A stretch of DNA of 45,921 nucleotides. It comes from Candidatus Woesebacteria bacterium GW2011_GWB1_39_10. Lineage in GTDB: Bacteria > Patescibacteriota > Microgenomatia > UBA8517. The stretch is from positions 1-45,921 of the forward strand of contig LBVU01000005.1 in NCBI GenBank assembly GCA_000993205.1. Direction: 5' to 3'. The notes beneath the pieces were generated by a model, which searched no databases, was not told the origin of the DNA, and worked only from the letters and a program-made list of their open reading frames with translations. A program made the position numbers and the translations under genes. Every line of letters starts with the position of its first letter. The stretch's first letter is position 1. Positions 1 to 45,921 of this stretch are shown piece by piece.

Positions 1-466
1 GTTGCATGGCCGTCGTCAGCTCGTGCCGTAGGGTGTTCCCTTCAGTGGGGTAACGAGCGCAACCCTCGCCAAATATTAAATATCTATTTGGGACTACTTG
101 AATTTATTTCAGGTGGAAGTGAGGACGACGTCAGGTCAGCATGGCCCTTATAGCTGGGGCTACACACATGCTACAATGGAGCCGACAGAAGGTAGCCAAG
201 CGGTAACGCGGAGCTAATCCTATCAAACGGCTTCTCAGTGGGGATTGAGGGCTGCAATTCGCCCTCATGAACGCGGAATTGGTAGTAATCGCGCATCAGC
301 TATGGCGCGGTGAATACGTTCTCGGGTCTTGTACACACCGCCCGTCAAGTTAGCAAAGTTGGAGGTACCTTAAAGTCTGCAGTGCAGACTCAAGGTAAAA
401 CCAGCGATGAGAATTAAGTCGTAACAAGGTATCCGTACTGGAAGGTGCGGATGGATCACCTCCTTT
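1..466 (+). rRNA. rrs: 16S ribosomal RNA, 3' part
   Basis: This is the 3' third of small-subunit rRNA, cut by the window edge. It contains the conserved GTCGTCAGCTCGTG block near position 13, AACGAGCGCAACCC near 52, the TTGTACACACCGCCCGTC decoding-site block near 330, and ends with GGATCACCTCCTTT, the anti-Shine-Dalgarno end. The segment where most bacteria read GTTAAGTCC is replaced by a shorter CPR-like variant. The 23S gene does not follow directly; it begins about 8.6 kb downstream. Confidence 0.97.
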
Positions 467-476
467 CTAAGGAGAT

Positions 477-510
477 GACTCCGCCAATAATTTCATAATT
501 TAGGCGGAGA
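477..510. other. Hairpin just after the 16S 3' end
   Basis: An imperfect stem of GACTCCGCC with GGCGGAGA encloses an AT-rich loop 11 nt after the mature 16S end. It probably belongs to 16S precursor processing or to transcript termination. It lacks a clean T-run, so a processing role is the safer guess. Confidence 0.4.
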
Positions 511-640
511 ATACACCCAGCTTTTAATGTCGCCGTTTAGCTTTAAAAAACGGGGCAGTTTTTCCGATCACATATGGAATTCCAATTCACCCTGAACAGA
601 TTTCAGGGTCTGACGATTAACCAAATCTTTGAAGTTCTGC

Positions 641-734
641 AAAAAACCACCTTTAACGGGTGGTTTTTTGTTGGGAAAAAGATTTTTGCCAGTAAAAAAG
701 GCCAACTTCTTTTTAGTAAAAGAGGTTGGCCTTT
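641..734. terminator. Two terminator hairpins between 16S and the minus-strand block
   Basis: First hairpin (641-669): AAAAAACCACC pairs with GGTGGTTTTTT, so it can end transcripts from either side and would stop 16S transcription. Second hairpin (698-734): AAAGGCCAACTTCT pairs with AGAGGTTGGCCTTT; read on the minus strand it is followed by a T-run and ends the 203-aa gene. The rest of 511-768 holds only a short palindrome of the CCCTGAA/TTCAGGG type at 589-609. Confidence 0.75.
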
Positions 735-768
735 AGGCTAAAGTGATCTAAAAGTTCAGCTTAAGGTT

Positions 769-1380
769 TTATTTGACAAGGTCGAGCAAGTCTTCCCATA
801 TCCAAATCCAGACGGTGTTGTCAAACGTGGCCGCGACACGATAAGTATAGGTCCGACCGAGGTTGGGATCCTTGACTTTGAGGTCAAAACATAGCCCGGG
901 GGACATGTTGACCGTGAGACCTACTTCGGCCGCTGTTCCCAGGAATGCCTCGACTGAATAGGTCACACCGTCGAGTGTATAGTGGTAAGGGACTCCAACG
1001 TTTGGCAATTCCACCGTAGGGCCTTCAAAGTCGCCACAATACCCTGCGCTGCCGAATGCTCCACCACCGCCGGTTCCAGGGAAGAAGGTACCGGGGATCG
1101 GAGTGATCGTACCAACATTGGTCGGTAAAGGCGTGCAATTGGGGTCCACTTCGCCTTGTTGCGCGCGGCAGTTTGCATGACCCGAACCGGTAGTTGGGTT
1201 GCCATTGCCATTGTCCCCCTGGCCACAGGTGTTGGTTTCATGGCAGGGGTCAGGACCCGGGGTTTTGTGCCCGCGACCATTTCCGCCTCCGCCGTCTTTG
1301 GCCAGTGCGCCTCCGGTTGTGATGAGCAGGATTACAATCAAGATATACGCAATGATCCGAAAGATCTGATTATTTTTCAT
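769..1380 (-). CDS. Secreted hypothetical protein with Gly/Cys-rich region
   Basis: I recognise no family in these 203 residues. An N-terminal hydrophobic helix (about residues 7-27) ends near ALA-KD and looks like a signal peptide or membrane anchor. It is followed by a low-complexity Gly/Asn/Pro/Cys-rich stretch (30-110) and a compact C-terminal part (about 115-203) with two Cys that could be a beta-sandwich. AAGGAG lies just before the ATG and a strong terminator follows. Codon use is GC-richer than in the next genes. It lies last in the minus-strand block between 16S and 23S and is probably a cell-surface protein. Confidence 0.75.
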   Translation of the reverse strand: MKNNQIFRIIAYILIVILLITTGGALAKDGGGGNGRGHKTPGPDPCHETNTCGQGDNGNGNPTTGSGHANCRAQQGEVDPNCTPLPTNVGTITPIPGTFFPGTGGGGAFGSAGYCGDFEGPTVELPNVGVPYHYTLDGVTYSVEAFLGTAAEVGLTVNMSPGLCFDLKVKDPNLGRTYTYRVAATFDNTVWIWIWEDLLDLVK

Positions 1381-1473
1381 TCTTTTTTCTCCTTGAAAAA
1401 AGATAGGTGGTTTTAAAGGTGCCCGAATTTTAAACTCAATACTATCATACCAAAAAAATAGTAAAGTTATATA

Positions 1474-3828
1474 TTATCGCCGGGGTTTTGGCGGGTAGAA
1501 TGGCGGAGGCTGTTTAAAAGGTGTTTCTTCGCGGTAAGGTGTTGGTTCTGATTGTGATGTCCGCGGCGGGTGAGGGTTATTCGTCTCTCCTCCCGGTTGT
1601 GCATTTGGCGCGATCGGTGCGGGGTAATCCGGGGTTTTGCTTCCGTAGTTATTAATTACCAATTCTTCATTCTCAATTTTTCTAGTCCAGCGCTCACGGC
1701 TAACTTGAATCACTTTGTCCTTATTTTCATTAACTGAAATTGGTAAGGGAAGGGTAGTGGACACAAAAGGTCTTGTAACTTGACTATCAATTGTCATTTT
1801 TGTAGCCACCTGGAAACGGCCCAGATTAACCAAGTCGTTAGCAGTAAAAACTTCGGCAAACTCTTTATTTAAAATATCCGCATCTCCCGCTCCAACAGCA
1901 AATGTCATGACGGTTCCCGCGTTACCCAAAATCGCTTTGGTGACCTCTTCCGGAATTTGGGCCATGTATTGATTGGCAAGCATTATGTCCAAGCGATATT
2001 TGCGGGCCTCAGACATAATTTTAATGAAACTTCCCGTAGCAAAATTCTGAAACTCATCTACGTACAGATAAAAATCACGTCTTTCTTCCTCGGGTAAGCT
2101 TACTCTATGCATTGCGGCAAGCTGGAATTTAGTGATAAGCATGGCCCCCAGTAGGGCCGCGTTATCTTCTCCAAGGCGTCCCTGAGCTAAATTGGCAAGT
2201 ACGATTTTGCCCTGATTCATGGCGTCATCAAGACTTATTGAGCTATGGGGTTGTCCAATTACTGTTCTAATCAGTGGGGAAGTAACAAACTGTCCAACCT
2301 TGTTTAAAATAGGGGAAATTGCTTCTTGCTGAAGTTTTTCAGGCATTTTATCAAATTCATCCCGCCAGAATGCGCGCATTGTTTCGTCTTGAATTGTGTC
2401 CTCTATTTTTAGACGAAAAGACCTATTGGTTAAAAGTAACGGCACGTCGCGTAAAGTTGAATTTGGAATTTGAGAAAGAGTAAAAAGGGAATTTCTTAAA
2501 ATATATTCAAGTCTTGGGCCCCAGGAAAAGCCGAAAATTTTATTAAAAATGGAAACAATTCCGCTAACTACCAATTCCGCCTCTTCCTTATTGGTAACCT
2601 CCAGGGGATTTATGACAATTGGGTAGTCTTTATCGGCGGGATTAAAATAGATTACATCGTTAATTCTGTTTTTGGGAATGTAATTTAAGATAATGTCGCA
2701 AAGGTCCCCGTGAGGATCAATAATGGCCATTCCACGGCCTTTTTTAATGTCATCGATTGCCATGTTGGCAATAAGGGTAGATTTACCCGTACCGGTTTTA
2801 CCAATTGCCCAAATATGACGGCGCCTGTCTATATCCTTAATTCCGAAAATAGTTTCGCGGTTTTTAAATATAGTCCTGCCAAAAAAGTTTATATGTTGCT
2901 TTTCTTCTTCAGTTGCCGTAACGGCATTAGGAAGATTTTCGGGCGGTTCAGACAAGACCTTTGTTCCCCAAGCAATACCTTGAGTTTTGATTTTATCCGA
3001 CGGAAGATGCCAGAGGGTAGCAAGTTCCAGGATATTGAGAATATTATTTCCGCTTACAGTACGACTAAGTGTGTTCTGAATAACTTTATTTTTTGAGTTA
3101 AGAGCGAATAGCGAATAGCGAATAGGAGAGAAATGGTTTCCATCGGACCTTGAGTAAACGCCAAAAGCTGAAGCAAGTTCCGTTATGGTTTTGCTTTGGT
3201 TGCTTATAAGACGTATCGACGACTTGAACCCTGGGTAAGAAATTTTTTCAGTAATAATCATTTTGTCCGATCTTGGGGACCAAACGTCATTCTCATTTTT
3301 GGTACCATGGTCGGCGTAAGAGGCCCCGCTCACTTGCCAGCCGCCTCCTGTCGACTCAAGCGCGATTTGAACCATGGAAGTCTCGGTCGGCTCGGATTTG
3401 GAAAGAACCGAAAGAACGGAAGCAAGGGGGTCCACGTCTGCAAACTTGTCATAAGTGCCGATTGGGTAATAACTGCCCTTGGCGAGTTTAAGCTCTTTAA
3501 CTAATAGGGTCTGACCCGTTCGATTTCGCTCAGGGTCTTCGATCCTAAGCGGATCTACGACTTTCTCAATTACAACAAGGGGATAGTTGCTTTGAATCTG
3601 GGTTTCTATAAACTGGGCAATATCAGCGTCACAGGTAATAAGAAACCTGATTTGTTGGTTTACACTGGCGATTTCTAATGCTAAGGCATGGGGCTTAGTG
3701 CCGAATAGTTTTTGGATAGAGGAGACTGAATTAATCTGGGTTAGTGCCGCCAAAAAAGTCTTGGCAGCCTCGGGAGTTACTTCAATATTCCTTGGAAGCT
3801 TAAGAAAAAGGGTGGTCAGGGTTGGCAT
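1474..3828 (-). CDS. TraD/VirB4-type DNA-binding secretion ATPase
   Basis: This 784-aa protein is a HerA/FtsK-superfamily ATPase related to type IV coupling proteins (TraD/TraG) and VirB4. The Walker A motif GKTGTGKST is at residues 343-351, followed by IDPHGDL near 370, and Walker B LYVDEF is at 588-593 with a TraM-recognition-like helical stretch after it. Residues 1-300 form a divergent N-terminal domain; the last 60 residues are Pro-rich and probably disordered. Such ATPases energise DNA transfer or pilus/secretion assembly at the membrane. Its neighbours are small membrane proteins, which suits a compact secretion or transfer module. Residues 98-107 (DPERNRTGQT) are encoded by a palindromic repeat of the genome. 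No relaxase gene is visible nearby. Confidence 0.85.
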   Translation of the reverse strand: MPTLTTLFLKLPRNIEVTPEAAKTFLAALTQINSVSSIQKLFGTKPHALALEIASVNQQIRFLITCDADIAQFIETQIQSNYPLVVIEKVVDPLRIEDPERNRTGQTLLVKELKLAKGSYYPIGTYDKFADVDPLASVLSVLSKSEPTETSMVQIALESTGGGWQVSGASYADHGTKNENDVWSPRSDKMIITEKISYPGFKSSIRLISNQSKTITELASAFGVYSRSDGNHFSPIRYSLFALNSKNKVIQNTLSRTVSGNNILNILELATLWHLPSDKIKTQGIAWGTKVLSEPPENLPNAVTATEEEKQHINFFGRTIFKNRETIFGIKDIDRRRHIWAIGKTGTGKSTLIANMAIDDIKKGRGMAIIDPHGDLCDIILNYIPKNRINDVIYFNPADKDYPIVINPLEVTNKEEAELVVSGIVSIFNKIFGFSWGPRLEYILRNSLFTLSQIPNSTLRDVPLLLTNRSFRLKIEDTIQDETMRAFWRDEFDKMPEKLQQEAISPILNKVGQFVTSPLIRTVIGQPHSSISLDDAMNQGKIVLANLAQGRLGEDNAALLGAMLITKFQLAAMHRVSLPEEERRDFYLYVDEFQNFATGSFIKIMSEARKYRLDIMLANQYMAQIPEEVTKAILGNAGTVMTFAVGAGDADILNKEFAEVFTANDLVNLGRFQVATKMTIDSQVTRPFVSTTLPLPISVNENKDKVIQVSRERWTRKIENEELVINNYGSKTPDYPAPIAPNAQPGGETNNPHPPRTSQSEPTPYREETPFKQPPPFYPPKPRR
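3515..3535. repeat. REP-like palindrome inside the ATPase gene
   Basis: The segment GACCCG-ttcgatttcgct-CAGGGTC forms a small hairpin, contributes about ten residues in frame near residue 100 of the TraD-like ATPase, and resembles the CCCTTCGGCTACGCTCAGGG palindrome near the tRNA remnants at 8725. Confidence 0.4.
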
Positions 3829-3945
3829 ATGTTGGATACTAATACTATGATACTACGATATTGGATGAAAGGCACGTCAGTGAAATACTATATACAATGT
3901 ACAGGGGCTCTCCTTGTACATATCGGAATATATAGACAAAAAAAA

Positions 3946-3981
3946 TTCCCCGCAAGTGGTGTTGTTCCGGCTTGCGGGGAA
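3946..3981. terminator. Terminator hairpin, copy 1
   Basis: TTCCCCGCAAG pairs with CTTGCGGGGAA around a 14-nt loop, with a run of A on the left, that is a T-run on the minus strand. It lies between the 108-aa gene and the ATPase gene. A nearly identical hairpin with the same loop occurs at 5313-5351. Confidence 0.7.
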
Positions 3982-3996
3982 AGATAGTATCGAATC

Positions 3997-4323
3997 TTAT
4001 TGCAAAAGAGGCAATAGTAAAACAATAAGCCAAACTGCTACGGTCATTATGGCGGCTGCCCATTGGATCCAAAATTGAGCGGTTGCAGGCCTTTTCCAGC
4101 GTGTATACGTTAAGCTATCTGCTACTGCCAAGACGACTAACACAATCGTGCCGACAGTGGATGCCTGGATGATATTAAGATCAGATTGTGCGACAAAGGC
4201 CATTGCCCACCCTCCAAGAAACATTGTGACCCATAGGGCAGCAATTACGAAAAACATAGCGATCATCAGTATTACAAGACCTGGTATGGGATGATTTACC
4301 AACCAATCTTCAATTTTTTTCAT
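3997..4323 (-). CDS. Small three-helix membrane protein
   Basis: The 108 residues carry three strongly hydrophobic segments (about 14-40, 52-70 and 86-107), with the basic stretch TRWKRP between the second and third. No family is recognised. A strong GGAGG ribosome-binding site precedes the ATG. It lies just upstream of the TraD-like ATPase gene on the same strand, separated by a terminator hairpin. Position and size suggest an integral component of the same putative secretion or transfer module, but the sequence alone does not prove that. A 75-codon overlapping frame in the same place is taken as a shadow. Confidence 0.7.
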   Translation of the reverse strand: MKKIEDWLVNHPIPGLVILMIAMFFVIAALWVTMFLGGWAMAFVAQSDLNIIQASTVGTIVLVVLAVADSLTYTRWKRPATAQFWIQWAAAIMTVAVWLIVLLLPLLQ

Positions 4324-4354
4324 TTTGTCCTCCGGGGCAAAATCAAATTTTGAT

Positions 4355-4636
4355 TCAAAAATCTAGATGGACGTTAATGGTAACGTCATTTTCAGCTTCG
4401 TACTTATGCAGTGCGCTGATGATGGACTCTTTCCATTTGGAACTTTTGATGGTGACAGAGGTCATACCTGTAAGTTGCGCAACCTGTCCTTGGAAAATTC
4501 CCCAAAATCCCTTTTGATAAAGAACTGGATATCCAATTAAACTCGATACCCATTCCAGCTTATCGGGTAGAAATTTTTCTAGGGCATTGGCAAATCCCCA
4601 CTCTATTTGTTGGTACGTATCAACAATATTAGGCAT
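4355..4636 (-). CDS. Hypothetical soluble protein, 93 aa
   Basis: The 93 residues have no transmembrane segment and no recognised motif; composition is mixed alpha/beta and the C-terminal stretch NDVTINVHLDF looks like a final strand. An AAGGAG ribosome-binding site precedes the ATG. It is part of the same-strand run of small genes with the 108-aa membrane protein 31 nt downstream. A 28-bp operator-like palindrome (4751-4778) and a dispersed repeat lie upstream and may hold its regulatory region. Confidence 0.65.
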   Translation of the reverse strand: MPNIVDTYQQIEWGFANALEKFLPDKLEWVSSLIGYPVLYQKGFWGIFQGQVAQLTGMTSVTIKSSKWKESIISALHKYEAENDVTINVHLDF

Positions 4637-4750
4637 TTCTATCTCCTTCTTTAGATTTTAAATTGCGATTCGATGGATTCGCCCCTGCTCACCATTCGAG
4701 ATTGAGCGAAGTTTACCTTTTGACGGCCTCAAAGTCAAAAAATTCATTCT

Positions 4751-4778
4751 TGTACCATTGTTACGTTACAATGGTACA
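4751..4778. promoter_or_regulatory. 28-bp operator-like palindrome, copy 1
   Basis: The half-site TTACAATGGTACA is present in inverted orientation with one mismatch. Related palindromes occur at 14994-15021 and 15330-15357, each upstream of a small minus-strand gene. This one lies 115 bp upstream of the 93-aa gene start. It is a likely binding site for a dimeric transcription factor whose gene is not identified here. Confidence 0.5.
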
Positions 4779-4790
4779 GCCAATAAGACG

Positions 4791-4826
4791 ATATACACCT
4801 TTAAAGGATGATCCTTGCAAGGTGTG
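4791..4826. repeat. Dispersed palindromic repeat (ATATACACC family)
   Basis: The unit begins ATATACACCTTTAAAGG and closes with CCTTGCAAGGTGTG, folding into a nested hairpin. Related units are at 6171, 7329, 7824, 24285, 29023, 30136 and 34611. It lies between two minus-strand genes. Confidence 0.6.
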
Positions 4827-4876
4827 CCTGGGGTTACAATCCTGAGTGGACGATGACTTTAATGGATATTGGATCG

Positions 4877-5266
4877 TCAATACCCTTGGTTTTGGAAAGT
4901 TGTCTTTACAGGGAAATCATATTGCTGTTTACCCTCTTCGACCGCCATCTTTATTTTTTGGCTAAGCCCTTCAATCGTTTTCTTTCTGCCGACTTTTTCA
5001 TCGGGATCGGACATTAGATTTAGTGTGCCTAAGGCATCGGTAATTTGAAGGTAAACCGGACATAAAGTTACTCCTTTTGGCCCGATAGTCCAACCACCAA
5101 AATTGAGACCGGACTCGTCCCATTTTTCTTCCACGGACATACCGCTCTCAGTTTTTAAGGTATTTCTCAGAAATTCGGTAAAGTCTTGAATGCTTTTTCT
5201 CGAAGGAAAAATTTCATCCGGGTGATGATGCATTTCCGTGGTGGACGCGGCCTCAGTCTGTTCCAT
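4877..5266 (-). CDS. Hypothetical soluble protein, 129 aa
   Basis: The 129-residue protein has no hydrophobic helix and no motif I can name. The N-terminus is acidic and His-rich (MHHHPDE near residue 12); the rest alternates charged helices and short strands. Its neighbours are also small and uncharacterised, so a shared accessory module is possible. No strong ribosome-binding site is seen before the ATG. The start could lie a few codons downstream. Confidence 0.6.
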   Translation of the reverse strand: MEQTEAASTTEMHHHPDEIFPSRKSIQDFTEFLRNTLKTESGMSVEEKWDESGLNFGGWTIGPKGVTLCPVYLQITDALGTLNLMSDPDEKVGRKKTIEGLSQKIKMAVEEGKQQYDFPVKTTFQNQGY

Positions 5267-5312
5267 GCAGAGTGATTGTACATTATGTTTGTAGATCGGT
5301 CAAAAATGCAAA

Positions 5313-5351
5313 AAATTCCCCGCAAGTGGTATTGTTCCGGCTTGCGGGGGA
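5313..5351. terminator. Terminator hairpin, copy 2
   Basis: TTCCCCGCAAG pairs with CTTGCGGGG across a 14-nt loop that differs from the hairpin at 3946-3981 by one base. It follows the 55-aa gene on the minus strand. Two nearly identical terminators 1.4 kb apart point to a segmental duplication or a mobile hairpin. Confidence 0.65.
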
Positions 5352-5373
5352 AAGGTAATCCAATATCATTGGT

Positions 5374-5541
5374 CTAAATATACATTGCCCAGGCCAAAAG
5401 CAACGCGAAGGTTAGAGAAAAGATTGAGGTATGAAAGACCTTAATCCCCAATCCCTTTTGGCGATTTGTTCCTGTATTGGCAAGGAACCAGGCGAGTAAA
5501 ATCAGCGCTATTAAATCAGAAATATAAAACGAAATAGGCAT
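5374..5541 (-). CDS. Tiny membrane protein, 55 aa
   Basis: I read this gene directly: ATG at 5541, TAG at 5374-5376. The product starts MPISFYISDLIALILLAWFL and ends LLLAWAMYI. It has two hydrophobic helices (about 4-22 and 38-54) joined by a short basic loop (TNRQKG), that is a helical hairpin. GAGGAG precedes the ATG with good spacing and a terminator follows. Its tight packing between two other minus-strand genes supports it. The function is unknown. Confidence 0.65.
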   Translation of the reverse strand: MPISFYISDLIALILLAWFLANTGTNRQKGLGIKVFHTSIFSLTFALLLAWAMYI

Positions 5542-5559
5542 TTTTTCTCCTCATCTTTT

Positions 5560-5877
5560 TTACGAGAAAAATTCGTTAAACATTCGAATGGTAGTTTGAA
5601 GGACGTTTTCAAATCTTTTAAAGTCGCCAGCGTACTTTTGGTTCAATATTACAACCCCGATCTTAGGCCTTTTTTTGCCACCCCGAATGGTCAAGGTCGC
5701 GACTGGTGCTTTTAACAGATTTTTCACCCCGGCCAGTGTGACCTTTACAGTCAGTCGAGGATCTTTTTCCCCCAGAAGCGTCGTGCCATCTGCTTCAAAA
5801 CAATACTCTTTTTTCGATTTCTGGTAACTTTCCAACCAATCATACATTTGGCTTGTGTACATCGGAAGGATGGACAT
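5560..5877 (-). CDS. Hypothetical protein, 105 aa
   Basis: This is a 105-residue soluble protein with no recognised domain. A beta-rich middle (LTVKVTLAG..APVATLTIRG) is followed by a basic loop (GGKKRPK) and a C-terminal amphipathic helix (DFKRFENVLQTTIRMFNEFF). AAGGAGG is correctly placed before the ATG. It starts the run of minus-strand genes after the inverted tRNA-Ile and is 18 nt from the 55-aa membrane protein gene, so the two are probably co-transcribed. Confidence 0.65.
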   Translation of the reverse strand: MSILPMYTSQMYDWLESYQKSKKEYCFEADGTTLLGEKDPRLTVKVTLAGVKNLLKAPVATLTIRGGKKRPKIGVVILNQKYAGDFKRFENVLQTTIRMFNEFFS

Positions 5878-6032
5878 TTAAGCCTCCTTTTTGGCTTTTG
5901 AATTTTTGATTAAAAAAGTGCGAATATTTTACTTTCAGGGGGAACTATACAGATTTTATGTGGTGGAGTCAAATTATGGGATGGGGTGGTTTGGAAGCCA
6001 AATAGAAGTTCGAGGAGCAGCTTCTGTTTTGG

Positions 6033-6104
6033 TGGGTCGGAATGGAGTCGGACCATTTACTTCATTCTTATCAGGAATGCGTTCTACCGGTGAACTACCG
6101 ACCC
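6033..6104 (-). tRNA. tRNA-Ile (anticodon GAU), inverted relative to the rRNA genes
   Basis: On the minus strand the cloverleaf is complete. The acceptor GGGTCGG pairs with CCGACCC, the D stem is GTTC/GAAC, the anticodon stem CATTC/GAATG carries loop CTGATAA with anticodon GAT, and the T arm is AATGG-tccgact-CCATT, followed by discriminator A. CCA is not encoded. tRNA-Ile(GAU) normally lies in the 16S-23S spacer in the rRNA orientation; here it is in the expanded spacer but points the other way. A 75-codon plus-strand frame over the same bases is rejected. Confidence 0.93.
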
Positions 6105-6170
6105 TTGTAATAAACTAAGTTGTATTTTAACACGGCAATCGTTCAGTTTCTAGGCGTTTTTTTCGACAGT

Positions 6171-6206
6171 TTAACACCTTTAAAGACCGTGTCTTGAAAG
6201 GGTGTG
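6171..6206. repeat. Dispersed palindromic repeat (ATATACACC family)
   Basis: The unit reads TTAACACCTTTAAAGACC then GTGTCTTGAAAGGGTGTG, close to the copy at 7329-7366. It is intergenic, between tRNA-Ile and the terminator at 6221. Confidence 0.55.
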
Positions 6207-6220
6207 TTTTTCCCAAAAAA

Positions 6221-6284
6221 TATCCCCACCCAAGTTGAAAAAGCTGCGTTTGAAAGCGCTACTTTTTCGGTTAGGGTGGGGATT
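6221..6284. terminator. Long nested hairpin / terminator
   Basis: ATCCCCACCC pairs with GGGTGGGGAT, and inside it AAAAAGCTGCG pairs imperfectly with CGCTACTTTTT. On the minus strand the outer stem is followed by ATTTTTTGGG, so it probably ends the 100-aa membrane-protein gene. The nested stem is longer than a simple terminator needs. Confidence 0.6.
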
Positions 6285-6298
6285 GATGCGGAACAACG

Positions 6299-6601
6299 CT
6301 AGTCTGGCAGAGAACCCATATTGGGAGTTTCGGGCAATTTGCCAAAAAGAGCCAGAACAAGAACTCCAAACATGGCCAATGCGAGAGCAGTTAGTCCTGC
6401 CATGCCGGCAATGTTTAACACGGCAAATTGTAAAACAACTGCGCAGGCGGTGTCCGGCTCAGGCTGTAGTTGACAAGCCACGATATTGGAATTTGCGTCA
6501 TTCTGTTTCTGTGCCGAGTAGCCCCCAATGGCGATACCAATTAGGCAAAGTAACGATACAATTAGCAAAACGCCAGTCGGGGAAAATTTCTTGCTTTTCA
6601 T
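6299..6601 (-). CDS. Small two-helix membrane or pilin-like protein
   Basis: The 100 residues have a basic start (MKSKKFSPTG), a hydrophobic helix (10-28), a polar loop with two Cys (Cys43 and Cys53) and a second hydrophobic stretch (about 56-88). This outline resembles VirB2-like type IV secretion pilins, which are also small with two helices, but no sequence motif confirms it. AAGGAA lies 8 nt before the ATG. A longer plus-strand frame (6202-6780) overlaps it and lacks a ribosome-binding site and normal composition, so it is treated as a shadow. Confidence 0.65.
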   Translation of the reverse strand: MKSKKFSPTGVLLIVSLLCLIGIAIGGYSAQKQNDANSNIVACQLQPEPDTACAVVLQFAVLNIAGMAGLTALALAMFGVLVLALFGKLPETPNMGSLPD

Positions 6602-6732
6602 TTGAATTCCTTTCTGTGAATTCTCGAAAATTTGAATTTTTGAACGAAAAGTGCAAGCTTTTTTACTGTCTGTATGCTACCATAAATCAGCTCAAAAGTC
6701 AAGACTATAAGACATACACCAGTCGGCGCATA

Positions 6733-6910
6733 TTTCACTTCTTGAAGTTGTTTGATATACTACTTTTACGTTCGATATAAAGAAATCACTTTTCTGGGAT
6801 GAACAAATTGAGTGATTTCTTGAGCATACATCACATTTTTTAGTTCCAATATTGATGTGTGATGTCTGTAGTCAAATTAACATTCAAAGATTTTTCCCGA
6901 AGGAGAAAAA
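6733..6910 (+). promoter_or_regulatory. Promoter and structured leader of the 104-aa gene
   Basis: An extended -10 (TGATATACT, box 6756-6761) gives a leader of about 140 nt. The leader has two stable hairpins: 6780-6821 (AAGAAATCACT with AGTGATTTCTT) and 6828-6865 (ACATCACA with TGTGATGT). The ribosome-binding site GAAGGAG follows. A long structured leader is unusual in this window, where most leaders are nearly absent, and suggests RNA-level control. This stretch of about 300 nt holds no gene. Confidence 0.45.
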
Positions 6911-7225
6911 ATGGCAAAGACAGTTGTATTACCTGCCAAAAAAGAGACGGAAGACAGGAATTTGGTTGAATTTTTATTTGTAACGATCTTTGGCAATACC
7001 TCCTGGCGTGTTTTAAAAGATAGCCTCAAATCATCTTTAAGAATACCTGGCGTACATTGCCCCTTTTCGTTGGTAGTCATAACAACCAGTGAAAAATTGG
7101 TAGCAGCTATCCCGGAGGACGATCTTTACAAGATCATGTTGTTTGATCCTCGGGCTTTGCCTATCTTTGTAAGAATACTCGAGCATTTTGAATCGGACAA
7201 AACGATCGTTATTGAAACTCAATAA
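6911..7225 (+). CDS. Hypothetical protein, 104 aa
   Basis: This soluble protein of 104 residues belongs to no family I recognise. It has a mixed alpha/beta pattern (FLFVTIFG, FSLVVITTSEKLVAAI, YKIMLFDP, KTIVIETQ) that could form a small Rossmann-like or ferredoxin-like fold. GAAGGAG lies 6 nt before the ATG. A long structured leader precedes it and a strong terminator follows, so it is probably transcribed alone. Confidence 0.7.
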   Translation: MAKTVVLPAKKETEDRNLVEFLFVTIFGNTSWRVLKDSLKSSLRIPGVHCPFSLVVITTSEKLVAAIPEDDLYKIMLFDPRALPIFVRILEHFESDKTIVIETQ

Positions 7226-7232
7226 GTAACCG

Positions 7233-7277
7233 GGCGGGCGCCAAAATCATTCACTTGATTAGGCCCCGCCTTTTTTT
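7233..7277 (+). terminator. Rho-independent terminator
   Basis: GGGCGGGCGCC pairs with GGCCCCGCC across an AT-rich loop and is followed by eight T, directly after the 104-aa gene. Confidence 0.8.
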
Positions 7278-7303
7278 TGGCTGAAAAACTAAGAACTTCT
7301 GTG

Positions 7304-7324
7304 TGACAGGGTCGCACCCTGTCA
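7304..7324. repeat. 21-bp REP palindrome, copy 1
   Basis: The arms TGACAGGGT and ACCCTGTCA flank a 3-nt centre. Other copies are at 7798, 14616, 41441, 41668 and 42171. Here it sits in a longer direct repeat (about 7293-7345, repeated at 7787-7841) that flanks the 7422-7727 gene. Confidence 0.75.
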
Positions 7325-7328
7325 AAAA

Positions 7329-7366
7329 CTATATACACCATTTAAGACCGTGTCTTGCATGGGTGG
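7329..7366. repeat. Dispersed palindromic repeat (ATATACACC family)
   Basis: The unit ACTATATACACCATTTAAG with GTGTCTTGCATGGGTGG follows the 21-bp REP by 5 nt, as at 7824, so the two families can travel as a composite. Confidence 0.55.
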
Positions 7367-7421
7367 CTGGAATGAATCCTATAACTTGACCAATAGTTCC
7401 ATATGCCTTACAATTCCGTCT

Positions 7422-7727
7422 ATGGAAAAATGGCGACCCGTTTCGACTCAAGAGGTGGGGGATATGTTTGAAGACCAAGCTGGTTATACGCCTGATTTAT
7501 TCGAAGCTGCCGTTATGGCAGAGGCTATAGGGGAGGAACTGATTAAGCATCTAAAAGAAGGTGGAATTCCTTGTTTGGCTAAAGTTAGTGAAGATGGAAC
7601 GGAAGCAGATGTGGTGCCGACGATGGAGAAAGATCAATTAAAATCTTTATGGCGTGTGTTTACAAATATGACTGAGGAGGAGATGGACAAAAGGATTGGT
7701 GATAGTGGTTTGTATAAAGGAGATTAA
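7422..7727 (+). CDS. Hypothetical acidic protein, 101 aa
   Basis: I place the start at ATG 7422 (MEKWRPVSTQ); the frame is open back to a GTG at 7350, but those codons lie in the dispersed repeats and look non-coding. The product is acidic and helical (DLFEAAVMAEAIGEELIKHL; MTEEEMDKRIGDSG) with no recognised domain. No clear ribosome-binding site is seen. The gene is bracketed by direct repeats of about 50 nt made of the two palindromic families, so it may have moved as a cassette. Confidence 0.55.
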   Translation: MEKWRPVSTQEVGDMFEDQAGYTPDLFEAAVMAEAIGEELIKHLKEGGIPCLAKVSEDGTEADVVPTMEKDQLKSLWRVFTNMTEEEMDKRIGDSGLYKGD

Positions 7728-7797
7728 ACTGTAAACCACTGTAAACCACACCCGGTGTGATTGAATCTGGGCGGAGGATAAACCGAGGACTTCTGTG

Positions 7798-7818
7798 TGA
7801 CAGGGTCGCACCCTGTCA
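7798..7818. repeat. 21-bp REP palindrome, copy 2
   Basis: Same arms as at 7304, and again followed by AAAACTATA and an ATATACACC-family unit (7824-7859). With copy 1 it forms a direct repeat around the 101-aa gene. Confidence 0.75.
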
Positions 7819-7823
7819 AAAAC

Positions 7824-7859
7824 TATATGCACCGTTAAAGGTAACACCCTGTAAGGTTG
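7824..7859. repeat. Dispersed palindromic repeat (ATATACACC family)
   Basis: ATATGCACCGTTAAAGGTAA with CCCTGTAAGGTTGG; a diverged copy 5 nt after the 21-bp REP. Confidence 0.5.
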
Positions 7860-7897
7860 GACTTTTCTTCTAAAAACAGATGTGGTATTATCGGGCC

Positions 7898-8182
7898 ATG
7901 AGCGCAGAATCATCATTACCAAAAGGTGACCCGGATAAAGTCAAAAAAGTCGAGGGGCCAACCATACTGACAAACCGGGGCTTCGAGACTCCTGTCAGTT
8001 TATCCGTTGGAGATGAGGAAGATATTTTTGCCCTACTTCGGGCAAAGGGGTGGTCGGAGGCATCGATAGCAGCCTTTAAATCAGGAAAAATCATCGAAAG
8101 AAGAGTAATGAAACTGAAGGTGGATAGGGATTTGATCTTAGGTGAGAGTTGGGAAGGCAAAAAAGACGACGAAGGCCATTAG
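7898..8182 (+). CDS. Hypothetical protein, 94 aa, leaderless
   Basis: The ATG at 7898 is chosen over an upstream in-frame ATG at 7880 because an extended -10 (TGGTATTAT, box 7886-7891) ends 6 nt before it, which would give a leaderless transcript. The product is a charged 94-residue protein (MSAESSLPKGDP) with a helix GDEEDIFALLRAKGWSEASI that resembles a small DNA-binding or SAP-like helical pair, though I cannot assign a family. No ribosome-binding site is present. Confidence 0.6.
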   Translation: MSAESSLPKGDPDKVKKVEGPTILTNRGFETPVSLSVGDEEDIFALLRAKGWSEASIAAFKSGKIIERRVMKLKVDRDLILGESWEGKKDDEGH

Positions 8183-8191
8183 TTTGACCTA

Positions 8192-8221
8192 TTGACGCTT
8201 TGGCCAAATCCTTGGTATAAT
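8192..8221 (+). promoter_or_regulatory. Strong promoter upstream of the tRNA-Ala/23S segment
   Basis: TTGACG (8192-8197), an 18-nt spacer and TATAAT (8216-8221). It is the best promoter found upstream of the 76-aa gene, tRNA-Ala and 23S. It may replace the lost 16S-linked promoter for 23S and 5S, with a leader hairpin CTTTG/CAAAG just downstream. Confidence 0.6.
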
Positions 8222-8351
8222 CCCACTAGTCTTTGAACGGAACAAAGAGCATTTAATGAGAATTACACTAATTTCAACCAAAAAAAGCGCAAGTTTGCGT
8301 GGTTAAGCGGAATTAGGCTCGTATCTTCAAAATGTTTCCTCCGACTTCAAA

Positions 8352-8582
8352 GTGAATGTCATGAAAATCCTGTCTGATAAAGAAAAGTTAGATGCACTTT
8401 TGAAAAAATTAAGTGAGTATGAGGCCAAAGTTGACTTTCGGATGAAGCATTTTAGGGGGGTTGCCCACGAATCGGCATCCGGGGAGTTGGCAAGTAGTGA
8501 GCTCAAGGTTTTGCAGGATATTGTTGCAAACTTGAAGACCGAAATCAGAGCATTGGAAGAAAAGATGGGCATCAAGAAGTAA
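8352..8582 (+). CDS. Small coiled-coil protein, 76 aa
   Basis: The product is 76 residues, almost entirely helical and highly charged, with heptad-like leucines (LDALLKKLSEYEAK; LKVLQDIVANLKTEIRALEEKMG). A second in-frame ATG is at 8361. No family is recognised; it could form a dimeric coiled coil. It ends 5 nt before tRNA-Ala and follows the 8192 promoter, so it may be co-transcribed with tRNA-Ala and 23S. Confidence 0.6.
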   Translation: MNVMKILSDKEKLDALLKKLSEYEAKVDFRMKHFRGVAHESASGELASSELKVLQDIVANLKTEIRALEEKMGIKK

Positions 8583-8587
8583 TTTTT

Positions 8588-8661
8588 GGGCCTGAAGTTT
8601 ACCCGGTTTGAACACATCATTTGCAATGATGAGGCAGAGGGTTCGACTCCCTCCAGGTCCA
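8588..8661 (+). tRNA. tRNA-Ala (anticodon UGC)
   Basis: Acceptor GGGCCTG pairs with CAGGTCC and contains the G3-U70 wobble that marks tRNA-Ala. The D stem is GTTT/GAAC, the anticodon stem CATCA/TGATG has loop TTTGCAA (anticodon TGC), and the T arm is GAGGG-ttcgact-CCCTC, followed by discriminator A. CCA is not encoded. tRNA-Ala(UGC) is one of the two classical 16S-23S spacer tRNAs and is still upstream of 23S here. Confidence 0.94.
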
Positions 8662-8822
8662 CTGAGAACTGGTAGAGGATTTTAAACAGATTGTTTAAGT
8701 AGGTTCGATTCCTACTAAGTCCACCCTTCGGCTACGCTCAGGGCGAGCCGTTTAACAGTCAAAGATGTTAGTTAAGGCTTACTGGAGTCTATGGGAAGGT
8801 TCGATTCCTTCCAAGTTTACAC
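8662..8822 (+). pseudogene. Two tRNA-like remnants after tRNA-Ala
   Basis: Two more T-arm sequences follow tRNA-Ala: GTAGG-ttcgatt-CCTAC then TAAGTCC-A (to 8724), and GAAGG-ttcgatt-CCTTC then CAAGTTT-A (to 8820). Neither has a matching 5' acceptor strand at tRNA distance. The first has a stem TTAAA/TTTAA with loop CAGATTG, which would read GAU but lacks U33. A REP-like hairpin (CCCTTCGGC/GCTCAGGG) lies between them. They look like decayed tRNA genes; intron-containing or unusual tRNAs are a less likely alternative. Confidence 0.4.
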
Positions 8823-8866
8823 TGATCCGTCTAGCGGCGGAAAATAGAACGTTAAAATTTGAAAAT

Positions 8867-8891
8867 ATTTTAAGAAGAAGGTCGCGTCCCA
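8867..8891 (+). other. Left arm of the precursor-23S processing stem
   Basis: Positions 8875-8891 are perfectly complementary over 17 bp to 13833-13849 on the other side of 23S, and the match extends through flanking AT pairs. This is the long-range stem expected for RNase III release of pre-23S. Confidence 0.8.
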
Positions 8892-8893
8892 GA

Positions 8894-9097
8894 CTTGTGC
8901 GTAGCACAAGGAAATTCTAGGCACAATTTCCTTAAGCTCGAAATCCGAAATCCGAAATACTAAACAAATTCTAATTTTAAAAATCCAAAATTATAAACGG
9001 TTTGGAACATTTTAATTTAGAATTTAGATATTGTTTCGAATTTCGATATTCGAATTTGGAATTTTATGTTCGGATTTTCTCGTGCTATGCACGAGGT
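8894..9097. repeat. Long AT-rich palindromic element (family C) in the 23S leader
   Basis: Two short hairpins, CTTGTGC-gta-GCACAAG and CTCGTGC-tat-GCACGAG, bound about 180 nt of self-complementary AT-rich DNA built from CGAAATCCGAAAT-type repeats. It lies inside the pre-23S stem but outside mature 23S. Related short sequence occurs in the radA linker (23911-23970) and upstream of the M23 peptidase (40283-40318). This stretch of more than 200 nt has no gene. Confidence 0.6.
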
Positions 9098-9373
9098 GTG
9101 TGGGATCGCAAGAGTAAGAAACGCAGACAGTGAATGCCTTGCTTCTCATCTCCGAAGAAGGACGTACATGGTCACGATAGTCGTCGGGTAGGAGCCACGA
9201 TCCATTGATCCGACGGTGTCCGAATGGGGAAACCCTTCCAGCTTTGCTGGAAACTTAGCCTCCAAATGTGTTCCGCAAGGAATGTTATAAAGGCTAATGT
9301 GGGAACCGCCCGAACTGAAACATCTCAGTAGGGCGAGGAATATAAATCAATTTACCCCCTTTACGGGGGGCGA

Positions 9374-9405
<32 letters not shown>

Positions 9406-9417
9406 CAGTCTAAACCC

Positions 9418-9560
9418 AGTGCGTTGCACAGGGAATTTCTAAGTGCTCTAATTAACCTAATTAACCTAAATAAGCACCAAGTACCAATTTAAAATTTTGG
9501 AATTGGTAATTATTTAGAAATTAGAATAATTAGAAATTAGGAATTTCGCGCGCAGCGCGT
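9418..9560. repeat. 23S loop insertion 1 (palindromic IVS-like, family A)
   Basis: A small hairpin GTGCGTTGCAC opens the insertion and CGCGCGCAGCGCG closes it. Between them, GGAATTTCTAAG..CTAATT on the left is complementary to AATTAGAAATTAGGAATTTC on the right. By surrounding conserved sequence it sits in domain I, roughly E. coli 265-290. It shares long identity with insertion 2 and with the loop of the second intron (about 13181-13265). Confidence 0.75.
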
Positions 9561-9749
9561 TGGGGGTTGCAGGAGCCCGACGTGGGATTAACTTTTGATA
9601 GCAGAATAGTCTGGAATGGCTAATCATAGGAAGTGAAAATCTTGTATGCAAAATCAAAAGTTACCCTAGGGAATTCCTAAGTACCACGGAACACATATTC
9701 TGTGGGAAACGGGGGGAACCATCCTCCAAGACTAAATAAGATGAGAGAG

Positions 9750-9786
<37 letters not shown>

Positions 9787-9845
9787 CTGAGTGAAACACT
9801 CAATGAAATAGAACCTGAAACTGTTTGCGAACAATCCGATAGAGC

Positions 9846-10000
9846 CGTGCGTTGCACAAGGAATTTCTAAGTGCTCTAATTGCACTAATTGACCTAAATA
9901 AAACCCAAGCACCAAGTCCAACCAAAATTTGGATTTTGGGAATTGGTAATTATTTAGAAATTAGAATAATTAGAAATTAGGAATTTCGCGCGCAGCGCGT
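9846..10000. repeat. 23S loop insertion 2 at helix 25 (family A)
   Basis: It has the same hairpin borders and inner palindrome as insertion 1. Flanking sequence (CCTGAAACTGTTTGCGAACA before it, the GTGCCTATTGAAGAATGAGC block after) puts it at helix 25, a classical site of 23S intervening sequences in Salmonella, Yersinia and others. Such insertions are normally cut out by RNase III without re-ligation. Confidence 0.75.
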
Positions 10001-10478
10001 GGTGATATCGTGCCTATTGAAGAATGAGCCGGCGAGTTGTTTTAACTTCCCCTGTCTAACCAAGTTATTTGGGGAGGCGTAGGGAAACCAAGTCTTAAAA
10101 GGCGCATAAAGGAAGTTAAATCAGACCCGAAACCAGGTGAGCTAACCATGAGCAGGGTGAAGGAGATAGAAATATCTGTGGAAGCCCGAACCCGTTGTCG
10201 TTGCAATGACATGGGACGACTTGTGGTTAGTGGCAATATACCTAACGAACCTGGAGATAGCTGGTTCTCCCCGAAAGGTCTATTATGTTGGCTGTAGAGC
10301 ACTAGATGGGTTGGAGAGCGCAAGCAATTCAACTCAATTAAACTCCGAATACTAACGTTAATTATCATACTAGACAGACATATCGGGCTAAGCTGATATG
10401 TCGAAAGGGAAACAACCCAGATTTTCAGCTAAGGCCTCTAAATTACAACTAAGTTTTAAAGGAAGTACGTGTCCGAAA

Positions 10479-10535
<57 letters not shown>

Positions 10536-10600
10536 TGGTCGATTAGGGCGCGTGCGCCTAAGATTTATCGAGGATAAGTTGTATGCCGAAGCTAGAAATG

Positions 10601-10747
10601 CTTGTGCGTAGCACAAGAATTTTCAATGATCAGTTTTCAATTTTCAATAAATTTTCATTTGTTTAATTTTCAATTTTGAATTTTAAATTTTTGATTTTAA
10701 TTGTAAATTGTAAATTGTAAATTGGTAATTCTCGTGCTGTGCACGAG
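10601..10747. repeat. 23S loop insertion 3 at helix 45 (family B)
   Basis: Bounded by CTTGTGC-gta-GCACAAG and CTCGTGC-tgt-GCACGAG, it contains TTTTCAAT repeats on the left and TTGTAAATTGTAAATTG on the right, which pair with each other. The flanks (CCGAAGCTAGAAATG and GTGGTAGGGGAGCGTTC) place it at helix 45, the second classical IVS site. Similar sequence flanks the four-helix-bundle gene at 44373-44738. Confidence 0.75.
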
Positions 10748-10989
10748 TGTGGTAGGGGAGCGTTCCGATTGCGGTGAAGCTGTTCTGTAAGGAATGGTGG
10801 AGCGGTCGGGAGTGAGAATGTCGGCTTGAGTAGCGCACAATTACCGTGAGAATCGGTAGCACCGAATGTTCAAGGTTTCCACTGCAAGATTCGTTCACAG
10901 TGGGTTAGTCGGTACCTAAGGCGAGGCCATATTGGCGTAGTCGATGGAAGAGTAGTCAAAATTCTACTATTTGGTTTGAATCGACAACC

Positions 10990-11135
10990 TCGTGCATGGC
11001 ACGAGAATTTTCAATTATCAATGATCAATTTTCAATAAATTTTCATTTATTCAATTTTCAATTTTGGAATTTTGAATTTGGAGTTTAATTGTAAATTGTA
11101 AATTGTAAATTGATAATTCTCCTGCTGTGCATGAG
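10990..11135. repeat. 23S loop insertion 4 (family B)
   Basis: It has the same organisation as insertion 3, opening with CTCGTGC-atg-GCACGAG and closing with the diverged CTCCTGCTGTGCATGAG. The inner sequence is about 90 percent like insertion 3 by eye. It lies in domain III after GGCGTAGTCGATGG, approximately E. coli 1400-1500. Confidence 0.75.
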
Positions 11136-11641
11136 TAGCTGGGGATTGACCAAATTGGAAAATCAGAGCCCATTATTGAATTTGGGTTCAAGCTGCAAGA
11201 CAGTATTGTGTGGAAAATCCCGCAGTATGATTAATCGAGCAGTCATGTAAACTCTGTCGCGAGATAGGGGATTCTGAACGTTTCAGTTTGCAGGAAAAGG
11301 TTCGCAGCAAGAGTCAAACTAAGCCGTACCGCAAACCGACACAGGTGAACTGGGGGAGTACCCTAAGGTGATCGAGAGACAAATTCTCAAGGAACTCGGC
11401 AAAAAAACTATCCGTAACTTTGGGAGATGGGTTGCCCGGCATAATAACCGGGTGGCACCGAAAGTTTGCTAGTCGACTGTTTACCAAAAACACAGGTCCG
11501 TGCAAAGACGAAAGTCGAAGTATACGGGCTGACGCTTGTCCAGTGCCGGTAAGTTAAGAAGAGGGGTGGCTCGTCGCAAGATGAATTGCTCTGAATTGAA
11601 GCTCCGGTGAACGGCAGCAGTAACTATAACTGTTCTAAGGT

Positions 11642-12405
11642 GGAATTCAAACTGCCTTAGGTGAAAGGTTTTAACTCCTTTCCGTCCGCCATGCGGCGGA
11701 CGAATAATTTGGCTAAATGCTGGAACATCTGAGTATCTCAAACTAGTAATTGACTACGTGTTTAGTTCGGTCAATACTGAAAATGTTATGAGTGCAGAAA
11801 ATCAGCAGGAAAGACTAATTAGTTCCGATTGGATTGTTGGTTTTGTTGAAGGCGAAGGTTGTTTTTCAGTCGGTTTTATAAAACAACCGGACCGTAGTTA
11901 CAAAAAAGGCTATAAAACCGGTATCCAGGTTTGGCATGAATTTGCAATAACCCAGGGTGCGAGCAGTCTTAATGCTTTAAAGAAAATTAAAAAGTTTTTT
12001 AAAGTTGGCAATATTTATATCAACAAAAGATACGACAATCACACAGAACATTTATATAGATATGTGGTTCGGAAAAGGGAAGACTTGTTAAAAGTTGTAA
12101 TCCCATTTTTTAAATCACATAAAATGCATACCCAGAAGAAAGAACAATTTGAAAGATTTGTTAAAACTTTTGAAATGGTTATGAAAGGAAATCATCTTTC
12201 TAATGAAGGATTGATTAAAATAATCAAAATTGCAGAAAATATGAATGTTAAAAAAGATCGAAGTGAATTAATTAGAATCCTCAGAGAACACATGCCGAAC
12301 ATTGAATAAATTTCAATGAAGATATGTTCCCGACTGCATAGCGATGTGCAGGTATACCCAATTTGGGTATACATAATCCTAATAAATATTAGGACGAAGA
12401 TTTCA
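11642..12405 (+). ncRNA. Group I intron in 23S at the E. coli 1931 site
   Basis: The 5' exon ends CTAAGGT, with the T at 11641. The guide sequence GCCTTAG just inside the intron pairs with it and makes the required G-U at the splice site. The core has GGCTAAATGCTGGAACATC near 11710, AATCAGCAGGAAAGACTAA at 11799-11817 and P7 strands GAACAT (12297) and ATGTTC (12325), followed by P9-type hairpins. The 3' exon resumes AGCGAAGTTCC at 12406. The apparent last intron base is A rather than the usual G, so the 3' end is uncertain by a few bases. Introns with LAGLIDADG genes at this exact site are known in Thermotoga and Simkania. Confidence 0.88.
11788..12309 (+). CDS. LAGLIDADG homing endonuclease (intron-encoded)
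   Basis: This 173-aa protein starts MSAENQQERL. The single LAGLIDADG motif is WIVGFVEGEGCF at residues 15-26, with the catalytic acidic residue in the EGEG part, so it should act as a homodimer like I-CreI. It cuts intronless 23S genes at the insertion site and so spreads the intron. Both gene ends overlap the intron core: the first codons cover the conserved AATCAGCAGGAAAG element and the last codons (MPNIE) cover a P7 strand. I prefer ATG 11788 to the upstream GTG at 11758. Codon use is more AT-rich than the rRNA, as expected of a mobile gene. Confidence 0.9.
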   Translation: MSAENQQERLISSDWIVGFVEGEGCFSVGFIKQPDRSYKKGYKTGIQVWHEFAITQGASSLNALKKIKKFFKVGNIYINKRYDNHTEHLYRYVVRKREDLLKVVIPFFKSHKMHTQKKEQFERFVKTFEMVMKGNHLSNEGLIKIIKIAENMNVKKDRSELIRILREHMPNIE

Positions 12406-12525
12406 AGCGAAGTTCCTTGCCAGGTGAGTTCTGGCCCGCATGAATAGCGTAACGAGCTAGCAACTGTCTTGAGAGTTTACTCGGCGAAATAGCGATGGCT
12501 GTGAAGACGCGGCCTACTTCTACAT

Positions 12526-12556
<31 letters not shown>

Positions 12557-12602
12557 AGTAGACATTGCTTTCATATTTTTTGATTGTCTAGAATAGGTGG
12601 GA

Positions 12603-12621
12603 CCCTGAACTTGTTTCAGGG
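12603..12621. repeat. CCCTGAA/TTCAGGG palindrome in a 23S loop
   Basis: A 19-bp hairpin (arms CCCTGAA and TTCAGGG) replaces a variable loop. Relatives are at 589-609, 13587-13605 and 40050-40070. Confidence 0.55.
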
Positions 12622-12954
12622 ATAATATGTAATACCACTCGTTGAGAAATGTGAGGCTTACCTTGTTCCGATGGAGACTCGGAAGGGAAACGTGTTTGCT
12701 GGGCAGTTTTACTGGGGCGGTACCCTGCCAAAATGTAACGCAGGGACACAAAGGTTGGCTTTCCACCGATGGAAACGGTGGGTAAAGCGCAAAGGTTTAA
12801 GCCAGCTTGACTGCAAGGGATACATCCCGCGCAGGTACGAAAGTAGGTCTTAATGATCCTCCAAGGCACAATGGGTGTGCCTGGAGCTTAATGGATAAAA
12901 GCTACCCCGGGGATAACAGAGTAGTCGCGCCCGAGCGTCCATAGCGACGGCGCT

Positions 12955-13401
12955 AAGCTGTCTTTCTATACAACGTTGTGAATCATTCCGATTAAATCGG
13001 AAGTAGAGGTTTAGTATATTTTGTTATACCTATAGAACCAATACACCAGTTATTGGAATAAATTTGACTATTTGCTGGAAACACCGGTGAATCTTGTACT
13101 ACCCTGAGCGACTTCATAAGGAGTCGAATGGGTAAAAATGTATCAAGTGCGGTCAATCAGCAGGAAAGACTAAGAGAATGACTAATTATTCTAATTACTA
13201 ATTGACCTAAATAAATCCCAGGTTGGAACTTATTTAGAAATTAGAAATTAAAACTTAGGAATTTTCTTGGAATCCTCACAGACTATACGCCAAAGTCCCG
13301 AGCGACCCAGAGGAGTCGAGGGAGAAGATATAGTCGGATCCTACGAGCGATCGTAGGTCCCTGAAACACAGGAGTGTGTTTTAGGGTTTAAAACAATTAT
13401 G
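12955..13401 (+). ncRNA. Second group I intron in 23S domain V, 5' end damaged
   Basis: The core is clear: GACTATTTGCTGGAAACACC at 13067-13086, AATCAGCAGGAAAGACTAA at 13155-13173, GACTATACG at 13280 and AAGATATAGTC at 13325. It ends with two perfect terminal hairpins and a final G at 13401, and the 3' exon starts TCGGACTCTATCC, matching E. coli from about 2605. The guide sequence GCTGTCTT (12957-12964) would pair with GAGACAGT, the exon expected just before that site, but this exon is not in front of the intron. Instead 23S sequence of about position 2489 abuts it. There is no protein gene; the peripheral loop holds a family A palindrome. Confidence 0.8.
13181..13265. repeat. Family A palindrome in the loop of the second intron
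   Basis: ACTAATTATTCTAATTACTA pairs with TTAGAAATTAGAAATT-type sequence and shares the words GACCTAAATAAA and TTATTTAGAAATTAG with 23S insertions 1 and 2. It occupies the position where the first intron carries its endonuclease gene. Confidence 0.6.
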
Positions 13402-13532
13402 TCGGACTCTATCCTGTAGAAGCGTTGGAATCTTGAGGAGAGCTGGGGACAGTACGAGAGGACCTCCCTGGGGGAATCCCTGGTGTGCCGGTTATAGCGT
13501 CAGCTGTAACGCCGGGTAGCTACATTCCCAAC

Positions 13533-13565
<33 letters not shown>

Positions 13566-13586
13566 GCCTCCGAGATTAGGATTCCT

Positions 13587-13605
13587 TCCTGAACTTGTTT
13601 CAGGA
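13587..13605. repeat. CCTGAA/TTCAGG palindrome in 23S domain VI
   Basis: A 19-bp hairpin (TCCTGAA/TTCAGGA) with the same ACTTG-type loop as at 12603, in a variable stem of the 3' domain. Confidence 0.5.
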
Positions 13606-13709
13606 GCAGACCCCCGACAGAATATCGGGTTAATCGGTTAGCGCTGGAAGTCCCGTAAGGGATTAAGGCTACTAATGCGAATTGGTCAAAATCTTTCGAT
13701 CCCTCACAG

Positions 13710-13856
13710 GGTTCGTGCGTTGCACTTAGTACATAGTACAGAGTACGCAGTACATAGTTGGGAACAAAATATTTGTTTTCTCTATGTACTTTGTACTAAA
13801 TTCTGTGTACTGCGAGCAATGTGCGAGCCAAGTGGGACGCGACCTTCTTTTTAAAA
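13710..13856. repeat. Long palindromic element (family D) and right arm of the pre-23S stem
   Basis: After mature 23S, GTGCGTTGCAC is followed by an inverted repeat of AGTACATAGTACAGAGTACG-type sequence (left arm about 13718-13751, right arm about 13779-13812). The segment 13833-13849 then pairs with 8875-8891 to close the precursor stem. The remainder to 14013 holds only hairpins, including a perfect CTGATTTTTC/GAAAAATCAG at 13907-13930, and no gene. Confidence 0.6.
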
Positions 13857-14013
13857 TAGATTTCAATTGTAGGCACTGCTTGCAGTGCAAAATTGAACCT
13901 AGTTATCTGATTTTTCAGTAGAAAAATCAGCAAATGTTCTTTTCAAGATATTGTTCCCCGAATAAATTCTTTCAGAATTTTACGGGGTAAACTGGTGTCT
14001 TTTTTTGAAATTA

Positions 14014-14143
14014 AGTTGGCTTGGTGATTTGTGCGAAGTAGACCGACCCGATCCCTTTCCGAACTCGGAAGTCAAATGCTTCAGCGTTGACGATAGTTGT
14101 GGGGCAACCTACCGCGAAAATAAATCATTGCCAGGCCAACTTA
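14014..14143 (+). rRNA. rrf: 5S ribosomal RNA
   Basis: The conserved internal block CCGAACTCGGAAGTCAA lies at 14059-14075, preceded by GACCCGATCCC-like sequence. The ends pair: AAGTTGGC at 14014 with GCCAACTT at 14136-14143. It follows 23S by about 300 nt on the same strand. After it, 14144-14283 holds no gene; it ends with TTCCTCTAA-type AT-rich repeats also seen around 20370-20475. Confidence 0.92.
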
Positions 14144-14283
14144 ATTCCAAAACAAAAGCTCATCAGCCTTCGCCAAGACTTCGGCCGACACAGTCGCCAG
14201 CTCGCCCCGCGAAGCTTCAGCGAAATGGGGAACAATATTTTGAATAAATTCCCCTAGATTCCTCTAATTTCCTCTAAGTTCCT

Positions 14284-14943
14284 TTATCTCAAACAGTCCG
14301 GTGCCAATCTAAACCCCGCATTTTCAGCCTCTTTCCCGCTACAAAAAAATCCCTCACCAATATCTAAATCAAGTACAATTTGATTGTAATGGCGGCAGAT
14401 AGGTAAATGGTAAAAATGTTCGCCGGTTCCTTTATCTATATTTCCTTTAATAACACAGTTTTTAGATGGGGGAGTTGGATTAATCTTTTTGCACAGACTT
14501 GAATATATCCCTCTCTTATTTTCTTTGGCGTCCTTATATGCCGCTTTTAGATCTTCCGATTTCGAATTTGGATCATAATTTGGCCTTGCCCATCCTGCTT
14601 CCAGCATCTTCTCATTGACAGGGTGCGACCCTGTCAGTCCGATAGTCTGCACCAATCCCATACGTCTGCCATAAACATCTCTTTTTTCATCGGTGATCCT
14701 AACAACTTTATTCAAAATCAAACTTTTAAGTAAGGAAGCGCTCTCTGATGCTCCACAATTTCCTAGTTCCGGCGCGTCGATTCCCAGTAGGCGGATTCTG
14801 TCTCCATTACCCAGAGTAAAAGTATCCCCGTCATGGACCTCAGTAACTGTCATTTCGCGGTTTTTCGAGATTAAAAAGTAGCCATTTAAAGCTATCGAAG
14901 TCAAAATAACGATACCAATTCCAATTTTCTTAAGAAAATTCAT
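14284..14943 (-). CDS. Secreted or membrane-anchored thermonuclease (SNase family)
   Basis: The 219-aa protein has an N-terminal membrane helix (about 5-25) and a staphylococcal-nuclease domain (about 31-150): VHDGDTFTL (36-44), RIRLLGIDAPE (49-59) and DVYGRRMG (89-96), with Arg51 and Arg93 as likely catalytic arginines. A C-terminal Cys/His domain follows (Cys163, HFYHLPICRHY near 176-186, Cys197), as often found appended to such nucleases. It should hydrolyse nucleic acids outside the cell, perhaps for nucleotide scavenging. A 21-bp REP palindrome (14616-14636) is read in frame as LTGSHPVN at residues 103-110. A 28-bp operator-like palindrome lies 51 bp upstream, and a -10-like TATGAT sits only about 8 nt before the ATG. 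Confidence 0.9.
   Translation of the reverse strand: MNFLKKIGIGIVILTSIALNGYFLISKNREMTVTEVHDGDTFTLGNGDRIRLLGIDAPELGNCGASESASLLKSLILNKVVRITDEKRDVYGRRMGLVQTIGLTGSHPVNEKMLEAGWARPNYDPNSKSEDLKAAYKDAKENKRGIYSSLCKKINPTPPSKNCVIKGNIDKGTGEHFYHLPICRHYNQIVLDLDIGEGFFCSGKEAENAGFRLAPDCLR
14616..14636. repeat. 21-bp REP palindrome, copy 3, in the nuclease gene
   Basis: Arms TGACAGGGT and ACCCTGTCA lie wholly inside the thermonuclease gene and add about seven codons in frame between two conserved parts of the SNase domain. Confidence 0.75.
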
Positions 14944-14993
14944 ATCTATCTATCATAATCTTAATTTCAGTTTACTGAAACCCAGAATTAACA

Positions 14994-15021
14994 TGTATCA
15001 TTGTAACGTTACAGTGATACA
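14994..15021. promoter_or_regulatory. 28-bp operator-like palindrome, copy 2
   Basis: TGTATCATTGTAAC and GTTACAGTGATACA form an inverted pair of the half-site TTACARTGATACA. It is 51 bp upstream of the thermonuclease start on the minus strand. Confidence 0.5.
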
Positions 15022-15089
15022 AAACAAGCCTTGGAAAATAAGAAAAAAGAAAGACGAATTTTGACCAGGGTATTTTTTGTGGGGGAAAA

Positions 15090-15290
15090 CTACTGAATTG
15101 CAACCCAATCTCTATAAGCCTTTGGATCTCTGCTCCAACTGTGTTCACCGTGACCATTCATAAAAAGTGTGAAACCGTCCACTTCGATTCTTTCAAACGG
15201 TATTCCATTCTCTTCAGATTTGATAACATATTGTCCAAGTTCTGGCAGTTTTGCCAACTCACCGTCTTGTATTGAAATAGATTCTAACAT
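15090..15290 (-). CDS. Small hypothetical protein, 66 aa
   Basis: The product is 66 residues, soluble, with a possible beta-rich middle (RIEVDGFTLFMNGHGEHSW) and Trp/His-rich end. No family is recognised. A TAAACT -10 lies 10 nt before the ATG and a 28-bp operator-like palindrome lies about 40-67 bp upstream, so it resembles other leaderless, operator-controlled genes here. Confidence 0.55.
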   Translation of the reverse strand: MLESISIQDGELAKLPELGQYVIKSEENGIPFERIEVDGFTLFMNGHGEHSWSRDPKAYRDWVAIQ

Positions 15291-15329
15291 ATTGAGCCTA
15301 GTTTACTTCTTCTTCTCTCAAATCAAGAT

Positions 15330-15357
15330 TGCTACAGTGATATGTATCAGTGTAGCA
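15330..15357. promoter_or_regulatory. 28-bp operator-like palindrome, copy 3
   Basis: TGCTACAGTGATAT and GTATCAGTGTAGCA contain the same half-site as the other two copies but facing the opposite way. It sits between the divergent 66-aa and 63-aa genes. Confidence 0.45.
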
Positions 15358-15473
15358 AATTTGTAAGACAGCATCTCCAAATTAATTCTTTGACTACAGT
15401 CTCTTTTAGGCGTAAACTTCTCCCAATCGTTGTTAAACGAGGTTCTTTTTCAAATTCATGTAAGGAGACAGAA

Positions 15474-15665
15474 ATGACCAAAAATAGATGGCGAAGTCTT
15501 GGATTTAGCTTTTTCTGTTTGACGGCCGGATTGGTAAGTTTGGCGCTCGATCCTTTAAATTGGGGACTCCCGGCGGTTTTTGCCATCTTCGGCCTGGTTG
15601 GATCAATCGCCAGTGGTTGGCCGCTTTGGAGGGAAATGTTGGAACGTTTGAGGAGGCTGTTATGA
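15474..15665 (+). CDS. Small membrane protein, 63 aa
   Basis: I choose ATG 15474 because AAGGAG precedes it by 8 nt; the frame is open upstream but that part covers the regulatory region. The 63 residues (MTKNRWRSLGFSFFCLTAGL) have two hydrophobic helices (about 8-24 and 32-48) and a basic amphipathic tail (WREMLERLRRLL). The function is unknown. Its stop overlaps the start of the next gene (ATGA), indicating translational coupling. Confidence 0.6.
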   Translation: MTKNRWRSLGFSFFCLTAGLVSLALDPLNWGLPAVFAIFGLVGSIASGWPLWREMLERLRRLL

Positions 15666-15805
15666 ATACTTGGATCTGGCTTGGAATTTGCTGGTTGGTT
15701 TATGACGGAACAATCTTTATAACTGACTGGATTTACCGCAAAAATCAGGGCAGCCTAGAAATTTTCCCTCTTATCTCTTGTTTCTTGTCGCTTCCAGCTA
15801 TATAA
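15662..15805 (+). CDS. Tiny membrane protein, 47 aa
   Basis: It starts at ATG 15662, overlapping the previous stop by 4 nt, with GAGG upstream. The product has a hydrophobic helix (WIWLGICWLVYDGTIFIT), a short basic loop (YRKNQG) and a second hydrophobic stretch. Together with the 63-aa gene it makes a coupled pair of very small membrane proteins; no family is recognised. Confidence 0.5.
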   Translation: MNTWIWLGICWLVYDGTIFITDWIYRKNQGSLEIFPLISCFLSLPAI

Positions 15806-15838
15806 TACCCATACCAACAAGAAAGGCAGGTATGAAAA

Positions 15839-16963
15839 GTGACTTCAAAAACGAAAAGTAAAACAAGTATTACAGGTACTACAAGTAGTACAGGCATAAC
15901 TATGGCAGAGCTTCTTGCTGGCGCCAAGAACAAAGTTCAGCAATTCACCAAAGGACAAAGAGTAAAGGCCACAATACTCTCAAAATCTCCGGAATCTGTT
16001 ATTTTTGACGTTGGTGGAAAAAGTGAGGGAATTGTCAAGGAAAAAGGCTACACGGACACAAAAGAATATATTGAGGGATTAAAAGTCGGTGACAGCGTTT
16101 TGGTCACAATATTGGTTCCCGAAACCCGCGACGGAATAACAATCCTTGGCCTTAAAGATGCCATGCACGATGTTTCCTGGGAAAAACTTGAGCAAATGAA
16201 GAAAGACGGAGTCGAAGTTCCGGTCTTGGGTAAAGGTGTCGGAACTGCGGGTTTTGTGGTTGATGTAATGGGAATTGAAGGATTCATTCCTACTTCACAA
16301 ATGGGTTCTGACGTAAGCAAAAACGCCCAAGACTTGGTAGGTAAGTACTTCAAGGCAAAGGTAATGGAAATCAACAAGGCGAGTAAAAAAGTTGTTCTAT
16401 CCGAGAAAGAAGTGTCGGAAGCAGGGGATATTGCACTGGCCAAAAAAGCAATGGAAGCGGTCAAAGAAGGAGAAGTTTACGAAGGAGTGGTAACTACCGT
16501 TGCCGCTTTTGGGGCTTTTGTAAAAATCGAAGTTCCCGTCAAAAAGGAGAAAGCTTACATAGAGGGACTCGTCCATGTTTCAGAACTTTCTTACTCCAAA
16601 GTTAATTTGCCCAGCGACGTAGTCAAAGAAGGTGACAAAGTTAAGGTCAGGGTACTTGCCGCGCACGAAGGCAAACTTGCCCTCTCCATTAAACACGCCG
16701 GACGCGATCCCTGGAGCGAAGTAGAAGATAAATTTAAGCCTGAAGCAAAGGTCACGGGCAAAGTCGTTCGCATCAGCGACTTTGGAGTATTTGTAGAACT
16801 AACACCAGGTGTAGAAGGTTTAATCCACATCACTAAAATTCCACCTACCCACAAATTAGCCTTGGGGCAGGAAGTTAAATGCAATATTGAAGAGATTAAC
16901 GTCAAAGACAAGCGCATCGCCCTCGGTCTGGTCCTCACCACAGCCCCAGTGGGGTATAAATGA
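15839..16963 (+). CDS. rpsA: Ribosomal protein S1 (four S1 domains)
   Basis: The 374-aa protein is built of four S1/OB RNA-binding domains (about 37-105, 125-190, 210-285 and 303-368). Typical signatures are FDVGGKSEGIV, GIEGFIPTSQMG, GAFVKIEV..YIEGLVHVSEL and GVFVELTPGVEGLIHITKI. It binds mRNA on the 30S subunit and helps initiation. The start is GTG at 15839, behind GGCAGG. With many short-leader transcripts here, S1 action on leadered messages may be selective. The last ten codons (VLTTAPVGYK) are repeated, recoded synonymously, 3.4 kb downstream at 20331-20363, suggesting insertion of a foreign segment at the gene end. Confidence 0.92.
   Translation: MTSKTKSKTSITGTTSSTGITMAELLAGAKNKVQQFTKGQRVKATILSKSPESVIFDVGGKSEGIVKEKGYTDTKEYIEGLKVGDSVLVTILVPETRDGITILGLKDAMHDVSWEKLEQMKKDGVEVPVLGKGVGTAGFVVDVMGIEGFIPTSQMGSDVSKNAQDLVGKYFKAKVMEINKASKKVVLSEKEVSEAGDIALAKKAMEAVKEGEVYEGVVTTVAAFGAFVKIEVPVKKEKAYIEGLVHVSELSYSKVNLPSDVVKEGDKVKVRVLAAHEGKLALSIKHAGRDPWSEVEDKFKPEAKVTGKVVRISDFGVFVELTPGVEGLIHITKIPPTHKLALGQEVKCNIEEINVKDKRIALGLVLTTAPVGYK
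16931..16963 (+). repeat. Left boundary repeat (rpsA 3' end)
   Basis: The last 33 nt of rpsA, encoding VLTTAPVGYK and the stop, contain a CCCC-agt-GGGG hairpin. The same peptide and stop are encoded at 20331-20363 with four silent or stop-codon changes. It is probably one end of an integrated island. Confidence 0.65.
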
Positions 16964-17035
16964 GCCCAGTTTTGCTAAAAGTACTCATCTGTTTAGTCCT
17001 TGCAATCAATTCGAGTCAATAAGATAATTATTTTA

Positions 17036-17476
17036 GTGATCAAAAAACTTGCAATTGGTTTATTGTTGTTAATTCTTGCTTTAGGGTTTGGTTTTTGGTT
17101 ATATATTCGTTATTTTATTCCGGTACCGCATGAGACGTGGACATATACATCGATAAGTGTGACAAGAAAAAGTGACGGTTTGGTTCTGGGTAGCATTAAA
17201 GTTGAGAATAAAAAAATAATAAACGATATCAAAGATTATAAAATAAAAATCTTTATAAATAAAAATAAGAACAGTTGGGAAACTGGGGAATTGTCGTATC
17301 CAATCGGAGGCCAGACGTGGACAGGATCGTTATGGGATGGAGTAAGAACAACCACAATAGATAACAATGAACACTTATTATCAATTTATGGAATATTAAG
17401 TGATGAATTTGATAGCGATTTCACTTTTAAGTTAAACAAAACCAGAGAATATGGCACAAAAAGGGGTTTTAAATAA
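17036..17476 (+). CDS. Membrane-anchored hypothetical protein, about 146 aa
   Basis: GTG at 17036 gives MIKKLAIGLLLLILALGFGF, a classic N-terminal anchor or signal sequence; an upstream TTG at 17000 would add 12 residues. The rest (about residues 30-146) is a polar, beta-rich extracellular domain with Trp and Lys-rich stretches. No family is recognised. It is first in the AT-rich island after rpsA and convergent with the next gene. Confidence 0.55.
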   Translation: MIKKLAIGLLLLILALGFGFWLYIRYFIPVPHETWTYTSISVTRKSDGLVLGSIKVENKKIINDIKDYKIKIFINKNKNSWETGELSYPIGGQTWTGSLWDGVRTTTIDNNEHLLSIYGILSDEFDSDFTFKLNKTREYGTKRGFK

Positions 17477-17481
17477 ACTCT

Positions 17482-18066
17482 TCACTTTACCTCAAGAGCA
17501 ACAGAAATGTTGGGGAGATATGTCAAATTAACCAGACGGTTGCAATCACCACTTATTCTAAGAACCTCATTAAAATTATTTGTAGGGAGTAGCATTTTTT
17601 CAAAGTCTTTCTGAATGATATGAACATACCTGTCTTTTCCATCAGGACCTTTTATATACATTGTGTACCAGCCAAGAGGATTATCAAACTCCCACCTATT
17701 TGAAGTCAGAGTGCAGGAGCCGAAATAAGAAATTGGTCCGTTTGAAAGATCGTTAAAGCTCTTGAGTGGAGACTCAAGAAGTGTGGAGTAAATAATGGCA
17801 ATCAGGAAAAAAGACATAACAAACAAGCGGGTCGTGTTTTTTTGCATTTTCCATTGGAATGTTTTTATCATATTAAAAAAAAGAACAGCCATTCCGATAG
17901 GAAATAGGGTATGGAGAGCAAGTTCAATTATTAACAAAACTTTCCAATTACTGGTATTAATAAAATCTACCAAGATCCAAAAGCGATAAAACATCCAAAA
18001 CACAGCCAGAACCGAAACGATAAACGATATTTTGTTTTTATTTCCGTCTAAAGGTATTATTTTCAT
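17482..18066 (-). CDS. Polytopic membrane protein with extracellular domain
   Basis: The 194 residues contain about three hydrophobic helices (12-33, 41-66 and 80-98), then an external domain of about 95 residues with two Cys (Cys117 and Cys174) that could form a disulphide. No family is recognised. Codon use is strongly AT-biased, like the rest of the island. It is read away from the 18151 gene across a shared palindromic promoter region. Confidence 0.55.
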   Translation of the reverse strand: MKIIPLDGNKNKISFIVSVLAVFWMFYRFWILVDFINTSNWKVLLIIELALHTLFPIGMAVLFFNMIKTFQWKMQKNTTRLFVMSFFLIAIIYSTLLESPLKSFNDLSNGPISYFGSCTLTSNRWEFDNPLGWYTMYIKGPDGKDRYVHIIQKDFEKMLLPTNNFNEVLRISGDCNRLVNLTYLPNISVALEVK

Positions 18067-18106
18067 AATTTTTTCGCATCCTTAACTACAAGAAGTCGTG
18101 GTTTGC

Positions 18107-18145
18107 TTATGATATGATTGAGTTTGATTTGAGTCAATATCATAA
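18107..18145. promoter_or_regulatory. Divergent promoter palindrome in the island
   Basis: TTATGATAT (18107-18115) and ATATCATAA (18137-18145) form an inverted repeat, with inner ATTGAG/GAGTCAAT partly complementary. It lies between the divergent starts at 18066 and 18151 and could bind one regulator for both genes. Confidence 0.4.
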
Positions 18146-18150
18146 TAATT

Positions 18151-18684
18151 ATGAGTGTTAATAAAATGAAAAAAAATAGACTTGTTTTAGTTTTGGTAAT
18201 TTTAATTGCAGTTGTTTTGGGAGTGGGGCAGGTCTTTCGGGAAAAAAGATATACAACCAAGGGTTATGCGACAAAAGTTGGTTTTTCAAAGCTAACTTTT
18301 AGTTACCATCCGGGGTGGGAAGTTACAGAAGACGCAAGTTTGGAAAAATCATTTGACAAAATTAAGGTCTCAAAAAACAATTATGTTATTAATATCAACC
18401 AGGAGTTGATAGCGGGTACAGGAACATGTAAATTTAAAGATTCTCCGCTATTTAATGGGCCGTCAAGAGACTTCACTCAAGTTAAGTTTGACGAACTGGA
18501 TTCTAATTTAGGGGAAATGCGTTATTTTAAAGATGTCCAAACTTATATTTTTTGTATTAAATCAACAAAAGAAGAAATTGGTTATGAACTAAGCGATATT
18601 ACTATACAAACACCACCACAAGTAAATGAAAAAATATTTACTGAGGCCTTAGATGTTATTAAAAGTATTAAAAAAGTAGAATGA
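18151..18684 (+). CDS. Membrane-anchored hypothetical protein, 177 aa
   Basis: A basic N-terminus and hydrophobic helix (residues 10-27, LVLVLVILIAVVLGVG) form an anchor or uncleaved signal; an alternative ATG lies at 18166. The external part begins like a domain found in small lipoproteins (FSKLTFSYHPGWEVTEDASL) and has two Cys (Cys92 and Cys134). The pattern YHPGWEV is reminiscent of PsbP-like or stress-related surface domains, but I do not assign a family. AT-rich codon use matches the island. Confidence 0.6.
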   Translation: MSVNKMKKNRLVLVLVILIAVVLGVGQVFREKRYTTKGYATKVGFSKLTFSYHPGWEVTEDASLEKSFDKIKVSKNNYVININQELIAGTGTCKFKDSPLFNGPSRDFTQVKFDELDSNLGEMRYFKDVQTYIFCIKSTKEEIGYELSDITIQTPPQVNEKIFTEALDVIKSIKKVE

Positions 18685-18741
18685 AATTAAGTACTATAAA
18701 AAAGCAACCCATTGAGGGAACTGCATACATTAGAATAACTT

Positions 18742-19338
18742 ATGGAACAGCCTAAAAAATCATTTGATTGGATATCTTTTTTTAGAATTGTATTTTTGGG
18801 AACCTTACCCTTTTGGTTTTTATTGATGCTTTTTGGGTTGGGGATGTCTTCTGATTACAACTCAAATAAACCTTTTGCTAATAGGGCTGTGGACTGGTTA
18901 CTTTATCCTGTAGTTGGATTGGCGTCGATGTTTATTGGTTGGATTTTGCAAAAAAAGAACAAACAAAAAATCGCAACGATTATTACTTCGATACCGAGTG
19001 TTATAGTATCTATTCTTATTTTATTTTTTATAATTGTTTTTACATACACATTATTTTCTACTTATTTTCCTTTTAATGGTAAAGCTCGCTATTCGGGCCA
19101 AATAGTGATTTCATTTAAAGACGGGACAACAAATCAAGAGGCGGAGGATGTATTAAATAAAAACGGTTTAGAACTACCATTTTTTTACTCTTCAGATCGT
19201 AAGCATCTTAAAACAGCCGGATTTTATATTGTAAAGGTAGAAAAGGGCAAAGAAAGTGAAGTTGCTAGAATTTTACTTAATGATTCACACATAAACACTG
19301 CCGAATATGGATTCAACTACTCAAAACTCTATGAATAA
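18742..19338 (+). CDS. Membrane protein with I9-like extracellular domain
   Basis: This 198-aa protein has three hydrophobic helices (about 12-30, 50-68 and 78-104) and a C-terminal external domain of about 80 residues. That domain (GQIVISFKDGTTNQEAEDVLNKNG..AGFYIVKVEKGKESEVARIL) resembles the inhibitor I9/subtilisin prodomain fold: a strand, a helix, then a strand-helix with a final short strand. No protease is encoded next to it. A TAGAAT -10 lies 5 nt before the ATG, so the transcript is probably leaderless. Confidence 0.6.
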   Translation: MEQPKKSFDWISFFRIVFLGTLPFWFLLMLFGLGMSSDYNSNKPFANRAVDWLLYPVVGLASMFIGWILQKKNKQKIATIITSIPSVIVSILILFFIIVFTYTLFSTYFPFNGKARYSGQIVISFKDGTTNQEAEDVLNKNGLELPFFYSSDRKHLKTAGFYIVKVEKGKESEVARILLNDSHINTAEYGFNYSKLYE

Positions 19339-19855
19339 ATATTTAGAAAAAAATATTCCTTGTTACTCCCACGGAAAAGTTGGTGGTGTTTTTGAGTTAG
19401 TTTTTATACTTTATATTATTCTCTTTTTCGTTTTAACAATTTCTATTAATTTTTCAGCCAAAATATTTATAGGATTTATTTTGTTTTTATTACTATTTTT
19501 ACTTTGTGTAAAAATTTATGGAAATTTTAGAAAAAAGCAGATTAACTGGTTAAAAAGAAATGGAGAAAAATTATCATCAAAATTTAAAACAATAACTTTA
19601 GACTTGTGGAGATCGGTTATTTTCCAAAAAGGATATATACATACCGTAGCTACAAAAGATCATACTCAATTAAAATTTTACAGCGATATCGTTTCCTTCG
19701 GTTATAGCTATTTCTGGCCATCTAAGAGTAAAGCAGTAAATAAGGTATTAATCCATGGTGAAAATATCGATGTCTGGATAAATCCTGATCACCCAAATGT
19801 TTATTGGGTAGATACAGACTTTTTAAAACAAAATGAAAAAAAGTACAAAAAATAA
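19331..19855 (+). CDS. Membrane protein, about 174 aa
   Basis: I prefer ATG 19331 (MNKYLEKNIPCYSHGKVGGV), which overlaps the previous stop by 8 nt; ATG 19307 in the same frame is possible. Two adjacent hydrophobic helices (about 20-42 and 44-62) form a hairpin and a soluble, partly basic domain follows. That domain (ENIDVWINPDHPNVYWVDTDFL) resembles the DUF3592-type extracellular domain seen in other small membrane proteins. It is co-directional with its neighbours and overlaps both. Confidence 0.55.
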   Translation: MNKYLEKNIPCYSHGKVGGVFELVFILYIILFFVLTISINFSAKIFIGFILFLLLFLLCVKIYGNFRKKQINWLKRNGEKLSSKFKTITLDLWRSVIFQKGYIHTVATKDHTQLKFYSDIVSFGYSYFWPSKSKAVNKVLIHGENIDVWINPDHPNVYWVDTDFLKQNEKKYKK

Positions 19856-20249
19856 ACCAAGATTGCTAAAATTTGTTTTTGTAATTCTTTTTGTTGCCGG
19901 TTTGTTTTTTGCTGGTTTATTTTACATCCGCTTTTCATTTAACAATGGTTTTTCAAAGTTGGCCTGTGATTTTAAAGGATATAAATGGTTTAATTTTGGA
20001 ATGGGGCCGACCGGATGCTATCAAACATATCCGGATGGCGGTAAAGCTTGCACTTCAGGGGACGAATGCGTTTCTAATACCTGCTTTACTTCCGGACTTA
20101 ATTTTGGTGACGAAAAAAGACCAATGGACAATCTCGTTGGTAAATGTCCGAGTATTGGCCCCGCCTACAGTGAAAATATTACTCTGTGCGGGTCTGCTAA
20201 AATTGAAAAGGGAAAGGTGGTTGAGGATAAACGAGGTTGTATATATTAA
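19833..20249 (+). CDS. Secreted Cys-rich hypothetical protein, 138 aa
   Basis: The N-terminus is basic and a hydrophobic helix follows (about 13-30), so the protein is exported or anchored. The external part has nine Cys, including CTSGDECVSNTC, a spacing like that in the Cys-rich surface protein at 23207. Start ATG 19833 overlaps the preceding gene by 23 nt. No enzymatic motif is visible; a disulphide-stabilised surface protein is the best guess. Confidence 0.6.
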   Translation: MKKSTKNKPRLLKFVFVILFVAGLFFAGLFYIRFSFNNGFSKLACDFKGYKWFNFGMGPTGCYQTYPDGGKACTSGDECVSNTCFTSGLNFGDEKRPMDNLVGKCPSIGPAYSENITLCGSAKIEKGKVVEDKRGCIY

Positions 20250-20258
20250 TTTAAAAAA

Positions 20259-20321
20259 ATGAATCCAGAGACAAAAGCACTTCTAATCATTTTATTAATA
20301 GTTGTAGGTATTAAGCCATAA
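20259..20321 (+). CDS. Possible 20-aa hydrophobic peptide
   Basis: ATG 20259 begins MNPETKALLIILLIVVGIKP and stops at 20319-20321. It would make a single hydrophobic helix. It lies at the end of the island just before the duplicated rpsA end. There is no ribosome-binding site; it is listed because it follows the other island genes in order. Confidence 0.25.
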   Translation: MNPETKALLIILLIVVGIKP

Positions 20322-20330
20322 ATTGGCACA

Positions 20331-20363
20331 GTCCTCACTACAGCCCCAGTGGGGTACAAGTAA
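20331..20363 (+). repeat. Right boundary repeat (recoded rpsA 3' end)
   Basis: These 33 nt encode the same last ten residues of S1 plus a stop. They differ from 16931-16963 by ACC to ACT, TAT to TAC, AAA to AAG and TGA to TAA. All differences are silent, so each copy was once the functional 3' end of an rpsA gene. Confidence 0.65.
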
Positions 20364-20364
20364 A

Positions 20365-20475
20365 AGATTAAAGGAATTTAGAGGAACTTACAGGAATTTA
20401 TGGGGTTAAGATTAAGGGTAAGTTGGTGTCTGTTTCTGTAAACTCCTTTAAATTCCTATAAATTCCTCTAAACTA
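20365..20475. repeat. AT-rich palindrome (family F) before a four-helix-bundle gene
   Basis: AAAGGAATTTAGAGGAACTT on the left is complementary to AAATTCCTCTAA-type sequence on the right, with the unit TTCCTCTAAATTCC repeated. Similar words recur inside and after the 20481 gene (to about 21220) and after 5S (14250-14283). Confidence 0.55.
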
Positions 20476-20480
20476 ATTCT

Positions 20481-21161
20481 GTGGACGACATAGTTAAACA
20501 GTTAATCGAGAAAACTTACCTAGAGCTATCGCAAGGTCAAAAACCCCAGGAAAAATCAAGAATTTCAAAAACCGTAAACGGTTATATATATCTGGTAGCC
20601 TGGTCAAACGCAAGTCTCCTTCGTGTTTTAAATAAGAAGTTCACAGACAGCCTTCCCAAATCTTTATATAGATTAAAAACGCAATCCGACGATGCCACAA
20701 GATCAGTTGTTGCCAACATAGAAGAAGGCTTTGCCCGCCAAACCACCTCAGAGTACATAAATTTCTTGGGTTATTCTCGGGCAAGTTTGATAGAGGAAAA
20801 AGGGGATGTTCAAAGAAGTTTGCAGGACGGGATTCTAAAGTCAGCACCCGGCTCAAGTTTAAAAAGTTTGGGGATTAATTTAGAAGACTGGCATGAAGCA
20901 CTTAAGAAGTCAGTCATTTCAAAACCAGATAAAGGAAGTTATAGGAAATTAGAGGTGATTAAAGGGTCCTTTAAGTTCCTTTACGACCCCGTAGATTCCC
21001 TTAGGGCCGAGACCCTGACTTACGAAATTTTCATAGAACTTATAAATAAAACTGACTGGAACATTAGGAAACTAGTTGAATCTTTGGAGAAAAAGCTAAA
21101 CGCGGATAAGAAGTTTTACCAGGTTGAGAAGATGAGAACGTTCGAGAAATTTAAACGATAA
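20481..21161 (+). CDS. Four-helix-bundle protein (23S IVS-protein family), long form
   Basis: The 226-aa protein contains the hallmark of the 23S intervening-sequence (IVP/S23) four-helix-bundle family: ATRSVVANIEEGFARQTTSE at about residues 73-92, then FLGYSRASLIEEKGDVQ. Usual members are about 120 aa, so this one has about 100 extra residues, partly encoded by the local TTCCTCTAA-type repeats (about 155-170). The start is GTG at 20481. These proteins occur inside 23S IVS elements of Leptospira and Coxiella and are pentameric helical bundles of unknown role. Palindrome family F surrounds the gene. Confidence 0.8.
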   Translation: MDDIVKQLIEKTYLELSQGQKPQEKSRISKTVNGYIYLVAWSNASLLRVLNKKFTDSLPKSLYRLKTQSDDATRSVVANIEEGFARQTTSEYINFLGYSRASLIEEKGDVQRSLQDGILKSAPGSSLKSLGINLEDWHEALKKSVISKPDKGSYRKLEVIKGSFKFLYDPVDSLRAETLTYEIFIELINKTDWNIRKLVESLEKKLNADKKFYQVEKMRTFEKFKR

Positions 21162-21271
21162 ACTCCCTGCCTGCCGGCAGGCTTTAAAATCCTCTAAATT
21201 CCTCTACAGCCCTGTAGACCCCCTTAAAGCCGAAGATTTGACTTTCAGATTTTTGAGCATAGAATCTTCAT

Positions 21272-21643
21272 ATGCAGGAAAGGCAGGTTCAATTTTCAGA
21301 AGAAGAGAAAACGGCAATTGCAGAAACGGCGCGGGACGTAGCAAGAATCGGCGAAGATTTCGTCTGGGAGATGGTTTATGCTAAAGTCGAGTTAATGAAA
21401 TTGGCTCTAAAGGCCGTATTTAACGGGATAGTGATTGACAATGTTTATTACACACCTACTCAAATTAGACACGAAGTGGATGTAATCGGAGCGGTTATAG
21501 ACCAGGCTAGGATCATCCTCCAGGTAGAGGGACGTGACACGATGAGTGAATTGGACAGACACACACAGGAAGCCGGTTTGGGCTCTGTCTTTGATCCCGG
21601 ATCAGAGATAAACAGCAGACTAAAAGATGTTTATGGGAGATGA
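21272..21643 (+). CDS. Hypothetical helical protein, 123 aa
   Basis: This soluble, mostly helical, acidic protein of 123 residues is not recognised. A -10 TAGAAT ends 6 nt before the ATG, indicating a leaderless transcript. Its upstream region carries the last TTCCTCTA repeats and a perfect CCTGC/GCAGG palindrome at 21169-21183. It is followed after about 40 nt by another leaderless small gene. Confidence 0.6.
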   Translation: MQERQVQFSEEEKTAIAETARDVARIGEDFVWEMVYAKVELMKLALKAVFNGIVIDNVYYTPTQIRHEVDVIGAVIDQARIILQVEGRDTMSELDRHTQEAGLGSVFDPGSEINSRLKDVYGR

Positions 21644-21650
21644 AATATTG

Positions 21651-21679
21651 TTGACTTCTTGAGCCACATTGGTTAATCT
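21651..21679 (+). promoter_or_regulatory. Promoter for the 51-aa leaderless gene
   Basis: TTGACT (21651-21656), a 17-nt spacer and TAATCT (21674-21679). The chosen ATG at 21686 follows by 6 nt. Confidence 0.6.
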
Positions 21680-21685
21680 CATGTC

Positions 21686-21841
21686 ATGTCAGTTAATTCT
21701 TCTGAAATTCCCGCCGAAATAACAATGGATGTTTGGGAAGATTTTGCTAAAAGAGGCAAAATCTCAGACCAAAACAACCGAGAACTTTTTTCATCAAAGC
21801 CTCCTTTGGCTAGAGTGGAGTTAGTTATTCTGCTTAATTAG
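21686..21841 (+). CDS. Small hypothetical protein, 51 aa
   Basis: I read ATG 21686 to TAG 21839-21841. The product starts MSVNSSEIPAEITMDVWEDF and ends LARVELVILLN. It is acidic and mostly helical. The perfect promoter spacing, and an ATG placed where transcription should start, support it; the shorter frame from ATG 21681 stops after 13 codons. The function is unknown. Confidence 0.45.
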   Translation: MSVNSSEIPAEITMDVWEDFAKRGKISDQNNRELFSSKPPLARVELVILLN

Positions 21842-21957
21842 TTAAAGTGCTTCTAAACCAATTAAACGGACCTATCCGTTATGCGTGTAAGCATAGCACA
21901 ACAAGCCTTGAAAGTCAAGTTATAGGATACTTTGAGGGTATATTTTGGAGTAATTCT

Positions 21958-21994
21958 GGTGGGCCACTAAGATTGGTATCTTTTGTGGCCCACC
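21958..21994. terminator. Terminator hairpin
   Basis: GGTGGGCCAC pairs with GTGGCCCACC across a 17-nt loop, after the metalloprotease gene on the minus strand. The preceding 21842-21957 has no gene. Confidence 0.6.
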
Positions 21995-22008
21995 GGGTGC
22001 GTGTTTGT

Positions 22009-23091
22009 TTAGTGACTCGAAATGTAATCGTTCATCTCCAGGATCTGGAGGGGTGTAAACTCCAAACTGTTCAGGTATTCTGCAGGCAATCCGCCGACGG
22101 GGACATTGCCGTAGACATTCTCTAAAGAATTGTAGAATGTATAAAGCATTCTCCCGTTGCAGGTTCCTGCAATATACATCGGAGGAGTTTCCCCGAGTTC
22201 TTCCAGCGCCCGCGCCAGCTTTTTAGGCATACTATCTATATAAAAAAGCTCGGTATTGGGCAGGTCTTCGGGTTTAAAGTAACGGTTGTATCCGTCGTTT
22301 TCTATCCCCAGTAGGTGCCCCATTTCGTGAGTGAATATAAACGGCGCCTCCTGTGTGTTGGATGTCAGGATAGCAAAATTGCCTTCCGGCATTCCCAAAA
22401 TCGCCGAACCCACGATCTCCGGCGCATTTAAGGCGACAATCAGGCTGTCCATGGGATACATGGATTTAATTTTTTTAACCAGGATTTTTCTATCGTTGTC
22501 GTTTTCAAACAGAACTATTGTATCAATGCGTTTGAAACGAATATTTACAGGCTCTTTAATATACGCAAAATCCACATTAATTCCGGAAAACTTTTTTTGA
22601 AATCCGGCAATCAGATTGTCAAGTTTTTCCCGGTTCTCCCGACTATCGTATCCTGATCCCACCAAAACAAAATGGTAGTTGGTAGGTTTAAAATTTCCTA
22701 TTTTTACAACTTCAATATTTGGAAGAGAAAACGGCATCTCTTTTGAAGGTGTTTTTGTGGGAACTTCCCGAATAGATGCCGCTTCAGTTATGGCGGGTTG
22801 CAATATTGGCTCAACTGATGCTTGCGCCGTGGGGGCAGTGGCTATTGCAACCGGTTGGAATGGGATTTGTGTTCCGGCATATTTTTTATCTGAATCCCTG
22901 TTGTCTTCCCGTAAGACGCAGAATTCGTACAACTCTGAAGTATTAACAGGCATTATTGCCGTTGGTAAGGCAAAGGGGGGAGCAATGGGTTTCCGATCTT
23001 GACGGATTTTGTATAAGGCGATTGCGTCATACGATAAAATCAAAACAATTAAAAGCAAAAGATAGAATTGCCAATCAAATCTTTTCTTCAC
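22009..23091 (-). CDS. Membrane-anchored zinc metalloprotease
   Basis: The 360-aa protein has a single N-terminal membrane helix (about 8-27), a Pro/Thr/Ala-rich linker (35-125) and a C-terminal catalytic domain. The zinc motif HEMGHLLGIEND is at 255-266; the pattern HExxHxxGxxxD fits the metzincin/gluzincin border, with Asp as the probable third ligand. It is likely to cleave proteins on the cell surface or of neighbouring cells. No Met-turn is certain. It is read toward the terminator at 21958 and divergently from the Cys-rich surface-protein gene. Confidence 0.85.
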   Translation of the reverse strand: MKKRFDWQFYLLLLIVLILSYDAIALYKIRQDRKPIAPPFALPTAIMPVNTSELYEFCVLREDNRDSDKKYAGTQIPFQPVAIATAPTAQASVEPILQPAITEAASIREVPTKTPSKEMPFSLPNIEVVKIGNFKPTNYHFVLVGSGYDSRENREKLDNLIAGFQKKFSGINVDFAYIKEPVNIRFKRIDTIVLFENDNDRKILVKKIKSMYPMDSLIVALNAPEIVGSAILGMPEGNFAILTSNTQEAPFIFTHEMGHLLGIENDGYNRYFKPEDLPNTELFYIDSMPKKLARALEELGETPPMYIAGTCNGRMLYTFYNSLENVYGNVPVGGLPAEYLNSLEFTPLQILEMNDYISSH

Positions 23092-23169
23092 TTTTGGCTC
23101 CTTTTTGTGTCAAAGAACAAGCACGCAAGGGGAATTCTATGCTTGCCCTAACAAAATGTCAAAAGGGCC

Positions 23170-23198
23170 TTGACATTGAATCCTGTTTGAGATTTAAT
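23170..23198 (+). promoter_or_regulatory. Promoter of the Cys-rich surface-protein gene
   Basis: TTGACA (23170-23175), a 17-nt spacer and TTTAAT (23193-23198), close to consensus. The ATG at 23207 is 8 nt from the -10, so the message starts at or next to its first codon. Confidence 0.7.
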
Positions 23199-23206
23199 TA
23201 AAGTTG

Positions 23207-23752
23207 ATGGTGAAATCTAGAGACAAGCAGAAAAATATGTGGCGGCTTGTCGGTTTTGTCTTTTTGTTGGGGGCGGTTGCCGCCGGCGTTCTCCTCGTCA
23301 GGCAGTCTCAAGACATCCGTGAGAAAGCTGGAGGTTGCAATTTCGTCAATGATCCATGTTCGACCATTGAGTGCCCAAATAATACTGGAGTTTGTACACC
23401 GCTTTCCGGTGGTGGCCTGCTAACATGTTTTTGTGCAAATCCGCAAGGTGGCGGTGGTGGTGGGGGAACTAATACCCCCCCTCCCGGTGGTGGCACTTGT
23501 GAAAGCGATGAGGACTGCGACCCTGGTAAGACTTGCCAGAATTCCAATTGTATTGGTGGTGGGGGAACTAATACCCCCCCTCCCGGTGGTGGCGGCAGTG
23601 GGAGTGGCGCAGGCGGCGACACCCGTCTCCGATCATACTCGCAGTGCAATGGGAAGACTCCGTGCAAGGAGGGGTTTAGTTGCTCGCGTCTATTTGGCAG
23701 ATGCTTCTCCAAAAATACCTGTGATAGGTACAGTATACTTAAGTGTAAGTAA
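23207..23752 (+). CDS. Secreted Cys-rich protein with Gly/Pro linkers, 181 aa
   Basis: The start is ATG 23207 (a TTG codon lies just before). A membrane helix at about residues 12-32 is followed by three Cys-rich knots: near 44-76, CESDEDCDPGKTCQNSNC (98-115) and CNGKTPCKEGFSCSRLFGRC (147-166). Identical linkers GGGGTNTPPPGGG separate them. The spacing resembles disulphide-knotted EGF/EB-like domains on cell surfaces. The repeated linker is encoded by a near-perfect DNA repeat, hence prone to slippage. The partner is unknown; the neighbouring sortase locus suggests a surface role. Confidence 0.7.
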   Translation: MVKSRDKQKNMWRLVGFVFLLGAVAAGVLLVRQSQDIREKAGGCNFVNDPCSTIECPNNTGVCTPLSGGGLLTCFCANPQGGGGGGGTNTPPPGGGTCESDEDCDPGKTCQNSNCIGGGGTNTPPPGGGGSGSGAGGDTRLRSYSQCNGKTPCKEGFSCSRLFGRCFSKNTCDRYSILKCK

Positions 23753-23794
23753 CCTTCAAAATATATTTCTTTGTCCGCTCTGGTAGAATAGGTC

Positions 23795-25123
23795 ATGGGA
23801 AAATTTTCATCACGGTACGTGTGTCAGCAGTGTGGATATGAAAGTGTCGGTTGGCTGGGGAAATGCCCTGAATGCGGGACGTGGAACAGCCTTGTGGAAA
23901 CAGTAACTTCCACAAATTCGAAATCCGAATCTCGAAATTCGAAACAAGGTTCAAAAATTATAAATTCCAAACCAGTAAATCTCTCAGATATTAAATCTGC
24001 CGACACTAAACGAATTTCAACAAAAATTTCCGAACTGGATAGGGTACTTGGCGGGGGGCTAGTGCCGGGACAAGTAGTATTAATCGCTGGAGAGCCCGGA
24101 ATAGGCAAAAGTACAATCCTGACACAAATAGCGGATAAGCTGGGAAGTGTTCTTTATGTGTGTGGTGAGGAATCTGCTAATCAAGTGGCTATAAGGGCGA
24201 AAAGGTTGGAAGTAAAAAGTAAAGGGATTCAAATGTTGGAGGATACCGATGTCGATTCTATAATAAATACTATAGATAGCATCCAAGGTGTCACCTTGAA
24301 TGCTGTTATTGTTGACTCGATACAGACGATGACGACATCTGATCTAAGTGGCATGGCAGGATCGGTAGGGCAGGTCCGTGAATGTGCCAATCGTTTACTA
24401 CACGCGGCCAAAGAAAGAAACATCCCACTCTTTCTTGTAGGGCATGTTACCAAAGAAGGTACTGTGGCTGGCCCTGCTGTTCTGGCCCACATAGTTGATA
24501 CTGTTTTGTGGTTTGAGGGGGATAAGACCCTGACTACACGTATTTTAAGGGCTGTCAAAAACAGATTCGGACCGACTGACGAGGTCGGAGTTTTTCAGAT
24601 GGAGGATAAAGGATTAGTTCCGGTAGATGATCTTGAAAAAGCATTTTTGGAAAAGGGCATCAAAAATATATCGGGGAGTGTGGTCACAAGTGTAATGCAG
24701 GGAACACGCCCACTTTTGGTGGAAATCCAAGCCCTGGTTGTTCCCACAAAATTGGCCATACCTCGTCGAATCGCGCAAGGAATTGATTCAAGAAGATTGG
24801 AGCTTTTGCTTGCGGTTCTAACACGAAGGTGCGGTTTGCCGATGTACGATCACGATGTTTTTGTAAACGTCGCAGGGGGGTTAAAAGTTACGGAACCGGC
24901 GAGCGACCTGGCAATTTGTTTAGCAGTTGCTTCATCTTACTATGATAAATCAATTTCAGGAAAAATTATTGCGGTCGGGGAGGTTGGTCTCCTCGGTGAA
25001 ATCCGGGAAGTTGTAGCCCAGGATAAAAGATTAAAAGAGGCAAGAAGAATGGGGTTTTCGGAGGCGATATCATCTGCTAAATATAAATTTGTAAGTGAAA
25101 CCATAAAAATTCTGCGCAGATAA
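23795..25123 (+). CDS. radA: DNA repair protein RadA
   Basis: This 442-aa RecA-superfamily ATPase helps process recombination intermediates. The N-terminal zinc finger CQQC/CPEC (Cys10, 13, 24 and 27), Walker A GEPGIGKST (99-107), KNRFG (255-259) and a C-terminal Lon-like domain (about 315-440) are all present. Two spots carry genome repeats: the linker at about residues 40-58 (family C, 23911-23970) and residues 164-168 (a 13-bp palindrome of the ATATACACC family at 24285). An extended -10 TGGTAGAAT ends 5 nt before the ATG, so the message is probably leaderless. Confidence 0.95.
   Translation: MGKFSSRYVCQQCGYESVGWLGKCPECGTWNSLVETVTSTNSKSESRNSKQGSKIINSKPVNLSDIKSADTKRISTKISELDRVLGGGLVPGQVVLIAGEPGIGKSTILTQIADKLGSVLYVCGEESANQVAIRAKRLEVKSKGIQMLEDTDVDSIINTIDSIQGVTLNAVIVDSIQTMTTSDLSGMAGSVGQVRECANRLLHAAKERNIPLFLVGHVTKEGTVAGPAVLAHIVDTVLWFEGDKTLTTRILRAVKNRFGPTDEVGVFQMEDKGLVPVDDLEKAFLEKGIKNISGSVVTSVMQGTRPLLVEIQALVVPTKLAIPRRIAQGIDSRRLELLLAVLTRRCGLPMYDHDVFVNVAGGLKVTEPASDLAICLAVASSYYDKSISGKIIAVGEVGLLGEIREVVAQDKRLKEARRMGFSEAISSAKYKFVSETIKILRR
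23911..23970. repeat. Family C palindrome in the radA linker
   Basis: TTCGAAATCCGAATC and TCGAAATTCGAAAC-type words, as in the 23S leader element (8894-9097), encode a Ser/Lys/Asn-rich linker between the zinc finger and the ATPase core, a place tolerant of insertion. Confidence 0.5.
24285..24297. repeat. 13-bp palindrome in radA (ATATACACC family core)
   Basis: AAGGTGTCACCTT, the central hairpin of the dispersed family, lies in frame inside the RadA ATPase domain, coding for part of SIQGVTLNAV. Confidence 0.4.
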
Positions 25124-25148
25124 TTAGTAACAACTTACGGCGAAGCCG

Positions 25149-25176
25149 AAGTAGTGTTATACACTACTTATCCACA
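25149..25176. terminator. Hairpin after radA with an overlapping DnaA-box match
   Basis: AAGTAGTGT pairs perfectly with ACACTACTT (25149-25170). The T-run after it is weak, so termination is only probable. TTATCCACA at 25168-25176 matches a DnaA box, but it stands alone. Confidence 0.4.
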
Positions 25177-25275
25177 TTTATTTTTAAGTAATTTAATTGC
25201 CCGAAAATTCGGTCAAAAGTGAAGCTAAAAAGATTATAGGTATGCCTGTTTCATCAACCAAATAAGTTATGGGGT

Positions 25276-25304
25276 TTGACAATTTTAACAAAAAGTATTA
25301 ATAT
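25276..25304 (+). promoter_or_regulatory. Promoter of a candidate structured RNA
   Basis: TTGACA (25276-25281), 17-nt spacer, TAATAT (25299-25304). Transcription should start near 25311, at the base of a long hairpin and 300 nt before the next gene. Confidence 0.6.
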
Positions 25305-25310
25305 CAAAAA

Positions 25311-25600
25311 AAGAGCATCGCCATCGTTGGGTTCTCCTCTAAGATTAAAGGGACTCGCCACGAATAGAGATGCTCTTTAAAAACTAAACCAAACGTAGTT
25401 AAACGTTTGGACACGGGATTTGTCTAGGACAGGCGACCACCTTTCTTGCAAAAGATAATCGTAAGACAAATCGTAATCAGACTAAATCGGATACAGGGAG
25501 TTGTCAAGGGCCTTTGAGAGAAGCGCGCCATATTCTGTTTTTCAGGGACGGGTGGAATTTAGGGCAGGAATTCTACCCGCTCCTAAAGAACGGAATTGAG
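25311..25600 (+). ncRNA. Candidate structured RNA between radA and the sortase gene
   Basis: This 490-nt gap has no gene but contains a promoter and four hairpins in order: 25311-25378 (AAGAGCATC with GATGCTCTT, extended inward by CGT/ACG and GGT/ACT pairs), CCAAACG/CGTTTGG (25388-25409), GATTTGTCT/AGACAAATC (25418-25472) and CGGGTGGAATT/AATTCTACCCG (25550-25581). It does not show the landmarks of tmRNA, RNase P RNA or SRP RNA. It may be a free RNA or the long leader of the sortase gene (ATG 25615). Its 3' end is a guess. Confidence 0.5.
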
Positions 25601-25614
25601 GTAATATTAATTAC

Positions 25615-26277
25615 ATGCCCGAAGTCGTCTTATATCATAAGTACGTAAGCCCCAACAAAACAATTTTTTCAAAGTTTGCCCGGCTTTTTACCGTGGTTGG
25701 AGTTATCTTGGTTCTGATTTCATACTCACCAAGCATTTGGTTTTGGATTCAAACCGAGGTGACAAATCAAACGGCCAATTTCCAACTCTCGCCAAGTGAG
25801 GTCAAGATCTTGACTGTGATCGGAGAAACGGGCCAAAGGAAATATATACCTCCTTTTGATTCCAGACTGCCTGTAATAAATCACCTTGCAATTTCTTCAA
25901 TCGGAGTTGACACGACTGTTCAGGAGGCTACATACGATAATTACGAAGAAGCCTTGAGGCGCGGTGTTTGGAGAGTTTCGGATTTTGGAGTTCCAAACGA
26001 GACGGGCAATCCCGTAATTTTTGCTGCTCACAGATTTGGCTACTTGGCCTGGACCAACTCTTTTAGGCACAAAAATTCTTTTTTTAACCTGCCCAAAGTT
26101 CAAACAGGAGACACGATTCAGGTTGTTTGGAGACAAAGAAAATACACCTATGAAGTTTATAAGGTGGATAAAGCCCGGGAAATTACAGATTATACTGCCG
26201 ACCTAATCCTCTACACCTGCGAGACGCTTAGCGGCCCCGAAAGGATCTTCGTATACGCACGAATGATACAAATTTAG
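25615..26277 (+). CDS. Sortase (transpeptidase)
   Basis: This 220-aa protein has an N-terminal membrane helix (about 22-44) and a sortase beta-barrel. The catalytic triad fits His139 (AAHRFGY), Cys202 (LILYTCETL) and Arg210 (GPERIFVYARM). Sortases cut a short sorting signal and attach surface proteins to the envelope. The spacing and TC-E motif resemble class D/E rather than class A enzymes. The next gene encodes a very short protein with a sortase-like tail, the probable substrate. The long structured segment upstream may be its leader. Confidence 0.9.
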   Translation: MPEVVLYHKYVSPNKTIFSKFARLFTVVGVILVLISYSPSIWFWIQTEVTNQTANFQLSPSEVKILTVIGETGQRKYIPPFDSRLPVINHLAISSIGVDTTVQEATYDNYEEALRRGVWRVSDFGVPNETGNPVIFAAHRFGYLAWTNSFRHKNSFFNLPKVQTGDTIQVVWRQRKYTYEVYKVDKAREITDYTADLILYTCETLSGPERIFVYARMIQI

Positions 26278-26312
26278 TAAAACATGTACCGACTGGTATA
26301 TGTCCTGTAATG

Positions 26313-26341
26313 TTGACAACTCGAGTTTTATAAGATAAAAT
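26313..26341 (+). promoter_or_regulatory. Promoter of the mini surface-protein gene
   Basis: TTGACA (26313-26318), 17-nt spacer, TAAAAT (26336-26341); the ATG at 26354 lies 12 nt after the -10, leaving a leader of about 5 nt. Confidence 0.65.
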
Positions 26342-26353
26342 AGCCGGATAATT

Positions 26354-26608
26354 ATGAAGAAATTATTTTTGGCTTTTGCATTATTCACAATTAGCTTTTC
26401 GCTATTGGCCAATGTAGTTCTCGCGGAGGACGAAAACGTCATTTGCCCCCAGCCTTATGGTGGTGGAGTGGTTTGCGGAGTTAAAACTCATGCCCCGGTT
26501 AATACCGGCTTGGGAGACAATTGGGCGGCAATTGGCCTTGGACTTCTTAGTGCTTCAGTTTTTACTGTGATACTTTCTAAAAGATTTAAAACTTCGAAGG
26601 TACTTTAA
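26354..26608 (+). CDS. Very short sortase-substrate-like surface protein, 84 aa
   Basis: The signal peptide (1-24, ending VVLA-ED) is followed by only about 25 residues with two Cys (CPQPYGGGVVCG), then a sorting-signal-like end: APVNTG (LPxTG-like), a hydrophobic helix (WAAIGLGLLSASVFTVIL) and a basic tail (SKRFKTSK). After cleavage the displayed peptide would be about 25-30 residues. Its place next to the sortase gene and its own near-leaderless promoter support a sortase-substrate pair. The motif is not a perfect LPxTG, so the exact cleavage site is inferred. Confidence 0.75.
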   Translation: MKKLFLAFALFTISFSLLANVVLAEDENVICPQPYGGGVVCGVKTHAPVNTGLGDNWAAIGLGLLSASVFTVILSKRFKTSKVL

Positions 26609-26658
26609 CAAATCGAGGCTATAAAATAAAAATTCGGCTTCGGAAATCTGATTATCCT

Positions 26659-26700
26659 GTGTCATTCTCGCGAACGCGGGAATCTATGAAAATACTTGGT
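26659..26700. repeat. REP-like element before the 304-aa gene
   Basis: GTCATTCTCGCGAACGCGGG forms a small hairpin and the unit continues with GGATTCCCG at about 26705. It supplies the untranslated stretch before the ribosome-binding site and explains the spurious upstream open frame from 26659. Confidence 0.4.
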
Positions 26701-26769
26701 AACCGGATTCCCGAAGTCGAAACGGACAATTTTTCGGCAAGATTCACTACGCATCTAAGGAGGTGCAAA

Positions 26770-27684
26770 ATGAGAGGAATACGCTATTGGTATTCAAACA
26801 CCAACACAAACCAAACCCGCAATATTTTGTTGACGTGTGCGGTCGTGGCAGTGCTCGCTCTAATCTTGATTGGCTTTGGGATTGCCAGTGTGGTACCCAA
26901 ACCGGAAGCGCCTGCAGCCACAGAAGCCCCGGCATTGCCCACCGCCACATTTGTACCACCCACTGCAACACCAGCGTTGCCCACGCCGACTCCGGTAATT
27001 TTACCAACCGCCACCACCATACCAAGCTTGATTCAATCAGATGATTGGAAACTGACCTGGCTAAGTGGGGCAGATAAGGACCGTGGCGACGGCACCACTT
27101 TCCGGCAGAGTACCAGCAAATGGAACTTGCGGAAAGTTGCCCCGGAGCTTTGGCCTACATTCCCGAATGTTCCCAACCCGTTGGTTCCGGAGTTCCGTGT
27201 GATTAACGGTAATCAAGTTCCGGACGGTCTGGAATCCGCGATGGATGAGACAAACTTCTGTCAGCAGCTAGCTGGCGAAGCCTGTCACGTTCCCGTTGCC
27301 GCTATGCATTACCTTTACTTTTCCGGGGATTACGACATTCCGAATGTCGGTTCCTGCAAGGAAAATGGAAATCGAATCGGTTGTATGCTCGTCATCGTGA
27401 ATGTTGGCGGTGTAACCTCCGATTTCACCGGTGTGTTTGGCCAGGGTTTTCGGCTTCATGCACGCTATTTCAACGGAAATGCGTTGGATATGGGCATATG
27501 GGCTTTGACCAGTCACGGTGCTAACACCATGATGAATCTGAATTCCGCGCTGAATCCCACAAACCTGCAGAATGCTGGCGCCAACTGTTCTGTACCCATT
27601 GGGTGCAAGGGTGTCCACATCCAGGTAGTCTTTGTTTCAGGCAACGAGCTCTTGCTCGATTTGACCACCTTGGTTACCCGTTAA
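26770..27684 (+). CDS. Membrane-anchored surface protein with Pro/Thr linker, 304 aa
   Basis: The start is set by AAGGAGG 6 nt before ATG 26770 (MRGIRYWYSN). A hydrophobic helix (about 19-42) is followed by a linker of PTATP-type repeats (45-85) and a globular domain of about 215 residues with Cys pairs (for example SCKENGNRIGC, CSVPIGC). The protein is displayed outside the cell. No catalytic motif or family is recognised. Its GC content is higher than that of the neighbours, hinting at a different origin. A terminator follows at 27700. Confidence 0.7.
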   Translation: MRGIRYWYSNTNTNQTRNILLTCAVVAVLALILIGFGIASVVPKPEAPAATEAPALPTATFVPPTATPALPTPTPVILPTATTIPSLIQSDDWKLTWLSGADKDRGDGTTFRQSTSKWNLRKVAPELWPTFPNVPNPLVPEFRVINGNQVPDGLESAMDETNFCQQLAGEACHVPVAAMHYLYFSGDYDIPNVGSCKENGNRIGCMLVIVNVGGVTSDFTGVFGQGFRLHARYFNGNALDMGIWALTSHGANTMMNLNSALNPTNLQNAGANCSVPIGCKGVHIQVVFVSGNELLLDLTTLVTR

Positions 27685-27699
27685 ATAAAGCCTCGATCT

Positions 27700-27742
27700 T
27701 GGGCAACCCACTTTTCCTTAAATGGAGAGATAGGTTGCCCTT
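27700..27742. terminator. Terminator after the 304-aa gene
   Basis: GGGCAACC pairs with GGTTGCCC across a 24-nt loop and a TTT run follows. Confidence 0.6.
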
Positions 27743-27743
27743 T

Positions 27744-27780
27744 CGTCTCAGTAAATGATTAAGTATCATTAATTGAGACG
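27744..27780. promoter_or_regulatory. 37-bp palindrome at the start of the large membrane-protein gene
   Basis: CGTCTCA and TGAGACG form the outer arms and ATGAT/ATCAT the inner ones, ending 2 nt before the ATG at 27783. A hairpin so close to the start would block the ribosome, so it may be a translational switch or an operator. Confidence 0.5.
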
Positions 27781-27782
27781 AA

Positions 27783-30542
27783 ATGTTTAAAATTAAAAAT
27801 AACTTCATTCAATATTTATTTCCACTTACCATAATTGTAGTCACAACCCTTTTGTGTATTAGAAATTACACCCCTGGAACTTATCTGATTGGTTGGGACT
27901 CGTTGCACCCCGAATTCAACTTCCCTGAGGCCTTTAGGCGCGCCACAGACGGTATCTTTCGTATGGAGCAGGGCGTGGGGGCAGTTGCGGCACATTCGCA
28001 TATGGCGGATCTGCCAAGAATCATTTTTTTATGGCTTGAATCTTTTGTTTTGCCTGCCTCTTTTCTCCGTTATTCTTATATTTTTCTCTGTCTGATTTTG
28101 GGCCCATTAGGAGTCTATTTTTTTCTTAAATATGTTTTTCAAATCGAAAAAGAAAGTGTTTGGGTTTTTCCTGCGTCATTTTTGGGCGCTCTTTTCTATC
28201 TTTTAAACCTCGGAACTTTGCAAAACTTTTTTGTTCCCTTTGAAATGTTTCCGGCGGCTTTTGCGTTTACTCCGTGGTTGATATTTTCAGGACTTAAATA
28301 TATCAGAGAGGGGAGAAAGTTAAATTTGATTTTTTGGTTGATGGCTGTGACTTTATCTTCGCCGTTAGCCTATGCCGCAACACTTTGGTATGCCACATTT
28401 GCCGGAATATTTATTTTTTTCACTGCTTATTCGATTATCTCACCGGCTAAAAAGATCAAATTGGGGAGACTTGCGAAGTTGGGGGCTATCGCGGTGTTCC
28501 TGAATTCATATTGGATTTTGCCAAATATTTATTCAATTGATACTCAGTCAGGTGTTATCTCAAATTCAAATATAAACCGTCTTTTTAGCCCAGAAGCATT
28601 TCTTAGAAACCGGGACTATGGAGATTTTAAAGATATTTTGTTGCAGAAAAACTTTCTTTTTGGCTGGCGGAATTTTGATTTTGCCAAAAACCAATTCGTG
28701 GATCTACTCGACGTTTGGATAAAATATTTATCGATTCCTGCCGTTACTTTTACGGGCTATATTTTAGGCGGAGTATCCATTCTTGGCCTTATTGTTGGAA
28801 CACTTAAACGTCAAAGGGTGGCGCTCGCGTTTATTCCGTTTCTTTTATTTTGTTTGTTCTTTTTGGTAAACATTAATCCTCCTACCGGGGGATTCTACTC
28901 ATATTTGTACAACAATTTTAAGGTTTTTGCCGAAGGGTTTAGAATGCCTTTTACAAAATTTTCGATTTTGTTTGAAGTTGTCGCTTCGTTTTATTTTGGC
29001 TATTTTGTGTTTGTTCTCCTTACTTTAAAGACACGGTCTTTAAAGGTGTTTATAGTTTTTGTCAAAACGCTGATTTTTGTTGGAAGTGTAGTCGGACTTA
29101 TATATTTCACTTTGCCGGCCTTTAATGGTTGGCTAATAGGACCAAATGTAAGACGTGTTTTCCCGAAAGAATATAAGCAAATGTTTGATTGGCTCAATGT
29201 AAGTCCCGAAGGACGGGTTGCTCTTTTTCCGGTTAATTCTAAATACGGATGGGAATACAGATCGTGGGGCTATGAGGGGTCGGGATTTTTAACCTACGGA
29301 ACCCGCGACCCGATTTTATATAGGGATTTTGACAGGTGGAGCGTCGGCAATGAAGATTTTTTCAATCAAGCTTCTTATGCGTTATACTCAAACAATTCTC
29401 GGGCGTTTTTGTCTACTCTTAAAAAATATCAGGTTAAATATTTGCTTATCGACGAATCGATTGTCAATCCCGGAGGGAAGCCGGATATCCTCAAAATCCC
29501 GGAACTTAAACAAGTTGCATCGTTTGGATTTTTGACAATTTACGAAACCGGTTTTGGGGGTGGGGTTTCGGCTCCTTCTCAGTTTACACTGACCGATTCT
29601 GATCTTTCGTATTCTCCAATCGATCCGATCTATGTAACAAATGGAGATTACATTGGCCCGGACAGATCTGTTAGGGTGTCACCCGGTTTGCCTTCCGACA
29701 CTCCCGTGGTATCTGAAGATCTTTCCGTAAACCGCGGTTTTCCATCGGCATTTAATTGTGATTTGCAAAAAGCGGGAAGAGTTTCAAAAAATAATTCAAA
29801 CAATGGTCTTTTATTCAGAGCGGAAGAAGGTGGGGCTTCGTGCGATTATCTTTCCTATCCCGAGCTGATTTACTCCCAGGCTTATATTTTAAGAATTGTT
29901 GGGGAAAATAAAGAGGGTAGAAGCCTTAAGATTTATTTGTTTAATGAAAAGTCACAAGCCCCGGACCTTGAAGAAATTCTCCCTGCCGGAAAGTTCGATG
30001 AAACTTATTCTATCTATCCTAAAAATGCCACCGGTAGCGGATATATCTTGAATATTGAAACCAGATCTTTCGGAAGGATTGCTTCAGAAAATCTTCTATC
30101 GGCAGTCGATTTTTACCCTGTGGATTATAGGTACGTACAAGGTGACACCTTGTACGGTGCATATAGTAATAGAAACAATTTAAAGATCTTGGGTGTTAAA
30201 AAATACGGAACTTGGATGTACATAGTTGATGTACAAGATAGTGGATTGATACAGTTAGGGCAGGGATTCGATAATGGTTGGAAAGCGTTTCCAACCATTA
30301 ATTTACAATTTACAATTTACAATTTACAAATAAATCTCCGAGTTCCAAATTTCAAACAGGAATTAAAGCATGTTAAAGTTGATAGTTGGTCCAATGGCTG
30401 GATTGTGGACGCTAGTTCTTGTTCCCAATTGAAAATTGTAAATTGTAAATTGTTAATTGTTTATTGGCCTCAACTGCTTGAATGGGGCGGAGGAATTTTG
30501 GGACTGGCTGCATTTTTGTTTTTAATCTTCAAAAGGAGATGA
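27783..30542 (+). CDS. Large polytopic membrane protein, GT-C glycosyltransferase-like
   Basis: The 919-residue protein has about 11 membrane helices in residues 10-480, then a periplasmic domain of about 400 residues and a final C-terminal helix (about 895-915). The first external loop holds GWDSLHPEFNF (37-47) with acidic Asp39 and Glu44, as in GT-C enzymes that use lipid-linked sugars; the layout resembles AftD/YfhO-type transferases. It may add sugars to envelope glycans. Three stretches are encoded by genome repeats: residues 413-425, 785-796 and about 836-893. The start is tightly preceded by a 37-bp palindrome. Its end overlaps the convergent AbiEii gene by 14 nt. Confidence 0.7.
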   Translation: MFKIKNNFIQYLFPLTIIVVTTLLCIRNYTPGTYLIGWDSLHPEFNFPEAFRRATDGIFRMEQGVGAVAAHSHMADLPRIIFLWLESFVLPASFLRYSYIFLCLILGPLGVYFFLKYVFQIEKESVWVFPASFLGALFYLLNLGTLQNFFVPFEMFPAAFAFTPWLIFSGLKYIREGRKLNLIFWLMAVTLSSPLAYAATLWYATFAGIFIFFTAYSIISPAKKIKLGRLAKLGAIAVFLNSYWILPNIYSIDTQSGVISNSNINRLFSPEAFLRNRDYGDFKDILLQKNFLFGWRNFDFAKNQFVDLLDVWIKYLSIPAVTFTGYILGGVSILGLIVGTLKRQRVALAFIPFLLFCLFFLVNINPPTGGFYSYLYNNFKVFAEGFRMPFTKFSILFEVVASFYFGYFVFVLLTLKTRSLKVFIVFVKTLIFVGSVVGLIYFTLPAFNGWLIGPNVRRVFPKEYKQMFDWLNVSPEGRVALFPVNSKYGWEYRSWGYEGSGFLTYGTRDPILYRDFDRWSVGNEDFFNQASYALYSNNSRAFLSTLKKYQVKYLLIDESIVNPGGKPDILKIPELKQVASFGFLTIYETGFGGGVSAPSQFTLTDSDLSYSPIDPIYVTNGDYIGPDRSVRVSPGLPSDTPVVSEDLSVNRGFPSAFNCDLQKAGRVSKNNSNNGLLFRAEEGGASCDYLSYPELIYSQAYILRIVGENKEGRSLKIYLFNEKSQAPDLEEILPAGKFDETYSIYPKNATGSGYILNIETRSFGRIASENLLSAVDFYPVDYRYVQGDTLYGAYSNRNNLKILGVKKYGTWMYIVDVQDSGLIQLGQGFDNGWKAFPTINLQFTIYNLQINLRVPNFKQELKHVKVDSWSNGWIVDASSCSQLKIVNCKLLIVYWPQLLEWGGGILGLAAFLFLIFKRR
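29023..29056. repeat. ATATACACC-family repeat inside the GT-C-like gene
   Basis: CTTTAAAGACACGGTC and TTTAAAGGTGTTTATAG (reverse orientation of the intergenic copies) encode LKTRSLKVF in a loop between two membrane helices. Confidence 0.5.
30136..30170. repeat. Second ATATACACC-family repeat in the same gene
   Basis: TACAAGGTGACACCTTGTA is a perfect 19-bp palindrome followed by GGTGCATATAGT; it encodes YVQGDTLYGAYS in frame. Confidence 0.55.
30289..30462. repeat. Family B palindrome inside the GT-C-like gene
   Basis: Left arm ATTTACAATTTACAATTTAC, right arm GAAAATTGTAAATTGTAAAT, separated by about 120 nt. The arms match those of 23S insertions 3 and 4 and the flanks of the 44373 gene. In frame it encodes LQFTIYNLQI and LKIVNCKLLIV near the protein's C-terminus. 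Confidence 0.6.
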
Positions 30543-31287
30543 TTTTTCTCAATAACAAATCTTTAATATTGGGGATAATATCTCTACCTTTTAACGGCAA
30601 GAATTTTCTTAAATCATTGTCCAATTCTTTTTCGTCCCAGTTTTTAATTTTTTTGATAAATTTTTCAGCTTGATATGTTTCACTATAAAATTTTAGCTTT
30701 TCTTCTACTAACTTCAAATTAAATTTAACACCCTTTTTAAGTAAAAAAAGAAAATCATATAAATCACGGCCTTTTTCTCTGTTTGTTATGGCTCTATATT
30801 TTTCGGCTAAGATTTCTTCATCTGACAAATGTTTTATAACACTTGTGGTTGTGATTGGTAAGTTGGTATAAATTGTTCCTACTTTTGGATCTATTACATT
30901 TTCTTTTTGAGAGAAATCTAGTTTTATTGTTAGTGGTTGGGTAGAAATGTCAACGGGGAGAGATATTTTTTTAGAAATTCCCTGCAATGCATCTAAACTT
31001 TTGATGCTTATTTTATTGTATTCTTTTTGGAGTTCCATAATTGCTTTTTCGGTGATGGTATCTATTTCAGCTTGATTTAGGCTTGTTGTAAAATCTAGAT
31101 CTTCCGAGTACCTATTTGATCCAAAGAGAATTTTTAGGGCGGTTCCGCCCTTAAAATATAAATATTTGCTTGTTGGAATCTTATATACTTCCTCCAAAAA
31201 TTGAATTTGAACAATTTCACGGAAAACAGAATACTTGTCAATGCCATTTTTATCAGATATTTCTTGTAGGGTGCTGTTGCTAATCAT
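30529..31287 (-). CDS. AbiEii-type nucleotidyltransferase toxin
   Basis: The 252 residues match the AbiEii/DUF1814 toxin family of the nucleotidyltransferase superfamily. The motif FKGGTALKILFGSNRYSEDLDF (split here as FKGGTAL at 45-51 and SEDLDF at 61-66) carries the Gly-rich turn and the catalytic Asp pair; a second conserved block GRDLYDFLFLL follows near 170. AbiE toxins transfer nucleotides to RNA targets such as tRNA and cause growth arrest, giving phage resistance or element stability. Its start overlaps the antitoxin gene by 8 nt. Confidence 0.88.
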   Translation of the reverse strand: MISNSTLQEISDKNGIDKYSVFREIVQIQFLEEVYKIPTSKYLYFKGGTALKILFGSNRYSEDLDFTTSLNQAEIDTITEKAIMELQKEYNKISIKSLDALQGISKKISLPVDISTQPLTIKLDFSQKENVIDPKVGTIYTNLPITTTSVIKHLSDEEILAEKYRAITNREKGRDLYDFLFLLKKGVKFNLKLVEEKLKFYSETYQAEKFIKKIKNWDEKELDNDLRKFLPLKGRDIIPNIKDLLLRKIISF

Positions 31288-31876
31288 GTATTTTGTTACT
31301 TTCGATATAATTTTGAAACGGTTTGTAGTTTATAAACATTTTTAATTTATTAAATAGGTCCCAATTTATTATACTCATATCCAGATCGGAAAGATCAATT
31401 TTTCTTAGTTTTTTGCTTGCAAGATATATCAAATCGATGAGTGCTTTTTCAGGTGTAGCAATTAAAAAATTGTCCTTTTTAATATAATCACTAAATAGTG
31501 ACTTTTTAATTTTTGCATACTCATATTCTTTTCCTCCAATTTCATATTTTCTCGTTTTTTGAGTTGTAACTGAGGTGATCGAGTATGTAAATTGCGGTAA
31601 AATGCCATAGAAAGTAAGAGCAGACTCAAGGCTTATGTAGGAAGGAGATAAAATAACACCCGCCTTTTCAAAGTCGGAAATATTTGAGTTGGATAATATG
31701 TATTTGCCCTTTACCAATCTTTCAATAAGTTTGTATTTTTCCATTCTTTCAATTATCTTGTAGATCGTATTTTTGTTTTCTACCCCAAAAATATTTGAAA
31801 TGGATGGGGGAGTAATGACTCTAATATTTAGCTCTTTAAGCCTCGAAATGGCTTTAATCGTTGATATGGATGCCAT
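31280..31876 (-). CDS. AbiEi-type antitoxin / transcriptional regulator
   Basis: This 198-aa protein has an N-terminal winged-helix domain (about 5-60: TIKAISRLKELNIRVITPPSISNIFGV..TIYKIIERMEKYKLIERLVKGKYIL) and the AbiEi C-terminal domain (YISLESALTFYGILPQ; ATPEKALIDLIYL). It represses the operon by binding inverted repeats at the promoter, and counteracts the toxin. A 22-bp palindrome with half-site ATTGGTATA directly upstream is its likely operator. Confidence 0.87.
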   Translation of the reverse strand: MASISTIKAISRLKELNIRVITPPSISNIFGVENKNTIYKIIERMEKYKLIERLVKGKYILSNSNISDFEKAGVILSPSYISLESALTFYGILPQFTYSITSVTTQKTRKYEIGGKEYEYAKIKKSLFSDYIKKDNFLIATPEKALIDLIYLASKKLRKIDLSDLDMSIINWDLFNKLKMFINYKPFQNYIESNKIHD

Positions 31877-31877
31877 G

Positions 31878-31916
31878 ATTGGTATAAATATATACCAATG
31901 AGGTAATCTATGTCAA
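31878..31916 (-). promoter_or_regulatory. Promoter and operator of the AbiE operon
   Basis: Read on the minus strand: TTGACA (31916-31911) and a TATATT -10 about 18 nt later, then ATG at 31876. The palindrome ATTGGTATA..TATACCAAT (31878-31899) covers the -10 and the predicted transcription start. Confidence 0.6.
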
Positions 31917-32007
31917 GGGCCAACCCGGACCTTTCCCATTAAAAACGGCCCCGCAGTATATCTCTCATCCAAAGGATGGAAATTTACCACGAGGCCGTGA
32001 ATTGTAT

Positions 32008-32054
32008 TAAAAGGGTAGAACCAAAGAGGTCCCATTAACTTTGGAACTACCCTT
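32008..32054. terminator. Terminator hairpin
   Basis: AGGGTAG and CCAAAG pair with CTTTGG and CTACCCT around a loop. It lies just after the 243-aa minus-strand gene. A further imperfect stem ACGGCC/GGCCGT is at 31946-31997. Confidence 0.6.
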
Positions 32055-32063
32055 ACGTATTAA

Positions 32064-32795
32064 CTAGATCTGGCTAGACAACTCATTCAGGAACGAGTCC
32101 TGGGCGCGTTTCGCATAAATGCGGAACTTGTTGAGCGCCGCGACTGAGAATCCGCAGGAATCAGTGTCGGAAAAGCTTCCGATGTAATCTTGCACCTGAG
32201 GTGGAGTCAGCCAGACAACTTTCTTGATCTCGACTTTTTCGATTTCATCAACCGGCTTGCCATAAGGCTGGTCGGTGGCGATACCGAAGCTCACATCTGC
32301 CCAGGTAGATATTTTGCCGGTATTGGCGTAAATGATGCCGATAGGCGTCACCTCCGTCACGATCAGGCCGGTTTCTTCCTGTCCTTCGGTCATCACCTTC
32401 CACGGGGCGTCCGCTTTGTAAGTCCAGCCGCGGGTGATTTCCAAAGTGTCCAAACCAAGGTTTGGAGCGGTGAGAAGGTCGAGATTTCCGGCATTGCGCC
32501 AGGCAATGTTCGCGTCGGTTTTGGGCAACAGCTGATTGCGGTACTTGCTGACGAAGGCAATCGCCATGTCAGATTTGCGAATCACGATGTTGACCTCACC
32601 CGGAGTTTCCGTAACAATGTTACTTTCACCAAGGATGTCGCCATCCGGTTTAACATTGAGAAAGAGCTCCGAAGCGCCGAACTGTTTGCTGATTTGAACG
32701 CTCGCCCAAGGCGAACGCATAAGCGCTGCCGTCGGGTTGGAAGAAAGGGACTTTGCAAGCGTTACCGCGAGCTCAGCCATATTGATTTTTAACAT
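32064..32795 (-). CDS. Degenerate Nudix-like protein, 243 aa
   Basis: The central segment LEITRGWTYKADAPWKVMTE then GQEETGLIV has the spacing of a Nudix box (GX5EX7REUXEEXGU), with TEGQEETGL at the REUXEEXGU position, but the first Glu and the Arg are missing. N-terminal strands (VQISKQFGASELFLNVKP) and a C-terminal helix pair surround it. If folded as Nudix it may be catalytically weak, or it may bind nucleotides. AGGAG precedes the ATG. GC content is clearly higher than in the AbiE genes beside it. Confidence 0.5.
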   Translation of the reverse strand: MLKINMAELAVTLAKSLSSNPTAALMRSPWASVQISKQFGASELFLNVKPDGDILGESNIVTETPGEVNIVIRKSDMAIAFVSKYRNQLLPKTDANIAWRNAGNLDLLTAPNLGLDTLEITRGWTYKADAPWKVMTEGQEETGLIVTEVTPIGIIYANTGKISTWADVSFGIATDQPYGKPVDEIEKVEIKKVVWLTPPQVQDYIGSFSDTDSCGFSVAALNKFRIYAKRAQDSFLNELSSQI

Positions 32796-32924
32796 TTCTA
32801 GCTCCTAGTTTTTTGCTAGGACCGTACTCGAGTCTTTATCTCTAAGTTTTGGTCAATGAGCTAGCCGCGGACTTTAACCGTCGGAAGGACCTTTTAGGCG
32901 ACCTGGCCAATTTACCAGATCGAT

Positions 32925-33803
32925 TTAAAGCGCGTTACCTTTTTCGGGCATCAGATGAGGAAATTGCCAGCCCCATCGAATTAAAAACAATGCCCAAGTA
33001 GAAACCGAGAAATCTTCGCCGAATTGGTAAAGATCTTTTCCATTAAGCTCCGAATATGCGTTAAGCATACCAGCAGCCTCCCCAAGGGGGATTACGAGCG
33101 GGTGCGAAGTTAGAAACTCGGCGTTAACGTTAGGCTCGTCAGGATACTCGGTTTGGATCTTTGCATCAGTCAACATCTTTTGGAGGTCGCTTTGAGAGAT
33201 TTCCTCCTCAAAAGTAACCACAATCAGATGTCGTGTGATTTTGTTGTTTTGATCTGCCGTGTTTTCCCAAATTGGGCTCGTAATCTTTTGTTCAAAGATC
33301 GAGCTTACTAGGGGACTGTCTTTGAGCCCTGGCAAATCTCTTCCAAGCAATTTCCAACCGCGATCTTCGTTGGTCGAGTCTGGAACCCAACCCCGGAGAA
33401 ACTCAAAGAATAAATCTTTAGCTCCGAATTGGTATTTCCGTCTGGCCAATAAGTACCACTTAAACGAGTTACCGTCAGGTACCTTGGCCAAGGTTAGCAA
33501 AACGCCATCGTCGGGTCCGAAACGAACCGTTCGCCGACTTGGTTTCTTTGTGTTTTGGTCGAATGTGTTAAATTGGACCCAAAGGAGGTGCAGGGGTTCA
33601 AAACCGAAAAATCCAGCTATTGGATTTCTGGCATCAATTTCAGTTTCTTTTAGGCCAGATCCAATTATATTTGCCCATTCGCCCCAGCCCCAAAAGCCCA
33701 GAAAAGCTTTTAAACTGGTAACTAGGGCAGATTTCCAGGGTTTTCCCTTAACACTCTCCCTTAATTGCCCCCAATCAGGGTGCAACTTTGGATGATTGCT
33801 CAT
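32925..33803 (-). CDS. Possible Nudix-fold paralogue, 292 aa
   Basis: I choose the start at 33803 (MSNHPKLHPDWG), preceded by AAGGAG, rather than 24 nt upstream. Residues around WYLLARRKYQFGAKDLFFEFLRGW and the later TRHLIVVTFEEEIS parallel, in order and spacing, the strands of the neighbouring Nudix-like protein, including an RGW element before the box position; the acidic box itself is absent. The C-terminus carries Trp-rich helices. I infer distant common ancestry, not shown. The two genes are in tandem, 129 nt apart, and probably form one operon. Confidence 0.5.
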   Translation of the reverse strand: MSNHPKLHPDWGQLRESVKGKPWKSALVTSLKAFLGFWGWGEWANIIGSGLKETEIDARNPIAGFFGFEPLHLLWVQFNTFDQNTKKPSRRTVRFGPDDGVLLTLAKVPDGNSFKWYLLARRKYQFGAKDLFFEFLRGWVPDSTNEDRGWKLLGRDLPGLKDSPLVSSIFEQKITSPIWENTADQNNKITRHLIVVTFEEEISQSDLQKMLTDAKIQTEYPDEPNVNAEFLTSHPLVIPLGEAAGMLNAYSELNGKDLYQFGEDFSVSTWALFLIRWGWQFPHLMPEKGNAL

Positions 33804-33989
33804 TTCTTCTCCTTCTCCCGGCGTCACCGGATAGAAACAAGTTTCTCCTGATTTGAATCAGGTAGAAAATAATATCTTCATGCTGGCTTCATCCAGACAA
33901 GAAGTTTATGTCAACGTGCCAAAAGACACACAAATCCATACGCATGGATTCGAGGCTGAAGTATATACCAAAAGAGGGGAGGTGTCAAG

Positions 33990-34508
33990 CTATAGGGTGT
34001 TATCAAGACGCATGAGATCGTTTGCTATTTTTGAAGTCGATGTGGGAGGCTCAATTTCACAGGTCACAAATTCTGCGTCAATGGCCGTAGCTCTTGCTCT
34101 TTTAATTTCTGTACCAGCGTCAGTAATGGTATTTACGATTATTTTATCTGGTTTGATCGTTTGGGTAACAAATCGCATATAGTCCTCGTATTTTTCTGTT
34201 CCAAATTTGGCCGGTGGGTTTTCTCCTTCAAGAACCAAACTCACATCTTCGTTCTTTGCAATTACTCTGCACCTTCTTTTTTGGTTGAAAATTGGCCGCA
34301 CATCTCCTTTTTCTAGATTGCCCTTATTAGTTTTGGCATAGTCATCACTTGCCACAAGGACAACCAAAACATCACATTGTGATTTTGCAAATTCGATAAA
34401 ATCTACGTAACCGTCGTGATAAATATCCCAAACACCCTCGATGTAACCGATAACCTTGCCCAGTTCTTTTAATTCTTTGACCCTGGCGGCTAAGGTATCT
34501 AGGTTCAT
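33990..34508 (-). CDS. Cytidylyltransferase-like nucleotidyltransferase
   Basis: The 172-aa protein starts at 34508 (MNLDTLAARV), set by AAAGGAGAT upstream. The Rossmann-like cytidylyltransferase fold shows in GYIEGVWDIYHDGYVDFI (the HxGH region, here HDGY), the strand VLVVLVASDDYAKTNKG, and a C-terminal TSTSKI that corresponds to the ISSTxI motif. Relatives make CDP-glycerol, FAD or ADP-heptose. The second His of HxGH is Tyr, so activity may be altered. The start at 34583 is also open but overlaps the leader. Confidence 0.72.
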   Translation of the reverse strand: MNLDTLAARVKELKELGKVIGYIEGVWDIYHDGYVDFIEFAKSQCDVLVVLVASDDYAKTNKGNLEKGDVRPIFNQKRRCRVIAKNEDVSLVLEGENPPAKFGTEKYEDYMRFVTQTIKPDKIIVNTITDAGTEIKRARATAIDAEFVTCEIEPPTSTSKIANDLMRLDNTL

Positions 34509-34610
34509 TATTTTCCTATCTCCTTTAGGGGGGGATTGTTCAACGGTAGCTTTAGGATTCTCCATGGATAATTGATTATTCATCAGATTTACAATAGAAG
34601 CAAATCTATC

Positions 34611-34650
34611 GCTTTAAAGGTGTCACCTTGCAAGGTGTATATAGTTTGTG
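34611..34650. repeat. ATATACACC-family repeat
   Basis: CTTTAAAGGTGTCACCTTGC followed by AAGGTGTATATAG, the most complete copy of the family. It lies between the cytidylyltransferase-like and coiled-coil genes. Confidence 0.65.
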
Positions 34651-34669
34651 GATTTTGGACCAATTCCCT

Positions 34670-35068
34670 TTAATAGTCTGTTACCCGCAAATGAAGATGG
34701 GTCTGAATTTCGCGAACTTCAGTTTTAACCTTAACATAAGACTTGTCTAGAAAATTGAATAGTTCATCAAATCTTTTCTTAAGAAAAACAAAATTTCTGT
34801 CAATTTTTTTATCCAAACTGACAACTCTATTGTCCAAATCGCCGACCTTTTTATCCAAACTGACAACTCTATTGTCCAAATCGCCGACCTTTTTATCCAA
34901 ACTGACAACTCTATTGTCCAAATCGCCAACCTTTTTATCCAAACTGACAACTCTATTGTCCAAATCGCCGACCTTTTTATCCAAACTGACAATTCGTTTA
35001 TTTGTTGGCACCAGTTCTTCCTTTATAACTCCGCGAATTGCCTCCAAATCATTTTTAGTCAATGCCAT
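34670..35068 (-). CDS. Coiled-coil protein made of a 14-residue repeat, 132 aa
   Basis: The middle of the protein is four to five tandem copies of VVSLDKKVGDLDNR (about residues 28-90), i.e. two heptads per unit, flanked by MALTKNDLEAIRGVIKEELV and a basic helical tail ending in QTHLHLRVTDY. The coding DNA is a 42-bp tandem repeat with only one or two base differences (34811-34978). It resembles phage tail-fibre or S-layer spacer coiled coils, though no partner is identified. Copy number is likely to vary. Confidence 0.8.
   Translation of the reverse strand: MALTKNDLEAIRGVIKEELVPTNKRIVSLDKKVGDLDNRVVSLDKKVGDLDNRVVSLDKKVGDLDNRVVSLDKKVGDLDNRVVSLDKKIDRNFVFLKKRFDELFNFLDKSYVKVKTEVREIQTHLHLRVTDY
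34811..34978. repeat. 42-bp tandem repeat, four full copies
   Basis: The unit starts ATCCAAACTGACAACTCTAT at 34811, 34853, 34895 and 34937, with a partial fifth at 34979. It encodes the heptad repeat of the coiled-coil protein. Confidence 0.9.
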
Positions 35069-35141
35069 ATATTCAATTTACACCTTCCATTGGTTCTGTC
35101 AACCAAAACTTTTGATATCAAAACATGATATAATTTTTCCA

Positions 35142-35323
35142 ATGGATGATCCTCAAATTCGCTATCAGGAATATTTAGACTTCATAAAAATGAATTGTTC
35201 GAAGAAATGGGGGCTTCGATTCTGGAAGATCTGGTTAAGATAGGAGAGGTATGTCCCGATTCGGGGTTTACTCTTTCTGCACTGGCCTTAATGAACTTGC
35301 TTGACAAAACATCAGACGTTTGA
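35142..35323 (+). pseudogene. Small gene with one-base frameshift, 60 aa if restored
   Basis: ATG 35142 opens MDDPQIRYQEYLDFIK, then the frame ends early at 35241-35243. If one A is added to the A-run at 35186-35190 the frame continues as NELFEEMGASILEDLVKIGE, then VCPDSGFTLSALALMNLLDK and TSDV, stopping at 35321-35323. The restored product looks like a real small helical protein. A TATAAT box (35129-35134) ends 7 nt before the ATG. It lies just upstream of the AbrB/PIN pair. An indel error or a recent mutation explains it best. Confidence 0.5.
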
Positions 35324-35338
35324 TATCATACATCTGAT
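35301..35338 (+). promoter_or_regulatory. Promoter and operator of the AbrB/PIN pair
   Basis: TTGACA (35301-35306), a 17-nt spacer, TATCAT (35324-35329), then ATG at 35339, leaving an almost leaderless message. ATCAGA and TCTGAT form an inverted repeat (35311-35338) covering the -10, a natural site for autorepression by the AbrB-like protein. Confidence 0.65.
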
Positions 35339-35608
35339 ATGACATATACAATAGACATCAGGCCACGCCGTCAGGCTACATTTCCAAGCGCGGTTTTGAC
35401 CGCTTTGGGTTTAACAGTTGGGGACTCCATTCAAATTAAAGTTGAAAATGGCAAGGCTATCTTAACTCCTCAAAAACAAGTTGCTTTAGACGCGCTAGCT
35501 GAGATTCAAAGGGCTTTTAAGAACTCTAAAATAACTGAGGAAGACCTCATGAAAGAAGTTAATGAACAACGATTTGAAACTGCAAAGTTGTATTCAAAAA
35601 ACAAGTGA
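35339..35608 (+). CDS. AbrB/MazE-type antitoxin
   Basis: The 89 residues begin with a swapped-hairpin AbrB-like DNA-binding domain (MTYTIDIRPRRQATFPSAVL then GLTVGDSIQIKVENGKAILTP, about 1-45), followed by a helical toxin-binding tail (DALAEIQRAFKNSKITEEDLM). As dimers such proteins repress their own operon and neutralise the toxin. Its stop overlaps the toxin start by 4 nt (GTGA), the usual coupling of antitoxin and toxin. An operator-like inverted repeat is at the promoter. Confidence 0.88.
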   Translation: MTYTIDIRPRRQATFPSAVLTALGLTVGDSIQIKVENGKAILTPQKQVALDALAEIQRAFKNSKITEEDLMKEVNEQRFETAKLYSKNK

Positions 35609-36009
35609 TTAAAGCTAAAATCTTCATTGATACAAATGTTTGGTTTTCCTTTTTTTATGGTTCCGAGAACTCTGCTAAGATTGTTTCGAAATTTATGGAG
35701 GGTAAAATCGATGTTTTTATTTCCAAAAATGTTTTGGATGAATTAATTAAAAATGCGCTTCAAAAAATACCAAAAATACAAAAAGAGCTATTAACATTTT
35801 TTGAGACCTACCCACCAGAGGTTGTTAATTTTCCAGTAAAGATCGACAGAGATGTCGAAAATTACGTTGATTTTAAGGATAGGCATATTTTTCAAGCGTG
35901 TGTCAATGCTAATTGCGATATCTTTGTTACAGGAAATTTAAAAGATTTTGACATAAATTCCATTTACAAAAGGCATAAAATTAGAGTCCTTGACACCACT
36001 CCAAAATAG
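35605..36009 (+). CDS. PIN-domain toxin (VapC-like ribonuclease)
   Basis: This 134-aa protein starts GTG at 35605, overlapping the antitoxin stop. It is a PIN nuclease: the first acidic site is FIDTNVW (Asp9), then ELI near Glu46, and DFKDRHIFQACVNANCDIFV supplies the further Asp residues (about 88-105), with TGNLKDF closing the fold. PIN toxins cut tRNA, rRNA or mRNA in a Mg2+-dependent way. The two genes together are a type II toxin-antitoxin module. Confidence 0.87.
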   Translation: MIKAKIFIDTNVWFSFFYGSENSAKIVSKFMEGKIDVFISKNVLDELIKNALQKIPKIQKELLTFFETYPPEVVNFPVKIDRDVENYVDFKDRHIFQACVNANCDIFVTGNLKDFDINSIYKRHKIRVLDTTPK

Positions 36010-36103
36010 GCTATACTAGTAATTGAATCTTCGAGTTTTGTCCTGCAGAGCAGGATCTGGCTCTGCCAGACCCAGTTTCTACTTAAAACATAATTCTTAT
36101 TTA
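35990..36103 (+). promoter_or_regulatory. rho promoter and hairpin leader
   Basis: TTGACA (35990-35995), 16-nt spacer, TATACT (36012-36017), at the very end of the toxin gene. The leader of about 80 nt has two perfect neighbouring hairpins, TCCTGC/GCAGGA and TCTGG/CCAGA (about 36040-36072). Since rho mRNA is commonly autoregulated, these may be part of a Rho-sensitive leader, or they are REP units caught in the leader. Confidence 0.5.
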
Positions 36104-37396
36104 ATGCCAAAAAAAGCGCAAGTTAAATCAGAAAAAGACGTTTCGGACGTGGCCGATCTAATCGGAGCCCCCGAGCCCGCCGGCGAGTTATCACCGGCTC
36201 CTGTCGCCATTGAGCCTGTTGTGGCAAATCCTTTGGTGGTCGACGACCGCATGATTCCTGACGCCGGTTTGCCCACGGACTATATCGAGGGAGTTTTGGA
36301 TATTGCCAACGAGGGAAGCGGACTACTCCGCCCACAAAGATTTGCCCCATCCGATCACGATATTTATATTTCCTCAAGCCAAATCCGCCGTTTTAATTTG
36401 CGGGTAGGTGACATGGTTGGGGGACTTGCCAGGCGTCCCAAAGAAAACGAAAGATATTGGGGGCTTCTTAAAGTAGAAAAGGTAAACGGCGAGCCTGTAG
36501 AAAAACTGGGGGAAAGGCCCAATTTTGACGATTTAACAGCCATTTACCCTGATGCACAGATTGTTCTTTCGACAGACAAAGACACATTAACTACCAGAAT
36601 GATAGACTTGGTTGCTCCAATCGGGTTTGGACAAAGAGCATTGATTGTTTCTCCTCCAAAAGCCGGAAAAACCTGGCTTGTAAAAGATATTATCAAAGGT
36701 ATTGCAACCAATTACAAAAAAACACATTTAATGGCAGTTCTAATTGGGGAAAGGCCGGAAGAGGTCACGGATATTATTCGCACTATGGATACTGTTTCAA
36801 ATAAAACAGGGGAAGTAGCCGCCAGCAATTTTGATGAAGCTCCTCAAGACCAAACCAGAGTGGGAGAGCTGGCCCTTGAGAGGGCCAAAAGACTGGTTGA
36901 AGCAGGACACGATGTGGTTATTGTTCTTGACTCAATTACACGTATGGCCAGAGCTTACAATTTGGCTCTTCCTACAAGTGGTCGCACACTTAGCGGTGGA
37001 TTTGACCCAATGGCACTTTTCCCTGCTAAAAAGTTTTTTGGAGCTGCCAGGAAAATTGAAGGCGCCGGTTCCTTAACGATCATTGGAACGTGCTTAGTCG
37101 ACACCGGAAGCCGCATGGACGATCTTATTTATGAAGAATTCAAAGGTACAGGCAACATGGAACTTCACTTAACCCGCAAGCTTGCAGACAGAAGAGTTTA
37201 CCCTGCAATTGACGTTGCCAAGTCCGGTACCCGTCAAGACGAACTTTTGTTTGGAATGGCAAAGCTTAAGAAAGTTAATACGCTTCGAAGGATGATTGAT
37301 TTAATGAACGATGACGAACGCACCGAAACCCTAATCAACCGTCTGGAAAAATCGGAGAATAATGATGAGTTCCTCGACAGCCTCAAAACTGCTTAA
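36104..37396 (+). CDS. rho: Transcription termination factor Rho
   Basis: The 430-aa protein (start ATG 36104; the frame is open upstream into the leader) has an acidic Ala/Pro-rich N-terminus (about 8-55), a cold-shock-like RNA-binding domain (58-125), and the hexameric ATPase. Walker A SPPKAGKT is at 183-190, Walker B IVLDSITRMARAY near 270, followed by SGRTLSGGFDP and SRMDDLIYEEFKGTGNMEL. Rho binds C-rich RNA and translocates to release RNA polymerase. Presence of Rho fits a genome with many weak terminators. Confidence 0.95.
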   Translation: MPKKAQVKSEKDVSDVADLIGAPEPAGELSPAPVAIEPVVANPLVVDDRMIPDAGLPTDYIEGVLDIANEGSGLLRPQRFAPSDHDIYISSSQIRRFNLRVGDMVGGLARRPKENERYWGLLKVEKVNGEPVEKLGERPNFDDLTAIYPDAQIVLSTDKDTLTTRMIDLVAPIGFGQRALIVSPPKAGKTWLVKDIIKGIATNYKKTHLMAVLIGERPEEVTDIIRTMDTVSNKTGEVAASNFDEAPQDQTRVGELALERAKRLVEAGHDVVIVLDSITRMARAYNLALPTSGRTLSGGFDPMALFPAKKFFGAARKIEGAGSLTIIGTCLVDTGSRMDDLIYEEFKGTGNMELHLTRKLADRRVYPAIDVAKSGTRQDELLFGMAKLKKVNTLRRMIDLMNDDERTETLINRLEKSENNDEFLDSLKTA

Positions 37397-37403
37397 TTTG
37401 GGC

Positions 37404-37447
37404 TTGACACCGAGTCTTGGTTATGTTATTCTGTACATAAATGTACA
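37404..37447 (+). promoter_or_regulatory. Promoter and operator of the second AbiE operon
   Basis: TTGACA (37404-37409), 17-nt spacer, TATTCT (37427-37432), ATG at 37441. The 16-bp palindrome with half-site TGTACAT (37432-37447) straddles the start of the message and the ATG, a likely AbiEi autoregulatory site. Confidence 0.62.
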
Positions 37448-37935
37448 AGATAGACAAACAAACACAACTTTTGAGATCCACGCAGAATTTGTTTCATACC
37501 CAGGATTTGGCTTTACTTTGGGGGGTTTCAAATAGAAATACCCTCTATACGACAATTAAGAGATATGTCCAAAATGGAATCCTTATTCCTGTAGTGAAAG
37601 GTTTATATTCAAAAATTCCGTTAGATCAGATCAACCAATATGCATTGGGAACCGCTCTAATTCATAGGTTTTGTTATGTGTCCTGCGAAACAGTCCTATC
37701 AAATACCGGAGTAATCAACCAGGAAATAATCCCGATCACTTTCGTGTCTTCAATCTCTACAAAAATAGAATTTAACGGTACTTTGTTTATTTATAGAAAA
37801 TTAAAACCAGAAATCTTGTTTAATCCGGATGGGGTAGAAAAAGGCGAAGGTTATTTCATTGCTTCCAAGAAAAGAGCGATTTCTGATATGCTTTATTTTA
37901 ACCCTAGGTATTATTTAGACAACAATGCAAGATAA
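37441..37935 (+). CDS. AbiEi-type antitoxin, second pair
   Basis: A protein of 164 residues with an N-terminal winged helix (LLRSTQNLFHTQDLALLWGV..TLYTTIKRYVQNGILIPVVKGLYS) and a shortened AbiEi C-terminal domain (CYVSCETVLSNTGVINQE; YFIASKKRAISDMLYF). It differs strongly in sequence from the antitoxin at 31280, so the two operons were probably acquired separately. It overlaps the toxin gene by 11 nt. Confidence 0.82.
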   Translation: MYKIDKQTQLLRSTQNLFHTQDLALLWGVSNRNTLYTTIKRYVQNGILIPVVKGLYSKIPLDQINQYALGTALIHRFCYVSCETVLSNTGVINQEIIPITFVSSISTKIEFNGTLFIYRKLKPEILFNPDGVEKGEGYFIASKKRAISDMLYFNPRYYLDNNAR

Positions 37936-38632
37936 TTTTATACATAAGTTTCAACTACTAAGACTATTGTCTGAAATTGTCGATAACCCAACTCTATCTC
38001 AAAATATTTATTTTAAGGGAGGGACTTGTGCAGCACTGCTTGGGTATTTGGATAGATTTTCAGTAGATCTTGATTTTGATTTGAAAAAAGGAAGTGACAC
38101 ATTCAAATTACGAAAAGAATTTACTTCGATTTTCAAAAATAACGATTTAGTAATTAGCAATAAAAATGAGAAGACATTGTTTTTTGAATTAAAATATCAA
38201 GCGCCCCTGGGTAAAAGAAACACGATTAAATTAAGCATTTACGAAGACATTATTATGACGAATGTTTATAAACCTGTTTTTTTGCCGGAGATCGATCGGT
38301 TGGTAAACTGCCAGACAATTGAAACCATGTTTGCAAATAAACTTGTGGCGCCGGTTGATCGTTTTCAAAAACATCAAGCTATCGCTGGACGCGATATATA
38401 TGATATCCATTACTTTTTTTCTCAAGGATATAAATTTAAAAAAGAAATAATCGAAGAAAGGACAAAAATTGATATACAAAATTATGTTAAGATATTGATT
38501 GATTTTATCGAAAAAGAAATTAATGAAACCAACATATCTCAGGATTTAAACGCGCTTTTACCAAATGATAAATTTCAAAAGATTAGAAAAACTTTAAAAA
38601 TTGAAGTCTTGATTTTTTTAAGAAGTCTCTAG
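37925..38632 (+). CDS. AbiEii-type nucleotidyltransferase toxin, second pair
   Basis: The 235-aa protein has the nucleotidyltransferase motif YFKGGTCAALLG (29-40) with SVDLDFD at 46-52, the later KLVAPVDRFQKHQAIAGRDIYD block and a helical C-terminal part. This is the AbiEii/DUF1814 fold, with the GGT turn and the two Asp intact, so it may be active. It is coupled to the upstream antitoxin and is followed by broken genes. Confidence 0.84.
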   Translation: MQDNFIHKFQLLRLLSEIVDNPTLSQNIYFKGGTCAALLGYLDRFSVDLDFDLKKGSDTFKLRKEFTSIFKNNDLVISNKNEKTLFFELKYQAPLGKRNTIKLSIYEDIIMTNVYKPVFLPEIDRLVNCQTIETMFANKLVAPVDRFQKHQAIAGRDIYDIHYFFSQGYKFKKEIIEERTKIDIQNYVKILIDFIEKEINETNISQDLNALLPNDKFQKIRKTLKIEVLIFLRSL

Positions 38633-38943
38633 GTAAGTTCCGCTTCCCCTTCTTTAGCTTTCATTCCGCTTAGGGGTAGTGAGAAGAAAAATGTAGTTCC
38701 TTTGTCCACTTCAGATTCAAACCAAATCTTGCCTCCGGAAGATTCAACGATAGATTTAACAATATAAAGTCCCAGTCCGCTTCCATCTGGGTGGGCCGTT
38801 TTTGCATTTGAGGCGCGGTAAAATCTGGTAAAAATGTGGGATTTTTCGTCGTTCGGTATACCTATTCCTTCATCTTTTACTTTCGAAGTGATTTTTTCAT
38901 TATTGGCCGAAAAGGTTTTTGCTCTGTTTTGATCGTATGCCAT
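38629..38943 (-). pseudogene. Histidine-kinase ATPase-domain fragment
   Basis: Residues 20-98 correspond to the end of a sensor kinase: DEGIGIPNDEKSHIFTRFYR (the G1 region), GSGLGLYIVKSIVESSGGKI (G2) and FFFSLPLSG. The dimerisation/phosphoacceptor His domain, the N box and the sensor are missing. A response-regulator fragment survives at 40076. The fragment cannot act as a kinase alone. Confidence 0.75.
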
Positions 38944-39181
38944 AATTTTCTGTAAAATTCTGGGGATTCAAGCCCTCCCCTTGGGTCCTACAATAACCCA
39001 GCTGGCGAGGGGGAAGTCTAGAAAAAGCGCGTCGCTCACTCCCAATCTCGACCCAGACATATTGACCCGAAATAAAGGTAAAAGGCTCATCTATTTTAAA
39101 GATAAATTCTTTAATATCCGGCGCAAGATTTTTAATCGAAGAAATTTTAGCGGTAAAGATCTTTTTTGTAGTTACTTCCAT
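38944..39181 (-). pseudogene. Fragment of an FNR-like oxidoreductase N-terminus
   Basis: MEVTTKKIFTAKISSIKNLA then EFIFKIDEPFTFISGQYVWVEI and RRAFS is the start of the FAD-binding barrel of a ferredoxin-NADP-reductase-like protein (the RAFS element binds FAD). The frame then runs into unrelated residues. The NAD-binding half is absent, so it is a remnant. Both it and the kinase fragment are read from the minus strand and abut, consistent with deletion between two former genes. Confidence 0.65.
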
Positions 39182-39257
39182 GAGTGTTACTTAAAAGTAG
39201 CATTTTGTCGATTTTTTAGCAAGATCAAAGTGAGGGCGCCTATTTCCTAACTCGGAA

Positions 39258-39803
39258 AAATGGGCTCAAAATTTAAAATCTTTATATGATTTACCAAATA
39301 AAAAATCAAAAATTATTTGTTCTGGTTCTTCAAGCGGGTTGATCGAAGATGATAAAGCGTTTTTAACAGGGAGAAACGCAAATATCGCCGTGACCCCACT
39401 AGACTTTAACGAGTTTTTGGATTTTACAAACAAAACTATTGAAAATTATATCCAGTATTTGAAAGAGGTGAGATTAATCGAAACCGTTTATCAATATTCT
39501 GAAAGTTTGAATAAACGTTTGTATTCTCCTAAAAAATACTATTTTAATGATTTGGGAATGAGAAACAGCTTTGCCGGATTTAGCGACAAGGGATCGTTGG
39601 TGGAAAATGCCTTCTATTTAAATGGGACTCGTGGCGAAGAGGTCGACTTTGTAATTAATTTGGACGGTAGCAGGATTATTCTAATAGAATCAAAATACAA
39701 CAATTCTCAAACCGGAATAGAAAATTCATTATCAAAACTATTTTTAGTGAATGACGAGGACTTTAAAGCAGTTTTTCCCTTAAATCTTCAAGGTACCAGT
39801 TGA
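39258..39803 (+). pseudogene. Internally deleted AAA ATPase of the DUF4143 type
   Basis: The frame is open from about 39258 without a start: SGSSSGLIEDDKAFLTGR resembles the sensor region of AAA-14 ATPases and TPLDFNEFLDF follows. It then jumps to NYIQYLKEVRLIETVYQY..YYFNDLGMRNSFAGF and the nuclease-like EEVDFVI end of DUF4143. The N-terminal Walker A and a middle stretch are missing. Only the downstream part (39339 onwards) has an ATG. It is probably a decayed gene. Confidence 0.65.
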
Positions 39804-39987
39804 CAATTACTTCGGTTTTAAGATCTAATGACTTGGCAATTTTGGGAATCAATTTTCTTCCAGGCATGCGCTTTCCGTTCTCTATTAGAGTAATATAACT
39901 CCTCGACATTCCGCACTCTTTTGCCATGTTCTGGGTAGTTAATTTATTCTTCTTTCTTTCTTTAACAAGTCTTTCGCCGAATTTCAT
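39763..39987 (-). CDS. XRE-family helix-turn-helix regulator
   Basis: The 74-aa protein is almost entirely a Cro/CI-type HTH domain: GERLVKERKKNKLTTQNMAK (helix 1-2), CGMSRSYITLIENGKRMPGR (recognition helix), LIPKIAKSLDL. It should bind DNA as a dimer and repress nearby genes. Its 3' end overlaps the broken DUF4143 gene by 41 nt. Whether its target remains is unknown. Confidence 0.8.
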   Translation of the reverse strand: MKFGERLVKERKKNKLTTQNMAKECGMSRSYITLIENGKRMPGRKLIPKIAKSLDLKTEVIVNWYLEDLREKLL

Positions 39988-40049
39988 ATTTATCTCACTA
40001 GAATAGCATTCCTTGACAATATTGGGAAGAAGAGAATAATATTAAATGG

Positions 40050-40070
40050 ATCCTGAAATGAATTCAGGAT
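40050..40070. repeat. CCTGAA/TTCAGG palindrome before the response-regulator remnant
   Basis: ATCCTGAA and TTCAGGAT arms with a 5-nt loop; relatives at 589, 12603 and 13587. Confidence 0.5.
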
Positions 40071-40075
40071 GACAT

Positions 40076-40153
40076 ATGAAAAAAGTATTGATTGTTGAAG
40101 ACGAACCGGGGTTTTGCAAACTGATTCACGAAAGCAACACCACAACAAATTAA
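40076..40153 (+). pseudogene. Response-regulator N-terminal remnant
   Basis: ATG 40076 gives MKKVLIVEDEPGFCKLIHES, the first beta strand and acidic pocket (EDE) of a receiver domain, then stops after 25 codons at 40151-40153. The phospho-acceptor Asp and the rest are gone. With the kinase fragment at 38629 it marks a lost two-component system. The region from 40154 to 40327 holds no gene, only AT-rich and CGAAGCACGAAG repeat sequence. Confidence 0.7.
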
Positions 40154-40327
40154 TAACTAAGAATTAATATCTAAGAACCGTTTTTAGATTTAAATTATGG
40201 TTATTAGATTTGAATTATTAGTTTTGAGTTGATTTTTCCCCTCCCCAAAGTTTGCTTCAGGATGTTTCATATGATACCTTTACAGGTAAATACGAAGCAC
40301 GAAGCACGAAATCCGAATTTATTAATA

Positions 40328-41422
40328 ATGGATGAAACTTTTGAAACATTACTGACTCTCTGGGAAGATATAAAACTTTTCTTTTTTGAATTTACCAAAT
40401 TCGTTTTTAGATCGCTTCATCTTAGCTTCCTCGGATTTGAGAAAAAAAAGGGATTTTTTGTTACCTCTCTCTACAAGGAACGGGGAAAGCGCTCGCGTCA
40501 GCTAACCCATACAGGAATGGCAACTCTCGCCGCCCTGGGAGTTGTTATGGCCCCCATGATTGCGCAGGAATTTCCCGGGAGAAGCGTTAATCCCTGGACA
40601 GTTTCGGTTAGCCCCGCGGTATTATCTGCATCCACTGACGACCCGGGGCTTGATACTCAAGTATCGAGTAAAGTAAGGGACAGTATTATTGATTATACTG
40701 TTCAGGCCGGCGATACTGTTTCAACAGTTGCTCAAAAATTTGGGGTTTCTACAGACACAATCCGTTGGCAAAATAATTTATCAGGAGACAAAATAAAAGT
40801 CGGGAGCACTCTTCGGATTTTACCGGTAACGGGAATTGCGCATAAGGTGGCAAAGGGAGATACGGTTTATTCTATTGCCAAGAAGTACGATTCGGAATCC
40901 CAGGCGGTTGTTGATTTTCCCTTTAATTCTTTTAGCAATGACGAAACATTTGAACTTGCAATAGGTCAAACAGTGATTGTTCCGGACGGAGTAATGCCGG
41001 TCGGAACCACGGCCACTCCGCGTCCAAGGCAGGTAACGCCGGATGCGGGCACGGTTGTTGCTTCCGGACAGTTCGTCTGGCCCACACAAGGCGTGATCAC
41101 GCAAAGATTCTCCTGGTACCATCCCGGGCTTGATATTGCTAACCGCGGAGGGCCTCTTGTGGTAGGAGCCGATTCCGGGAAGGTGGAGTTTGCAGGATGG
41201 GACTCCTCGGGTTACGGTAGTATGGTTCTTATTAATCACGGAAACGGATTTAAAACGAGGTATGCCCATTTGAGCCAGATTATGGTATTGGGCGGACAAA
41301 ACATTAAAAGGGGAGACATAATCGGAAAAATGGGCTCCACTGGCCATTCAACGGGCCCCCATACCCATTTTGAAATTTACCTAAACGGTGTGCGTCTTAA
41401 TCCTCTCAATTACCTCCGCTAA
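40328..41422 (+). CDS. LysM/M23 murein endopeptidase
   Basis: I start at ATG 40328 (MDETFETLLTLW); the upstream frame lies in repeats. The 364-aa protein has a hydrophobic segment (about 64-80), two LysM modules (122-166 and about 171-215) that bind peptidoglycan, and a C-terminal M23 lysostaphin-type domain. Zinc ligands fit His265 and Asp269 (HPGLD) and His347 (HTHFE), with His314 (HLSQ) as catalytic helper. It cuts cross-linking peptides of murein, in division, remodelling or attack on a host cell wall. Confidence 0.92.
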   Translation: MDETFETLLTLWEDIKLFFFEFTKFVFRSLHLSFLGFEKKKGFFVTSLYKERGKRSRQLTHTGMATLAALGVVMAPMIAQEFPGRSVNPWTVSVSPAVLSASTDDPGLDTQVSSKVRDSIIDYTVQAGDTVSTVAQKFGVSTDTIRWQNNLSGDKIKVGSTLRILPVTGIAHKVAKGDTVYSIAKKYDSESQAVVDFPFNSFSNDETFELAIGQTVIVPDGVMPVGTTATPRPRQVTPDAGTVVASGQFVWPTQGVITQRFSWYHPGLDIANRGGPLVVGADSGKVEFAGWDSSGYGSMVLINHGNGFKTRYAHLSQIMVLGGQNIKRGDIIGKMGSTGHSTGPHTHFEIYLNGVRLNPLNYLR

Positions 41423-41440
41423 CCTCTTGACAGGGTGTAT

Positions 41441-41461
41441 TGACAGGGTGCGACCCTGTCA
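41441..41461. repeat. 21-bp REP palindrome, copy 4 (downstream of the transposase gene)
   Basis: TGACAGGGT/ACCCTGTCA arms, preceded at 41428 by an extra half-unit TGACAGGGTG. It lies 12 nt from the 3' end of the RAYT gene. Confidence 0.8.
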
Positions 41462-41473
41462 ATTGGGGGAGCT

Positions 41474-42157
41474 TCATTCCAGAGCCAGGTTTCCAATAAC
41501 TTCTTTTGAATCTCCGGCTGGTCCTTCTACAAACTCTTGGTAGGAAGGATAATGTTCAAGAAAGGGGAGTAATTTTGATTTATCAAAATAGTCAAGAATG
41601 ATTTTTGGCTTTACCCAACCAGCATGTTTTAATCCTAGAAAATACGGATAACTCGAATACGAATAACTGACAGGGTCGCACCCTGTCAGTTCAGCTGGAT
41701 TTAGGTGGATATATCGTGATAGGTGAAGTAAATATGATTCATTTTCGATAAGAACAGCCCGATATCTTCCTTGGAACAAGTAACCAACTCTTTTGTATCG
41801 TTTGTTGAAATACATGGCATATATAGTAGAAATATTTTTTAATAGTTTTGTTACTCCATCTATTACATGCTGTTGAAGTATCAAATGGAAATGATTTGGC
41901 ATTAAGCAATATTCAATTAAATCGATTTCTTTTTCTAAATTGGCCAACGGTCTTGGACGAACGACGGAGAAATTTTGAAATTTAAGTAGGGGGTGAACTT
42001 CTTTTGGATCAATGGGGGATAAATAATATTTGAGAAGATGTAAGAAAACGGCATAATCTTGTTCGTCCAGAAATATATTCCTTTTCTCAACCCCGCGGTT
42101 GTAAACGTGATAGATTCCCTTTTCTGTAAAATGTCTGATGGTATTTCTCTGTGGCAT
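41474..42157 (-). CDS. REP-associated tyrosine transposase (RAYT, Y1_Tnp)
   Basis: The 227-aa protein is a single-domain HUH-type transposase. The His pair lies in MPNHFHLIL (86-94); YNRGVEKRNIF (19-29) and GYLFQGRYRA (125-134) are typical of the family and the latter area supplies the likely nucleophilic Tyr, with ESYLLHLSRYIHLNP after it. RAYTs bind and process REP hairpins. Here copies of the 21-bp palindrome stand on both sides (41441 and 42171) and inside the gene (41668, read as LTGCDPVS, residues 157-164). A domesticated REP-mobilising enzyme is the natural reading. Confidence 0.92.
   Translation of the reverse strand: MPQRNTIRHFTEKGIYHVYNRGVEKRNIFLDEQDYAVFLHLLKYYLSPIDPKEVHPLLKFQNFSVVRPRPLANLEKEIDLIEYCLMPNHFHLILQQHVIDGVTKLLKNISTIYAMYFNKRYKRVGYLFQGRYRAVLIENESYLLHLSRYIHLNPAELTGCDPVSYSYSSYPYFLGLKHAGWVKPKIILDYFDKSKLLPFLEHYPSYQEFVEGPAGDSKEVIGNLALE
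41668..41688. repeat. 21-bp REP palindrome, copy 5, inside the RAYT gene
   Basis: A perfect copy lying in frame in the transposase gene; it encodes LTGCDPVS just after the HLNP motif. Confidence 0.8.
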
Positions 42158-42170
42158 TAATTTAATTTAC

Positions 42171-42191
42171 TGACAGGGTCGCACCCTGTCA
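42171..42191. repeat. 21-bp REP palindrome, copy 6 (upstream of the transposase gene)
   Basis: The same arms as the other copies, 14 nt before the RAYT start on the minus strand. The arrangement REP-RAYT-REP is standard for this class. Confidence 0.8.
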
Positions 42192-42232
42192 ACTATCAAA
42201 AATGGGGAATCATATTTTGGTATAATAGAAGA

Positions 42233-42279
42233 GAAGACTCGGGCTTGTAAGCAAAGCTTGGCATTCCCTTCGAAGACTC
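42233..42279 (+). repeat. Duplicated tRNA-Ala 5' end
   Basis: GAAGACTCGGGCTTGTA occurs at 42233-42249 and again at 42272-42288, so the leader and first ten nucleotides of the tRNA are repeated 39 nt upstream of the intact gene. The first copy has no cloverleaf. Confidence 0.6.
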
Positions 42280-42350
42280 GGGCTTGTAGGTAAATGGTAT
42301 ACCGTATCATTCGCATTGATAAATTGGCGGTTCGATTCCGCCCAAGTCCA
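42280..42350 (+). tRNA. tRNA-Ala (anticodon CGC)
   Basis: Acceptor GGGCTTG/CAAGTCC contains a G3-U70 pair, the alanine identity mark. The D stem is GGTA/TACC, anticodon stem TATCA/TGATA with loop TTCGCAT (anticodon CGC), T arm GGCGG-ttcgatt-CCGCC, discriminator A. CCA is not encoded. Two overlapping minus-strand open frames are rejected. Confidence 0.92.
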
Positions 42351-42475
42351 CACATGAAGTAACTGGTCAAGAGAATGATTCATATTCTTCAGTAAAGGTC
42401 GTAAATGCGGCAACTATTACTTATATAATTTCTTGATACTTGCAAAGAAATATTTTGAATGATATACCATATGTT

Positions 42476-42922
42476 ATGACTGACGAATCTGAAGGAATAC
42501 AGAAAAAAGGCGGGGGACTTGTGTCTGCAATCTTCAGACTTATCCCTTATATCTTAATTATTGCCCTCGGAGCAGCGGGAGGAATTTTTACTGCTCAGCA
42601 AAAACCGGAATGGTTTGGACTTTCCAAGGGGGCTCAAGCGGTTCAAGCCGAAGTCGATTCCTTGGTGGCTCAGGTTGGTAAACTTATTTCACTTCCGACA
42701 GATGAAAAGCCTACAGTGGCAACAGTGATCGATGCTTCAAAAGTTAAAGATCAGTCATTTTTCGCTAATGCCAAAAATGACGACAAGGTTTTAATTTACC
42801 AGAAGGCCGCAAAAGCAATTTTATACAGGCCAAGCGAAAATAGAATAATTGAGGTTGGGGCGCTAAATATAAATAGTCAGGCAATATCAAGCCCAAGCCC
42901 AACTCCAGCAGCAACACCCTAA
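42476..42922 (+). CDS. Membrane-anchored paralogue of the LytR_C protein, 148 aa
   Basis: The start is taken as ATG 42476 (MTDESEGIQK); ATG 42440 is also in frame. A membrane helix (about 15-40) is followed by a helical part and the block LPTDEKPTVATVID then DQSFFANAKNDDKVLIYQKA, also found nearly unchanged in the 248-aa protein at 43536. Unlike that one, it ends in a Ser/Pro/Thr tail without the LytR C-terminal domain. The two paralogues are convergent and flank a four-helix-bundle gene. Confidence 0.72.
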   Translation: MTDESEGIQKKGGGLVSAIFRLIPYILIIALGAAGGIFTAQQKPEWFGLSKGAQAVQAEVDSLVAQVGKLISLPTDEKPTVATVIDASKVKDQSFFANAKNDDKVLIYQKAAKAILYRPSENRIIEVGALNINSQAISSPSPTPAATP

Positions 42923-43060
42923 CTCAGTTTGTCAGGTGATCGGTTTTCAGATTTCGGGTTGGTCGGATGACCCGATCTACCGAAATCAGATAACAGAAAA
43001 CCCGATAAACCGAATACTTTAACTCCAGTTTGTCAGGTGATCGGTTTTCAGATTTCGGTT
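42921..43060. repeat. Palindromic element (family E) before a four-helix-bundle gene
   Basis: GTCAGGTGATCGGTTTTCAG appears at 42931 and 43032. Between them ATCTACCGAAATC and GAAAACCCGAT are its complement, so the left unit is itself a palindrome. The same family in inverted orientation follows the gene at 43479-43530. Confidence 0.6.
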
Positions 43061-43092
43061 AGTCAGATTCTCGGATCTGATATTATTAAATA

Positions 43093-43479
43093 ATGAGAAA
43101 AATAAAATCGTTTAATGATTTGGAAGTTTACAAAGACTCACTTGGATACTTAGATGATCTCTACGAAATAGGCTATAAAATCCCCCACATTAAGATGAGA
43201 ACACAACTCTTTAATTCTGGTGAGGCACTAGCCCCAATTATTGCTGAGGGGTATGCAAAACAGCGGAATCCGCTTGAAGCTGCAAGGTTTTACGAGATGG
43301 CAATGGCTGAAAGCGATGAAGTTACAGTACATTTAACCAAAGCGATAATTTTATCCAAAAGATTTGCAAAAATACCAGTCGATAAATGTAATGAGTTGAA
43401 AGATAAATATATTGTTTTGTCAAAACGATTGAATAAATTAGCAAGTATATGGAGAAGTTTTTCATCCAAAAGAAGGTAA
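43093..43479 (+). CDS. Four-helix-bundle protein (23S IVS-protein family)
   Basis: This 128-aa protein fits the family in length and motifs: FNDLEVYKDSLGYLDDLYEI at the start, LAPIIAEGYAKQRNPLEAAR (a form of NIAEG) at about 50-70 and FYEMAMAESDEVTVHLTKA. The family forms helical-bundle oligomers of unknown function, first described in 23S intervening sequences. There is no clear ribosome-binding site. The gene lies between family E palindromes in inverted orientation, as if the gene and its repeats were a unit. Confidence 0.85.
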   Translation: MRKIKSFNDLEVYKDSLGYLDDLYEIGYKIPHIKMRTQLFNSGEALAPIIAEGYAKQRNPLEAARFYEMAMAESDEVTVHLTKAIILSKRFAKIPVDKCNELKDKYIVLSKRLNKLASIWRSFSSKRR

Positions 43480-43530
43480 CTGATAATCTGAAAAACCGAT
43501 ATCTGACAACCGAAAACCTAATCAACCGGA
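43479..43530. repeat. Right-hand copy of the family E palindrome, inverted
   Basis: AATCTGAAAAACCGATATCTG and GACAACCGAAAACCTAATC are the reverse complement type of the left-hand repeats at 42921-43060. Confidence 0.55.
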
Positions 43531-43535
43531 TTGGT

Positions 43536-44282
43536 TTATTGTGCTGGTGTTGCTGCCGGAGAGGCTGTTGGAGCTATTGTTGGGGGAACTGCCGGCCCCG
43601 TATAATCCGCGCCTAAAATCACCAAGATATCTGATCCGTCCGTTGGACTAACCTCACCCTCAGGCAAAGTCGTGACGGTTGCCCCAATAAGGTCTGCCAT
43701 TTGCTTAGCCAAACCCTCCTTGCCCGTCAGGTCGATAACAATGCTTTTATCATAATTTTTGGCCGCATTTGCTTTGACCCCGACAATGGCATTGGCAGAA
43801 ACTTTTACGATATCTGCCGCAAATTTGGAAGTAAGTCCGGCAGTTTTTGTCCCGTTATAAACAGCGACCATAAAAGTCTCCGATTTTTGACCAAGATTAA
43901 GAGGCGATACATCAATAATTTTATTTGTACCGGGACGGTACAAAATTGCCTTTCCTGCTTTTTGGTAGATAACAACTTTATCCCCATTTTGCGCGTTGGC
44001 AAAAAAAGCCTGATCTTTGAGTTTGTCTACATCTAAAACGGTGGCGACTTGCGGTTCCTCGTCCTTAGGAAGATCCATTAGTTTTGAAAGTTTATCGACC
44101 ACCGCTTTTACTTCTGCTTTTTGAACTGCCGTGGGATCTTTCAAAAGCTGCTGCGCCTTTTGATTTTGAGTGTAGAAATAATAAGAAGCGCCAGCCCCGC
44201 CCGCGATAAGCATAATAACCAAAAGAGCTAAGGTAATTTTAACCGGAAATTTTCTAGATACTTTTTTGTCTTCTTCTTCCAT
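43536..44282 (-). CDS. Membrane-anchored LytR C-terminal-domain protein, 248 aa
   Basis: A short acidic N-terminus, a membrane helix (about 15-37), the paralogous block LPKDEEPQVATVLD then DQAFFANAQNGDKVVIYQKA, and a LytR_C domain (about 136-225: VAVYNGTKTAGLTSKFAADI..DILVILGADY). A Pro/Thr/Ala tail ends the protein. LytR_C domains occur in envelope proteins of CPR and actinobacteria and are thought to bind cell-wall polymers. It is read convergently to its paralogue at 42476. Confidence 0.82.
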   Translation of the reverse strand: MEEEDKKVSRKFPVKITLALLVIMLIAGGAGASYYFYTQNQKAQQLLKDPTAVQKAEVKAVVDKLSKLMDLPKDEEPQVATVLDVDKLKDQAFFANAQNGDKVVIYQKAGKAILYRPGTNKIIDVSPLNLGQKSETFMVAVYNGTKTAGLTSKFAADIVKVSANAIVGVKANAAKNYDKSIVIDLTGKEGLAKQMADLIGATVTTLPEGEVSPTDGSDILVILGADYTGPAVPPTIAPTASPAATPAQ

Positions 44283-44323
44283 ATTTGATCAGATATTATT
44301 ATACAGTCGTAGACAAATATCAA

Positions 44324-44372
44324 TCATCAATTATCAATTTACAATTTTCATTCAATTTTCATTTAACATTTA
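44324..44372. repeat. Left-hand family B repeat of the four-helix-bundle locus
   Basis: ATCATCAATTATCAATTTAC and AATTTTCATTCAATTTTCAT match the left half of 23S insertions 3 and 4 (TTTTCAATTATCAATGATCA and so on). Confidence 0.6.
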
Positions 44373-44738
44373 TCATTTCTCGCGCAACGAACTGGTTATT
44401 TTTTGAAAAATCATGGTTAATTCTTGGCATTCTTGCCAAAGTATACGTAATTTTTCCGTTATCTCTTTATCATCTACTGTCACCGAAAGCATTCTTAACC
44501 AATGTTTAGTTTCTTGAGACTCTTTTTTGCAAATAAATATCTTGTTTGCAAAGTCACGTCTTGAACTTGCACTATTCGCTTCCATATAATTTGCACCAAT
44601 ACTTGTTGCCGATCTAATTAATTGGTTAATAATTGGTTTATTAATAATAGTTGGTTCTAATTTTTGACAAAGTAAAATCACACTTTCACAAAATTTCGCC
44701 GTCCTTTCTTCTAAATCGTGTTTGTTTAATTGTGTCAT
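44373..44738 (-). CDS. Four-helix-bundle protein (23S IVS-protein family)
   Basis: This 121-aa protein starts at ATG 44738 (MTQLNKHDLEERT); a longer frame upstream only translates the repeat. It has the family hallmark INQLIRSATSIGANYMEANS at about 50-69, then KIFICKKESQETKHWLRML. This subgroup is common as stand-alone genes. The palindromic sequence on both sides matches the elements found in 23S helix 45 and domain III, joining this gene type to the rRNA insertions. Confidence 0.85.
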   Translation of the reverse strand: MTQLNKHDLEERTAKFCESVILLCQKLEPTIINKPIINQLIRSATSIGANYMEANSASSRRDFANKIFICKKESQETKHWLRMLSVTVDDKEITEKLRILWQECQELTMIFQKITSSLREK

Positions 44739-44772
44739 TGTTAATTTATTGTAAATTGTAAATTGAAAAATG
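44739..44772. repeat. Right-hand family B repeat of the four-helix-bundle locus
   Basis: TTATTGTAAATTGTAAATTG is the same word that closes 23S insertions 3 and 4 and the copy in the GT-C-like gene. Confidence 0.6.
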
Positions 44773-45135
44773 TTAATTCTTAATGCCCGCTGCCGTCCAC
44801 CCAAACTTTAATTCTGCTGAGGCAGAAGATTCCAATAAAATTGTGAATCCTTTAGTTGTTACACCCGCAACTATGTATTTTTGTTTGGGTAAAATGAAAG
44901 TACCGAGCTGGCCCATTACATCCAGTGTAGATTGGTCAATGTCCCAAAGCTGGGAAGCTGTAACAATCGGAGCAGATGTATATTCTTTTTCAAATGCAAT
45001 ACTGATTTCGGCAGAACCGGAGGCAATTTTTGCCACTCCTCCTGAATCTTTGCCAAAAGTAACATGACTGGCAAATTTGATTGCTCCTGCGTCTGATGCC
45101 GCCAGCACTTTATTTAAATCAAACTTCTTCCACCA
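44773..45135 (-). pseudogene. C-terminal part of the surface protein, out of frame
   Basis: Read from the minus strand as KFDLNKVLAASDAGAIKFAS..ILLESSASAELKFGWTAAGIKN. An ATG exists at 45108, but the natural sequence clearly begins upstream (KFDLNKV), in the frame following the preceding gene part. It has the beta-rich look of adhesin or tail-fibre ends. A single indel near 45120-45135 separates it from the upstream part; it may be a sequencing error or a real break. Confidence 0.6.
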
Positions 45136-45921
45136 GAGAAATCAGCGTCTGAAATAGTTCCGGCTTTAGAGTAGGTGGCAACTCCGTTTAACGTCCCGTT
45201 GATTATTCCTTGAACATTTAAGCCAGTTACTCCTGTGTTAGAGTTCAAGACATACATATTCTGGGTTGTTCCTGTTCCTACTTGTAAATGCATCTCATCT
45301 ACATATACAGTCTTTCCCGCTTTGACTCTAACTCCATAGTCTTTAGCCGAAGCAACTCCGGTAAATGAGCCTGTTAGTTTATACCACCCTGTACCCCCCA
45401 TGGGAGTGAAAGTAGTGGTTAGTTCTGCCGTGTCGTAGTACAAATTAAGATCAGCAGTAGTCACAGCCGCCCCAGTGGTATATGCGTAAGCAATCAGGTT
45501 ATATGTTGAAGTGTCACCAACATTAACTGATTGTAAGTAATTGGCATCAGTCCCACCGGCAACTAACTGGACCGAAGCAGTACTGTTGTTGTATTTTGTG
45601 GTTGTGTTTCTGGTTGCCGTCAACTCTTCAAATGGTGCATCTGTAAATTTAGTCGTCCCACTTCCTCTCGCCCACAAAGTAAAGTTATCAAAAGTATTAC
45701 CTGAATAGGTAGAGAATAACCCATGTTTGGTGTTACTGATTATCCCTGCATCAGAAACAGTCTGTTCACTCCCGATCATGACATTGTTGTAGTAGACCCT
45801 GACTTTTAAAGAACCAGATGAGGTGTAGGTAATGACTCGCAGAACGGCTCCTGCGGAGTAGGTAACAGTGGTTGCCGCTTGAACATTTGTCCAAGTGGTA
45901 GCCGTTGTGAATTTATCTAAA
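45114..45921 (-). CDS. Large surface protein, 5' end beyond the window
   Basis: The frame is open from the window edge (LDKFTTATTWTNVQAATTVT) to TAA at 45114. The protein is Thr/Gly/Ser-rich with beta-sandwich repeats, including a carbohydrate-binding-like segment (VQLVAGGTDANYLQSVNVGD..LYYDTAELTTTFTPMGGTGWYKLTGSFTG) and YVDEMHLQVGTG, typical of CBM-like modules on long adhesins. The last residues GGRSLI are probably frameshifted; the natural continuation is the next feature. Confidence 0.75.
   Translation of the reverse strand, partial: LDKFTTATTWTNVQAATTVTYSAGAVLRVITYTSSGSLKVRVYYNNVMIGSEQTVSDAGIISNTKHGLFSTYSGNTFDNFTLWARGSGTTKFTDAPFEELTATRNTTTKYNNSTASVQLVAGGTDANYLQSVNVGDTSTYNLIAYAYTTGAAVTTADLNLYYDTAELTTTFTPMGGTGWYKLTGSFTGVASAKDYGVRVKAGKTVYVDEMHLQVGTGTTQNMYVLNSNTGVTGLNVQGIINGTLNGVATYSKAGTISDADFSGGRSLI

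Follow-up and report, generated by a model that had tools for sequence, protein, structure and literature searches.

In a contig of the uncultured Candidatus Woesebacteria bacterium GW2011_GWB1_39_10 (Patescibacteriota; Microgenomatia; UBA8517), the end of the ribosomal protein gene rpsA recurs about 3.4 kb downstream of the intact gene, and a block of AT-rich genes lies between the two copies. The structure is best called an integrase-less variant of an island integrated at a gene 3' end, with rpsA as the target. On the basis of the sequence, we consider the chances about even that an AT-rich 3.4-kb island without an integrase was inserted at the rpsA 3' end together with a replacement tail. 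Mobile DNA may use the rpsA 3' end as a landing site that has so far gone unnoticed; a search of the literature, largely of papers available without subscription, retrieved no earlier description of integration at rpsA. Little is known about the ways in which reduced Patescibacteria acquire genes. If our reading is true, a duplicated S1 tail would offer a concrete, searchable signature for small mobile cassettes in these bacteria, the end of an essential ribosomal gene would serve as a landing site for surface-protein cargo without an integrase, and rpsA would join the known list of ribosomal-gene integration sites.

The repeated rpsA end and the enclosed island

The window (the whole stretch of DNA analyzed here) comprised 45,921 nt, positions 1-45,921 of the forward strand of LBVU01000005.1 (assembly GCA_000993205.1), and represents a single contig from a draft genome of 1.08 Mb. 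Its rpsA gene (15839-16963, plus strand) is intact and encodes a 30S ribosomal protein S1 of 374 aa with three S1 domain stretches (PF00575); the product shares 96% amino acid identity with S1 of the nearest relative compared, and the NCBIfam S1 models score it under their cut-offs. The last 13 codons including the stop codon TGA (proximal tail; 16925-16963, plus strand) serve as the S1 end. A second copy (distal tail, GTVLTTAPVGYK*; 20325-20363, plus strand) ends with TAA, lies on the same strand with the S1 reading frame kept and appears as an untranslated leftover. The two tails are candidate attL-like and attR-like junctions, respectively. As the earlier note had pointed out, the last ten codons and the stop recur about 3.4 kb downstream with silent changes only and another stop codon: both copies encode VLTTAPVGYK, with silent differences at ACC/ACT, TAT/TAC and AAA/AAG and with TGA/TAA as stops. 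Codon 11 from the end differs (CTG Leu in the proximal and ACA Thr in the distal tail), and codon 12 is again silent (GGT/GGC). Over the frame-aligned 39 nt, 31 positions are identical (27 of 29 between 16931-16959 and 20331-20359), and the longest exact stretch is 17 bp (exact core, 16940-16956). Such recurrence is far beyond chance: the downstream copy matches at 29 of 33 positions, compared with a maximum of 22 among 200 shuffles, and shuffled windows searched for the tail with up to three mismatches gave zero hits. The pair accounts for all S1 tail copies in the 1.08-Mb genome. The DNA stem within the repeat is not unusual.

The DNA between the tails is compositionally foreign. Its GC content is 32.0% versus 41.7% and 42.8% in the 5 kb on the left and right, respectively, and no other 3.36-kb segment of the contig is as low (minimum 34.9%). 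The six island genes (g1-g6) have a GC content of 26-37% versus 39-45% in adjoining genes, with GC3 values of 22-36%; the comparison of GC and codon use across the borders, which had been proposed as a check, thus showed the island to be AT-rich. The expected six or seven AT-rich genes for membrane or secreted proteins were also recovered, as six ORFs of 138-198 aa, all of them predicted to contain hydrophobic segments. Two further ORFs, of 20 codons each, directly adjoin the repeats. The first of these short ORFs (16960-17022, plus strand) is hydrophobic and overlaps the S1 stop codon (ATGA). It is followed by g1 (17036-17476, plus strand; 146 aa with a single hydrophobic segment at the N terminus, no family assigned), g2 (17482-18066, minus strand; 194 aa, three hydrophobic segments), g3 (18166-18684, plus strand; 172 aa, predicted to be secreted or anchored), g4 (18742-19338, plus strand; a putative membrane protein of 198 aa with a weak protease-prodomain-like match, PF22148, 21.2 bits versus a cut-off of 21), g5 (19307-19855, plus strand; a putative membrane protein of 182 aa) and g6 (19833-20249, plus strand; a predicted secreted Cys-rich protein of 138 aa). 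The second short hydrophobic ORF (20259-20321, plus strand) ends 3 nt before the distal tail.

None of the six genes received a firm assignment from Pfam, NCBIfam, PHROGs or PADLOC. Among the 56 relatives searched for homologs, including the nearest relative and family members, no convincing homologs of g2, g4 and g6 were found. Weak and distant homologs of g3 are present in other Microgenomatia families (G326, G292 and G130), none of them beside S1, and a 32% homolog of g5 occurs in another Microgenomatia family (G293), not beside S1 either. The g5 relative belongs to an AT-rich cluster at a contig end (L130, G293:C52, 4499-7449) whose small ORFs encode membrane or secreted proteins; this cluster is possibly a related island. 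Given these distant relatives of g3 and g5, the latter in a similar AT-rich cluster, the cargo is, as far as sequence similarity can tell, of Patescibacteria type, with envelope or secreted proteins, rather than viral. Structure models were of low confidence (pLDDT 63 for g3 and 47 for g5), and the fold search with g3 was uninformative. Neither DNA nor protein matches to phages, plasmids or viral contigs were found for the island. We also considered a prophage or phage satellite and rejected it, as searches against PHROGs, phages and viral contigs gave no significant match to phage-family proteins in the island.

The empty site in a relative and a second duplicated tail

A comparison with the rpsA downstream region of a relative without the island had been suggested in the earlier note. 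The only close relative, Ca. Woesebacteria CP066686.1 (G001; one MAG), offers it: the island is absent, and the single S1 tail (GGC CTA GTC CTC ACA ACA GCC CCA GTG GGG TAC AAG TAA) matches the distal copy of the window. Downstream of S1 in G001 come a small lipoprotein-like ORF and, next, the gene equivalent to the one starting at 21272 in the window (L033 9636); the island block between S1 and this common downstream gene is missing. Both flanks in the window are syntenic with G001 and lie on one contig. Over the 39 nt of the tail, the distal copy differs from G001 at 3 positions, the proximal copy from G001 at 6 and the two copies from each other at 8. At five sites the distal copy and G001 agree against the proximal copy, at two sites the proximal copy and G001 agree against the distal copy, and at one site all three differ; the proximal and distal copies agree against G001 at zero sites. 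Beyond the right edge of the exact core, the distal copy shows no difference from G001 (CAAGTAA), compared with three differing sites in the proximal copy; to the left the signal among the three tails is mixed. Because the single tail of G001 resembles the distal copy, the latter looks like the displaced original S1 end, and the proximal end appears to have arrived with the island. It should be noted that the tail is short, so that this polarity, which we infer from a small sample of sites, depends on 3 versus 6 differences. The pattern on the two sides of the core fits a crossover inside it, which would place native left and element right sequence at the proximal border, and element left and native right sequence at the distal border.

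The same tails bear on a tandem duplication of S1, in which the second copy would have decayed and AT-rich genes would have been gained in between. The orientation and preserved S1 frame of the distal sequence agree with such an origin. However, a decayed second rpsA at the distal repeat, which the earlier note had set against an island border, was looked for, and no S1 remnant exists upstream of the distal tail, either in the window or in the second case described below. Moreover, the distal tail is nearer to S1 of G001 than to the local copy, no site unites the two local copies, and a decaying copy would not be expected to show silent-only differences. We regard tandem duplication and decay as largely refuted and as improbable.

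An S1 tail duplicated with different cargo was found in a genome of another family than the window host (G053). On its contig 37 (L143), the tail of S1 extends to position 149, and its last 18 codons, stop included, are found again in a copy (RRISLGLVLKAKPIGYK*) that extends to 954. The two tails match at 50 of 54 positions at a spacing of 805 nt (shuffle maximum 32) and differ by four silent changes (CGC/CGT, ATT/ATC, TAT/TAC and AAA/AAG). The insert of ∼0.75 kb contains a single GNAT acetyltransferase gene on the minus strand. The S1 body is located on contig 31; this contig breaks off within the tail and shares an exact 127-bp overlap with contig 37; since this overlap looks like an assembly-graph branch, another S1 continuation may exist in the population. 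No close relative of G053 was found for an empty-site comparison. Outside the S1 tail, no border sequence common to the window and G053 inserts was detected, and no inverted-repeat core common to the two sites was evident. In both inserts the repeats end near the S1 stop codon, and an 11-nt stretch revealed by the tail alignments (16940-16950, plus strand) lies inside the exact core of both tail duplications. This stretch would be a candidate exchange zone if both cases use one crossover place.

The window host and G053 genomes are both multi-contig drafts, and the break of the G053 contig inside S1, with its exact overlap, would be in keeping with an assembly or binning chimera. On the other hand, the 17-bp exact match between the window copies is shorter than usual assembly k-mers, the window flanks are syntenic with G001 on one contig and the same anatomy recurs in G053, which makes a chimera very improbable. 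When the window and G053 were taken together, 9 of the 10 differing tail codons were silent, versus about 26-29% for random change. Thus, the two tails should have acquired their differences in separate lineages, at a time when each still functioned as an S1 end, so one end would have come from elsewhere. Staggered break and repair also gives direct repeats without an integrase, and either such a target-site duplication or DNA captured where the S1 tail was broken would suit an island in which none was found. However, the copies would then begin identical, and the excess of silent changes argues against neutral drift of one copy; the probability of this explanation appears very small.

A survey of 97 S1 loci of the class (1.02 Mb of downstream DNA) identified a duplicated S1 tail in the window and G053, and the 95 other loci were without it. 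Similarly, when 374 genomes of the class were scanned for the motif P-[VI]-G-Y-K-stop, two nearby copies were seen only in the window genome and G053. Extra hits of this pattern in G027, G289, G308 and G164 had no S1-like sequence upstream and were attributed to chance, and a 26/36 tail match in G096 (L202) was also judged to be chance after inspection. Apart from S1, other gene-tail duplications (0.6 Mb of loci) look by their spacing like tandem paralogs or repeats. S1 and radA are an ancestral neighbor pair across the order and class (loci L038-L077) and are 8-150 nt apart in many members. The gap between them reaches 6.8 kb in the window and 4.7 kb in G001, and often holds lineage-specific genes. 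It is therefore a hot spot where such genes collect, usually without a duplicated S1 tail.

Possible routes of integration

Under the preferred reading of an integrase-less island integrated at rpsA, an island of Microgenomatia-type envelope or secreted-protein genes would have entered the last ∼40 nt of the gene. Its own S1-like end would complete the S1 frame, at least with ...TAT AAA TGA, and the original end of the host, ...TAC AAG TAA, would have been pushed to the far border. Conservative, site-specific recombination could have made the exchange by a crossover inside the tail, 16940-16950 being one possible place, and what is replaced may be no more than the last two codons plus the stop, rather than ten codons. 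With the same residues encoded by the incoming end, S1 would remain intact, as is the case for e14 at icd and for elements at rpsI, rplL and rpmG. The recombinase would either be gone from the island or act in trans, as an Xer-type enzyme or the integrase of another element. The features found here are direct repeats at a gene 3' end, one of which completes rpsA, an empty site in G001, and foreign composition and gene content. Profile searches (Pfam, NCBIfam and PHROGs) found no integrase in the island, as had been noted from its ORFs, and no recombinase was found in either the window or the G053 insert. With its own integrase looked for and not found, the island is not filed as an integrative element proper. 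Thus, the earlier claim of an island integrated at the rpsA 3' end with a replacement end gained from the empty site, the foreign GC content, the lack of a decayed S1 and the G053 case, and its site-specific part was weakened by the missing integrase and by the 95 of 97 S1 loci without a duplicated tail.

Two Xer-like tyrosine recombinases are encoded in the host genome outside the island, each with a counterpart in G001. The host genome also has three large serine recombinases (L139 7563-9191, L141 9607-11181 and G000:C2:944-1384), two of which carry Pfam Recombinase and zinc-ribbon domains. In IMEX and pdif modules, integrase-less cargo between recombination sites is moved in trans by host XerCD at dif or dif-like sites. 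The window island is similar in that integrase-less cargo is flanked by candidate recombination sites; however, the S1 tail is, by eye, unlike the canonical dif.

The Escherichia coli element e14 carries its own integrase and shares its target gene icd with phage 21. It integrates in the icd 3' end, brings a replacement end and has the displaced end (163 bp) at its far border (PMC6379469). The island resembles e14 in having the 3' end of a protein gene as target, a replacement end and a displaced end at the far border, whereas e14 is a 15-kb prophage with an integrase and the window insert has 3.4 kb, no integrase found and a homology of 39 nt. Streptococcal integrative elements target the 3' ends of rpsI, rplL, rpmG, guaA and lysS, where their direct repeats measure 12-54 bp (PMC4701971); for the staphylococcal island SscPIC2865 at rpsR, the repeat is 15 bp long (PMC8407400). 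Both resemble the window island in the use of ribosomal-protein gene 3' ends, direct repeats and an unchanged or nearly unchanged product. In contrast with the window island, they carry tyrosine integrases and, in the streptococcal elements, also conjugation modules. The targets named in the parts of the two papers considered here do not include rpsA.

The site-specific route would explain the two borders in a single step and has parallels in e14 at icd and the streptococcal elements; we hold it to be about evenly balanced between right and wrong. A possible but somewhat unlikely alternative is homologous recombination anchored in S1, in which the S1 allele of a foreign strain and its downstream genes recombine inside S1, and the far joint forms by short or illegitimate homology in the host S1 tail, which is left as a scar. 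No special recombinase is needed, and both the silent-only differences and the missing integrase would be accounted for. In addition, genes come and go at S1-radA without tail duplication, and Patescibacteria have been described as naturally competent, many of them with recombination genes (PMC12455944). However, the far joint falls within the last ∼60 nt of S1 in both cases, with no longer S1 piece left in either, an argument that is weakened because the cases were ascertained by a tail search. A linear donor would also need S1-like sequence right of the cargo to make the structure at once. A broader reading of the site-specific integration, which we consider rather unlikely, is that the rpsA 3' end is a recurrent Microgenomatia site for integrase-less cassettes (one to six genes, 0.75-3.4 kb) with an S1-tail half-site. 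A host or helper recombinase would move them in trans, and each insertion would exchange the final codons of S1.

A gene module next to the distal tail

Directly after the distal S1 tail, a gene of the 23S_rRNA_IVP (four-helix-bundle) type starts (20366-21237), wrapped in 10-bp-periodic inverted repeat arrays (TTTAGAGGAA / TTCCTCTAAA). In another genus, a 74%-identical IVP gene with the same arrays immediately follows the stop codon of groEL (L114, G032:C28, about 2070-3000, minus strand), and the IVP gene with its arrays looks like a separate mobile module inserting at gene 3' ends. Part of the IVP coding sequence, LYDPVDSLRAETLT (20960-21012), recurs in degenerate form as LYSPVDPLKAEDLT (21185-21240), after the IVP gene and up to the promoter of the next gene. 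Solo copies of the 10-bp repeats were observed at 14259-14283 in the window, on contigs 3 and 4 of the host genome (G000) and in the rRNA operon spacer of G001 (L033 2349-2371), between the tRNA-Ala and 23S matches. These repeats may constitute a REP-like family that goes with IVP genes.
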